From a bacterium (GTDB taxonomy: Bacteria; BMS3Abin14): a DNA stretch of 41,048 bases. The notes beneath the pieces are model-generated. The model had not been told where the DNA came from, ran no database searches, and worked only from the letters and a program-made list of their open reading frames with translations. Positions within the stretch are counted from its first letter, which is position 1, and each line of letters begins with the position of its first letter. The position numbers and the translations under genes are program-made. This document shows positions 1-41,048 of the stretch, piece after piece. The stretch spans positions 1 to 41,048 of the forward strand of contig JARGFV010000009.1 of the NCBI GenBank assembly GCA_029210545.1, in the 5' to 3' direction.

Positions 1-75
1 AATGACTTACGGAGTGAGTCATTGATTTGGGCGCCCCGCGCGGGGCGCGTTGATGACTTTTTGCGAAGTCATCAA
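1..75. repeat. Five-hairpin element, copy 1 (right part only)
   Basis: This is the right half of the repeat that is complete at 26092-26250. It keeps the AATGACT/AGTCATT hairpin, the perfect GC palindrome of 18 nt (GCGCCCCG-CG-CGGGGCGC) and the terminal hairpin with TTTTTGCG in its loop side. The terminal hairpin arms read GATGACTT/AAGTCATC here and GATGGACT/AGTCCATC in the complete copy, so both arms changed together and pairing is kept. It lies downstream of ymdB and is cut by the window edge. Confidence 0.85.
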
Positions 76-91
76 CCTTTATGGTTAAAAA

Positions 92-126
92 GTTTGTCGG
101 AACCGTTATTGGGGTTCCAGACAAAC
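92..126. repeat. Inverted repeat downstream of ymdB
   Basis: GTTTGTCGGAACC pairs with GGTTCCAGACAAAC across a 7-nt loop. This is a 13-bp stem with a single bulged A. It sits between the five-hairpin element and the ymdB terminator and could reinforce 3'-end formation or protect the mRNA end. Function is inferred only from structure. Confidence 0.6.
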
Positions 127-131
127 ATCAG

Positions 132-168
132 CTAAAAGCCTGCCCAGGTTTTCCGTGCAGGCTTTTAG
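132..168 (-). terminator. Hairpin terminator of the rny-ymdB operon
   Basis: A perfect 12-bp stem (CTAAAAGCCTGC / GCAGGCTTTTAG) with a 13-nt loop overlaps the ymdB stop codon at 165-167. The T-rich segment lies inside the 3' arm, and the A-rich arm gives the mirror feature on the other strand, so it may act in both directions. Confidence 0.65.
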
Positions 169-989
169 GGGGATACGGACCTGTCGAGGGATTTGGTGAC
201 CCGCTGGATGGAAAGGGCTTTCCCGGTCGCCGTGTCCATCTCCACAAAGGCCCCGTTTAAAACCGGGACCCCCTTGGCCAGGTCGAACCTGGCCGGCATC
301 TGGGTGAGGAACCGGTAACGGGCCGCCTTGAAATCGATGCCGATGACAGACCCGTCCCCATTCCCCGTCATCCCCAGGTCCGTGAGGTAGGCTGTCCCCC
401 CGGGCATGATCCGCTCGTCGGCGGTCTGGATGTGGGTGTGGGTGCCAAGGAGCGCGCTGACCCTGCCGTCCAGGTAAAGGGCCATGGCCCTTTTCTCGGA
501 GGTGGCTTCGGCGTGGAAATCAACCACCACGCATTTCCCGCCGGCGCCGGCCAGGTCCTCCAGGATCCGGTCCATAGTTCTGAAGGGGCAGTCCACGTTA
601 TCCATGAAGACCCGTCCCGAGATGTTAACGACAGTGACAGGGACCCCGCCGGGCGTTTTGACCGTGACGAGACCCAGACCGGGGGCGCCGGGAGGGTAGT
701 TCGCCGGGCGCACGATACGCTCCTCATTTGCCAGAAGATCCAGCGCCTCTTTCTTGTCCCAGACGTGGTTGCCGGTGGTAAGAAGGTGGACGCCGGCCGA
801 GAAAAGATCCCCGGCCGTCTCCGATGTGATCCCGAACCCCCCTGCCGCGTTCTCGGCGTTGGCGGCCACGAGATCGATGTGATGGTGATCTACAAGGCTG
901 TCTATAAGCTCCCGGACCGCCACCCTGCCGGGCTTGCCGACAACGTCGCCGATAAACAGCACGCGGATGGTGTTGGTCTCTTTACTCAA
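165..989 (-). CDS. ymdB: YmdB-family metallophosphoesterase
   Basis: This 274-residue protein matches the TIGR00282/YmdB family, dinuclear-metal phosphoesterases that hydrolyse 2',3'-cyclic nucleotides. The metal-site motifs are intact: GDVVGKPGR near residue 14 (Asp15), NAENAAGG at 44-51, GNHVWDK at 73-79, DFHAEATSEK in the middle and LGTHTH towards the C-terminus. The start is a TTG with a GAAAGG ribosome site 8 nt upstream. It is the last gene of zapB-zapA-6S-fthC-rny-ymdB. The rny-ymdB pairing is also seen in Bacillus and supports a link to RNA turnover. Confident on family; the physiological substrate here is inferred. Confidence 0.92.
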   Translation of the reverse strand: MSKETNTIRVLFIGDVVGKPGRVAVRELIDSLVDHHHIDLVAANAENAAGGFGITSETAGDLFSAGVHLLTTGNHVWDKKEALDLLANEERIVRPANYPPGAPGLGLVTVKTPGGVPVTVVNISGRVFMDNVDCPFRTMDRILEDLAGAGGKCVVVDFHAEATSEKRAMALYLDGRVSALLGTHTHIQTADERIMPGGTAYLTDLGMTGNGDGSVIGIDFKAARYRFLTQMPARFDLAKGVPVLNGAFVEMDTATGKALSIQRVTKSLDRSVSP

Positions 990-1012
990 ATGGAGTACCT
1001 TTCAAACGCTTG

Positions 1013-1080
1013 AGCTATGGGCAATATCCTATGTGCTATGCCAACAGCGGTTGTCCTAGTCCATAGTACGTAGCACCTAG
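1013..1080. repeat. Degenerate heptamer repeats between rny and ymdB
   Basis: The 100-nt rny-ymdB spacer is made of short units of period 7. On the minus strand it reads GTGCTAC-GTACTAT-GGACTAG, followed further on by GGCATAG-CACATAG. No gene or promoter is evident. It belongs to the same class as the tracts near 4544, 7671, 17677, 19153 and 37809. Confidence 0.6.
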
Positions 1081-1089
1081 TATCCGCGC

Positions 1090-2649
1090 CTATTTCGCGT
1101 AATCCACCGCTCTCGTCTCCCGGATAACGGTGACCTTTATCTGCCCGGGATAGGCCAGTTCCTTCTCGATGGTCTGGGCGATCTGTCGGGCCACCACCGC
1201 GGACTGTTCATCGCTGACCTCATCGGATTCCACCATGATGCGGATCTCGCGGCCGGCCTGGATAGCGTAGCTCTTGTCGACCCCTTTGATCGTGTTGGCG
1301 ATCCTCTCGAGATCCTCGAGACGCTTGATGTAGCTCTCCAGCATTTCCCGTCTCGCGCCGGGCCGGGCCGCCGAAAGGGCGTCGGCCGCCTGCACCAGGA
1401 CCGCCTCGATGGAACCCGCTTTCACCTCGTCGTGGTGGGAGGCGATGGCGTTGACGAGCTTCTGGGATTCTCCGTACTTCTTGGCAAGTTCGGCCCCGAT
1501 AAGAGCGTGGGAGCCCTCTATCTCGTGGTCCACCGCCTTGCCCACATCGTGGAGGAAACCGACCCGCTTGGCATCCTTGACGTTGAGTCCAAGCTCAGCC
1601 GCCATGATCCCGCACAGGAAAGCCACCTCGATGGAGTGGTGCAGGACGTTCTGGGCGTAGCTTGTCCGGTATCTCAGTTTACCCATGAGACGGATGAGCT
1701 CCGGATGGATCCCGTGCACACCGATATCGAAGGCCGACTTCTCGCCCTCCTCCTTGATGGATGTCTCCATTTCCCGCGAAACCTTCTTGACCACCTCTTC
1801 GATCCGGGCCGGGTGGATCCGGCCGTCGGTGATGAGGCGTTCCAGGGCTATCCTGGCGATCTCCCGCCGGATGGGATCGAAGACCGAAAGGACCACTGCT
1901 TCGGGAGTGTCGTCCACGATGAGATCCACGCCGGTGGCGCTTTCGAAGGAGCGGATGTTGCGCCCCTCCCGGCCGATGATCCTTCCCTTCATTTCGTCGC
2001 TTGGAAGGTTGACCACCGTCACCGCCTTTTCCGCCACGTACTCTCCCGAATACCGCTGGATGGCCAGGCTGATGATCTCCTTGGCCTTCTTGTCTGCCGT
2101 CTCCCTGGCCTCCTCTTCCATCCTCTTGACGGTCTTGGCCAGATCGATCCTGGCCTCCTCCACCATCATGGATTTGAGTTCTTCCTTGGCCTGGTCAGCG
2201 GTCATCTCGGAGATCTGCTCCAGCTTGATCCTCTGTTCACTTATGGTAGCGCTTAGCTCCTTCTCTTTCTCGGAGACAGCTCTCTGCTGTCCGGCAACCG
2301 CCTTTTCGCGGTTGACCAGGTCCTGCTCCTTTTTATCCAATGTCTCGAATTTGCGGTCCAGGTTCTCGTCACGCTGCTGCAGCCGTTTTTCAAGCTTCTG
2401 CATCTCGCGCTTTTCTTCTCTTGTTTCCTCCTCCAGCCTGGACCTGGACTCCAGCAGGAGCTCCTTGGCCCTGATCTCGGCCTCCTTGAGGAGACTTGCT
2501 GCCTGCCTCTCGGCAGTTTCTATCGAGGTGGCTGCCTCACGCTGCCTGCGCCGATCGGATGTCGATTGAAGGAAGATGCGAGCCGCGAACCCTGCCGCGA
2601 TCCCGCCTGCGACAAGGGCGATCCAGATGATGATCTTTTCAGGTATCAT
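1090..2649 (-). CDS. rny: Ribonuclease Y
   Basis: RNase Y is a membrane-anchored endoribonuclease that initiates mRNA decay. The 519-residue protein has the standard order: an N-terminal membrane segment (about 5-23), a long charged coiled coil (about 35-200), a KH domain with GREG at 226-229, and an HD domain with LHDVGK around His367-Asp368 and a later SHHDE. The start is the ATG at 2649, preceded by AGGAGGG with an 8-nt gap. The longer in-frame upstream extension lacks a better site. It overlaps the end of fthC by 11 nt, its ribosome site lying inside fthC, so the two are probably translationally coupled. Length and motifs are normal for the family. Confidence 0.96.
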
Positions 2650-3268
2650 ACTCAATACCCTCCTGTTTATCGTTAACACCCCGGGCTCCGGCATGGCCGG
2701 GTGTCACAACATCGTGGACCCTGATATCGTGACTCTCAGCCGGCAGATGGGTGATGACCTGGAAATTGTAGGCCAGCCCGAGGAAAGTGGCGGTGGAAGA
2801 CGCACGGGCCAGGAGGCGGTCAAAATAGCCGCCGCCCATGCCCAGGCGGTTGCCCCGCAGATCAAAGGCAAGTCCGGGGAGAAGAAAAATGTCGATCTCG
2901 TCGACAGGGACGATGTTCCCCTCGACACGGGAAGGCTGAGGGACGACCCTCGATTCGAGATCGAGGTCGTTGAGACCGGCGATGGCCGCTGTTCGGAGAC
3001 CGAAGCCCTGTTTCCAGCCCTCCCAGTCCGGAACAGCTACTGTTTTACCCTTCTCCAGCAGGCGATCCATGAGCATGTCGGTGGGGATTTCCTTGCAGGT
3101 ATGGGCGTAGACGCACACCGTACCCGCCGCGGCCGTCTCGGGGCGGTCCAGGACACCGCCTGTCACAGCGATCCCCGCCGAACGGACCTGCTCCGGCGAA
3201 AGGCTGTGTCTCAGGGCACGCATCCTCTCCCGGATACGCTGTTTGTCATGGTTGTCGAGATGATACAA
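2639..3268 (-). CDS. fthC: 5-formyltetrahydrofolate cyclo-ligase
   Basis: This enzyme converts 5-formyl-THF to 5,10-methenyl-THF using ATP. About 209 residues, with the family ATP/phosphate motif GMGGGYFDR at about 143-151, the N-terminal basic helix ([12 protein letters not shown]) and the central VPDWEGW segment. I chose the TTG start at 3268 because GGTGAGG lies 5-6 nt upstream and it gives the usual length; the frame continues further upstream without similarity. Its place just downstream of 6S RNA and zapA is the conserved ygfA/fthC arrangement of Proteobacteria. A leader of about 300 nt separates it from the 6S RNA. Confidence 0.93.
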
Positions 3269-3570
3269 GAAAACCTCACCAGTGAATAATGTTGCGTTTC
3301 GACCGCAGTTGCGGCCGCACCGGTGAGGCCCACGGGAGGACCAGTTCGTAACTTGAAGGAGATCCTGTTGTCTCGAGAACACCCCTGCATCGCGAAAGCC
3401 CGGGAGGTGAGCGGCTCGTATGTGTCAGACTGTGTTCTTTAGTATATGGCAGGGCCTTTCATACGGCCCATGTTACCACTTACAGAATCCCTCAGCTGCT
3501 GAACTTCAAGTTATATATCAAACTGGACTCATGCAGGCCTCTTACGACCGGTCCAGATTACTTCCAGAAA
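3269..3570 (-). other. Leader between 6S RNA and fthC
   Basis: No convincing gene is present. On the minus strand it holds a T-rich stretch (TTTTCT) just after the 6S 3' end, a small GGGCC/GGCCC hairpin near 3450-3470 and a CCGCA/TGCGG hairpin near 3305. I looked for ZTP or THF riboswitch consensus elements and did not find them. Confidence 0.4.
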
Positions 3571-3747
3571 ACCCCCGCCCGTTGCCGTGGTCAAGTTCAG
3601 CTTTTGAACCTGCTCGACCAGGTGGGTTTCCCAAGGAGCGTTTCAGGCTTTTCGCGGTTGCGAACATGCACACCACGCCCGCAATGGGAGCCCCGTCTAC
3701 AGAGTGTTGGCTCAAAAGTAACAGGCCTCCACGAACAGGGCAGGGGT
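3571..3747 (-). ncRNA. ssrS: 6S RNA (SsrS)
   Basis: A 177-nt candidate between zapA and fthC, the conserved ssrS position in Proteobacteria. The two ends form a long closing stem: the 5' segment CCCCTGCCCTGTTCGTGG pairs with the 3' segment CCACGGCAACGGGCGGGG with small bulges. A large open region and an apical hairpin region lie between, and TTTTCT follows the 3' end. This fits the 6S architecture, which mimics an open promoter and binds sigma70 RNA polymerase. Exact ends are estimated from the stem. Synteny and structure together make this likely; a covariance-model search was not possible. Confidence 0.85.
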
Positions 3748-3837
3748 CATGTTCTATTTATCAGAAAGCTCCTCTCCCATCAAGACCCGAAATCAGCGAT
3801 CGATCCTGTTCACTATCCGGTCTGCTGATTCCGGGTG

Positions 3838-4119
3838 TCAGGGCGATTTCTCCCCCAGTGACCTTCCGATCCGGTCAGTAAGGTCTCTGATACGGACTTT
3901 GAGCTCTTCTGACTCCTCTAAAAGGGTCATCAGCTCATCGGCGATATTCAGGGACGCGAGGATGGCGATCCTCGAAGTGGAGACCGTTTCCGTGACCTGG
4001 GAGATCTCCCTCATCTTTCGGTCGACAAATTCGGCAACCCTGCGGACGTAATCGGGATCCTTGTCGCCGCGGACCGTGTATACCTTCCCGAAGATCTCGA
4101 CATCGACCCTGCCTGGCAT
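3838..4119 (-). CDS. zapA: Cell division protein ZapA
   Basis: ZapA binds and bundles FtsZ filaments at midcell. The 93-residue protein has the typical N-terminal beta-rich head (VDVEIFGKVYTVRG) and a C-terminal coiled coil (LMTLLEESEELKVRIRDL). I prefer the ATG at 4119 because GGAGGG lies just upstream and the N-terminus then matches family length. The ATG at 4146, which overlaps the upstream stop as TAATG, is an alternative that adds nine residues. It is the second gene of its operon, just before the 6S RNA. Confidence 0.9.
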   Translation of the reverse strand: MPGRVDVEIFGKVYTVRGDKDPDYVRRVAEFVDRKMREISQVTETVSTSRIAILASLNIADELMTLLEESEELKVRIRDLTDRIGRSLGEKSP

Positions 4120-4145
4120 GCTTCCCTCCGGCTCCTCACCCATCA

Positions 4146-4322
4146 TTAAAGGGACTTGAGCCTCTTGATGGCCCTGCGGATCAGTTCAGCCGCTTCCTCG
4201 TTGTCACCACCAGACGGACCCGGCGAACGCCTCCCGGACCCAGGGGGACTTTTCTTTCGCGCGTCCTCCCGGTCGAGGAGCCTGATGACCGCCTTTTCCA
4301 GCTCTTCGAACGCCTTGAGCAT
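4146..4322 (-). CDS. Small coiled-coil protein, ZapB-like
   Basis: A 58-residue protein starting at the ATG at 4322, with GGAGG immediately upstream (CGGAGGCAGG-ATG). It has an N-terminal amphipathic helix (MLKAFEELEKAVIRLLDRE), a Gly/Ser/Pro-rich middle and a short charged C-terminal helix. Its stop overlaps the first possible zapA start, indicating coupling. Small helical proteins in this position are often annotated as ZapB-like partners of ZapA. The sequence is too short for certainty, so the function is an inference from helix content and neighbourhood. Confidence 0.7.
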   Translation of the reverse strand: MLKAFEELEKAVIRLLDREDARKKSPPGSGRRSPGPSGGDNEEAAELIRRAIKRLKSL

Positions 4323-4441
4323 CCTGCCTCCGAAACATCCTACGGATATCGGGTCATTGGTGACACCATAGCCGGCAAGCACTTGACGGACTCACAAGAA
4401 CTCTCCAGGAAATTTTTTAAAGATCACCAAACAATTTGAAT

Positions 4442-4471
4442 AAAATAAGGTATTTCAAGGAGTTCTGTCAA
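4442..4471 (-). promoter_or_regulatory. Sigma70-like promoter of the zapB-ymdB operon
   Basis: On the minus strand a perfect -35 TTGACA (4466-4471) is followed after 18 nt by TATTTT (4442-4447); TTATTT with a 17-nt spacer is the alternative reading. It lies about 120 nt upstream of the zapB-like start and just past the terminator of the preceding operon. Confidence 0.6.
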
Positions 4472-4482
4472 GGTGCTAAGAA

Positions 4483-4541
4483 AAAGGTTCAGGAGGACCT
4501 TCGGCCGGCGCGAATATGCCGACCTGTCCTCATGAACCTTT
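4483..4541 (-). terminator. Long hairpin terminator of the argS-SPOR operon
   Basis: A 16-bp stem with one mismatch (arms 4483-4498 and 4526-4541) encloses a second small stem. On the minus strand the 3' arm runs directly into TTTTTCTT. This is a good Rho-independent terminator between operon B and the zapB promoter. Confidence 0.75.
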
Positions 4542-4543
4542 AG

Positions 4544-4571
4544 TTTACGGTTCACGGTTTACAGTTCACAG
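4544..4571. repeat. Four tandem heptamers
   Basis: TTTACGG-TTCACGG-TTTACAG-TTCACAG: exactly four 7-nt units with an alternating substitution pattern, lying between two terminator hairpins. Confidence 0.8.
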
Positions 4572-4587
4572 TGCCAAACCTGAAAAA

Positions 4588-4607
4588 CAAAAAAAGCCCG
4601 TGGGGGC
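4588..4607 (-). terminator. Short hairpin with T tract after the SPOR gene
   Basis: On the minus strand GCCC-CCAC-GGGC is followed by seven Ts, then G and more Ts. The stem is only 4 bp but the T tract is strong. It would act before the longer terminator at 4483-4541, giving tandem terminators. Confidence 0.5.
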
Positions 4608-4631
4608 ATGTGTTTCAGTTAAGCATTAGCG

Positions 4632-4669
4632 ACTGACTGTCAACGGTTCACTGTGTACTGTTAACCACA
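4632..4669. repeat. Heptamer tract forming the 3' end of the SPOR gene
   Basis: On the minus strand the tract reads GTTAACA-GTACACA-GTGAACC-GTTGACA-GTCAGTC, period 7 with consensus GTnnACA. The last codons and the stop codon of the SPOR gene lie inside it, so the repeat has entered or supplied the coding end. Confidence 0.6.
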
Positions 4670-5268
4670 AAACCTTTCAGGTTTCGTTCTTCCCTCAGTT
4701 TTTTCAGGACCCGTCCGGCCTCCTTCTCACCCCCGTACGGCCCGATCCTGACCCGGTACCAGACGCCGCGGTCGCCGAGATCGGCTCTTACGACGGTCCC
4801 TGCATAGCCCTCACCGCCAAGGCTCTCGAGGAGCCTGGAGGCGGCCTCTCTCTTTCCGTAGGAAGCGACCTGGAGCATGATGGCCCCACTCCTGGCCACT
4901 GCTGCGGAAGTCTCAACAGCAGGAGCAGGAGTAGACGTAGAAATTGGAGGAGAGGCAGTGCCGGGCGCTTCCGTTGCAGGAGGATCCCGCTTTGCCGGTG
5001 TATGCTCCCGCTGTTCGGTCAGAGTCGTGTAGAAAGTCACCGGAGCCTGGCTGTCCACACCCGGCCTGCCGCTCGGGGCGGTGACCCCCTGGTCGGCCGC
5101 GGGGGGCGACTGGACCGTCTCCGGTTTTTCCATGGCCTTGCGATACCCGTAGAGATACCCGGCAAGTCCGCTTCCGGCCGCGAGGAGCACAACGATGCTG
5201 ACCGCAAGGCTGAACTGCAGCGGGGTCAGGCGAACGAGCTCCCGCGGCTGGGTGGACCTGCGAGCCAT
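4648..5268 (-). CDS. SPOR-domain membrane protein
   Basis: A 206-residue bitopic protein with a short basic cytoplasmic head, one transmembrane helix (about 18-42), a Pro/Thr/Ala-rich periplasmic linker (about 45-125) and a C-terminal SPOR domain (about 130-205, containing VASYGKREAASRLLESL and WYRVRIGPYGG). SPOR domains bind denuded glycan at the division septum, as in DedD and FtsN. The ATG at 5268 has AGAGG 8 nt upstream and begins 2 nt after the argS stop. An in-frame GTG at 5274 is less likely. The C-terminus ends in a heptamer repeat. Which division factor it equals cannot be told. Confidence 0.87.
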   Translation of the reverse strand: MARRSTQPRELVRLTPLQFSLAVSIVVLLAAGSGLAGYLYGYRKAMEKPETVQSPPAADQGVTAPSGRPGVDSQAPVTFYTTLTEQREHTPAKRDPPATEAPGTASPPISTSTPAPAVETSAAVARSGAIMLQVASYGKREAASRLLESLGGEGYAGTVVRADLGDRGVWYRVRIGPYGGEKEAGRVLKKLREERNLKGFVVNSTQ

Positions 5269-5270
5269 CC

Positions 5271-6938
5271 TCACATCCTCTCGGGCGCCGCCACGCCCAG
5301 CAGGGCCAGGGCAGTTGCGACAGCGGTCCTCACACCCAGGACCAGGCTCAGCCGGGCCGAGGTGACGGCGGCGTCATCAGTAAGGACCTTGTGGTGATAA
5401 TAGTAGTTGTGCAGGGTCGTCGCGATATCACGAAGGTAGTTGGTGATCCTGTGAGGTTCCATGGACAACGCCGCTCCTTCCACGACGTCGGGTAGTGCGG
5501 CCATGTGGCGGATGAGCTCCTTTTCCTCCGGCAGGTCCAGAAGGCCGAACTCGACGGTTTCAGGATCGGGCATCGGGATCCCCTGCTCGGCGGCGTTCCT
5601 CAGGATACTGCAGATCCTGGCATGGGCATACTGCACATAGTAGACCGGGTTGTCGTTGCTCCTCTCCTTGGCGAGATCCAGATCGAACTCCAGCTGGCTG
5701 TCGGCCTTGCGGGTCAGGAAGATGAACCGGGCAGCATCCCTGCCAACCTCGTCGCGGACTTCCCTCAACGTCACGAACTGACCGCCCCTCGTGCTCATGG
5801 CAACCGGCTGGCCCTTTCTGACCAAGCTGACAAGCTGGACCAGCACGATCTGCAGATCTTCCATGTCCCGGCCAAGAGCGGCCACCGCCGCTTTCATCCT
5901 GGCGACATACCCGTGGTGATCGGCGCCCCAGACGTTGACCACCCGGTCGAAACCACGCTCATACTTGTCCCTGTGGTAAGCCACGTCGGAAGCGAAATAG
6001 GTCAGGGAGCCATCGCTCTTGACCAGGACCCGGTCCTTGTCGTCATCCCTGTCGGTGGAGCGGAACCACAGGGCCCCGTCCTCCCTGTAAAGTCCCCCCC
6101 TTTTTTCCATGTCCTCGAGGGTCTGCTGCACGAGGCCGCGGTCATAAAGGTCCTTTTCCGAGAACCAGACGTCGAACACGACCCCGAACTGTTCCAGGTC
6201 ATCCCGGATATCGTCCAGGATCCAGGACGCGGCCTTGACCGCGATCCCTTCCACCGCCCGGGCCGTTTCCATCTCCAGGTAACGGTCCCCTTCCTCCTCC
6301 CTCAGCTTAGCGGCGATGTCCCGCACGTACTCTCCCTTGTAACCCTCTTCCGGAAAGGGGGCATCCACACCGCAAAGCTCCAGGTAGCGGGCGTGGACCG
6401 AGACTCCGAGGGTGCGGATCTGGTTACCGCCGTCGTTGATGTAGTATTCCCTCTCGACGTCGTAACCGGCGCACTGAAGGATGTTGGCCAGCGCGTCGCC
6501 CAGGGCCGCACCCCTTCCGTGACCGACGTGGAGAGGGCCTGTGGGGTTGGCGCTCACAAACTCCACCTGGACCTTCTGTCCCTTGCCGATATCCGAACGG
6601 GCGAATCGGGCTCCGTCGGTGAGAACCCCTTTCAGGACGTAGGACCAGTACCCGGGTGTCATCGTCAGGTTGATAAAGCCCGGACCCGCTACCGACACCT
6701 CGGCGATAAAACCCGCATCGTCGGCCTGTGAAACCCTCATGGCGATCTTCCCTGCCAGTTGCCGGGGGTTCTCTCCCTGCCTGGAAGCTAGGACCATGGC
6801 CACGTTTGTGGCGTAATCGCCGAACTTCCGGTCCCTCGTCATCTCGATGATCGGTATGGGTATTTTGGCCTGGATCTCTCCCTCACCGGCGGCCATCTCA
6901 AGTGCGTCCCTGACGATACGGCTCAGTGTTCCCTTCAA
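5271..6938 (-). CDS. argS: Arginyl-tRNA synthetase
   Basis: This class I synthetase charges tRNA-Arg. The 555-residue protein has the N-terminal Add-1 tRNA-binding region, the HIGH box as HVGH at 137-140 within NPTGPLHVGHGRG, the KMSK-equivalent MSTR at 381-384, typical of ArgRS, and a C-terminal DALR anticodon domain ending in ERM. The start is TTG overlapping the stop of the upstream gene, with GGAGG 7 nt away, so the two are probably coupled. Length and motifs are standard. Confidence 0.97.
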   Translation of the reverse strand: MKGTLSRIVRDALEMAAGEGEIQAKIPIPIIEMTRDRKFGDYATNVAMVLASRQGENPRQLAGKIAMRVSQADDAGFIAEVSVAGPGFINLTMTPGYWSYVLKGVLTDGARFARSDIGKGQKVQVEFVSANPTGPLHVGHGRGAALGDALANILQCAGYDVEREYYINDGGNQIRTLGVSVHARYLELCGVDAPFPEEGYKGEYVRDIAAKLREEEGDRYLEMETARAVEGIAVKAASWILDDIRDDLEQFGVVFDVWFSEKDLYDRGLVQQTLEDMEKRGGLYREDGALWFRSTDRDDDKDRVLVKSDGSLTYFASDVAYHRDKYERGFDRVVNVWGADHHGYVARMKAAVAALGRDMEDLQIVLVQLVSLVRKGQPVAMSTRGGQFVTLREVRDEVGRDAARFIFLTRKADSQLEFDLDLAKERSNDNPVYYVQYAHARICSILRNAAEQGIPMPDPETVEFGLLDLPEEKELIRHMAALPDVVEGAALSMEPHRITNYLRDIATTLHNYYYHHKVLTDDAAVTSARLSLVLGVRTAVATALALLGVAAPERM

Positions 6939-7645
6939 AGGTCATCCTCCATGTTGATAACGGCTTCCATGGGGTTATCGGAAAGGAGCCTTTTTGCGGC
7001 ACCAGGTCCGCCCATGGCGCAGAGCTCTTTCATTCCACTGCCGATCCAGTCCAGCTGTTCCTCACCGTGCAGATCGGAGGCAAGGGCCCAGTACAGATCC
7101 TTTTCCAGCAACTCGCGGGCCCGCCTGCGGACCTGCTGGCCGTACATCCCGGACAGGCTTCCCAGGTTGCCCACGAGCCTGACGCGGGCAACGACGAGAT
7201 CATTGAGCCCACCCATGTCACGGCAGAGTTCATTGTTCCTTTCCGGGTGAACCAGGCAGACGGCTCCAGGGATCGTTCCCAGCAGCCCCGGCAGGTTCCT
7301 TGGGACTCCCCAGAAACCGATGTCCACGAGGACCGGGCCGGTTTTTCCCGGCCTGTTTAGGACCCTCTCGACCAGGGCCTCGTCCAGGTCGAACTCCATC
7401 CCGGCATAAAGCTTCACCTCCAGCCCCCTCGCCGAGACTCTCCCCCTGATATCCTCAACCGCCCGGTGTACGATCCCGGCCTCCAGCCCTTCCCAGGAAT
7501 AAAGGCGATGGTGGGGGGTGGTGAACACGTGGGAAAAACCCAGCTTCTCAAGGCCCTCCAGCATCCTCAGGGATTGTTCGGCATCCCCGGCGCCGTCGTC
7601 GAGACCGGGGAGGATGTGGGTGTGCAAATCAACAAGATTTGGCAA
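6935..7645 (-). CDS. CpsB/CapC-type PHP-fold phosphatase
   Basis: A 236-residue PHP-superfamily protein resembling the manganese-dependent tyrosine phosphatases CpsB and YwqE. Metal-binding motifs in order: DLHTHILPGLDDG (6-18), TPHH near 43, a mid-protein Glu in GMEFDLDE, HPERN, SDLHGEE and DNP near the C-terminus. CpsB enzymes dephosphorylate BY-kinases that control capsule and exopolysaccharide synthesis; no such kinase is in the window. TTG start with GGAG upstream. First gene of the operon with argS and the SPOR protein. The family is clear; the substrate is not. Confidence 0.85.
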   Translation of the reverse strand: MPNLVDLHTHILPGLDDGAGDAEQSLRMLEGLEKLGFSHVFTTPHHRLYSWEGLEAGIVHRAVEDIRGRVSARGLEVKLYAGMEFDLDEALVERVLNRPGKTGPVLVDIGFWGVPRNLPGLLGTIPGAVCLVHPERNNELCRDMGGLNDLVVARVRLVGNLGSLSGMYGQQVRRRARELLEKDLYWALASDLHGEEQLDWIGSGMKELCAMGGPGAAKRLLSDNPMEAVINMEDDL

Positions 7646-7670
7646 CGTGTCTCCGTTTCAGGATTATTTA

Positions 7671-7702
7671 TTGAAAATTACGAATTGAGAATTGAAAATT
7701 GT
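7671..7702. repeat. Heptamer tract upstream of the PHP gene
   Basis: The plus strand carries TTGAAAATTACGAATTGAGA followed by ATTGAAAATT, units of GAATTGA/GAAAATT with period 7. It lies in the 5' leader of operon B, where I see no strong promoter. Confidence 0.65.
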
Positions 7703-7771
7703 CATCGTTGGAACTGATACCATGGAAATGTAGCGCAAAACACACAAATCCGGAACGCTCGTTATACTACT

Positions 7772-7800
7772 CTCAATCCGTAACTCTCAATCCTCAATCC
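7772..7800. repeat. Heptamer tract (CTCAATC units)
   Basis: CTCAATC-CGTAACT-CTCAATC-CTCAATC, period 7, lies just downstream of the tRNA terminator. It is independent of the tract at 7671 and its consensus differs. Confidence 0.65.
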
Positions 7801-7808
7801 GCTTGTTT

Positions 7809-7852
7809 CCACCAATAAACAAGCCGCCTTGTGGCGGCTTGTGTATTGGTGG
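7809..7852 (-). terminator. Hairpin at the 3' end of tRNA-Gly
   Basis: CCACCAATA plus ACAAGCCGCC pair with GGCGGCTTGT plus TATTGGTGG around a 4-nt loop, about 19 bp. The first bases of the 5' arm on the minus strand are the encoded CCA end of the tRNA, so the tRNA 3' end is part of the stem. The T tract afterwards is weak. Confidence 0.65.
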
Positions 7853-7925
7853 AGCGGGCAACGGGAATCGAACCCGCGACTTTCAGCTTGGGAAGCTGAC
7901 ACTCTACCAGCTGAGTTATGCCCGC
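7850..7925 (-). tRNA. tRNA-Gly (anticodon CCC)
   Basis: A full cloverleaf can be drawn: acceptor GCGGGCA/TGCCCGC, D arm CTCAGCTGGTAGAG, anticodon stem TCAGC/GCTGA with loop TTCCCAA (anticodon CCC, reads GGG), T arm GCGGG-TTCGATT-CCCGT, discriminator U and encoded CCA. Discriminator U73 is typical for glycine. It is 76 nt including CCA and stands alone with its own promoter and hairpin. Confidence 0.96.
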
Positions 7926-7935
7926 GAAGGAAAAA

Positions 7936-7964
7936 ATAATAGTCAATGGAAACAACTTTGTAAA
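7936..7964 (-). promoter_or_regulatory. Sigma70-like promoter of tRNA-Gly
   Basis: On the minus strand TTTACA (7959-7964), a 17-nt spacer and TATTAT (7936-7941) lie immediately upstream of the tRNA 5' end at 7925. Spacing and both hexamers are close to consensus. Confidence 0.75.
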
Positions 7965-8227
7965 GAACATCCAGAACCCGAAATCCGCGATTGGTTTTGG
8001 CCGGCCTCCGGTCGGGGCATCGGAGATGCCGTTTTCCAGGTCCGGGTCCGAAGAACGTGTCCGGACAGTGTCAGAAACTTTTCATCGACGCCCCAAACCC
8101 CGGACGGAGGAGCCCAAACCGGCGGATTTCAGGTATGGTTCCCCCTCCGGAACACGTGACCCGACCCTTTTAGTCACGCCACCTGCGTGATTACGCAATC
8201 GTGATGTCACGGCTTTCCGACACGCTG
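7965..8227. other. Spacer between rimI and tRNA-Gly
   Basis: I find no gene here. On the minus strand it contains, after the rimI stop, a CGTGAC/GTCACG dyad around 8150-8170 that could be part of a weak terminator, and further on a GGCATC-TCC-GATGCC hairpin and a GC-rich GGCCGG repeat. The open frames across it lack plausible starts and protein-like composition. Confidence 0.4.
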
Positions 8228-8755
8228 CTAGACACCGGAACTGGATTGCAGATCCAGTTCCTTGCCCATCACCACCGCGTCTTCACCGTCGCTGTAATAC
8301 CCCCGCCGGCCGCCAAGGGTCTCAAAACCCAGCTTGCCGTACAGTCCCCTGGCCGCGGTGTTGCCGACCCTCACCTCGAGTTGACACCATCGCCCTCCGT
8401 GGCTGCGCACCTCCTCCAGCACGTGCTCCAGCAAGACCCGGGCGACCCCTCGCCCCCGCATGTCGGGGTGAACCGCCACATCGGTTATGTGGATCTCGTC
8501 AGCGACAAGCCACGCCGTCACGAAGCCGGCTATCCGCGGTCCTTCGGGGCCGCCCCCTCCATGATCGCCGTTGGCAAATTCAGCCACATAACAACGGGAG
8601 ACATGGGAACGGGAAAGTTCCGCCTGGAACTGTTCGCGGGACCACGGATGGTTGAAGGAATTTCCTTCGATAACGACGACCTGGTCAAGGTCGGCTGTCC
8701 CCATGGGCCTTATCTGAAGGGCGCGTGAGACCGGGGATCGGCTCTCAGGGGCCAT
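8228..8755 (-). CDS. rimI: Ribosomal protein S18-alanine N-acetyltransferase RimI-like
   Basis: A GNAT-family acetyltransferase of 175 residues. The acetyl-CoA motif appears as HPDMRGRGVARVLLEHVLEE (about 97-116), followed by LEVRVGNTAARGLYGKLGFE and GRRGYYSDGEDAVVMGK, the typical RimI end. RimI acetylates the N-terminus of S18 in E. coli; homologues may act on other substrates. It overlaps tsaB by 11 nt. Adjacency to tsaB is common and supports the assignment. A later in-frame ATG would shorten the N-terminus by 17 residues. Confidence 0.88.
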   Translation of the reverse strand: MAPESRSPVSRALQIRPMGTADLDQVVVIEGNSFNHPWSREQFQAELSRSHVSRCYVAEFANGDHGGGGPEGPRIAGFVTAWLVADEIHITDVAVHPDMRGRGVARVLLEHVLEEVRSHGGRWCQLEVRVGNTAARGLYGKLGFETLGGRRGYYSDGEDAVVMGKELDLQSSSGV

Positions 8756-9476
8756 TGTCGCGGGTCCCTGAGCCTGTGATCACTGTTCCAGGCGACGGTG
8801 GACGCGCATCCGGCAGCCGGACATAGGACGGGACGACGGCGGCCGCATCCACGGTCATACCCAGATCGACCATGACGGCGGCGATGGCAAGGATATCCTC
8901 TGCCAGGGGGACACGGTCCGTTTCGCCATCGGCCGCAAGGGAGGACCCGATACCCTTATCCAGAAGGTATCTGACCCCGGTCCCTGCCAGGTGTGCTCCC
9001 CTTTCCCCTGCCTCGGCGATCCACCTTTCCATCTCCTCGATGGGGACAAGATCGATCTCACCTTTCCGGACCGGTAGTCCATGTTCGTCCAGCCGCGGGT
9101 AGCAGGCCGCGTAAACCTCCCCTTTCCGGGCATCTGAAACAACCATGGCCGGGACACCCATCCTGAGCAGGGGGAGCGCCGCCGCGTCAAGGGAAACCAC
9201 GGGGACCATGGGCAGGCCCGCCGCCGCCGACCAGCCTTTCAGGGTGGCAAGCCCCACCCGCAGACCGGTAAATGCTCCCGGTCCGATGCCGACAGCGACA
9301 GCCTGGACATCCTCCCGGGACAGCCCGGCTGCCGCGAGGGCTCTCTGGATCCCGGGCAGGAGGGTCTGGCTGTGGGGCAGTGCAGGGTCCAGTTCGACGG
9401 CGTGGACCGTGCCGTCTGAGCCGCTCACCGCGACGCTGCCGCTGGTGGTGGAGGTATCCGCGGCAAGGATGATCAC
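8745..9476 (-). CDS. tsaB: tRNA threonylcarbamoyladenosine biosynthesis protein TsaB
   Basis: TsaB is the non-catalytic ASKHA-fold partner of TsaD in making t6A37 on ANN-decoding tRNAs. The 243-residue protein begins MIILAADTSTTSGSVAV, carries the signature GIGPGAFTGLRVG (about 63-75), and the KGWSAAAGLPMVPVVSLDA segment. GTG start, overlapping the upstream lipoprotein stop as GTGA. It is followed by rimI. Length and motifs are standard. Confidence 0.93.
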   Translation of the reverse strand: MIILAADTSTTSGSVAVSGSDGTVHAVELDPALPHSQTLLPGIQRALAAAGLSREDVQAVAVGIGPGAFTGLRVGLATLKGWSAAAGLPMVPVVSLDAAALPLLRMGVPAMVVSDARKGEVYAACYPRLDEHGLPVRKGEIDLVPIEEMERWIAEAGERGAHLAGTGVRYLLDKGIGSSLAADGETDRVPLAEDILAIAAVMVDLGMTVDAAAVVPSYVRLPDARPPSPGTVITGSGTRDNGP

Positions 9477-10159
9477 GGTACGCTACCCGGAGGGGAGGTT
9501 TTCAGCCGGATTTCTCCCCGCCCCTGGGAACCCGAGATAACCAGGTTGATCTGCCCGTCGGCCGGTTCGCGGACGGCGGGGTCCATGGGGAAACAGAGGA
9601 TGTACAGTTTGGACCAGGAAAGGTCCCATTTCAGGAACCTCATGTAGACACTGTATTCATCCTCATCCACGCCAAGGCAGGTACCCCTGGTAACGGTCCC
9701 GTCCGGGTCCTCGAGGTAAGTCACCCAGATGGACTCTTCGCCGGCGAGGTCATTGAGCTCATCGCCGGGGGTGTAGAACCCCAGCAGGACCTTGAAAGTC
9801 CCCTTGTCCCCCACCAGACGTTCTTCCAGCTCCCGTCGTTCATCGGGACTCAAAAGCTTGGACCGGGATTCGAACTCAACCACCGATTCCAGGATGTCCC
9901 CGGAGAGGTAGACAGCCCTCGCCGTGAACACGGTCTTGAACTCCCGGTACACTTCCACCCGGCCGGAATGCCATTTCATCAGCTTCCGGATACGGTTCTC
10001 GTCAGGTGTGGCCTGCCCCACTCCTAAGTTCGGGAGCGGGTTCATGGACCGGCACCCCGACAAGAGTACAATCAGCGCGAGAAGGACTAAAAGAACCGGG
10101 CCCCGCTGCCTCCCCGCACGGTTGGGCGTTCTGCTGGAAATTCCGGCGTCACTCATCAT
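9473..10159 (-). CDS. Putative lipoprotein, unknown function
   Basis: A 228-residue protein starting at the ATG at 10159, with GGGAGGGG just upstream. The N-terminus is basic and followed by a hydrophobic helix and lipobox LLSGC (Cys36), so it should be exported and lipidated. No further domain is recognised. The mature part is acidic, with DEDEYSVYMRFLKWDLSWSK and FYTPGDELNDLAGEESIWVT; a beta-rich fold is possible. It overlaps the nitrilase-like gene upstream and tsaB downstream, so it is expressed with them. A longer in-frame upstream extension is low-complexity shadow sequence of the neighbouring gene. Confidence 0.8.
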   Translation of the reverse strand: MMSDAGISSRTPNRAGRQRGPVLLVLLALIVLLSGCRSMNPLPNLGVGQATPDENRIRKLMKWHSGRVEVYREFKTVFTARAVYLSGDILESVVEFESRSKLLSPDERRELEERLVGDKGTFKVLLGFYTPGDELNDLAGEESIWVTYLEDPDGTVTRGTCLGVDEDEYSVYMRFLKWDLSWSKLYILCFPMDPAVREPADGQINLVISGSQGRGEIRLKTSPPGSVP

Positions 10160-11030
10160 CGGCCCCTCCCGAGTAAAGCCCTGGCGGGATACCAAGTCCA
10201 TCCGCCGAGAGCAGCCTGCCCCTGATCTCCACGTACTGGTCCTCCCTGCGGTCCCTGAAGAAAGCCCATTCCTGCCTGGTCCTGGGGATCTCGTCCAGGT
10301 CGATGGTTGATATGTGGACTGAATCCCTCGCCCCTGCCGGTTTGTGGACGAGCTCGCCATGGGGATTCATGCAGAAGCTCTTCCCGTAAAAAGTCTGTTT
10401 TTCCTCGCGTCCGACACGGTTGACCCTCAGGAAGAAAAGTCCGTTTGCCAGGGCGTTTCCGGCCATCATCCGTTCCCAGCGGTCGTGACTGGCGTGGGCG
10501 TTGGCAGTGGGAACGACGATGAGCTGGGCCCCCTTGAGAGCCAGGATCCTTGAACCTTCCGGGAAGAAGATATCCCAGCTTATCTGGACTCCGACCCTGC
10601 CGATCCGCGTGTCGAATACCGGGAACCCCTTGTCCCCCGGGAGAAAGTAGAACTTCTCCTGCCAGCCCGTCACGTTGGGGATGTGGATCTTCCGGTAGAT
10701 ACCCAGCAATTTCCCGCCGGCGTCGATAACAGCCGTGCTGTTGAAATATCGGCCCTTGCCGGCCATCTCGAAGAAAGGGTAGACGATGACAACGTCGTTT
10801 TGGGCGGCGAAAAGGCACAATCGCTCGGTGGCCGGCCCGGGGACCGCCTCGGCGAGCTCGAAGTTCCCCTGTCTCATCCTGTTGGGAAACCAGCGCGTCG
10901 TGCAGAGTTCGGGGAAAGCGATGAGCCCCGCTCCCCGTTCCACGGCGAGAGCGGCCAGTTCGAGGGCCTTTCCCAGGCTGGTTTCCGGGTCCTCTTTAGC
11001 CGCGAACTGGATCCCGGCGATCTTGGTCAT
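10149..11030 (-). CDS. Nitrilase-superfamily protein with catalytic Cys replaced by Ser
   Basis: A 293-residue carbon-nitrogen hydrolase-fold protein, closest by eye to the N-carbamoylputrescine amidase/beta-ureidopropionase-like group. The triad positions are Glu41 (AFPELC), Lys114 (YRKIHIP) and, where the family has Cys in ICWDxxFPE, Ser151 (GVQISWDIFFPE; codon AGC). The second conserved Glu (WQEKFYF, 125) and the following AQLIVVPTANA segment are intact, as is the length. With Ser as nucleophile it may be inactive as an amidase, or a binding or altered enzyme. ATG start, overlapping the GGDEF gene by 4 nt. Confidence 0.88.
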   Translation of the reverse strand: MTKIAGIQFAAKEDPETSLGKALELAALAVERGAGLIAFPELCTTRWFPNRMRQGNFELAEAVPGPATERLCLFAAQNDVVIVYPFFEMAGKGRYFNSTAVIDAGGKLLGIYRKIHIPNVTGWQEKFYFLPGDKGFPVFDTRIGRVGVQISWDIFFPEGSRILALKGAQLIVVPTANAHASHDRWERMMAGNALANGLFFLRVNRVGREEKQTFYGKSFCMNPHGELVHKPAGARDSVHISTIDLDEIPRTRQEWAFFRDRREDQYVEIRGRLLSADGLGIPPGLYSGGADDE

Positions 11031-13276
11031 GATCGGACCTCCCCCGCCACTTCCGCCTCTTCGGCTCCGGTGTACGGGTTTCTCCTGGCGGCAGCGCCCT
11101 CGATCTCCATGTAGCTGACGACCCGGTTGCGACCGCTTTCCTTGGCATGGTACAGCGCCTGGTCGGCCCGCCCGAGGAACTCCCGCTTGGTTGTGGTGTC
11201 ATCCTTGCGAAGAACGCTGAACCCGAAGCTGGCCGTAACGGAAAGCTGTCCGGCAGCGGTGGCGAACGGCCTGGAAGCGATGGCTTCGCGCATCTTCTCG
11301 GCGATGGACCGGGCGTTATGTTCATCAACGCTGTCGAGGACCACGGTGAACTCCTCACCCCCGTACCTGGCAACCGCGTCGTTCTTTCTCACCAGGGCCT
11401 TGAGCCGGGCAGCCAGTTCCACCAGGACCTCGTCACCCACGGGATGGCCATAGGTGTCGTTGACGGTCTTGAACTTGTCGGCGTCCACCATGAGCACGGC
11501 CATGGACTGCCCATAGCGGCTCATGCTGTTTATCTTGCCGTCGAGGATGATCTGGAAGGTCCTGTGGTTGAGAAGGCCGGTCAACCCGTCGGTCCTGGAC
11601 AGGTTGTCCACCTTCCGGTGCTGGAGGGCGTTGTCCAGCGCCGGCGCCATCATTCCCGCGAGGGTCCTCAGGTCCTCCACCTCTTCCCGCCTGAAGACAT
11701 CAGCCTTGCGGGATACGGCCGCGATGGCTGCCTTGAGAGATGTTTTGCCGTCCTCTTTCCCCATGTAACAGGGAATGGCGGCAAAGGAGGTGATGCGATC
11801 CAGTTTTTCTCCCCTGAGGAAAAAAGGGGACTTCCTGGCCTGCTTGTAATGGATGAGGATCTCGGCCTGGCTGGATCCGTTCGGATTGGGACCGCTCCCC
11901 ATCTCGGCAAAACGGCGGAGGAGGAGCCCCATCTGGCTGGGTTCGTCCCGGAAGATCTTCGCGTCCTTGAGCCCGCCGACCAGTTCTCCGGAAGAAGCCG
12001 CCACGGACAGAGCCCTGTCTTCGTCATCGTAGAGCAGGACCGCCGCCCCGCTGCACTCGGGCAGCGCCTCCAGCATGGCCTTTAACGCCTCCTCGGCCAG
12101 GTCCTCGGGCTTTAACGACCTGGTCAGGTTCCGCGCATACCGGGCAATGGCGTCCTTTACCGACATGTCGGTGGTCATGCGGTGCAGAAGACCGGCCGTT
12201 CTCATCGCCTTGAAGACAAGGGCCCCGAACTCCTCCAGCCGTTTCGAGGTGACCGCGTCGAGGGACAGCTTGTTAACGGTCTCACTGTCGAAATAAAGCA
12301 CGCATCGGATCTTCCCCTGGCCTTCGCCGTCCCCGGCATCCTGTGCCCAGTCCTTGTCGTAAAGGACCTTGACGAGGAAAGAGCCGACCTCGGTCTTGTC
12401 GGAATAAAGCCCGAGGGAACGTCCCGCGGACCGGGCATCGGAAACGCACAGGACCCCGCCGCGCTGAACGGCGATGTGGATAAAGCCCTTGTCGGAGGGG
12501 ACCAGCTCCTCGACGATCTTCACGCCGCGATGGACGGCAGCCCGCATCCTGTAGTAGCCCGTTTCCGCCGGGACGAGGAGGATGCCGGTCCTGGCGCCGA
12601 AGAACCGGCACCCCAGGATGAGCAGCTTCTGGAGGAGATCGTCCTCGTCCAGGGCGGCGGCGGCGGCAGCCTCCTCACCCCTGATCCGGTCAAGGGTCTT
12701 CCCCCTGTCATCCTGTTGAACCCGTTTCATCACATCCTCTGCATCGCTCTTCATCCGGTTAAATTGGGACCGGGAGGAGAGGATCGTCCTTTGATCCCTG
12801 GACATCCTGAACCCGAGGATAACGCTGTATGCGAGGAAAGCCGCCGCCCACAGCGCCATCTCCATCTCCCTCAGGAACGCATACCGTCCGGCTGCCGCCA
12901 CGGCCGGGACGAGGGCCGGGAGCCAGAGGACCGACCGTCTGCAGGCGAAATCGGTGAGGGGGAAGAACAGGAAAAGGACCAGGGGAACCAGCGGCCAGCG
13001 GTGGACCCCGAACTGGACGCCGGCACCGAGCATCAGGAAGACGCCGGCCTGGACGCGCAGGTCGGCCAGGGCGATCCGAAGCGGTTTTCCGTCCAGTTTC
13101 CCGGCCGCCACGGCAAGGACCATCCCCGCGAAAACCAGGGACAGCTGGATCCCCAGGTACATGGAAGCGGGCAGCTGCCCTTCTCCGGTCACCGGCAGCA
13201 GCAGGGAGACCAGGGCGAGAACGGGAAGTAAAAGGCTCAGGTGCCCGACCACCGCTCGGTTGACAGTGAAATTCAT
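11027..13276 (-). CDS. Membrane diguanylate cyclase with two GAF-like domains
   Basis: A 749-residue protein: several N-terminal membrane helices (about 8-165), a short linker, two GAF-like sensor regions (about 210-360 and 375-560) and a C-terminal GGDEF domain (about 570-735). The active-site loop reads RYGGEEF near 636-642, preceded by an RKND inhibitory I-site, so it should make cyclic di-GMP with product inhibition. DGLTGLLNHRTF marks the start of the domain. It overlaps ftsB and the nitrilase-like gene by 4 nt each. The signal sensed is unknown. Its position between cell-division and sugar-nucleotide genes suggests a link to envelope or polysaccharide state, which is inference. Confidence 0.93.
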   Translation of the reverse strand: MNFTVNRAVVGHLSLLLPVLALVSLLLPVTGEGQLPASMYLGIQLSLVFAGMVLAVAAGKLDGKPLRIALADLRVQAGVFLMLGAGVQFGVHRWPLVPLVLFLFFPLTDFACRRSVLWLPALVPAVAAAGRYAFLREMEMALWAAAFLAYSVILGFRMSRDQRTILSSRSQFNRMKSDAEDVMKRVQQDDRGKTLDRIRGEEAAAAAALDEDDLLQKLLILGCRFFGARTGILLVPAETGYYRMRAAVHRGVKIVEELVPSDKGFIHIAVQRGGVLCVSDARSAGRSLGLYSDKTEVGSFLVKVLYDKDWAQDAGDGEGQGKIRCVLYFDSETVNKLSLDAVTSKRLEEFGALVFKAMRTAGLLHRMTTDMSVKDAIARYARNLTRSLKPEDLAEEALKAMLEALPECSGAAVLLYDDEDRALSVAASSGELVGGLKDAKIFRDEPSQMGLLLRRFAEMGSGPNPNGSSQAEILIHYKQARKSPFFLRGEKLDRITSFAAIPCYMGKEDGKTSLKAAIAAVSRKADVFRREEVEDLRTLAGMMAPALDNALQHRKVDNLSRTDGLTGLLNHRTFQIILDGKINSMSRYGQSMAVLMVDADKFKTVNDTYGHPVGDEVLVELAARLKALVRKNDAVARYGGEEFTVVLDSVDEHNARSIAEKMREAIASRPFATAAGQLSVTASFGFSVLRKDDTTTKREFLGRADQALYHAKESGRNRVVSYMEIEGAAARRNPYTGAEEAEVAGEVRS

Positions 13277-13590
13277 CGCGGCCCGCTTCCGGGACCTTCG
13301 GTCAGGACTTCGGGCAGGATATAGATGGTCTCTCCCTCACGAGCCATTCCCAGCTCGGTGCGGGCCAGTGTTTCAATTGTAGCCTGGTCATCCCTTAGCA
13401 GGCTGATCTCTTCGGCGAGGTCAGCGTTGCCCTTTGTCAGCTCGCTGACCCGGCGGCGCAGTTCGTCCCGCTCGGACCCCATGGCATTGAGCCTGATAAA
13501 GCCCCTTTCGCCGGCGGCGCTGAAGGCAACGAACACGGCCAGGATCAGTAACAGAACGATCCAGACCCGCTGTCTTTCGCCCGGTTTCAC
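13273..13590 (-). CDS. ftsB: FtsB/DivIC-type septum formation protein
   Basis: A 105-residue bitopic protein with one transmembrane helix (about 9-25), a periplasmic coiled coil (about 38-66; RDELRRRVSELTKGNADL) and the conserved end IETLARTELGMAREGETIYILP. FtsB joins FtsL and FtsQ in the divisome. GTG start. It lies 15 nt after the phosphohexomutase and overlaps the cyclase gene by ATGA. Length is normal. Confidence 0.9.
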   Translation of the reverse strand: MKPGERQRVWIVLLLILAVFVAFSAAGERGFIRLNAMGSERDELRRRVSELTKGNADLAEEISLLRDDQATIETLARTELGMAREGETIYILPEVLTEGPGSGPR

Positions 13591-13605
13591 AGTTCCCGTC
13601 TTCCG

Positions 13606-15018
13606 TCAGCCATTCGTGCCTCCCGAGATCCATTTCCTGAAGGCCCGTGTAAGATCCGCAACCCTCTCTTCCCTGTCTGCCTCCACGTACAGCCTTGCCA
13701 CGGGTTCCGTTCCCGACAGTCTCAGGAGCACCCACGTCCGGTCGTCAAAAACCCACTTGGTACCGTCAATGGTGACAAGGTCCCGGGCCTCCTGTCCTCC
13801 AACCTCCCGGGGCGGGGTTTCCAGAAGCTCGCGAAGCCCCGTTACCAGCTCTTCGGTGAGAGGGAGGTTCACCCTCTTCGAGAACCTGGGCCCGTACCTG
13901 TCCGCCAGTTCGGCCGCAAGCTCGGACAGTGTCCGGCCCGCTGCCGCCACCATCTCGGCGACCAGCAGGCAGGCGAGGATCCCGTCCTTTTCGGGAACAT
14001 GGCCTCTTACCGACATCCCGGCGCTCTCCTCGCCGCCCATGACAAGGCGGTCCCCGGAGATCATCTGCCCGATATACTTGAACCCGACGGGCGTCTCGTA
14101 GCACCGGCGGCCGTGGGCCGCGGCGATGGTATCGAGAAGTCCCGTGGTGGCCACGCTGCGGGCCAGGTCTCCCTGGACACCCTTCACGCGGATGAGGTAA
14201 TCAGCCAGCAGAGCGAGGACGGTATTCGGAGGGTAAAACTCTCCGGCGCTGCCCACGATACCGAAACGGTCCGCGTCTCCGTCGGTGGATAACCCCAGCC
14301 CCTTGTTTTCGGCAACGATACCGGCCAGCTGGGCAAGCCGCCCCTCGGAAGGTTCCGGCGGGGCGCCCCCGAAAAGCGGATCCGGGTTCCCGTGGATGGT
14401 GGTGACGGAGCACCCGGCGTCCTCAAGTACCCGGTCCAGGTATCCGGCGCCGGTCCCGTAAAGAGCATCGTAGAAAACAGGGGGGCCCGAGCGTGCCACG
14501 AGCCCGAGGTCCACGATGGAAGAAAGTCTCGCGAGGTACTCCGGGGCAGGATCGACGGTCTCGACGCGTCCCGGTTTCGGTGACCGGGGGGGAAGGCCCT
14601 GCTCCCGGTATTGCCTGACCAGCTCCTCGATCCTCCCGGTTGTCTCGGGAAGGGCCGGCCCTCCCCAGGAGGTGCTGAACTTGATCCCCTGGTAGTTGCT
14701 GGGGTTGTGGCTGGCAGTGAAGTTGACACCGCCGCCCAACCCCCGGGACAGGATCAGGTAAGCCACGGCGGGAGTGGGCACCGGTTCGGCGCACAGGTAA
14801 ACAGCCAGGCCCATGCCGCTGAGAATACGGGCCGCGTCGGCGGCGAAATCCTCACCCATGAACCTGGTGTCATGGCCGACGAGGACACCGCGTCGGGCTT
14901 CACCGCTCTCCACCATGTAACGGGCGATGGCCGCCGTCACGAACCGCGCCCGCTCGAATGTGAACTCGTCCGCGATGATGCCGCGCCATCCCGATGTGCC
15001 GAACTTGATCTCCAACAA
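13606..15018 (-). CDS. Alpha-D-phosphohexomutase (phosphoglucomutase/phosphomannomutase)
   Basis: A 470-residue four-domain phosphohexomutase with all active-site loops: FTASHNPSNYQGIKF with phosphoserine Ser103, the metal site STDGDADRFG (Asp246, 248, 250), the sugar loop GGEESAGM and the phosphate loop RLSGTEPVARLY. It interconverts hexose 1- and 6-phosphates; the glucose versus mannose preference cannot be read reliably. TTG start with AGGGGG upstream. It sits directly after the nucleotidyltransferase fusion whose own mutase-like part lacks these loops, so this is the likely active mutase of the operon. Confidence 0.92.
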   Translation of the reverse strand: MLEIKFGTSGWRGIIADEFTFERARFVTAAIARYMVESGEARRGVLVGHDTRFMGEDFAADAARILSGMGLAVYLCAEPVPTPAVAYLILSRGLGGGVNFTASHNPSNYQGIKFSTSWGGPALPETTGRIEELVRQYREQGLPPRSPKPGRVETVDPAPEYLARLSSIVDLGLVARSGPPVFYDALYGTGAGYLDRVLEDAGCSVTTIHGNPDPLFGGAPPEPSEGRLAQLAGIVAENKGLGLSTDGDADRFGIVGSAGEFYPPNTVLALLADYLIRVKGVQGDLARSVATTGLLDTIAAAHGRRCYETPVGFKYIGQMISGDRLVMGGEESAGMSVRGHVPEKDGILACLLVAEMVAAAGRTLSELAAELADRYGPRFSKRVNLPLTEELVTGLRELLETPPREVGGQEARDLVTIDGTKWVFDDRTWVLLRLSGTEPVARLYVEADREERVADLTRAFRKWISGGTNG

Positions 15019-15028
15019 AGACGCCCCC

Positions 15029-17527
15029 TTATTGCTGCATGTTCTCGACCTTCCTTGACCAGGTCTTTAGCTTGTCGCTGACGCCGCCAGGCGTGGCGCT
15101 CTCGGCGTAGATGTGGAAACAGGCGTGGTTGGAACTGGGATAGATCAGGACCCACCCGTCGCCTTCGTCGAACCGCACCCCTTCGATCCCCTTGGCGTCC
15201 TCCCCGAGTTCCTCCACGAGATGCCGCATCACCAGGCCCTTGGCCTCCCACGGGCAGGGAACGATGCTGTGCTGGAGGAACGCCTCCGGGAGGGAATCGA
15301 CCAGGCCGCCAAGGGTCTCACCGGTACGCGCCATCATCTCGACCGTCTTGACGAGACAGAACATGGCGTCGAAGGAGGGATGAAAATCGGCAAAAGCGAT
15401 ACCCCCTTCTCCGTTCCCGGCCATGAATGCGCCGGACGTCACCGCCGTGTCCAGAAGGGCGCTGGGGTTGATGGGGGTCCTGAGGATCCGGCTCCCGTAT
15501 TCGGCGGCGATCTTTTCGAGGTTGCCGCTGGCGCTGGCCGGCACGGCCACCATGCAGCCGGGGTTGGTTTTGAACACCAGCCGGGCGAGCACCTGGAGCA
15601 TATTCCCGCCATCGATCCACCGGCCCTTCTCATCCAGGAGGAACAGGGTCTCCCCGCTGGCGCTGACGATGGCTCCAATGCCCGCATCGAGCCCTACCAC
15701 GTACTGGGACAACTGGCGCACGGCGCGATCGAACTGCTTTGTGGTCCTGACCACCTTTTCCTCGTCACGGTGGGCGTTGAGAGACACCACCTCACAGCGG
15801 GTGCGGCCCAGCAGGGAAGGGAGCACCTTCAGGGTACTGCCGAAGGAGTAATCCACCACCACCCTCATCGGCGACGCGGCGATCGTCTCGAGATCGATCT
15901 TTTTCAGGAACACCTTTTCGTAGGATTCAGGCCCGTAGTCGGGGGCGCTGATGGACCCGGAGTTGTCCACCGTGGCCCGTTTGAAATCCATCCTGAAGAA
16001 CAGCCGGTCGATCTCGTTGCGTTCGGCGGTCGTGAGTTCCCTTCCGTCCTCCCTGTAAAGGCGGATTTCGAGGATCTCCGGATCGGACGGGGCAAGCCTG
16101 ACGTGAATTCCCCCCACGTCGCCCTGTGCCCTGATCTGGTGCCGGGCCACCGGTATGGGGACGATCCTGCAGTCGTGGACGTCGATCCCGATGGACAGGA
16201 TGCCGGCGGCAATGGCTTCCCCCATCATCTTGGCAAGCCTGTGCATTCCCAGGGAAAGGGAAACAGCGGACCCTTCGGGCAGCGTGGCGCCGAAAGCGGC
16301 CCCCAGGCGGGCCATGAACTCGGGAGTGATCTCCCTGTTGGCCAGGCCCTGGATGATGCCGGAGGTAAACAGGGTACCCCGCCAGCGGGAACCCCAGATA
16401 AAATCACTGGCCAGGATGGCTTCGTCCTCGACGACCTTGTCCGGCCAGACCCTCACACCTGACCGGACGATGCTGCCCCGGCCGATGATGCAATCGTCGC
16501 TGACGATGGAGGCCTCCTCCACATTGGCCCTCGTTCGGATCTCGGTTCCGGACCCGATGACGCTTCCCGCGATGAAAGCCCCCTTACCTACCCGGACTCC
16601 GTCCCACAGGATGGACGAGCGCATGCGGACGCCGCCCTCAACGATCGATCCGGGGCCGATGAACGAATCGCGGATCCTGGCCCCGTCGCCTATCAGGGCC
16701 CCGTCCCCGATCACAACCAGGCCGGACAACCTGGCCCCCTCGGCGATCTCGGCGTTCTCACCCACGAAGACCGTGGCCTCGCTGGTTGTCCTCGCCTCGC
16801 CCGGGATGTTCAGGACGATGGTACCGGTGGCGATCTCCCGATGCAGCTGCAGGTACTCCATCGGGTTTCCAACATCCTTCCAGTAGCCCTGAGCCACGTA
16901 CGCGCCCGGAGGGTTCCCCTCGGCCAGGAGGCCCGGGAAAACGTCCTTGGAAAAATCCCGGTTCTTGCCTGCGGGGATCCTGTCGAGGACCTCGGGCTGT
17001 ATGATGTAGATCCCGGTGTTGATGGTGTCGCTGAACACCTCCCCCCAGGACGGTTTTTCCAGGAACCTGGAAACCTTGCCCTGATCGTCGGTGATCACGA
17101 CACCGAAGGGCAGGGGGTTGTTGACCCTGGTCAGGACCATGGTCGCCAGTTCACCGCGGTCCCGGTGAAAATCGCACGCCTCGGTGAGATCGAAATCGGT
17201 GATGACGTCTCCGCTGATGACCAGGAAAGGCCCGTCAATGATATCGGCCACGGCACGCACCGCGCCTGCGGTGCCCAGGCCGCCCGGCGGATCCTGGTGA
17301 TAGGAGATCCGGACCCCGAATCGGGAACCGTCCCCGAAATACTCTTCAATGGACTCGGGGAAAAAGTAGGTCAGCATGAGGATCTCGGAAAAACCGTGGC
17401 GGACCAGGAGATGGACGATGTGCTCGAGTATCGGAAGGTTGGCGACCGGTATCATCGGTTTGGGGCGCTTGATGGTCAGCGGCCTGAGCCGGGTTCCGTA
17501 CCCGCCTGCCATGACAACGGCTTTCAA
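15029..17527 (-). CDS. Nucleotidyltransferase / beta-helix / degenerate phosphomutase fusion (paralogue 1)
   Basis: An 832-residue three-part protein. Residues 1-235 are a sugar-1-phosphate nucleotidyltransferase (AGGYGTRLRPLT near 8-18; SGDVITD). Residues about 250-370 form a left-handed beta-helix of hexapeptide repeats. Residues about 380-832 have the phosphohexomutase fold without its chemistry: the TASHNP position reads RLAPSDP, DGDxDR reads IVSASGE, and RxSGTEP reads YPSSNHA. Such proteins are usually annotated mannose-1-phosphate guanylyltransferase; an ADP- or GDP-glucose role is equally possible here. The TTG at 17527 with GGAG upstream makes the N-terminus match the paralogue at 31559. 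First gene of operon D. Confidence 0.88.
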   Translation of the reverse strand: MKAVVMAGGYGTRLRPLTIKRPKPMIPVANLPILEHIVHLLVRHGFSEILMLTYFFPESIEEYFGDGSRFGVRISYHQDPPGGLGTAGAVRAVADIIDGPFLVISGDVITDFDLTEACDFHRDRGELATMVLTRVNNPLPFGVVITDDQGKVSRFLEKPSWGEVFSDTINTGIYIIQPEVLDRIPAGKNRDFSKDVFPGLLAEGNPPGAYVAQGYWKDVGNPMEYLQLHREIATGTIVLNIPGEARTTSEATVFVGENAEIAEGARLSGLVVIGDGALIGDGARIRDSFIGPGSIVEGGVRMRSSILWDGVRVGKGAFIAGSVIGSGTEIRTRANVEEASIVSDDCIIGRGSIVRSGVRVWPDKVVEDEAILASDFIWGSRWRGTLFTSGIIQGLANREITPEFMARLGAAFGATLPEGSAVSLSLGMHRLAKMMGEAIAAGILSIGIDVHDCRIVPIPVARHQIRAQGDVGGIHVRLAPSDPEILEIRLYREDGRELTTAERNEIDRLFFRMDFKRATVDNSGSISAPDYGPESYEKVFLKKIDLETIAASPMRVVVDYSFGSTLKVLPSLLGRTRCEVVSLNAHRDEEKVVRTTKQFDRAVRQLSQYVVGLDAGIGAIVSASGETLFLLDEKGRWIDGGNMLQVLARLVFKTNPGCMVAVPASASGNLEKIAAEYGSRILRTPINPSALLDTAVTSGAFMAGNGEGGIAFADFHPSFDAMFCLVKTVEMMARTGETLGGLVDSLPEAFLQHSIVPCPWEAKGLVMRHLVEELGEDAKGIEGVRFDEGDGWVLIYPSSNHACFHIYAESATPGGVSDKLKTWSRKVENMQQ

Positions 17528-17591
17528 GACATCCACTCCCTTCGGGCGAACCTCCGGAAGCACCGGCAGGTCCCGAACTCCCTTAAAACAG

Positions 17592-17613
17592 TAAAGTGCA
17601 ACTTAACACTTTA
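17592..17613. promoter_or_regulatory. Dyad between promoter and first gene of operon D
   Basis: TAAAGTG-CAACTTAA-CACTTTA is a perfect 7-bp inverted repeat with an 8-nt centre, just inside the predicted transcript start. It could be an operator or a 5'-leader hairpin. No known regulator motif is recognised. Confidence 0.4.
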
Positions 17614-17622
17614 AATTTTCCT

Positions 17623-17651
17623 ATATTAGAACAGGTTTGGGGGTGGGTCAA
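17623..17651 (-). promoter_or_regulatory. Sigma70-like promoter of operon D
   Basis: Minus strand: TTGACC (17646-17651), 17-nt spacer, TAATAT (17623-17628). Both hexamers match consensus at five of six positions. It lies about 95 nt upstream of the TTG start of the nucleotidyltransferase fusion. Confidence 0.75.
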
Positions 17652-17676
17652 GGGAGGTTAAGAGCAGGGGAAACAC

Positions 17677-17749
17677 AGGGAGGAGGCAGGAGGGAGGAGG
17701 GAGGAGAAAGACAGAGCGAAGCGCAAAGAACAAAGCGCGAAGAAAGATC
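17677..17749. repeat. Two abutting heptamer tracts
   Basis: GGAGGCA-GGAGGGA-GGAGGGA-GGAGAAA is followed within a few bases by AGCGAAG-CGCAAAG-AACAAAG-CGCGAAG. Both have period 7 with different units. The CGCAAAG unit recurs in the tract at 37809. Confidence 0.75.
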
Positions 17750-17805
17750 CTTACCTTCGCTCTTCTCCGTGTCCCCTGCGTCCGCTGTTAAATCCGCCGT
17801 TTCTG

Positions 17806-17850
17806 CAGGGACAAAAAAAAGAGCGGCCCCGATCGGCCGCCCTTTCCACC
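17806..17850. repeat. Left arm of a ~43-bp inverted repeat flanking msrA
   Basis: This 45-nt block is the reverse complement of 18751-18793, apart from two extra As in an A tract. Weaker similarity extends outward about 40 nt on both sides (GTGTCCCCTG ... TTAAA). The two arms enclose the msrA remnant and each contains a terminator hairpin. Confidence 0.8.
17813..17840 (-). terminator. Terminator downstream of msrA
   Basis: On the minus strand GCGGCC-GATCGG-GGCCGC is followed by TCTTTTTTTT. This is a classic Rho-independent terminator 65 nt after the end of the msrA remnant. Confidence 0.8.
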
Positions 17851-17868
17851 CCTTCGACAAGCTCAGGG
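17849..17868. repeat. REP-like palindrome (CTTCGACAAGCTCAGG type)
   Basis: CCCTTCGACAAGCTCAGGG has CCCT/AGGG outer arms and CTT/AAG inner pairing. I recognise this as a palindromic sequence common in intergenic regions of many environmental bacterial genomes. Confidence 0.5.
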
Positions 17869-17880
17869 CCTTCGGCCTTC

Positions 17881-17897
17881 GGCTTTCCACTTTCCAC
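17881..17897. repeat. TTTCCAC heptamers
   Basis: Two TTTCCAC units lie just downstream of the msrA remnant. The same unit forms the longer tract at 19196-19217. Confidence 0.55.
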
Positions 17898-17904
17898 TGT
17901 TTAT

Positions 17905-18650
17905 TTATCTTCCAGCTCTCTTCACCACGAACGCCTTCAACGCGCTGGCCGTTTCGGCCGAAAGCCCCAGCCCGGGAATCTCACGCTCCAGCTGCTCAAG
18001 GGACCCGTTGCCGCCGATGTAGCCGTTGACCCGGAGTAAGAAAGGATCTCGGTGGATACCGGCCTGCGTGAACGGCTGCCTGCCGTCGCGAGAGCCTCTT
18101 TAGCCAGCCTCGCCTGCTCATCATCGTGGGTAAAGATGGCCGAGGCGTACTGGCGGATGGGGGACGGCCAGGTGGGGTCGTGGGAGCCGAAAAACACCTC
18201 CAGGAGGCGTTCATAGCTCACCATTCCCGGATCATAATCGATCTGGATCGTCTCCATGTGGTCCCCGATGCGCCGGTACGTCGGGGAGGGCTGCTTACCG
18301 CCGGCATAACCGACACGGGTTTTCAGGACACCTTCCAGACTCCCGAACCGGGAGTCAGGGCCCCAGAATCACCCCATGGCGAAGGTGGCAGTTGCCACCT
18401 TTGATGGAACTTCGCTGTCCAAGGGCGGAAGTTCCCGGAGCCCGGAGCCGGTTTTCATGTCTCCCTCGTTCAGGAGCCCGGAGTACGGCGCCAGGTCGCA
18501 TGCCGTACTATCGGAGCCCGAAGAACTCAGGGCGCGGGCATCGTTTCCGGCCCTTGCCGCCGCCTGCAGGCGGACCGGCATAAAGGCCATGGAGGAAAGA
18601 AAAAGAACGGTGGCCACGAGGGCCGGAATGGAAAGGGTTCCCGGGTTCAT
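17905..18650 (-). pseudogene. msrA: Exported selenocysteine-type MsrA, broken by an internal deletion
   Basis: Starts at the ATG at 18650 (AGGAGG 7 nt upstream) with a signal peptide (MNPGTLSIPALVATVLFLSS... to AAARA). The frame reaches ATFAMG, an in-frame TGA at 18369-18371, then continues as FWGPDSRFGSLEGV, TRVGYAGGK, PTYRRIGDHMETIQIDYDP and GSHDPTWPSPIRQYASAIF. This is peptide methionine-S-sulfoxide reductase with TGA exactly at the catalytic Cys of GCFW. After RPVSTEILSYSG (about 18030) the sequence jumps to another frame, VNGYIGGNGSLEQLERE..., ending at TAA 17905. The AEDYHQKY segment is missing, so an out-of-frame deletion of roughly 30 codons inactivated it. Periplasmic role inferred from the signal. 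Confidence 0.8.
18338..18356 (-). promoter_or_regulatory. Bacterial SECIS-like hairpin in msrA
   Basis: GACTCCC-GGTTC-GGGAGTC: a perfect 7-bp stem and 5-nt loop beginning with GG, starting 12 nt after the in-frame TGA, so the loop lies 19 nt downstream. This fits the published bacterial SECIS pattern (G in the first two loop positions, 16-37 nt from UGA), which directs SelB-mediated selenocysteine insertion. Confidence 0.7.
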
Positions 18651-18750
18651 GAAAAGCCTCCTGCGAAAGAGTTTGAGAGTCATTTCCAAAATGTAAGTAT
18701 TGTTGTTTAAAAGGCAAGGGAGGAAAGGGCAGAGAGGAGAAATAGTGGAA

Positions 18751-18793
18751 GGTGGAAAGGGCGGCCGATCGGGGCCGCTCTTTTTTGTCCCTG
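18751..18793. repeat. Right arm of the inverted repeat flanking msrA
   Basis: Reverse complement of 17806-17850 with two fewer As. It lies about 100 nt upstream of the msrA start codon, so the pair encloses the whole pseudogene at a spacing of about 900 bp. Confidence 0.8.
18761..18786 (+). terminator. Plus-strand terminator hairpin upstream of msrA
   Basis: GCGGCC-GATCGG-GGCCGC-TCTTTTTT on the plus strand is the mirror copy of the msrA terminator. There is no gene on this strand for it to serve. Confidence 0.65.
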
Positions 18794-19152
18794 TGAAAGC
18801 GGCAAGGGCTTTAACACAGGGGACACAGGTCGACCGTTCCCAGGTCGATTCACAGGGGGCCACAGGGTAGGGCGGAAATCTGGGGGGGGGAATCCCGGTC
18901 CCTGCAAAAACAGCAAAAGCTGATTGACCGCAAAGGACGCAAAGTTTCACAAAGTTAAAATCCTAAAGCTAACTAGTGCGGCCGGCTGTAGGCCGCTCCA
19001 CAGGGTTACGCAGGGAAAACCTTAGGGCTGGGGGGAAAACTCTGACGTGTGCCGTCAAAGCCTGAAGAGCATTCACCACGGAGAAAATCGGCTTGCCAGC
19101 CATAGCCTTTGGCGACGGCTGGAGGACACGGAGAAAGGCGGGTGACAGGTAT
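18794..19152. other. Repeat-derived spacer, no gene
   Basis: Contains near-repeats of CACAGGG/ACACAGG, ACCGCAAAGGACGCAAAG and CACGGAGAAA (twice, near 19078 and 19128). These look like decayed low-complexity intergenic sequence. No frame has protein-like composition. Confidence 0.5.
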
Positions 19153-19218
19153 GCTCCTCCCTCCTCCCTCCTCCCTCCTCCCTCCTCCCTCCCTTTCCAC
19201 TTTCCACTTTCCACTTTT
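19153..19218. repeat. CCTCCCT and TTTCCAC heptamer array upstream of glgP
   Basis: About five CTCCTCC units run directly into three TTTCCAC units and a T tract, all with period 7. The array ends about 100 nt before the glgP start, so expansion or contraction could change the glgP upstream region. Confidence 0.85.
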
Positions 19219-19316
19219 TTTCTAATAATGATAAAAGACACTCCCCGGCACGACATCACGTTTAACGAGGGATACAATTAAATTACCGTCCTGATTGGAT
19301 CAGCGAGGAGAGAACT

Positions 19317-21035
19317 TTGATCAACGAGATGAAGATCGCCTACTTCACCATGGAGATCGGCCTGAGGCCGGAGATCCCGACCTATAGCGGGGGCCTCGGG
19401 GTCCTGGCAGGGGACACCATCAAATCGGCGGCGGACCTGGGTCTCCCCATGGTGGTTGTAACCCTGCTGTCCCGGCAGGGATACTTCACCCAGGAACTCG
19501 ACAAGGACGGCACGCAGTTCGAGCACCCGGTCCACTGGAATCCTGCGGACCTCCTGGAGCTTCTTCCGGAGCGGATCACCGTCCAGATCAAGGGACACAC
19601 GGTCCACGTGGGTGTCTGGCGTTACAACGTTTTAAGCCTCACCGGTTCCGTCATCCCCGTCTACTTCCTCGACACCGACCTGGAAGAAAACAGCGCCGAG
19701 GACCAGGCCATTACACGTCACCTTTACGGTGGAGACCGGGCTTACAGGCTGATGCAGGAGGTCGTCCTCGGCATCGGCGGTGTCCGGATGCTCAACGAAC
19801 TGGGTCACGATATCTACAAGTACCACCTCAACGAAGGGCACTCCGCGCTCCTGACCCTGGAACTGCTCAACTGGTTCCGCCTCGACATCCGGGAAACCTG
19901 GGACGAGAAGGCGGTATGGAACACCGAGGCTGTGCGTGAGAGGTGCATTTTCACCACGCACACCCCGGTGGAGGCCGGACACGACAGGTTCTCGTGGGAC
20001 CTGGTCACCGATATCCTCGGCGAACCGATCCCCATGGACATTTTCAGGGAGCTCGGCGGACAGGACAACCTCAACATGACGCTCCTGGCCCTGAACCTGT
20101 GCAACTACGTCAACGGTGTGGCCAAAAGGCACGGAGAGATCTCCCGGGAGATGTTCGCGGGCTACCACATCCACAGCATCACCAACGGCGTTCACTCCTT
20201 TACCTGGACCTGTGAGCATTTCCAGGAGCTCTACAACCGGTATCTGCCGGGCTGGGCCAACGAGCCGGAGCTCTTCGTCCGCGTCGACCACATCCCCGAC
20301 GAGGAGATCTGGAACGCGCACATGGCCGCCAAGACCAAAATGATCGGGCGGATCGAGGAGCGGACCGGCATCGCCCTGGACCCGGACGTCCTGACCCTGG
20401 GGTTTGCCAGGCGCGCTACCAGTTACAAGCGTGCCGACCTCCTTTTCTCGGACATGGAGAGACTGACCAGGATCGGCGACGGCCGTCTCCAGATCGTTTA
20501 CGCCGGCAAGGCCCATCCCCATGACGAACCGGGCAAAGCGCTCATCCGGAGGATCTTCGACCACGCCCGCACCCTGGCAGGCAAGGTAACCGTGGTGTAC
20601 CTGCCCGATTACAACATGGAGATGGCCTGCTGCCTGGTGTCGGGAGTCGACGTGTGGCTCAACACTCCCTTGCGTCCCATGGAGGCCTCCGGTACCAGCG
20701 GCATGAAGGCGGCCCACAACGGTGTGCCCAACTTCAGCGTTCTGGACGGCTGGTGGGTGGAGGGCCACATCGAGGGCGTGACAGGGTGGTCCATCGGGCC
20801 CAGGTTCCGGGAGGAAAACCAGGGGACCTACAACGGCACCGGGGACGTGGAGGACCTGTACAGCAAGCTGGAAAAGACCATCATGCCCCTTTTCTACGAT
20901 GACCGGGCCGGGTGGGTTAGTGTCATGAAGAATGCCATCGGGAAAAACGCCTACTACTTCAACTCGCACCGGATGATGCGTTTTTACGTCACCTACGCCT
21001 ACCTGGCCACCCACGTGCACGAGAGGGGGAACTGA
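19317..21035 (+). CDS. glgP: Alpha-glucan phosphorylase (GT35)
   Basis: Releases glucose-1-phosphate from alpha-1,4-glucans. The 572-residue protein is of the short TIGR02094 type. N-terminal signature AYFTMEIGLRPEIPTYSGGLGVLAGD, mid-protein HLNEGHSA and TTHTPVEAGHDRF, and the pyridoxal-phosphate site EASGTSGMKAAHNG with Lys464. The start is the TTG at 19317 with AGGAG about 7 nt upstream; an ATG four codons later is possible. It is the only intact plus-strand gene and is separated by 1.2 kb from the convergent alpha-glucan operon, which would build the polymer that it degrades. Confidence 0.95.
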   Translation: MINEMKIAYFTMEIGLRPEIPTYSGGLGVLAGDTIKSAADLGLPMVVVTLLSRQGYFTQELDKDGTQFEHPVHWNPADLLELLPERITVQIKGHTVHVGVWRYNVLSLTGSVIPVYFLDTDLEENSAEDQAITRHLYGGDRAYRLMQEVVLGIGGVRMLNELGHDIYKYHLNEGHSALLTLELLNWFRLDIRETWDEKAVWNTEAVRERCIFTTHTPVEAGHDRFSWDLVTDILGEPIPMDIFRELGGQDNLNMTLLALNLCNYVNGVAKRHGEISREMFAGYHIHSITNGVHSFTWTCEHFQELYNRYLPGWANEPELFVRVDHIPDEEIWNAHMAAKTKMIGRIEERTGIALDPDVLTLGFARRATSYKRADLLFSDMERLTRIGDGRLQIVYAGKAHPHDEPGKALIRRIFDHARTLAGKVTVVYLPDYNMEMACCLVSGVDVWLNTPLRPMEASGTSGMKAAHNGVPNFSVLDGWWVEGHIEGVTGWSIGPRFREENQGTYNGTGDVEDLYSKLEKTIMPLFYDDRAGWVSVMKNAIGKNAYYFNSHRMMRFYVTYAYLATHVHERGN

Positions 21036-21060
21036 GACTGAGTAATTAGTGATCCCCACG

Positions 21061-21098
21061 TTGTCATCGCGAGCTGAATCCCGGGCGAAGCGATCTCG
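21061..21098. repeat. REP-like repeat (TCATCGCGAGC...GCGAAGCGATCTCG)
   Basis: The sequence TTGTCATCGCGAGCTGAATC followed by GGGCGAAGCGATCTCG resembles the GTCATTGCGAG...GAAGCAATCTC palindromic repeat widely seen in environmental bacterial genomes. A GTGTTCC(C/A)GG tandem repeat of period 9-10 follows at 21129-21169. Confidence 0.55.
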
Positions 21099-21178
21099 TT
21101 TTCCGCAAAAGCAGTCACGTACCCCCGGCGGTGTTCCCGGTGTTCCAGGTTGTTCCCGGTGTTCCAGGAGATCTGTTT

Positions 21179-21451
21179 CTCGGTGAGCCGGGTTTTGCCC
21201 AAAGTGTTCGTCAAACACTGGAAGATCCTGAAGTGTCCTTTGCGGTGCCAAGGCGACAAAGAGCTACGGGCCGCCCCACGCTGTCGGAGCTTTTTCCGGA
21301 AGATCAGATCAGAAATAAACTGAAAAGGAATCAAAAGATTATTGAGGCATTTGAATCGTATTTATACACGCAGCGCGAGATCGGAGTGTGGCTTAAAATG
21401 CATCCTGCCTCTATCTCTAGAATTATAAAGGATTGGAAAGGTAAATGTTAA
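21179..21451 (+). pseudogene. C-terminal remnant of a REP-associated (Y1-type) transposase
   Basis: About 90 residues match the C-terminus of RAYT/TnpA_REP-like proteins: GEPGF and PRRQRATGRPTLSELF, then RNQKIIEAFESYLYTQREIGVWLKMHPASISRIIK, the HTH tail that usually reads YTQKEIADHLGLHYSTVSR. The catalytic HUH domain and Tyr are absent, because upstream sequence is REP-like and repetitive. Lower GC than its neighbours. Confidence 0.72.
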
Positions 21452-21520
21452 AATACAAGCTACGACCCCCAGGTTCACCTTCACACCAGGGGCCTGCAAA
21501 TGACTCCCCGGCAGTTCCTG

Positions 21521-21560
21521 GTTACGCTTTTAAATTTTGGGTTACGCTTTTAAATTTTGG
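21521..21560. repeat. Perfect 20-bp tandem duplication
   Basis: GTTACGCTTTTAAATTTTGG occurs twice with no gap, directly upstream of a perfect -10 hexamer. The unit contains the -35-proximal region of the downstream Fic fragment. Confidence 0.9.
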
Positions 21561-21577
21561 GTGATTTGATGTATAAT
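21549..21577 (+). promoter_or_regulatory. Promoter of the Fic-inhibitor fragment
   Basis: Perfect TATAAT at 21572-21577, with a weak TTTAAA at 21549-21554 and a 17-nt spacer. The expected start point falls at or next to the ATG at 21584, so the message could be leaderless. Confidence 0.5.
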
Positions 21578-21583
21578 TGCCTA

Positions 21584-21769
21584 ATGAAACAGCGACCACT
21601 CAGCCAAACCAATATCCACCTGCGTGATCCCGAAAAACGGCATCAGGCTCTGTTGCGTTCGGTGCTTTCTTCGTCGGCCGTTGAAGGGATCAAGCTGACG
21701 GATCAAGAGCTGGCGCTGCTGCGTCGCAATGCGGACACCGCTAGGACTCGTTCCGGCTCTGCTCGATAA
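21584..21769 (+). pseudogene. Fic-inhibitor (antitoxin-like) fragment
   Basis: A 61-residue frame from ATG 21584: MKQRPLSQTNIHLRDPEKRH, then LLRSVLSSSAVEGIKL. SSAVEG fits the (S/T)xxxE(G/N) helix that blocks ATP binding in Fic AMP-transferases, found as a separate antitoxin or at the N-terminus of the toxin. The end (ARTRSGSAR) runs into the inverted toxin fragment, so the original C-terminus is probably lost. No ribosome site; possibly leaderless. Confidence 0.6.
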
Positions 21770-22004
21770 TCCTGCTGAAGATCCCTTTCATCAGCTCATA
21801 ATCACGTGCCATTCCGGCGCGAACCGCGGCCAGATAGGCTTCACGGCGCTCCCCTTCCATTTGGTCAAACACCAGCATCGGCAGCCCTGCCTGTAATCCC
21901 ATCAGCATGGCCAACAGACGTGCCAGCCGCCCGTTCCCTTCGCGAAAGGGATGAATCAATACCAGCTCGGCATGCACAATCGCGAGCGATTCGGCAACGG
22001 TTTC
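21741..22004 (-). pseudogene. Fic-domain C-terminal fragment, inverted
   Basis: An 88-residue open stretch on the minus strand carries the complete Fic motif HPFREGNGRLAR and the helices after it, ending SRIIEQSRNES. Upstream in frame is a TAG at 22005-22007, so the first half of the Fic fold is missing. It points towards the inhibitor fragment and overlaps it by 29 nt at the 3' ends, an arrangement not expected of a working module and best explained by inversion. Confidence 0.75.
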
Positions 22005-22009
22005 CTAAC

Positions 22010-22274
22010 GGCTACGGCGGAAAAGCAAGCCACAAAGAAGAACTTTCCTCACCTGAACTGATGTCGCTTTGAACACCTGAGAGAAAGTTGGCTTTCGCAC
22101 AGGGGTTCAAAGCAACATCGACCGATCCCGGAGAGATCCTTTTCCCCTCGGGAAAAGTCAGGTGAGGTGCTGTTCCCTCTGTGTGCTCTGTGAGCTCTGT
22201 GGTGAATCCGCTCTTGCCGCCTTTACAGGAACCGTGCCTTACTTTTGAATCTTGAATCCTGGATTATGACCGTT
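22010..22274. other. Spacer with nested inverted repeats
   Basis: ATGTCGCTTTGAAC (22061-22074) pairs with GTTCAAAGCAACAT (22105-22118) with one mismatch. Outside it, CCTCACCTGA (22047-22056) pairs with TCAGGTGAGG (22158-22167). Next come three CTCTGTG units of period 9 (22168-22200) and TTGAATC heptamers (22238-22258). I see no gene. Confidence 0.55.
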
Positions 22275-23846
22275 CTACCTCCCGTACACCCGGTAATCGA
22301 TATCGGGAAAGATGTTGTCCGCCTCCTCCATCTTCCGCACCTTCTCCTCGTCCCACCCTTCGTCCAGGATCGAATCGAGCTGGTTGAAACGGTCGATGTG
22401 GAGCTTGAACCTCCGTTCGGCATACTCCACGCTCGTCCCCATTGTCATGATGAAGGGCCAATCGCTGGACTGCGCGAGGAGCAGCTCACGGGCCATCTGG
22501 TTCAGGATCCTTTCCCGCAGCGGGTCGGGGGCGGTGTAGCGTCGGGCCCGTTCGGACATGCGGATACCGGCGTTGTGGAGGTATCTCCAGACCCAGTCGT
22601 TGCTGCCGTTGAGCCAGACCTCGTAGTACCCCTTGTTCCCCCAGCTCGAGGCGCACGGCGTCGCCACCTGGTGGGTGGGGTTCTCCTCCAGGTACCGCGC
22701 CAGGGAGACCGGCTCCATGGTCGAAGGAGCCATGTGCCTGAACACATGTTCGATAAAATCCGGTCCCTCGAACCACCAGTGGCCGTACAGTTCGGCGTCG
22801 TAGGGTGAAAGGATGAAGGGAGGCTTGCCCATAAGGCCCCGCAGGTGCTCGGCCTGTCTCTCCCTGTTAAAAACGAAGTTGGCGGCGTGCTCACGTGCCC
22901 GGCCCAGGGCGGCCTCGGGATCGTAAAGCTCCTTGTGGTCCGTGTCCCCCGTGATGCGGTAGTACTTGATGCCGGTGAAGGTCCTCAGGCCGTCCGGGCT
23001 GACGTAGGGCCCCACGTGGTCCATGTCGAGGTCGAACCCCACGTCCCGGTAGAAGTCCCGATAGACGAAATCTCCGGGGTACCCCTCCCGGGAGCTCCAG
23101 ACCTGTTTGCTCGATTCATGGTCGCGGCCGAAGACGGCGACGCCGTTGGGGGTGAAGATGGGGGCGAAAACCCCGAAAAGGCTGCGGGGACGGGAAAAGA
23201 GGAGCCCATGGCTGTCCAGGAAGAAAAAGCCGAGCCCGTGCCGTTTCAGCACATCTTCGAGCCCGGGGTAGTAGGCGCACTCCGGCAGCATGATCCCGGC
23301 AGGGTCCCTGCCCAGGAGCCGCCGATGGGTCCGGACCGCCACCTCGATCTGTGCCTCCACCGAGGGCGGGTGGTAGGCCAGCAGGGGCAGGAACCCGTGG
23401 GTGGCACCGCAGGTGACGATCTCCAGCGCGCCCCTGTCCGCGAGTTCCCGGAAGCCTCTCAGGACATCCGAGCCCAGGGTGTCCTCGAAGAACCGGCGCT
23501 TGACCGTGAGCCGGTCGAGGTAGTACCTCGCCAGCCGATTGATATCGCCATGTCCTTCAGTACGCCGGATCTCCTTTTCCGCCAGTTCGGCTGTCCGATC
23601 CAGGTACCGGGCGAAGCGGTGGATGAGCATGGGGTCAGCCAGCATCGAGGCCAGTGTGGGGGTGAGGCTCATGGTGAGTTGGAAATCAACGCCGTCGTCG
23701 GACAGGCGGTAAAACCGCCGGAGGAGGGGCAGGTAGCACTCCGCCAGGGCCTCGAACAGCCAGTGCTCCTCGAGGAAATATTCGTACTCGGGATGACGGA
23801 CGAAGGGAAGGTGGGCGTGAAGGAAAAGACCCCAGTAGCCGGTCAT
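22275..23846 (-). CDS. GH57 1,4-alpha-glucan branching enzyme
   Basis: Introduces alpha-1,6 branches into glycogen-type glucans. The 523-residue protein is of the GH57/DUF1957 branching type: MTGYWGLFLHAHLPFVRHPE at the N-terminus, nucleophile Glu189 in MLPECAYYPG and acid/base Asp350 in LSPYDAELYGHWWFEGP, followed by the helical C-terminal domain with WGNKGYYEVWLNGSNDW. The ATG at 23846 overlaps the stop of the DUF4912 gene (TGATG); an 11-residue extension exists but does not fit the family. It is the last gene of the alpha-glucan operon. Confidence 0.93.
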   Translation of the reverse strand: MTGYWGLFLHAHLPFVRHPEYEYFLEEHWLFEALAECYLPLLRRFYRLSDDGVDFQLTMSLTPTLASMLADPMLIHRFARYLDRTAELAEKEIRRTEGHGDINRLARYYLDRLTVKRRFFEDTLGSDVLRGFRELADRGALEIVTCGATHGFLPLLAYHPPSVEAQIEVAVRTHRRLLGRDPAGIMLPECAYYPGLEDVLKRHGLGFFFLDSHGLLFSRPRSLFGVFAPIFTPNGVAVFGRDHESSKQVWSSREGYPGDFVYRDFYRDVGFDLDMDHVGPYVSPDGLRTFTGIKYYRITGDTDHKELYDPEAALGRAREHAANFVFNRERQAEHLRGLMGKPPFILSPYDAELYGHWWFEGPDFIEHVFRHMAPSTMEPVSLARYLEENPTHQVATPCASSWGNKGYYEVWLNGSNDWVWRYLHNAGIRMSERARRYTAPDPLRERILNQMARELLLAQSSDWPFIMTMGTSVEYAERRFKLHIDRFNQLDSILDEGWDEEKVRKMEEADNIFPDIDYRVYGR

Positions 23847-24538
23847 CAACGCCGCCCCTTTTCCGTTCCCGTGGGCCACGAGCTTACGGGTACACCCGGG
23901 CGCCTCTCACCATAGGGGCCGGCCAGGCCTTCGAAGGGCCACAAACCGCCGCCCCCCGAGAGGCGGAAAATCTCCTCGAAGTCACGGCGGCGGGTCATCC
24001 AGAGGGTGTCCACCTCATCGGAGGGACCGTCACAGGGAAGATGTATCCGGTTGGACCTGAGAAGCTCCGTAAAACCGCCCTCCCCTTCCACGCCGAGAGA
24101 TCCTTCGATCTCCAGCCCCGCACGCTCCAGGTTAACGTATGCCGACCCGATCGGCCCCCATGCCCGGTGCAGGTAGAGCACCTCTCCACCCGGCATCGAC
24201 CGCACCTTCAGAACGAGTTCCCCGGGGACCCCGCCGCGGCCCAGTTCCCAGTAAGCGAAGGCGGTCCTGGGGCCCTGGGGCATGAAACAGAGCCTGTCCT
24301 CGCCCAGATGGCCCGGCAGATCGGGCGTGTCGGGACGCGCGGGCGGAGGAGGCCCGGGATCCTGGACATGGACCGGGCTCCCCGGAAAGTCGGTCACGGG
24401 AGGTTCCACGGCCCGGCCAAGCTCCTCGAGGGCCTCGATCAGCTGTGATTTGTTCATCCGGCCGCAGCCGGCGATCCCGGCCTGCCTGGCCAGGGCCAGC
24501 AGCTCGTCCTTTTTCATCTTCGCGTAGGTCGACACCAT
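23846..24538 (-). CDS. DUF4912 protein with Rho_N/SAP-like N-terminus
   Basis: About 230 residues. The N-terminus (about 5-45, MKKDELLALARQAGIAGCGRMNKSQLIEALEE without the break) has the two-helix pattern of the Rho N-terminal/SAP-like domain. A Pro-rich linker follows, then a DUF4912 domain (about 80-200; CFMPQGPRTAFAYWEL, LYLHRAWGPIGSAYVNLE). DUF4912 is of unknown function but often lies beside GH57 genes, as here between glgA and the branching enzyme. It overlaps both. A role in organising or regulating the polysaccharide machinery is only a guess. ATG at 24538; a GTG one codon upstream is possible. Confidence 0.82.
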   Translation of the reverse strand: MVSTYAKMKKDELLALARQAGIAGCGRMNKSQLIEALEELGRAVEPPVTDFPGSPVHVQDPGPPPPARPDTPDLPGHLGEDRLCFMPQGPRTAFAYWELGRGGVPGELVLKVRSMPGGEVLYLHRAWGPIGSAYVNLERAGLEIEGSLGVEGEGGFTELLRSNRIHLPCDGPSDEVDTLWMTRRRDFEEIFRLSGGGGLWPFEGLAGPYGERRPGVPVSSWPTGTEKGRR

Positions 24539-26070
24539 CACTCACCTTCCTTCAGTTCAAGCGATTTCCTGTAAAGGTCCTCGTAACGGCCGGCTGAGCG
24601 TTTCCAGGAATGGTCTTCGGCCATGATCCTGGTCACGAGGCCGGGCATCCTGCCTGACCGAAACAGCTCCGCGGCCCTCGAAACGGCTTCCATGAGATCC
24701 TCCCCGGCGGCTCGCCGGAAAAGGATCCCGTTTCCCCTTTTATCCTTATCCACATCCCTCACAGTGTCCCCAAGCCCACCCGTGGCCCTGACGACAGGCA
24801 GGGAACCGTACCTCATGGCGATCATCTGCCCGAGGCCGCAAGGCTCGAACCGGGACGGCATGAGGAAAAAGTCCGAGCCCGCGTAGATCCGCCTGGCCAG
24901 TCTCTCGTTGAAACCGATGCTGACCGACACCCGGCCCGGATACGGCTGCGCCGCGGCCATGAGGGACTTTTCCAGGATCGGCTCCCCGCTCCCCAGGACA
25001 ACGACCTGGCTGCCGTCCTCAACCATCTTCGGGACGATCCCGGCCAGCAGATCGGCCCCCTTCTGGTCCGTCAGGCGTCCCACGAAGGCAAACAGGGGCG
25101 CGCCCTCATCGGGGTTGAGACCGAGCTGTTTTCTCAAAACGTCCCTGTTGACCCGACGGCCGGAACTGTCGTCCACCGAGAAGGCAGCCTCTATGCAGCT
25201 GTCGGCGGAAGGGTCCCACTCTTCGTAATCGATACCGTTGAGCACGCCATGCACCCTGTCGGCCCGCCTGGCGAGGACACCCTCCAGGCCGCAGCCGTAC
25301 TCGGCTGTCGTGATCTCCGCCGCGTAGGCAGGGGAAACCGTGGTGATGAGGTCCGACACCTCGATGCCGGCCTTGAGAAAGTTGAGATCCCCCCTGTGTT
25401 CCATGATACCGCGGATGAAAAGGTCCTGCGGAAGATTCAGGGATGGGAGGACCTCGGCCCCGAAAACCCCCTGGTAGGCCATGTTGTGTATGGTCAGGAT
25501 CGACACCGTGCGCGCCCACCGCCCGGCATCCGCTCCCGGCCCGGCGTAAAGGGGGGCCAGGGCGCCGTGCCAGTCGTGTACGTGCAGGATGTCCGGAAAA
25601 AAATTCAAGGCCCCGGCTGCCTCGACCGCTCCCCTGCAGAGAAAGGAAAACCGTTCGGCGCTGTCGGGGTACTCGCCTCCTGCCGGGCCGTAAACCCCTT
25701 CCCGGTCGAAATAACCGGGCTCGTCGAGGAACCAGTACAACGTCCCCATCAGATCCGATCTAAACAGACGTGCGTGCCGCGGCTTCCCGGCATGGGTCAT
25801 ATCCATGGTTACACCGGTGTCCATGAGTTCGTGGCCGCGCCGGCGCACTTCACGGTAACAGGGGAGGACCACCCGGACGTCCATGCCCAGCTCGGCCAGG
25901 CGGGGCGGCAAGGTCCCGGCCACGTCCCCCAGCCCGCCGACCTTGGCGAAAGGGGCCGCCTCGGCGGTGACCATGAGCACCTTCAGCCGGGGCTCAGACA
26001 CAGTCTTCGCCCTGGTCCTGGACCTTGCCGCTGTTGGCGCCTTCTTCGGTTCTGTCTTCGTCCGGATCAA
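24538..26070 (-). CDS. glgA: Glycogen synthase (GT5)
   Basis: Extends alpha-1,4-glucan chains from a nucleotide-glucose donor, usually ADP-glucose in bacteria. The 510-residue protein has the GT5 signature AAPFAKVGGLGDVAG with KVGGL at 43-47, HVHDWHGAL, HNMAYQGVF, FVGRLTDQKG and SRFEPCGLGQM. The N-terminus carries about 27 extra Lys/Thr/Arg-rich residues before the fold begins. TTG start with GGAG upstream. It follows galT but is separated from it by the five-hairpin element, which starts only 22 nt upstream of the start codon. It overlaps the DUF4912 gene. Confidence 0.95.
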   Translation of the reverse strand: MIRTKTEPKKAPTAARSRTRAKTVSEPRLKVLMVTAEAAPFAKVGGLGDVAGTLPPRLAELGMDVRVVLPCYREVRRRGHELMDTGVTMDMTHAGKPRHARLFRSDLMGTLYWFLDEPGYFDREGVYGPAGGEYPDSAERFSFLCRGAVEAAGALNFFPDILHVHDWHGALAPLYAGPGADAGRWARTVSILTIHNMAYQGVFGAEVLPSLNLPQDLFIRGIMEHRGDLNFLKAGIEVSDLITTVSPAYAAEITTAEYGCGLEGVLARRADRVHGVLNGIDYEEWDPSADSCIEAAFSVDDSSGRRVNRDVLRKQLGLNPDEGAPLFAFVGRLTDQKGADLLAGIVPKMVEDGSQVVVLGSGEPILEKSLMAAAQPYPGRVSVSIGFNERLARRIYAGSDFFLMPSRFEPCGLGQMIAMRYGSLPVVRATGGLGDTVRDVDKDKRGNGILFRRAAGEDLMEAVSRAAELFRSGRMPGLVTRIMAEDHSWKRSAGRYEDLYRKSLELKEGE

Positions 26071-26091
26071 AATTTAATCTCCGCGCTGTTT

Positions 26092-26250
26092 TTGATAGGG
26101 TCGCAAAAAGTCCAATCCGGGACTTTTCGCTCCACGGAAAGGGAAAAGCGTCGTTTTCCCTTTCCTCACAAATCAATGACTTACAGTGCAAGTCATTGAT
26201 TCGGGCGCCCCGCGCGGGGCGCGTTGATGGACTTTTTGCGAGTCCATCAA
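26092..26250. repeat. Five-hairpin element, complete copy (159 bp)
   Basis: Bounded by imperfect 23-bp terminal inverted repeats: the outer TTGAT matches, then three mismatches, then TCGCAAAAAGTCCA is perfect against the other end. Inside are five hairpins in a row: AAAAGTCC/GGACTTTT; a 12-bp GGAAAGGGAAAA/TTTTCCCTTTCC; CAATGACTT/AAGTCATTG; an 18-nt GC palindrome; and TGATGGACT/AGTCCATCA, which uses the right terminus. No frame for a transposase and no clear target duplication. It begins 3 nt past the galT stop and ends close to glgA. Confidence 0.9.
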
Positions 26251-26252
26251 TT

Positions 26253-27290
26253 TTATATCTCCGCCTCCCTGAGGAACCTCGCGGCGTCCTCGGGAGAGGT
26301 GGGGTTGATCTGGAACCCCGTGCCCCACTCGAACCCCGCGATCATCGTCATCCTCGGAACGAGCTCCAGGTACCAGTGGTAGTCGCTGCTGATGCTGGTC
26401 CAGTATTCCGGTTTCCCGGCGCGATAGGCCTCCGGCGGCGACGTGTGAAGGATGAAGTTGTAGGGCGGATCGTTGAGGACCCTGCTCAGCCTTGCCAGCA
26501 GTTCCTTGACCACCGACGCGAAATGCTGGAGGTGGTCCTCGTCAATGGTCGAGAAATCATGGTTGTGGCGCTTGGGGGCTATCCTCAGCTCGAAGGGGAA
26601 GCTCGAGGCAAAGGGGGTGAAGGCGACGAACAGCTCCTCGTTGATGACGATCCGATCCCCGTCTTCGAGCTCCTGGTGGATGATGTCGCACATCATGCAC
26701 CGCTCCTTGCGCTGGTAGTAATCCCTCGCGCTGGCGAGTTCCACGGCCACGAGGCTGGGCGTAACAGGGATGGCGATGATCTGGGAATGGCTGTGGCAGA
26801 GGCTGGCGCCGGCCTCCGATCCGTAGTTCTTGAAGATCAGGACGTAGCGGAAGCGGCTGTCGCGTCTCAGGTCGGACAGCCTGTCACGGTAAACGGAAAA
26901 AACGTCCCGCAGGTGGGCAATGGAAAAGTCCACCATCTGTTCATCATCGTTGGGCGTTTCCACGATGACCTCGTGGGCGCCGAATCCGGACACGACGTCG
27001 TAGATCCCCTTTCCGTAACGCTCCTGCGAGCTTTCGATGGTCAGGGCCGGGAACTTGTTGGGTATGACCCGGACCCTCCACCCTTCGGAGTTGGGAGCTG
27101 TGCCCTGGTCCCTTATGGCCATGATCTCGGGGGGCGTACGGTCCTCGTTCCCGGGGCAGAAGGGACATACGCCCTTGGGCGCGGGCTTGCCGGGCTTCTC
27201 ATGCCTGTGGATATGTGTAGGTCTCATCCCCCGCTCCGTGGCGATGATGACCCAGGTTTTCCGGATGGGATCGTATCTCAGTTCCGACAT
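26253..27290 (-). CDS. galT: Galactose-1-phosphate uridylyltransferase family protein
   Basis: A 345-residue HIT-superfamily nucleotidyltransferase: zinc-site CPFCPG (Cys42, Cys45), PNKFPAL, FKNYGSEAGASLCHSHSQ with catalytic His168 in HSHSQ, and a C-terminal half with CMMCDII and the APKRHNHDF segment. GalT exchanges UMP between UDP-glucose and galactose-1-phosphate. In an alpha-glucan operon without glgC, a related role such as nucleotide-sugar phosphorolysis is possible but unproven. ATG with GAGGAG upstream. The five-hairpin element follows its stop codon at once. Confidence 0.9.
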   Translation of the reverse strand: MSELRYDPIRKTWVIIATERGMRPTHIHRHEKPGKPAPKGVCPFCPGNEDRTPPEIMAIRDQGTAPNSEGWRVRVIPNKFPALTIESSQERYGKGIYDVVSGFGAHEVIVETPNDDEQMVDFSIAHLRDVFSVYRDRLSDLRRDSRFRYVLIFKNYGSEAGASLCHSHSQIIAIPVTPSLVAVELASARDYYQRKERCMMCDIIHQELEDGDRIVINEELFVAFTPFASSFPFELRIAPKRHNHDFSTIDEDHLQHFASVVKELLARLSRVLNDPPYNFILHTSPPEAYRAGKPEYWTSISSDYHWYLELVPRMTMIAGFEWGTGFQINPTSPEDAARFLREAEI

Positions 27291-27342
27291 GCGTGCTCCT
27301 CTCGGATCGTTTGCTCTCAGGCGGCGGTTCCCGTCCTCCGCC

Positions 27343-29436
27343 TCAGAACCTGAGGGACAGGGTCAGGGATACCTGTTTCCCCTTGGAAAAATCCAGTTTC
27401 CGGCCCATGGCAAAGCTGCTGGCCTGGTATGTGACGTCGAAACCCTGTTCGGACTGGGAGACGGTCTGGACCGGGTAACTCCACACCTCGCAGGGCTCGG
27501 TACTGCTGATGATCACCGGCGCCGCCAGGACCGGGTCCCGGACCGTCAGCGTGGTCCCGGTGCCCGCTTCCAGCGGTTCGGCCAGGGAGAAGGACCGGCC
27601 GTCGAGCTGCGCGGCACACCGGACCCCTGTGGGAAAGTGCAGGTTGATCTCGCTGCAAAAAAGCGCCGTGACGGGTCCCCCCTCCACGGAAGTGAGGGTG
27701 TACCGGACGGTGAAAAGGCGCTTGTCAAGGGACATGTGCTTTTCTATGCCGATGTCAACGGATGGGCCTTCAGCGGCCTGGAGCCGGCCCTGGATGGAAG
27801 CGGTGACAGCCGACCGTGACAGCTCCATGCGCCAGGATCTGGCCGCGAACTCTCCCAGGGTCTGGAAGCTCCCCTCGTACATCTGGCTGACGCCGGTTTC
27901 CGGCGGCAGGAAATGGTCTACGAAAGCGTACCTCGGGTAACGGTCATAAAGCAGGAGGCGCCGGGTTTCCACGTCCATGGCCCGGGCCGAATCGTGGATC
28001 GTGGCGATATCGGCAGGTTTTTGCCCGTCCGGCTTCCCGGGCTGCCCGGCTGCCCTGTGATATTGCTCGGGACGCCTCGCCAGTGTGCTGAGCAGGTCGA
28101 AGAGGCTGTCCTTGTCTGAAAGCTCGTAAAGGTGCGCTCCGAGGCCGGTGACCACGGCGACCGCGTCGGCGCTTCTGAGCTCCGCCTCGGGATGACCGTC
28201 GGCATTGATGTCCTCGAGGACCGGACCAGGCACTCCCGAACTTTCGTCCAGGATCCTTTCAGCCTCGTTGAGGGCTCTTTTGACCCCGTTGCGCAGGACC
28301 GGCAGGTAAAGACCCCCGAAGATACCGTGCCAGTAGGGGTCGTTGCACTGTCCCATGTAAAGGGCCCTGCGTACCCCGGGATCCTTGACCGAGGCGACCC
28401 GGCGGCTGATCCGGATCATCTTCTTGTGCATGTTGTTGCTCTCGGGGTACCTGACCAGGAAGTCCGGCCACAGCCCTCCCCTGACGAACCTCCGGGCGTC
28501 ATCGGCTCTGCCGAGCCCCCCGAGGATCCCCCGTATCTCGTGAAAGGTCACGGCCTCGTCGGGGGGGAGGGTCCACTCCCCCATCTCGATGTAACTGCCG
28601 GGCGGAAGGTACACACGCCCCAGGGGGACCGAGGACTCGAAGTGTTCCCTGCAGGTGGCGGTCGCGATGTCGCCGCTTTCAAGGATGGCGGCGAGAAAGT
28701 TCCTCAACCACCCTTTGCCGTAGACCCAATCCCATGTTTCGGGCCACATTCCGAACTTTTCGCCGTCGTCGAAGATGATGGCGGTCCTTCCGGCCCCCCT
28801 CGCGGCCTCCCTCACGGTATCGACGGCCTCGTTGACGGGGCTGAAGGGAGTCTTGTAACGCAGCTTCTGACTGATGGGATAAAGGGACATGGTCTCACCG
28901 CGGGTGTCGGTGATGAAACGCCCCGTCAGGTCAGTCCCGCCCTGCCCGGAGGATGTCATGTGGTTGTCGTCGACGATCGTGTAACTCACCCCCGCCTCCC
29001 TGAGGAGGGGGATGAGGCTCGGCTCCCAGATCCTCTCGGTGAGCCACAACCCTTCCGGTCTTGTCCCCGACAGGTCCTCGATGAAGTCGGAGAGCAGGCT
29101 GATCTGGCCGAGGGCGTCCCGGGGCGGGATCACCGCCAGGATCGGTTCGAAGAACCCGGCGGTGAGCATCTCCATCTGCCCGCGCCCCGCCAGGCCGCGG
29201 ATATTGGAGAAGATCCCCTTTTCCTCCCGCTCGATCCACTCCAGGAGATACCCGCTCATATGGAGGCTGAAGCGAAAACCCGGGAACCGGGCCATCTCCT
29301 CGAGGAGCGGCCCGTAACACACCTTGCATCCGTGCCTCAAAACGGAGTCGAAGTTTCCCACCGGCTGATGGCAGTGAAACCCCATGAGGAGAGTCGAAAC
29401 CCCGTTGGCTGTCAACTCAGACGATCCAGTACTCAA
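27343..29436 (-). CDS. GH57 4-alpha-glucanotransferase / alpha-amylase-type enzyme
   Basis: A 697-residue GH57 enzyme of the DUF1925-DUF1926 architecture seen in Thermococcus 4-alpha-glucanotransferase. Catalytic (beta/alpha)7 barrel about 15-330 with nucleophile Glu134 (WLTERIWEP) and acid/base Asp223/224 (IFDDGEKFGMW), helical region to about 420, then a beta-sandwich C-terminal half. It would transfer maltooligosaccharides between glucan chains. TTG start with AGGA upstream, overlapping the previous gene by 20 nt. An insert around residues 480-500 is low complexity. Confidence 0.9.
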   Translation of the reverse strand: MSTGSSELTANGVSTLLMGFHCHQPVGNFDSVLRHGCKVCYGPLLEEMARFPGFRFSLHMSGYLLEWIEREEKGIFSNIRGLAGRGQMEMLTAGFFEPILAVIPPRDALGQISLLSDFIEDLSGTRPEGLWLTERIWEPSLIPLLREAGVSYTIVDDNHMTSSGQGGTDLTGRFITDTRGETMSLYPISQKLRYKTPFSPVNEAVDTVREAARGAGRTAIIFDDGEKFGMWPETWDWVYGKGWLRNFLAAILESGDIATATCREHFESSVPLGRVYLPPGSYIEMGEWTLPPDEAVTFHEIRGILGGLGRADDARRFVRGGLWPDFLVRYPESNNMHKKMIRISRRVASVKDPGVRRALYMGQCNDPYWHGIFGGLYLPVLRNGVKRALNEAERILDESSGVPGPVLEDINADGHPEAELRSADAVAVVTGLGAHLYELSDKDSLFDLLSTLARRPEQYHRAAGQPGKPDGQKPADIATIHDSARAMDVETRRLLLYDRYPRYAFVDHFLPPETGVSQMYEGSFQTLGEFAARSWRMELSRSAVTASIQGRLQAAEGPSVDIGIEKHMSLDKRLFTVRYTLTSVEGGPVTALFCSEINLHFPTGVRCAAQLDGRSFSLAEPLEAGTGTTLTVRDPVLAAPVIISSTEPCEVWSYPVQTVSQSEQGFDVTYQASSFAMGRKLDFSKGKQVSLTLSLRF

Positions 29437-31552
29437 GGTCGTAATCCTCGGGGACCGGGATCCTCACCATGGAGAAGAGGGGAGCTTTCTCCACCGGTTC
29501 GGACCCACGCCACAGGCTGAAAGAGAGCAGGATCTCCATCCCTGGTTCCGCTCCCAGCGTTACCAGGGGGAGGGCGAACTCCCCTATCTTGTCGCAGGCA
29601 CCCCTGACACCGGCTGATCGCTGGTCGCCGTCGAGGGTTTCCATCTCGCCCCTAACCACCCTGAAACGGAAGGCCGCCTTTACCGGCCCCTCCAACTCGA
29701 CGGCGAGGGTCATCCCTTCCGCCTTTTCGGCGAAATGATCGGCGCTTTCGAGCCTCAGGTAGAGGCACTGTTCGTCGAACCCGTACATCAACTGCCTCAG
29801 GACGGGATCGGACCGGTGCATGGATCCCTGCTCGAAGTCCAGGTTGAAAACTCCCGCGCTGAGCCATTCGAAGTAGTTGGTGTCCAGCCCGTCGAGGACC
29901 GGTTCGACGATCCCGAAGGGAGCCCTCACGTGCCCCCGGACCTTTCCTTTCTTTATGGGTTCGAGGAGCTCCAGGAGGATCGGTATCCCCGCGAAACGGT
30001 AAGCGTTGATGAGGTGGAGACGGAACAGCTCGTCGAAACGGGCGGCAAGGGTCGTGAAGTGGTCGTCACCGAACCACCAGTACCAGTCGCTGCCCTCGGC
30101 GATGAGGATCTGCTCCATGGCATTTTCCCGTGCCGCGGCGTCCAGCCCGGGAAGGGCCGCCTCGATGGTGTCCCGGGTGCGGCACACCAGTTCCCAGGCC
30201 CTGTTCTTTTCCGAATGCCCCACCCAGGTCGAAAGCCGGCCGCCGATCCAGGATCCGGGAACGATGTCGCCGAGCCTGCCGGCATTGCCTGACTGCAGGG
30301 CCTCGCTGAAAGTCACCATCTCGATGGCCGGATCGCTGCCCAGGGCCTCGTAAAGGCCCTCCAGGAAAGGCCGGCCGTTCTCCGGGTAGTGCTCCCAGGC
30401 GTTCTCCCCGTCCAGGATGACCGCAACGACCCCGTCGTCGCGGTCCAGCCCTTTCCTGATGGCGTGCAAGCGTCCGAGGAAATTGCCCACCGCTTCGGAC
30501 GCTTCCATCCTCTGGTAGGTAAAGCCGATGAGATCCGAAAGCTCGCGGTCGCGGAAGAACATGGCGATCTCGCCGCTGCCGGTCTGGATTTTCCACGGCC
30601 GATACAACTCGTTCCGCCTCCCGCCGAAACCGGGGAAAGGCACTCCCAGGCTGTTGGCGAGGACTTCCTCGTCGGATGCCGCATAGGCGACCCCCCTCGC
30701 CGCCATGATCTCCAGGGCCGGAAGGGACACGCCGCCCTCCGAGGGCCACATGCCGCGGCATTTTGAGCCGAAGGTCCTTTCGTACCGCTCCAGGGCCCTG
30801 TCGACGTGGGTGGGGGCGTCGGCGGCGAGGCTGCCGCAGGTAACGGGAAGGGGCAGGCCGCGCTGCACCGCCCTCGCGCTGTTGAAATCATAGAGCAGGG
30901 GTAAAATGGGGTGATAATAGGGGGTCGAAGTGATCTCGACAGCCCCGGATTCCTGGGCCTTCCGGTATGCCGGGACGATCTCCTGGATCTTGCTCAGGAG
31001 CAGGTCGACGAGGGTCGTCTTGTCCTTCTGGGTGAAGCCCATCCCCCTGGTGATGAGTTCACGGATGAGGGGCTCTTCCTCCCGGAAAAAGGTGCCGGTC
31101 CAGGCCAGGAGAAAAAGAACCTGCAGGTCGAGGAGCTCCTGGTGGGAAAAAAACCCTGTCACCGCCTCCTTAGCCTGGCGGCGGTTCCACCTGTCGTAGA
31201 GCTGGTAATAACGCCGGAGGGGCAGGATCTGGTGGCGCACGGAGCCGATGAAGAGAAGATCGTAAAGCAGTGTGAGATCGTCTTCCTCCAGGCCCTCCAC
31301 CGGCCGGAGCAGGACCTCCAGGAAAAGGTCAGACCCAGGGACCGCGAACCCCTCGATCTGGTCGAGGAGCGATGGCACGAGGTTGAAGGTGGTGCGCACC
31401 GATCCGTGCATCTGCGCCAGGCGAACCATGTCGTAATAGTCCTTTGTGGCGTGGATAAACGTCAGGGGCATCACGGAGGTGCCGTCGTACCCGTTGCGGT
31501 AGCACGGCTGGTGCATGTGCCACCAGAGGGCCAGGCGGATCCTGTCAGCCAT
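29417..31552 (-). CDS. GH57 glycoside hydrolase (amylopullulanase-like)
   Basis: A 711-residue GH57 protein: LALWWHMHQPCYRN at the N-terminus, nucleophile Glu272 (GMWPSEGGVS), acid/base Asp381 (ILDGENAWEHYP), a helical domain with WYWWFGDDH, and a C-terminal beta domain. This subgroup includes amylopullulanases and alpha-amylases; a debranching role would complete the pathway, since no glgX is seen. No signal peptide, so it acts in the cytoplasm. ATG with GGTG upstream; 6 nt after the nucleotidyltransferase fusion. Confidence 0.9.
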   Translation of the reverse strand: MADRIRLALWWHMHQPCYRNGYDGTSVMPLTFIHATKDYYDMVRLAQMHGSVRTTFNLVPSLLDQIEGFAVPGSDLFLEVLLRPVEGLEEDDLTLLYDLLFIGSVRHQILPLRRYYQLYDRWNRRQAKEAVTGFFSHQELLDLQVLFLLAWTGTFFREEEPLIRELITRGMGFTQKDKTTLVDLLLSKIQEIVPAYRKAQESGAVEITSTPYYHPILPLLYDFNSARAVQRGLPLPVTCGSLAADAPTHVDRALERYERTFGSKCRGMWPSEGGVSLPALEIMAARGVAYAASDEEVLANSLGVPFPGFGGRRNELYRPWKIQTGSGEIAMFFRDRELSDLIGFTYQRMEASEAVGNFLGRLHAIRKGLDRDDGVVAVILDGENAWEHYPENGRPFLEGLYEALGSDPAIEMVTFSEALQSGNAGRLGDIVPGSWIGGRLSTWVGHSEKNRAWELVCRTRDTIEAALPGLDAAARENAMEQILIAEGSDWYWWFGDDHFTTLAARFDELFRLHLINAYRFAGIPILLELLEPIKKGKVRGHVRAPFGIVEPVLDGLDTNYFEWLSAGVFNLDFEQGSMHRSDPVLRQLMYGFDEQCLYLRLESADHFAEKAEGMTLAVELEGPVKAAFRFRVVRGEMETLDGDQRSAGVRGACDKIGEFALPLVTLGAEPGMEILLSFSLWRGSEPVEKAPLFSMVRIPVPEDYDLEYWIV

Positions 31553-31558
31553 GGGACG

Positions 31559-34051
31559 TCACCTCTCCAGCGCCCATCGGCTGATGCGGCGCCCCCAGGT
31601 GTTGATCAGCCTGCGCGCCTTGGCGGGGTCCCCGCTTTCCACGGCAAGCCTGACACGCGGCCCGTGGACGTCGGGCAGAAGCAGGATCCAGGAGTCGTCC
31701 ATGGCAGCGTGGACTCCGTCAGTGAAGGACAGCTCAAGATCGCCGACGGCCTGCCGGAAGTTCCTCATAACCCGCCCCTTGTTCTCCGCCGGGCACACGG
31801 CGCTCAGGGAATGGTAATGTGTCACGGGCAGTCCGTCGACGATCTCCGAAAGGGTCCCACCCGCCGAGGCCATCATCTCCAGGATCACAGCCAGGGAAAA
31901 CATGGCATCCCAGTGGGGGGCAAATCGGGTAAAGGCAAAGGCTCCGTCCACATTGGCCGCCAGTTCGTAGTTTTCGAAATCCCGTGCGCTCAGCCTCGTC
32001 AGGCGCCCGGTGTCGGCTTTGACATGCCTGAGCCGTCCCACTGCTATCCGCGGCGCCTGGACCGGCAGGAAAACCCTGGCCTTCCTCCGGCCGGCCCGCC
32101 GGCCCAGGAGCTCGAGGACCAGGAGGAGGAGCCTGTGGGGAGGCTGTGAACGGCCCAGGTCGTCCACCATGTGAAGTTCCTCGCCGCCGGGAGAGACGTA
32201 AAAACCCACGTCCGCGCCCAGGGCGCGGACGATCTTCCCGACCCGTGCGAGGCTCTCCTGGACCATGGCCGGTGTCTGGGCCAGCCGTGTCGCGTCGGGA
32301 TGGGCGTTGAGGATAACCGATTCACAGCCGAGATCGGCCAGGATCTCGGGCAGGATGCGTGAGGTGGACCCGTGAGCCAGGTCGAGGATGACCGTGTAGT
32401 TCCGCTTGCGCAACGAGTCCACGTCCACTTCCCTGAGAAAACTCTCGCGGTAGAAATCCAGGGCCAGGGGCAGTTCCGAGATGGTGCCGATCCGGTTGTG
32501 ATGGCTGCGCCGGAACTTCTCCCGGAAGAAGATCTTCTCGATCTCCCTGGCGGTGTTTTCCCCGATGGCAAGGCCGTCCGAGTCGTAAAAGAGGATCTCG
32601 GTGGAGGATTCGTCCCCGGGTTTCTGCCTGAAGTGGACCCCTCCGACCTCACCGAAGGTGGTCAGCTTGTACCTGGTCACCGGAAGGGGCATGAGCCGCA
32701 GGTCGGAAACGGAAACACCTGTGGAAAGGATCCCTCCGAGGAAAGCCCGCTTGAGCATCCTGGACGCGTTGTGATCGTCCCGGCTGACCAGGATACGGCC
32801 GCTTTCCGGGAATACGGAGCCGAAGGCCTCGCCGAGTTTCGCGACAAACCCGGAACTCAATTCCGCGTTGGTCCTCCCCGAGACGCGGTTGCCTTCGAAG
32901 ATCGCTGCCTTCCAGCGGTCGCCCCAGATGAGGTTGGTTGAAAGCACAGAGCCCGCCTCGACCCTCTTGCCGGGCCACAGAGACACGTCCCTTTCCACCG
33001 AAACCCCGTCTTCGAGGATGCAGTCGGACGCGATGACCGCCCCTTCCGGGATGTAGGCTCCCTCGCCGAGGCGGACGTTGTCGCACAGGACACTGTTGAC
33101 GACACGGCACCTCCGGCCCACGGCGATCCCGCTCCAGAGGACCGACGATTCGACGAGGCAACCGGGGCTGACCTCGCACCCCTCCCCGAAAACGGAATCG
33201 GCGTACTCGCCCCGTGGCAGCCTCACGCCGGGACCGACCACGACCGTGCCCCGGACCCTGGCCCCTGGAGCCACCCGGGCCCCCTCGTCCAGCCATGCCG
33301 TCCCTTCGGCGAACTTCACTGCCTCACCCGGCATGGCGAGGCGGGTCTTGCCGTGGAAGATCTCGTGGTGGACCTGGCGGTAGGATTCAGGGTTCCCCAC
33401 ATCGCGCCAGTACCCCGGCGCATTGAAGCCGTAGAGGGGCTTTCGCCCCTTGAGGAGGCGGGGGAAAAGATCCCGCGAGAAATCGAAAGGCTTCCCCGCG
33501 GGAATGAAACCGAGGGCTTCCGGTTCCAGGATGTAGATGCCGGTGTTGACGGTATCGCTCACGACCTCACCCCAACCGGGTTTTTCAAGGAAGTTCCTGA
33601 TCCGTCCCCTGTCGTCGGCGACGACGACCCCGAACTGGAGGGGGTTTGCCACCGAGGTCAGTACCAGCGTGGCCAGGGCACCACGTTCTTTGTGGAACTT
33701 CACGGCCGCGCCAAGGTCGATGTCGGTCACCAGGTCACCGGACATGACAAGGAACGTCTCCTTGAGCCTGTCCACGGCAAACCTCACCGAACCGGCTGTG
33801 CCGTAGTCCGCGTCAGGCACAACATAGGTGAGTTTCGCCGTGCCCTCCCAGCGCTTGTCGAAGTGGTCTTTTATCTTCTCGGGCATGAAGTAAAGCAGAA
33901 GGGAGATCTCCTCGGCGCCCAGGCTGTCGAGGTCTTCCAGGATGTACTCGAGCATGGGCTTGTTCATGAGAGGGAGCATCGGCTTTGGCACCCCCGAGGT
34001 CAGGGGCTGTATCCTCGTGCCGAACCCGCCCGCTAAAACGACCGCCTTCAT
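31559..34051 (-). CDS. Nucleotidyltransferase / beta-helix / degenerate phosphomutase fusion (paralogue 2)
   Basis: An 830-residue paralogue of the protein at 15029-17527 with the same three parts. The nucleotidyltransferase core is intact (MKAVVLAGGFGTRIQPLT, SGDLVTDIDL, EKPGWGE). The mutase-like part lacks all catalytic loops: RQKPGDE at the phosphoserine loop, YVSPGGEE at the metal loop and LPDVHGP at the phosphate loop. It may supply the sugar nucleotide for GlgA, as no GlgC is present; GDP-mannose synthesis is the default annotation. ATG overlaps the response regulator stop (ATGA). Confidence 0.88.
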   Translation of the reverse strand: MKAVVLAGGFGTRIQPLTSGVPKPMLPLMNKPMLEYILEDLDSLGAEEISLLLYFMPEKIKDHFDKRWEGTAKLTYVVPDADYGTAGSVRFAVDRLKETFLVMSGDLVTDIDLGAAVKFHKERGALATLVLTSVANPLQFGVVVADDRGRIRNFLEKPGWGEVVSDTVNTGIYILEPEALGFIPAGKPFDFSRDLFPRLLKGRKPLYGFNAPGYWRDVGNPESYRQVHHEIFHGKTRLAMPGEAVKFAEGTAWLDEGARVAPGARVRGTVVVGPGVRLPRGEYADSVFGEGCEVSPGCLVESSVLWSGIAVGRRCRVVNSVLCDNVRLGEGAYIPEGAVIASDCILEDGVSVERDVSLWPGKRVEAGSVLSTNLIWGDRWKAAIFEGNRVSGRTNAELSSGFVAKLGEAFGSVFPESGRILVSRDDHNASRMLKRAFLGGILSTGVSVSDLRLMPLPVTRYKLTTFGEVGGVHFRQKPGDESSTEILFYDSDGLAIGENTAREIEKIFFREKFRRSHHNRIGTISELPLALDFYRESFLREVDVDSLRKRNYTVILDLAHGSTSRILPEILADLGCESVILNAHPDATRLAQTPAMVQESLARVGKIVRALGADVGFYVSPGGEELHMVDDLGRSQPPHRLLLLVLELLGRRAGRRKARVFLPVQAPRIAVGRLRHVKADTGRLTRLSARDFENYELAANVDGAFAFTRFAPHWDAMFSLAVILEMMASAGGTLSEIVDGLPVTHYHSLSAVCPAENKGRVMRNFRQAVGDLELSFTDGVHAAMDDSWILLLPDVHGPRVRLAVESGDPAKARRLINTWGRRISRWALER

Positions 34052-34431
34052 CCCTTTTTTCTCCCCTTTCCATAACGTTTTTCCAGCACCTTGGAGATCT
34101 CGTCCAGGAGTTCATGGGAATCCGAGGATTTGACGACGTACCCTTCGGCCAGCCACGAGGAGAAGTCCGACCTGAAGGAGCTGTAGGCCGAGGAGAGGAT
34201 GACCGGAACGTGGCTCTGCTCCCGTGATATATCCTGGAGAAGTTCCAGTCCGCTCTCTCCCTTGAGCCTGATATCAAGGACGACCAGGTGCACGGTATGG
34301 TTTTTCAGCGCCTCCATCGTCCCGCGGCTGTCCACCGCGGTCAGAACCTCGTAACCGGCTGATTCCATCTGCATCCGGTACAGTTCCCGGATACCCTCTT
34401 CATCATCGACGACCAGGATACGATAGTTCAT
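34048..34431 (-). CDS. Single-domain response regulator
   Basis: A 127-residue CheY-like receiver only: acidic pocket Asp9-Asp10 (VVDDEEG), phosphoacceptor Asp53 (VVLDIRLKG), Ser80 (VILSSAY) and Lys101 (VVKSSD). There is no output domain, so it must act by protein contact. ATG with GGGGGAG upstream, 12 nt after the sensor gene. As the second gene of the alpha-glucan operon it may tune these enzymes or their synthesis. Confidence 0.9.
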   Translation of the reverse strand: MNYRILVVDDEEGIRELYRMQMESAGYEVLTAVDSRGTMEALKNHTVHLVVLDIRLKGESGLELLQDISREQSHVPVILSSAYSSFRSDFSSWLAEGYVVKSSDSHELLDEISKVLEKRYGKGRKKG

Positions 34432-34443
34432 GCTCTCCCCCTG

Positions 34444-35868
34444 TCAGAGGTTAATATCCAGCGCCAGGAACCCATCGGACCAGGAAAGGGTGATCTGTTC
34501 CTGGTCCAGATATTCCGCGATCTTCTTCAATTCCCCCAGTCCCTCCGGTCCTCCCTGCCGATCCGGCTCGAACAGGCGTCCGGAAAAGGTGAAGGTGACG
34601 CGCACACCGTGGGCGGCGGCCGTTGTGGCGACCACGAGGCCATCCAGGCTCCCCGCCATGAGAACCATGACTCCCATGAGGCGGGCGATGGCCCCGCTCA
34701 CCTTCCCGTAATTCAGCTGAACGAGGGAAATATCCCCTTCCTCGAGGGTTATGGAAAGGGGCACCAGGGGGTGAAAGCTTCTGTAGGCCCTGATGACCTC
34801 GTTAATGAGGTGGTTCAGGTCCCAGAAATGCCTGTCCGGGAACTGTTCCTCCACCTGGGAAACAAAATCGTCCAGGAACCCCTCCAGCTCTCCCATGGCC
34901 TCACGCAGCGCCGCGATATTGCCGGAGATCTCCCCGGTGTCGTTGGCCACCTTCTCCAACCGTTCCAGATGGCCCGCCATGGAAACCAGGGGGTTCAACA
35001 GGTTGTGAGCCAGTACGGCGGAATACCGGCCCATGATGTTCTTCCTTTCGAGCCTGACGAGCATTTCGTGCTGGACCTCGATGCGGGCGTTGGCCTCCTG
35101 CAATTCGGCCACTCTTTCCCGGTAGCGATCCAGCGCCAGAGCCTTTTCCAGGGCGCTGATGAACGGCCTGGCAAAGGAGTCGAGCAGTGCCAGTCCATCC
35201 AGGGAGAGGGACGCCCCCGAAGCGAAATTGTCCACAAGGATGGCTCCGAAGCGGCCTCCCGCTCCCCACATGGGGATCACACCCACCTCCTTCGCTTTCA
35301 AAAGGTCACCCAGCCAGGTGGGCCCCGTTCCAGGGCCTGGAGGCAGGATCCGGCAGCCGGTCCCCATCAGCGCTTCTCCCACGGGGTCAGCCAGGTCGGA
35401 GGGAAACACCAGCATTTCCAGAAGGGGCGACAGCCGGCGTTTCTGGGTCTCGAACTCCTCCATGGCCCGGCTGAGGATGCGCTCTAACGCCATTTCCTCA
35501 CGGTGGATGAGTTCCCACTCCTGCCACGTCTCCTCGGGTGAAAGGGTCCCGATCCCCGAATGCCCCCTCAAGGATCCATCGCCTTCATCCCTGAGAAGGA
35601 GAAAGGCACGGTTGTACCCGAACATGTGGCCGGCCGTGATAACGGTGAGCAGGAGAGCGCTGATCTCCTCGAACTTCTCGGCGCTGCCCAGGAAACCGTC
35701 GATCTTGTTCCTGACCGCCATGGCCTCCGCCAGGCTGTTATAGGCTTCAAGAAGCCCGCTCCGCTCAAGCTCGTCTTCAGGCCGGAGATCACCCTCAAGC
35801 TCTCCCGGAACTTCCAGAGGCCGGGCGGCCAGGGCACGCCGGAAAACGTTCAGAAACTCCTTGTCCAT
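34444..35868 (-). CDS. GAF-type sensor histidine kinase with degenerate ATPase domain
   Basis: A 474-residue cytoplasmic protein: N-terminal GAF-like region (about 60-260), a coiled-coil linker, a dimerisation helix with an H-box (VLAHNLLNPLVSM) and a C-terminal part where the HATPase should be. The N box lacks its Asn-rich motif, no DxGxG is seen, and only FEPDRQGGPEGLGELKKIAEYL resembles the G2 region. ATP binding is therefore doubtful. It may be a phosphotransfer or pseudo-kinase partner of the receiver next door. ATG at 35868 chosen; in-frame starts at 35886 or 35922 are alternatives. Confidence 0.75.
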   Translation of the reverse strand: MDKEFLNVFRRALAARPLEVPGELEGDLRPEDELERSGLLEAYNSLAEAMAVRNKIDGFLGSAEKFEEISALLLTVITAGHMFGYNRAFLLLRDEGDGSLRGHSGIGTLSPEETWQEWELIHREEMALERILSRAMEEFETQKRRLSPLLEMLVFPSDLADPVGEALMGTGCRILPPGPGTGPTWLGDLLKAKEVGVIPMWGAGGRFGAILVDNFASGASLSLDGLALLDSFARPFISALEKALALDRYRERVAELQEANARIEVQHEMLVRLERKNIMGRYSAVLAHNLLNPLVSMAGHLERLEKVANDTGEISGNIAALREAMGELEGFLDDFVSQVEEQFPDRHFWDLNHLINEVIRAYRSFHPLVPLSITLEEGDISLVQLNYGKVSGAIARLMGVMVLMAGSLDGLVVATTAAAHGVRVTFTFSGRLFEPDRQGGPEGLGELKKIAEYLDQEQITLSWSDGFLALDINL

Positions 35869-35912
35869 GGTTCCGGTACTCCGCATCAGGAAAGATGTCG
35901 GTAACAGGCATA

Positions 35913-35921
35913 ATGATAGCA
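35913..35921 (-). promoter_or_regulatory. Possible extended -10 promoter of the alpha-glucan operon
   Basis: On the minus strand TGCTATCAT has the TGn-(-10) form, in the 170-nt gap between recJ and the sensor gene. There is no good -35. It would place the start point near 35906, upstream of the two nearer start codons. Confidence 0.35.
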
Positions 35922-36038
35922 CAAGGGGTTGATCGTGTTGCTGTCTTTTTCGGGATCACCCCGCAATTTCCCCGAATGAAACCGGTATTGATGAAAGCTT
36001 CGCAAAAAAAGATGAGATGGAGAGGTGACCGGCAGGAG

Positions 36039-37796
36039 CTAATTCGGACTTCGTTCCTCGATCTTCGCGCCGGCGCTGCCGCTCGGTCTCATCCCCTTGA
36101 CCCTCATCTTGACCCTGGTGACTCCCTTCCATGTCTGGACCTCGGGGACCACCGCCAGGTCCATCAGCCCGGAGAGCCTTTCCATCTCGTGGGCCTGGCG
36201 GAAAGCGATGGCATTCACGATGGCGCCGTTCTGCTTCACGTTGAAGCTGAGGTGATCCCCGCCCACGATACGGGGATCGACGACCTGGACCGCCTTGAGC
36301 AGAACCACGGGCTCCGGGTTCCCGGCCCCGAAGGGAGAGAGGCCATGGAACTGCTGCACTTCGAACAGACCGAGTTCGTCAAGGCGGGTCTCGGCGTCGA
36401 GGGTCATGACCGGGATGAACCCGTCTTTCGGCACCATTTCCCGGACAACCTCCTCGAACCGCTCCCTGAATTCATCGATCTTCTCCGGGTCCAGCTTGAC
36501 CCCGGCCGCGTACTTGTGACCGCCGAACTCCAGGAGCAGGTCCCGGCACTGGGAAAGTCCCTGGAAGAGATGTAATTTCGGGATCCCGCGGGCCGAACCT
36601 TTCAGCACCCCGTTTTCCAGGCACAGGAGCACAGTGGGCCTGTAATACCTCTCCATGAGCCGTGACGCCACGATACCCACGACTCCGGGATGCCAGTCCG
36701 GCGAGCTGAGCACGATGCTCCGCCTGCCATCCAGCGTCCCGCCGGCCAGGATCTGGTCCACCGCCTCCGAGTAGATCTTTTCCTCGATACGCTGGCGCTC
36801 CACGTTTTCCACGTCAAGGTAGCCGGCCAGGCGGTCAGCGTCCTCCCTGCTGTCTGTCGTCAAGAGCCGTACACAGGCGGAAGCATCCGACAGCCTGCCG
36901 GCCGCGTTGATCTTGGGGGCCAGCCGGTAGGCCACCGCGGAGGAGTCGACCTGTCCCGGAGTGACACCGCACACGTCCAGCAGAGTCCTGATCCCCAGCC
37001 GGGGGTTGAGGTTGATCTGCTCGAGCCCGGCCCGGACGAGGATACGGTTGAGACCGGTCAGGGGCACGATATCCGCTATGGTCCCCACTGCCACGAGGTC
37101 GAGGTAGTCCACAAGGGACGGTTCCTCCCTGCCCTCGAAAAAGCCCCTGTCCCGGAGCCCTTTACGCAGACCGGCCACCAGGTAGAAAGCAAGGCCGACG
37201 CCCGCCAGGGACTTGTAGGGGAAAGAGCAGTCGGTAAGCAACGGGTTGATGAGCGCTGCCGCCTCGGGAAGGGTACCCGGAGGTTCGTGGTGATCCGTCA
37301 CGATGACGTCCATCCCCAGGGAGCCGGCGAAGGCGATCTCATCGACCGAAGAGATGCCGCAGTCCACGGTGATAACGAGGCTTATCCCCTGCTCTCCGAA
37401 CTTTCTTAGGCTCTCCAGGTTGACACCATACCCCTCCTCCACCCGGTTGGGGATGTAATAGTACGTGGAAAAACCGAGGTCCCTGAGAAAAAGAAGGATG
37501 AGGGAAGTGGCCGTAACCCCGTCCACGTCGTAGTCTCCGTAAACCAGGACTTTCTCTTCCCGGTCCATGGCATCCACGATCCTCTGGACGGCCTTGTCCA
37601 TATCATAAAGGAGGTACGGATCCGCGAGATCCCCCAGGTGGGAGTTAAGAAACCCGCGGGCCATCTCCACATCTTCAAACCCGCGGTTCATGAGGAGCTG
37701 TCCCACCAGGGGGGTTGTGCCAAGAGCATCCGCAAGGGCCCGGGCCTTTTCCGGATCCTGCTGCCTTACCTCCCATTTTTTTTGGTCGACAGTCAT
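36039..37796 (-). CDS. recJ: Single-stranded-DNA-specific exonuclease RecJ
   Basis: A 5'-3' ssDNA exonuclease for recombination and mismatch repair. 585 residues with the DHH-family motifs DYDVDG (Asp88, 90, 92), VDCGISS, TDHH (168-170) and NPLLTDCSFPYKSLAGVG, and the DHHA1 motif LEFGGHKYAAGVKL, followed by the OB domain. The ATG at 37796 gives a normal N-terminus; an in-frame TTG at 37820 is less likely. It is the last gene after secD-secF-DUF456, separated by 86 nt of heptamer repeats. Confidence 0.95.
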   Translation of the reverse strand: MTVDQKKWEVRQQDPEKARALADALGTTPLVGQLLMNRGFEDVEMARGFLNSHLGDLADPYLLYDMDKAVQRIVDAMDREEKVLVYGDYDVDGVTATSLILLFLRDLGFSTYYYIPNRVEEGYGVNLESLRKFGEQGISLVITVDCGISSVDEIAFAGSLGMDVIVTDHHEPPGTLPEAAALINPLLTDCSFPYKSLAGVGLAFYLVAGLRKGLRDRGFFEGREEPSLVDYLDLVAVGTIADIVPLTGLNRILVRAGLEQINLNPRLGIRTLLDVCGVTPGQVDSSAVAYRLAPKINAAGRLSDASACVRLLTTDSREDADRLAGYLDVENVERQRIEEKIYSEAVDQILAGGTLDGRRSIVLSSPDWHPGVVGIVASRLMERYYRPTVLLCLENGVLKGSARGIPKLHLFQGLSQCRDLLLEFGGHKYAAGVKLDPEKIDEFRERFEEVVREMVPKDGFIPVMTLDAETRLDELGLFEVQQFHGLSPFGAGNPEPVVLLKAVQVVDPRIVGGDHLSFNVKQNGAIVNAIAFRQAHEMERLSGLMDLAVVPEVQTWKGVTRVKMRVKGMRPSGSAGAKIEERSPN

Positions 37797-37808
37797 AATA
37801 TTTTCCAG

Positions 37809-37878
37809 TTCGAAGCGCAAAGCTCCAGGCGCGAGGCATCGTTTCCTTTCGCTCTTCGCTCATCGTACTTCGTTCTGA
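37809..37878. repeat. Heptamer array between DUF456 gene and recJ
   Basis: TTCGAAG-CGCAAAG-CTCCAGG-CGCGAGG, then TTCGCTC-TTCGCTC-ATCGTAC-TTCGTTC: about ten units of period 7 filling the spacer. The second half is roughly the inverse complement of the first (GCGAAG versus CTTCGC), so the spacer RNA could also fold. Confidence 0.75.
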
Positions 37879-37882
37879 CTTA

Positions 37883-38389
37883 TCACATTATCAGCGAAGT
37901 GATGATGACCGCAACCATGGTGGCCGCGACCATCATCTTGGCAACCGTGCCCTTGAGCCTCCCCGTCAGCGCTCCCAGGGCCGCCCGGGCGGCATCAGCG
38001 CGGTCGTGTCCTCCCCCCAACGCCACGATAAAAACCGCGCACCAGGCCCCGACGGCCATTCCCGGGATGGCCCCGAGACCGAAAAGGACCGGGGCTCCGA
38101 GCAGACCGCCCGCGAGAGCGCCCACGATGGATGCCGCGACACCGCCCCTGACCTCGGGTCCGGACCTGGCACCCCTGATGGCGGTGAAAAACTCCAGGAA
38201 CTCCCCGGTGACGGCCATGATGAGCAGGACGATGAGGGTGTGATATTCCAGCCATGCGGGACCGGTCGCCCACCGGAACAAGGCGGCGCCGGCCAGCAGC
38301 AGCCAGGTCCCGGGCAGGCCCAGCAACTGAAGCGGGAGCGCCAGGATGAGGACGCTCCCGAAGAGAAGCCAGGTGAGGAAGGTCAGCAA
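37883..38389 (-). CDS. DUF456 membrane protein
   Basis: A 168-residue very hydrophobic protein with about five membrane segments and Gly-rich turns (ALPLQLLGLPGTWLLLAGA, VGALAGGLLGAPVLFGLG), matching the DUF456 family. TTG start with AGGG upstream, 2 nt after secF. Function is unknown; no catalytic motif is visible. Confidence 0.85.
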   Translation of the reverse strand: MLTFLTWLLFGSVLILALPLQLLGLPGTWLLLAGAALFRWATGPAWLEYHTLIVLLIMAVTGEFLEFFTAIRGARSGPEVRGGVAASIVGALAGGLLGAPVLFGLGAIPGMAVGAWCAVFIVALGGGHDRADAARAALGALTGRLKGTVAKMMVAATMVAVIITSLIM

Positions 38390-38391
38390 TG

Positions 38392-39309
38392 CTATCCCTG
38401 TCTGGCGGAGGTCCTGGCTGCCCTTTCACCCCGCCCTCCCAGAAGGAGCATGGGGCTGGCAATGTATATGGACGAGTAAGTGCCGACCACGACGCCCACC
38501 AGCAGGGCGAAGGAGAAGTCGTGGATCACCTCCCCGCCCAGGACGAACAGGCAGATGACAACGAGCAGGGTGGTCCCCGAGGTGAGGATCGTCCGGCTGA
38601 GGGTCTGGTTGATGCTGGTGTTGATGACGGAGGCCAGCATGTCCTTGGGTGTACGCCGTATGTTCTCACGGATCCGGTCGTACACGACGATGGTGTCGTT
38701 CAGGGAGTAACCGATGATCGTGAGGAGGGCCGCGATGACCGGCAATGTGAACTCCTTGTCAAAAAGTGAGAACACCCCGATGGTGATGATGATGTCGTGG
38801 ATCAACGCGGCGATGGCCCCCATTGCGAAGCGGAACTGGAACCTGAGGGTGATATAGATCAGGATCCCCACCATGGCGTAGAGCATGGAAAGCATACCCT
38901 TGCGTCGCATATCGGCGCCGACCTGGGGACCCACCATCTCCACGAGTTCCAGGGAAACGCTGTCCGGACCGAACTGCTCCGCCAGGACGGCAAAAACGTC
39001 GTCGGAGGCGGTGTCGATCTGTCCTTCCTCGCTCTTGACCCTGATTGAGACCTTCTCCTCGCCCAGGGACTGGATGACTGCCGAGCCCATCCCCTTGTCA
39101 GTGAGAACGTCCCTGATCCGGCCCACGTCCGGCGCATCGGTAAATTTCACCTGGACCAGGGTGCCTCCGGCGAAATCGATGCCATACCGGGGCCCGCCTT
39201 TCAGGACCAGTGAACCGACGCCGATGAGCAGCGCCACTAGAGAGATGATGAGAGCTGTCCGCCTCTTGCCGACGAAATTGATATTGATATTGGGTTTTAT
39301 AAAATCCAT
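38392..39309 (-). CDS. secF: Protein translocase subunit SecF
   Basis: With SecD, uses the proton gradient to pull proteins through SecYEG. The 305-residue protein has one N-terminal membrane helix, a periplasmic P1-like domain, and five C-terminal membrane helices with YSLNDTIVVYDRIREN and INQTLSRTILTS, the SecF signature. GIDFAGGT is present. The ATG at 39309 (MDFIKPNININFVGKRR) was chosen; upstream in-frame sequence overlaps secD and is not SecF-like. Confidence 0.96.
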   Translation of the reverse strand: MDFIKPNININFVGKRRTALIISLVALLIGVGSLVLKGGPRYGIDFAGGTLVQVKFTDAPDVGRIRDVLTDKGMGSAVIQSLGEEKVSIRVKSEEGQIDTASDDVFAVLAEQFGPDSVSLELVEMVGPQVGADMRRKGMLSMLYAMVGILIYITLRFQFRFAMGAIAALIHDIIITIGVFSLFDKEFTLPVIAALLTIIGYSLNDTIVVYDRIRENIRRTPKDMLASVINTSINQTLSRTILTSGTTLLVVICLFVLGGEVIHDFSFALLVGVVVGTYSSIYIASPMLLLGGRGERAARTSARQG

Positions 39310-39331
39310 TGCAGCCTGATGCCTCCTGCGC

Positions 39332-40906
39332 TCAGATACTGAGCTCTTCCAGGGTTCTGTTCTCGAGGTAGGATTCGAAAATGGTTCTGCTGACGAAGAT
39401 CGCGGTGAACATGCTGGTGAGCACACCGATGCTCAGGGTGACCGCGAAACCCTTGACCTGCCCCGTACCGAACTGGAACAGGACCAGGGCGGCGATGAGG
39501 GTCGTCACATTGGCGTCCACGATGGTGAGGAAAGCCTTGCTGTAGCCCCCGTCCACGGCAGCCCTCACCGTCTTGCCTGACCTGAGCTCCTCCTTGATGC
39601 GCTCGAAGATCAGCACGTTGGCGTCCACCGCCATGCCTATGGTGAGCACGATGCCGGCGATGCCGGGAAGGGTCAAGGTGGCCTGGAAAAGGGCCAGAGC
39701 CGCCATGATGATAACGAGGTTCAGGACAAGAGCGGTATTGGCGATAAATCCTGAGATCCGGAAGTAGAAGACCATGAACACGATGACAAGGGAGAACCCG
39801 AACAGGATGGACATCAGCCCTTTCCTGATGGAATCGGATCCGAGGGACGGGCTCACGGTCCACTTCTGGAGGATCTTGACCGGCGCCGGGAGACTCCCCG
39901 CCCTGAGAACGATGGCCAGGTCGCTGGCCTCCTCCGGCGTGAAACTTCCTGTGATCTGGGCCTCGCCGCCCGGGATCCTCTCCTGGATGACGGGCGCGGA
40001 ATAGACGTTGTCGTCAAGGACGATGGCCAGCCTCTCCTTGACGTGGTCACCGGTGACCTGCTCGAAGATCCGGGCGCCTGTGCTGTCGAAGGTCAGGGAC
40101 ACGTAAGCCTGACCGAACTGGGAATCGTAACGGACCCTGGCATCCTTGATGGTGTCGCCGGTCAGCAGCACCCGGTCCCTCAGGACGTACGGTGTGCGCT
40201 GGGTCGTGCGGGTCGCGGGGTCATAATTCGTGCCGTAACGGACAACGTCACCCTGGGGAACGCTGTCCGCGGAAGCGGTCTCGTTGACCAGCATGAACTT
40301 GAGAACCGCCGTCCTCTTGACCAGCTGGATGGCCCGCTGGGGATCGTCCACCCCGGGCAGCTGGATGAGGATCCGCTTAGTGCCCTGCTGCAGGATGGTC
40401 GGTTCGGAAACGCCGAACTCGTCCACCCGGCTCCGGATAGTCTCGACAGCCTGGACGACGGCGTTCTCCTGAAGACGGGCCACTTCGGTTTCCGGGTAGC
40501 TTACCGCCAGGCGTGTCTCGGTCTCCTCGGTGACGACTGTCCCGGGGAACATCTCACGGATGGCGGCAGCCGCCTCGTCCCGGTACTTGTCCCTTCGGAC
40601 CTCGACCAGGAGCCGGTTAAAACCGACGGTCTCCGCCCTGTTGAGCCGGATATTCTTTTCCTTGAAAGATGTTTTCAGATCGGAAGCCATACGGCTCAAC
40701 GCGTTGTTCACGGCCTCTTCGGTTTGCACTTCGAGGAGGAGCTCCATCCCTCCCTTGAGGTCGAGACCCAGCTGGACAGCCTTGGAAGGCAGGACCTTGG
40801 TCCACCAGCCGGGCAGGGATCCCGTCAGAGACGGGGTCACCGAAACAAGGGCTACGACGAGAACCGCCAGCACGATAACAAGTTTTGTTTTGACTCTGGT
40901 GCGCAT
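39332..40906 (-). CDS. secD: Protein translocase subunit SecD
   Basis: The 524-residue partner of SecF: N-terminal membrane helix, LGLDLKGGMELLLEV, a large periplasmic domain with VDEFGVSEPTI and RILIQLPGVDDP, then membrane helices with GMAVDANVLIFERIKEEL and GGYSKAFLTIVDANVTTL. The ATG at 40906 has GGAGGG just upstream. The frame extends upstream into the five-hairpin element, which is not coding. yajC, often the preceding gene, is not seen before the window ends. Confidence 0.97.
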   Translation of the reverse strand: MRTRVKTKLVIVLAVLVVALVSVTPSLTGSLPGWWTKVLPSKAVQLGLDLKGGMELLLEVQTEEAVNNALSRMASDLKTSFKEKNIRLNRAETVGFNRLLVEVRRDKYRDEAAAAIREMFPGTVVTEETETRLAVSYPETEVARLQENAVVQAVETIRSRVDEFGVSEPTILQQGTKRILIQLPGVDDPQRAIQLVKRTAVLKFMLVNETASADSVPQGDVVRYGTNYDPATRTTQRTPYVLRDRVLLTGDTIKDARVRYDSQFGQAYVSLTFDSTGARIFEQVTGDHVKERLAIVLDDNVYSAPVIQERIPGGEAQITGSFTPEEASDLAIVLRAGSLPAPVKILQKWTVSPSLGSDSIRKGLMSILFGFSLVIVFMVFYFRISGFIANTALVLNLVIIMAALALFQATLTLPGIAGIVLTIGMAVDANVLIFERIKEELRSGKTVRAAVDGGYSKAFLTIVDANVTTLIAALVLFQFGTGQVKGFAVTLSIGVLTSMFTAIFVSRTIFESYLENRTLEELSI

Positions 40907-40966
40907 TTTCCCTCCCGACATCGTCCCGACCCGTTCAGCGGTCGATACGATGCTGATTTGCTGACC

Positions 40967-41048
40967 TTGACAGGGTCGCAAAAAGTCCAATCCGGGACTT
41001 TTTGCTCCACGGAAAGGGAAAAGCGTCGTTTTCCCTTTCCTCACAAAT
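40967..41048. repeat. Five-hairpin element, copy 3 (left part only)
   Basis: The first 82 nt match 26092-26173 with two differences, including the CGCAAAAAGTCCA terminus, the AAAAAGTCC/GGACTTTTT hairpin and the 12-bp GGAAAGGGAAAA hairpin. One difference lengthens the first stem by a base pair. It lies 60 nt upstream of secD and is cut by the window edge. Confidence 0.88.

Follow-up and report, generated by a model that had tools for sequence, protein, structure and literature searches.

The window, by which we mean the whole analysed stretch of 41,048 nucleotides, carries on its minus strand a genuine but broken gene for a selenium-using methionine sulfoxide repair enzyme of the MsrA type that is predicted to be exported (Table 1). 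Read from the ATG at 18650, the frame opens with a hydrophobic N-terminus; a linker follows, then ATFAMG, TGA and FWGPDSRFGS..., and the translation remains MsrA-like to about 18036. With the TGA translated as selenocysteine (Sec, U), the product reads ...KVATATFAMGUFWGPDSRFGSLEGVLKTRVGYAGG...PVSTEILSYSG, after which the frame is lost; 93 residues, including the hydrophobic segment, precede Sec. The C-terminal remnant, VNGYIGGNGSLEQLEREIPGLGLSAETASALKAFVVKRAGR followed by the stop (VNGYIGGNGSLEQLERE...KRAGR), lies in another frame between 18030 and the stop at 17907-17905. The match to the MsrA profile PF01625 is unbroken across the TGA (residues 87-205, E 8e-32) and scores 111 bits against a gathering cut-off of 23.7, while covering only profile positions 1-130 of 153. 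A profile search of the whole genome returned this MsrA as the single copy, with one internal TGA. A preliminary description of this DNA had placed the frame, the catalytic TGA, the hydrophobic N-terminus, a hairpin and the frame break exactly where we find them, and had expected automatic callers to see two small proteins; the open frames are indeed 193 and 106 aa long. With its Sec codon and its frame break, the gene is overlooked by standard callers, and the locus is now confirmed.

Table 1. Coordinates of the features at the MsrA locus, numbered within the window.
Feature	Position	Strand	Remarks
Broken Sec-MsrA gene	17905..18650	-	start ATG 18650-18648; stop TAA of the remnant 17907-17905
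Shine-Dalgarno (SD) AGGAGG of the long (exported) form	18657..18662	-	anti-SD duplex energy -10.3 kcal/mol
Hydrophobic N-terminal segment MNPGTLSIPALVATVLFLSSMAFMPVRLQAAAR	18552..18650	-	probable signal peptide or anchor, class uncertain
Internal ATG, a possible second start; SD moderate (-6.4 kcal/mol)	18456..18458	-	weaker than in most of the family
Remaining MsrA (PF01625) domain	18036..18392	-	profile positions 1-130 of 153
TGA read as selenocysteine	18369..18371	-	position of the catalytic Cys in GCFWG
Putative bacterial SECIS hairpin GACTCCC-GGTTC-GGGAGTC	18338..18356	-	loop 18349-18345
Out-of-frame deletion junction	18029..18036	-	lacks AEDYHQKYY and the start of the helical domain; about 124 nt shorter than G008
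Out-of-frame C-terminal remnant VNGYIGGNGSLEQLERE...AGR, then stop	17905..18030	-	helical domain, cf. PF20939
36-bp perfect inverted repeat, one arm	17815..17850		flanks the gene; terminator-like; nowhere else in the genome
36-bp inverted repeat, other arm	18751..18786		encloses the MsrA gene

The catalytic TGA is conserved in intact homologues

A PF01625 search of 60 other genomes yielded divergent matches of 132-139 bits, each with exactly one internal TGA, in G001, G003, G006, G008, G011, G027 and G046, the last two being unrelated and the first five members of the family to which the window's genome belongs. In these genomes the frame is unbroken: it starts with a hydrophobic N-terminus, includes AEDYHQKY and ends in the helical C-terminus. 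In addition, 85,000 species genomes were scanned, one genome per species, and 80 of the closest MsrA genes were kept; the catalytic codon is TGA at 71 of these 80 loci and TGC or TGT at 9. TGA at the catalytic position is common to 77 distinct Sec-MsrA genes, namely the window gene (L009), L051-L057 and L065-L143 minus the Cys forms. Because the intact same-family orthologues and the 77 Sec-MsrA genes all keep it, the TGA at 18371-18369 is, on this comparative evidence, a Sec codon and not a nonsense mutation. Homologues that expose the TGA as one more decay mutation, the outcome that the preliminary description had named as fatal to its reading, were not seen; the Sec-MsrA homologues that we found have the TGA in place and the rest of the gene intact. 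Its remark that Sec-type MsrA is rare fares less well, since 71 of the 80 closest loci kept are Sec forms, and within the MsrA subfamily of the window gene Sec is the rule. The same-family genes also keep a linker Cys, found within STACDLAP in the window, which could, as a guess, act as a resolving Cys.

Two Cys-containing members deserve mention in their own right. L108 from Dehalococcoidia (match 5341-5976) has a catalytic TGC yet a perfect 7-bp SECIS-like hairpin, and because the hairpin persists in a Cys gene, this MsrA has probably exchanged Sec for Cys recently, leaving the SECIS as a relic. L080 (match 1199-1843) is a Cys-containing member of the window gene's subfamily in a Thermoplasmata archaeon bin, with msrB directly after it.

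A hairpin downstream of the TGA has the features of a bacterial SECIS

All seven pairs of the stem are formed in the window hairpin, which begins 12 nt after the TGA and has its loop 19 nt after it. The 7-bp stem, the loop starting with GG and the 19-nt distance had all been noticed beforehand; the element is present at 18356-18338 and conserved in the 77 genes. Hairpin folding energy is unremarkable for the window alone (z -1.1), and the folding energy of the whole region, compared with synonymous shuffles over the 77 genes, gives a weak signal (mean z -0.89). Since these energies were not or only weakly significant, pair-by-pair and codon conservation served as the test. Across the 77 Sec genes the inner stem CCC...GGG is almost invariant despite the freedom of the codons to vary: the hairpin's Gly is encoded by GGG in 75/77 genes, compared with GGG counts of 13/73 and 12/76 for two Gly residues nearby, and the Ser and Ala codons of the hairpin are always TCC and GCC, respectively. 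G occupies the second position of the loop in 76/77. Covariation was found for pairs 17-31 and 18-30 (C-G, T-A, A-T; T-A, G-C), which are formed in 68/77 and 66/77 genes compared with maxima of 57 and 60 in shuffles that ignore relatedness. Pairs 15-33 and 16-32 do not covary among the 77 genes, so that support is limited to the inner five pairs. The nine Cys members have mostly lost the hairpin features, L108 being the exception, and an Rfam search gave no above-threshold match at the MsrA gene. Judged by these patterns, conservation of the hairpin across the 77 Sec-MsrA genes is far above chance and is that expected of a bacterial SECIS.

The genome retains most of the Sec decoding machinery

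SelB (363 bits) and SelA (599 bits) both score above their cut-offs and are encoded side by side, and a tRNA-Sec with anticodon UCA was detected at 74 bits. An FdnG-type formate dehydrogenase gene with an in-frame TGA (L063, 1049-4150) adjoins selA and selB, and its UGA stands at the usual place (EHQARIUHSATVAALAESFGRGAMTNHW). Of the four components that the preliminary description proposed to look for, SelA, SelB and tRNA-Sec are thus present, while searches of the assembly (97.5% complete, 241 pieces) with TIGR00476 and with the SelD of a relative found no SelD. A SelD-like match on C38 was rejected, as judged by eye from sequence and neighbours, because it sits in a ThiL-like gene.

The missing SelD could mean that this lineage is losing selenocysteine use altogether, with MsrA as a further casualty, the more so as six relatives (G001, G003, G004, G007, G009, G011) do have SelD, each with its own TGA. 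Set against this, SelA, SelB, tRNA-Sec and the UGA-containing formate dehydrogenase all look intact, the assembly is incomplete and relatives of low completeness likewise lack SelD; we consider such a decay improbable and take the absence of SelD, as an assumption, to be an assembly gap. The locus appears to capture a selenoprotein gene already lost from a lineage in which most of Sec decoding is otherwise kept.

Taking the TGA for a normal stop codon or a decay mutation, with two unrelated small genes on its two sides, agrees with the 193- and 106-aa frames that callers would find, but is practically dismissed by the intact relatives with the same TGA, the conserved SECIS, the Sec machinery and the continuous PF01625 match over the TGA.

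An out-of-frame deletion disrupts the C-terminal part of the gene

Relative to G008, the window gene has a gap of 124 nt, which is not a multiple of 3 and whose ends cannot be fixed exactly. The active site is incomplete, its HQKYY strip, kept in the relatives, being removed, and the helical domain at the C-terminus is out of frame, whereas the relative L051 has it in frame with a match to PF20939; no further lesion was seen in the window gene, its frames being clean on both sides of the deletion. In CoMsrA, the selenoprotein MsrA of Clostridium (Alkaliphilus) oremlandii, active-site residues His137 and Tyr140 lie within the strip that is deleted in the window gene, and the enzyme loses nearly all activity once its helical domain is deleted (PMC4333827). 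Having lost the active-site strip and the frame of its helical domain, the enzyme from the window gene would almost certainly be dead. The preliminary description had reported an out-of-frame deletion that removes AEDYHQKY, and about 124 nt are indeed missing at about 18030 in comparison with G008; its further suggestion that the enzyme was lost recently is borne out as regards the deletion, whereas the recency rests on one assembly.

MsrA has also been affected elsewhere in the family. G009 carries a broken exported Cys-type MsrA (L059, about 2900-3300), in which ATFAGG is followed by frame breaks and a EEYHRDYYRKNPIRYKYY remnant, and the PF01625 search found no MsrA in G004 and G007. Because of this broken copy and these two absences, loss of MsrA appears to recur in the window's family.

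The deletion might instead be an assembly artefact or a variant of a minority strain, in an organism that has an intact exported Sec-MsrA. The division of the genome into 241 contigs, the clean frame on either side with no other lesion and the retention of the gene in relatives all speak for this; however, there is no long collapsible repeat at the deletion borders, the contig continues for 41 kb, and the broken MsrA of G009, although of another type, indicates that such loss occurs in the family. We therefore rate an artefact as unlikely, though the most serious of the alternatives, and consider the deletion to be probably present in living cells.

The gene lies between inverted repeats in a changed orientation

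MsrA has the same genomic neighbours in G008 and G006, a ManC/phosphomannomutase-like gene on one side and glgP on the other (names assigned by eye), and this shared position supports orthology. It is oriented along glgP in both of these genomes and opposite to it in the window. Long inverted repeats also surround MsrA in G006, and G008 is without good repeats. On the simplest reading, the gene was inverted by recombination between the 36-bp arms. These repeats, perfect and unique in the genome, together with the orientation unlike that in G006 and G008 and the long repeats of G006, would also suit a switch that flips the MsrA gene, the broken copy being one state of a variable locus. As the start region of the gene lies inside the repeats, however, flipping alone would leave the gene on; moreover, no recombinase was noticed adjoining the gene and G008 lacks good repeats, which makes a switch very improbable. 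A dispersed repeat (IGSQKVQSGTFRSTEREKRRFPFPHKS in translation) occurs at several sites of the genome, including about 26000-26190 and 40950-41048 of the window and L060 69-200.

MsrB is the commonest neighbour of the Sec-MsrA family genes, with an export signal of its own in several cases. The window's genome has one MsrB, located elsewhere and starting with a Tat-like RRDFL, and it seems that envelope methionine-R-sulfoxide repair remains and that the S-specific arm has been lost.

Export-type N-termini are common among Sec-MsrA genes and may coexist with a second start

The N-terminus of the window gene has a mean hydropathy of 2.3 and is preceded by an SD of -10.3 kcal/mol. In the window's clade no K/R stands ahead of the hydrophobic core, and the window gene has no lipobox; the missing positive charge leaves the export class uncertain and makes both the type and the direction of export less secure here than in other clades. 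Under a strict rule, an in-frame hydrophobic extension with start and SD is found in 49 of the 77 genes, compared with 0 and 1 genes when the two alternative frames are read. K/R precedes the core in 51/65 family members and a lipobox-like motif is found in 23/65. An exported Sec-MsrA had been called unusual; the 49 of 77 suggest that export is common across many bacterial phyla, and since Sec is the rule and export-type N-termini are common in the subfamily, the window gene is not unusual in kind. An envelope-targeted Sec-MsrA would thus be common and no oddity. The literature searched, with partial coverage that is no proof of novelty, does not discuss exported Sec-MsrA.

The automatic choice of starts prefers an internal ATG and hides the N-terminal extension in most genes, which was a clue to a two-start pattern. 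An internal ATG 20-45 codons before Sec (mode 33) with an SD energy <= -7 occurs in 47/77 genes, against a background of 2.6% among 5,828 equivalent stretches taken from neighbouring frames, and 26 of the 77 have both strong starts, the upstream export-type one and the internal ATG. Synonymous shuffles back the signal partly, with p<0.05 reached by 21% of genes, owing to the high Glu and Lys content of the linker. We regard it as an evenly balanced proposition that Sec-MsrA genes across many phyla commonly yield two products of the same frame, the longer one an envelope protein, in many cases a lipoprotein, and the shorter one, begun at the internal ATG, a cytoplasmic protein. If this is true, one Sec codon serves two compartments, and the window gene is a broken member of the two-start set. 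The internal ATG with its SD would serve as a simple marker, open to testing, that an envelope form is paired with a cytoplasmic one. We know of no report of a two-start Sec-MsrA, and it is unmentioned in the literature searched, the coverage of which was partial.

Discussion

Taken together, the locus is very probably an inactivated selenoprotein MsrA of the Clostridium oremlandii type, whose ancestor was extracytoplasmic and which has undergone deletion and inversion. The ancestral product would have been an extracytoplasmic peptide-methionine-(S)-sulfoxide reductase, either with a signal peptide or anchored. Translation would have started at 18650, and the hydrophobic N-terminus would have targeted the product to the envelope; SelB and tRNA-Sec would have decoded the UGA at 18371 as selenocysteine owing to the hairpin, and the selenolate would then have reduced methionine sulfoxide. 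In the assembly, a single out-of-frame deletion of about 124 nt removes the HQKYY strip and disconnects the C-terminal helical domain, and the entire gene, whose orientation is changed, would have been inverted between the 36-bp inverted repeats.

Comparison with known systems

Among known structures, CoMsrA (PDB 4LWJ-4LWM, 4U66, 7C13; PMC4333827, PMC4479559) matches the family best (E 2e-51). It shares with the family the catalytic Sec, the GUFWGPD motif, a core without resolving Cys and the C-terminal helical domain (PF20939 in the relative L051). Its catalytic residue is at position 16 as published, whereas the window gene encodes 93 residues before Sec and is broken. Bacterial Sec-MsrA has been known since 2006, and deltaproteobacterial examples such as that of Syntrophobacter fumaroxidans have been listed (PMC1794560); the literature searched is silent on where these enzymes are located and on an N-terminal extension. 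Exported Cys-type MsrA of the same organism family (L013, L014, L016, L018, L019) has the export-type N-terminus and the MsrA domain in common with the window gene, but uses Cys (TGC/TGT) in a GGCFWCMEPPFD-type motif and is absent from the window's genome. MsrPQ is a different system, which takes its electrons from the respiratory chain and is unrelated in sequence to MsrA. What this periplasmic methionine sulfoxide reductase shares with the enzyme proposed here is the repair of methionine in the envelope (PMC6316033).

Follow-up and report, generated by a model that had tools for sequence, protein, structure and literature searches.

A hairpin-rich, modular MITE family with ends resembling those of an IS1182-related insertion sequence

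The repeat investigated here is a 155-bp element on the plus strand at positions 26094 to 26248 of a contig of 41,048 nucleotides, the whole of which was analysed and is called the window. It represents a new family showing the type II MITE features that were tested, with mobilisation in trans as a prediction, and very probably it is a type II MITE family recognised in trans by a DDE transposase that belongs to an insertion sequence related to IS1182. Judging from the sequences compared, the family appears to be mobile. The transposase would bind the motif GAYnGnnTCGCAAAAAGTC at each end and cut AANNTT-type sites with a stagger of 6-7 bp, where the element would be joined so that the flanks are duplicated; surviving insertions are almost all between genes. 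The interior is a mosaic of hairpin modules, one that duplicates and shrinks, and does not define the element. The family provides a deep, poorly known bacterial lineage with a dominant repeat, a candidate parent for it and insertions of differing age that number in the hundreds. The genome carrying the window (2.72 Mb) is designated G000 and the other genomes compared G001 etc.

A 159-bp repeat at 26092-26250 had been described in an earlier note on this DNA. The repeat is present, and the element proper lies at 26094-26248, the outer TT/AA belonging to the flanking target site. These limits follow from the statistics of target duplications, as exact duplications of 6 or 7 bp begin just outside GAT...ATC and none of exactly 5 or 8 bp occur; the sequence of the copy was checked. 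The left terminal inverted repeat, GATAGGGTCGCAAAAAGTCCA (26094-26114, plus strand), recurs in relatives, and the right one (26228-26248) reads GATGGACTCGCAAAAAGTCCA on the minus strand. The description of the terminal repeats as near-perfect holds for their core and not for the whole repeat, the ends being identical at 18 of 23 positions. The five adjacent hairpins were likewise found, with stems of 11, 12, 12, 7 and 8-9 bp, all given here on the plus strand. Hairpin h1 (26103-26130) consists of the left repeat arm and an internal inverted copy of it. Fold and copy alignment define h2 (26136-26165) and h3 (26171-26201), each with a perfect 12-bp stem, and h4 (26205-26222), with a GC-rich stem of 7 bp, while h5 (26226-26248) is the right repeat folded on itself, as seen from the fold and from comparison of the arms. 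The repeat folds as DNA at -48.1 kcal/mol compared with a shuffled mean of -21.8 (z -8.3). In the lowest-energy fold the two element ends are paired together and h2-h4 are retained, so that a stem joining the ends competes with h1 and h5, and the five serial hairpins are one of two good folds. The element has no coding capacity; open reading frames crossing the copy extend from neighbouring DNA and look spurious.

Exact 6- or 7-bp target duplications flanked 28 of the 48 two-ended elements of G000, with about 1.6 expected from shuffled flanks. Twenty-four were of 6 bp (shuffle mean 1.5) and four of 7 bp (0.1), and no exact duplication of 5 or 8 bp was found. Over 11 genomes duplications occurred at 65 of 126 copies (one of 127 copies had been dropped because of short flanks), about 9.2 being expected from within-genome shuffling. 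An AANNTT site was present in 20 of 29 six-bp duplications. The window copy itself has an imperfect duplication, its left flank GTTTTT (26088-26093) being identical to the right flank AATTTT (26249-26254) at only four of six positions. It lies closely 3' of the galT stop codon, and comparison of the orthologous junction revealed galT and glgA adjacent and without the element in three relatives, G001, G002 and G006. The names galT, glgA, ymdB and secD are taken from the earlier note and from reading of the translations alone.

The proposal that the family resembles a MITE or a composite REP could be upheld in its first part, by the inverted repeats, the duplications, the empty junction and the ends in common with an insertion sequence. 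The second part was not borne out. A RAYT (Y1) transposase spreading the family in the manner of REP/REPIN-type repeats would fit the hairpins, the intergenic position, the many copies and the Y1 matches found in 8 of the 12 genomes of the host's taxonomic family. REPs, however, would not be expected to have target duplications, which are present here, and a substantial MITE match occurred at only two of 14 Y1 loci (L277 and L282), at least hundreds of bases from the gene and never at gene ends. A RAYT origin was therefore rejected, and we regard it as extremely improbable.

Copy number and distribution were examined in the host genome and beyond. The genome-wide search with the core TCGCAAAAAGTC yielded 376 matches in the 2.72-Mb genome and none with the reversed control; a preliminary search gave 373 candidates, 40 of which were scored. 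In a 416-kb sample of G000, comprising 20 stretches and the window, 51 merged loci made up about 1.9% of the bases, which by simple scaling corresponds to about 300 loci genome-wide; contigs C1-C3 were taken whole, and the density is approximate because the other stretches were picked with the positions of end matches known. The search of relatives detected the element in 11 of the 12 genomes of the host's taxonomic family and in none of 374 other genomes. The single element-free genome of the 12, G001, is a single contig of 100% completeness. Plasmids, phages and viral contigs gave no match, the last of these searches using an exact pattern, and plasmid- or phage-borne spread was rejected on this basis. 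For 96 of 127 copies the closest copy was in the same genome, indicating that the element multiplied within lineages. The most uniform sampled copies were those of G003 (n=13, mean identity 97%, 11 exact duplications); as copies of relatives were picked by similarity to the window copy, divergent ones are hidden from such values. Locus L077 carries at 4634-4732 an array of modules like h1-h2-h3-h4 with no recognisable terminal repeats, which is perhaps an old decayed copy.

The copies noticed at both window ends were confirmed as partial copies on the plus strand. That at 1-73 comprises h3-h5 with the GATGACTT/AAGTCATC arm and the right end, followed by AACCTT, and that at 40969-41048 comprises the left end, h1 and h2, preceded by GACCTT. 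Both mark the limits of the window because the contig breaks there. The end core of the element was found within 150 bp at 19 of the 30 ends of 15 large G000 contigs (0.6 expected), and the MITE family is thus associated with assembly breaks in this genome.

As to gene context, the family had been described as always intergenic in the window. The window copies do lie between genes or at contig ends, and 36 of 37 evaluable G000 loci of the 416-kb sample were outside predicted genes, so that the description nearly holds for the sample. Elsewhere, inside a broken IS1634-type transposase frame in L161 (G000:C154), a MITE copy was observed from about position 2067 onward; it exemplifies insertion into another mobile element, and this transposase was rejected as a partner. 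Fourteen of the 51 loci were less than 300 bases from a stretch end and were excluded from the gene-context count. Genes were called by a simple codon score, and several loci overlap the end of a called gene by up to 120 bases, probably as a result of over-long start choices. The sole locus inside a called gene is a 21-bp match, which was also counted in the orientation tally of 28 loci.

With regard to the mover, one PF01609 match in G000 was a 520-aa IS1182-like protein (DUF772 and DDE_Tnp_1), flanked by the ends GACGGCATCGCAAAAAGTATC upstream and GATGGACCCGCAATTAGTC downstream, both of which resemble the MITE ends. The 5' ends of the IS1182-like remnants of G009 and G007 are GACGGACTCGCAAAAAGTATC and GATGGCTTCGCAAAAAGTATC. 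Compared with the right end of the MITE, the 5' ends of the insertion sequences were identical at 15/20 (G000), 17/20 (G009) and 16/20 (G007) positions, and the IS1182-related ends can be written as GAYGGnnTCGCAAAAAGT. An IS end of this kind beside a transposase was seen in only three of the 12 family genomes. Relatives of the transposase were found in 20 of the 386 genomes searched, four of these in the host's taxonomic family. In G146 such relatives have the ends GACGGGGCGGCAAAAAG and the duplications AAATCTA and AGCTTT, and one in G130 has the ends GATTCCGGCGCAAAAA and the duplication AAACATT; in end design and in duplication length (6-7 bp), intact relatives of other lineages thus agree with the MITE. 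Such ends with no clear duplication were observed in G370 (protein 61% identical) and on a Microvirga plasmid, and no duplication was found at the flanks of the relatives in L177 and L283. The flanks of the G000 insertion sequence, AACCTT and AATATT, likewise showed no matching duplication. The G000 transposase aligns without a stretch that in its relatives surrounds the motif RAGxE and in which the catalytic glutamate presumably lies. As this stretch is missing, the parent copy in G000 is probably inactive.

The candidate partner was compared with family models. NF033551, the model of the IS1182 family, was the best match of the transposases of the IS group, the four scanned proteins scoring 116, 159, 185 and 190 bits, all below the cut-off of 270 bits; NF033593 (ISNCY/ISDol1 group) gave 38-63 bits against 325 for these transposases. 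A target duplication of 6-7 bp is known from ISDol1. The candidate partner agrees with the IS1182 family in its best model and differs from it in the sub-cut-off scores, in the ends GAYnG...CGCAAAAAG and in the 6-7 bp duplications. The transposase of L166 was rejected as a partner, since no MITE-like ends flank it. In the same locus (G003:C29) a composite MITE was seen at 993-1290, followed by a second, truncated one beside this IS1182 transposase, which scores above the family cut-off. At L286 and L290 of G006 the left end of the MITE copy is CGCAAAAAGTAYGATTC, which is more like the IS end CGCAAAAAGTATCATTC than the usual left end is and may represent an intermediate.

These data also bear on the reading that the MITE was moved by a different, undetected transposase and that the IS1182-like remnants are cousins with similar ends. 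No intact parent was found among the 12 family genomes, and in G003 no relative of the IS1182-like transposase was detected despite the uniform MITE copies, which could be due to an assembly gap; the scan, moreover, covered the transposase families PF01609 and PF01797 only. On the other hand, in three genomes the transposase gene has beside it an 18-bp end core that is also found in the MITE, and intact relatives of the insertion sequence give the same duplications as the MITE. A different mover is accordingly considered unlikely, and the IS1182-related transposase is preferred as the putative one.

The interior of the elements was found to be modular. Elements with both ends ranged from 46 to 564 bp, and a 23-bp remnant was also observed. 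The 46-bp forms, consisting of h1 alone, occurred at three sites, and the 23-bp form carries an exact AACTTT duplication. In the longest forms, a unit of about 82 bp made up of h1 and h2 recurs up to five times ahead of h3, h4 and h5; the added units carry stems of different sequence. Modules were probably gained and lost through recombination or slippage between repeated arms, and the short forms could, from their sequences, have arisen by deletion between the arm GGACTTTTTGC of h1 and its repeat in the right end. The nested series of 23-564 bp allows module duplication, and selection versus palindrome repair, to be tested.

In the last hairpin, the paired change of the arms that had been noticed between copies of the window proved to be real and recurrent in 28 aligned copies. 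The h5 arms were exactly GATGACTT/AAGTCATC in nine copies and exactly GATGGACT/AGTCCATC in six; among the other copies, three pair at 8/8 positions and ten at 6-7/8. Of all stem cells in the 28 copies, which derive from 11 genomes and seven genera, 93.9% were paired, compared with 40-55% when the partners were slid. Structural covariation was confirmed by eight pairs in which both partners had changed (26 cells, compared with 8.1 after shuffling). In h1 the left end covaries with its internal partner and not with the right end, the pair C-G being replaced by U-A in 4 of 28 copies. Mismatches on the plus strand comprised 148 G.T and 175 A.C cells, or 40 and 78 distinct cases, numbers that are inflated in both classes by the poorly aligned inner pairs of h3.

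The covariation raises the question whether the structure is kept as an RNA, a terminator or an mRNA-stabilising element for the neighbouring genes, with mobility being secondary. The strong RNA fold of the repeat (z -8.5 versus shuffled sequence) would agree with this, as would the excess of A.C over G.T mismatches if wobble pairs were tolerated on the minus strand; the excess would fit a role of that strand or a mutational bias. In contrast, orientation relative to same-direction neighbours was evenly divided (14 same, 14 opposite), and the context was that of ordinary gene spacing, 27 of 36 MITEs being in a co-directional context compared with 247 of 317 for all adjacent gene pairs. One terminator-like site was found (0.8 expected), and the number of hairpins varies freely. 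No named RNA family matched the element, as an Rfam search of the window gave only 6S RNA and one tRNA at the gathering score. An RNA role of the plus strand is unsupported by the orientation and by the G.T and A.C mismatches, and such a function for the neighbours is doubtful as the reason for the structure.

The stems thus reflect a pairing constraint or palindrome repair, with no sign of RNA function on the plus strand. An even chance is given to the paired changes having arisen by template switching in palindromes (quasi-palindrome correction) and not from selection for folding. Template switching would explain the near-perfect stems of differing sequence in added modules and the absent orientation bias. 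The co-change of the h1 left end and its internal partner, the point held against it, is equally explained by selection; as an account of the stems, template switching is compatible with the type II MITE explanation. A rather speculative alternative is that the interior hairpins help the element to multiply, single-strand folding (as a cruciform, on the lagging strand or in a copied intermediate) being selected in each module. If this is true, a MITE with a structure-coded, module-repeating interior would have persisted longer than its autonomous parent throughout an entire lineage.

Comparison with known systems supported the assignment as a type II MITE. Chunjie of Geobacter uraniireducens and the QMITEs of Coxiella are described in the review PMC10969869 as short elements without genes that carry repeats at their ends, are flanked by target duplications, lie mostly between genes, vary widely in size and have only their ends in common with the partner insertion sequence. 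The present family agrees with them in all these features and is set apart from that description by the IS1182-related partner, the five covarying hairpins and the repeated h1-h2 module. BOX elements of Streptococcus pneumoniae contain an inner module in a variable tandem array that is enclosed by end modules (PMC3049150); they likewise are modular with repeated inner units, and inverted-repeat ends, target duplications, a matching insertion sequence and a different host distinguish the present family from that description. REPINs and BIMEs with RAYT transposases are, according to PMC3116915, high-copy intergenic hairpins with compensatory changes, as here, whereas the present family has target duplications, a DDE-type partner and no link to Y1 genes. 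The core TCGCAAAAAGTC was absent from the literature on repeats that was searched, and the family is undescribed in the searched literature, including the available parts of PMC10969869, PMC3049150, PMC3116915 and PMC8147514, a scope that excludes ISfinder and most subscription papers.

Other features of the window were also observed. The Rfam match to 6S RNA lies on the minus strand at 3568-3749 (110.9 bits). A perfect, GC-rich and terminator-like inverted repeat of 36 nt has its arms at 17815-17850 and 18751-18786, about 900 bp apart, and brackets a frame which we take to be msrA-like and which looks broken. Outside this repeat, purine-rich inverted arms were detected at 17666-17706 and 19161-19201.
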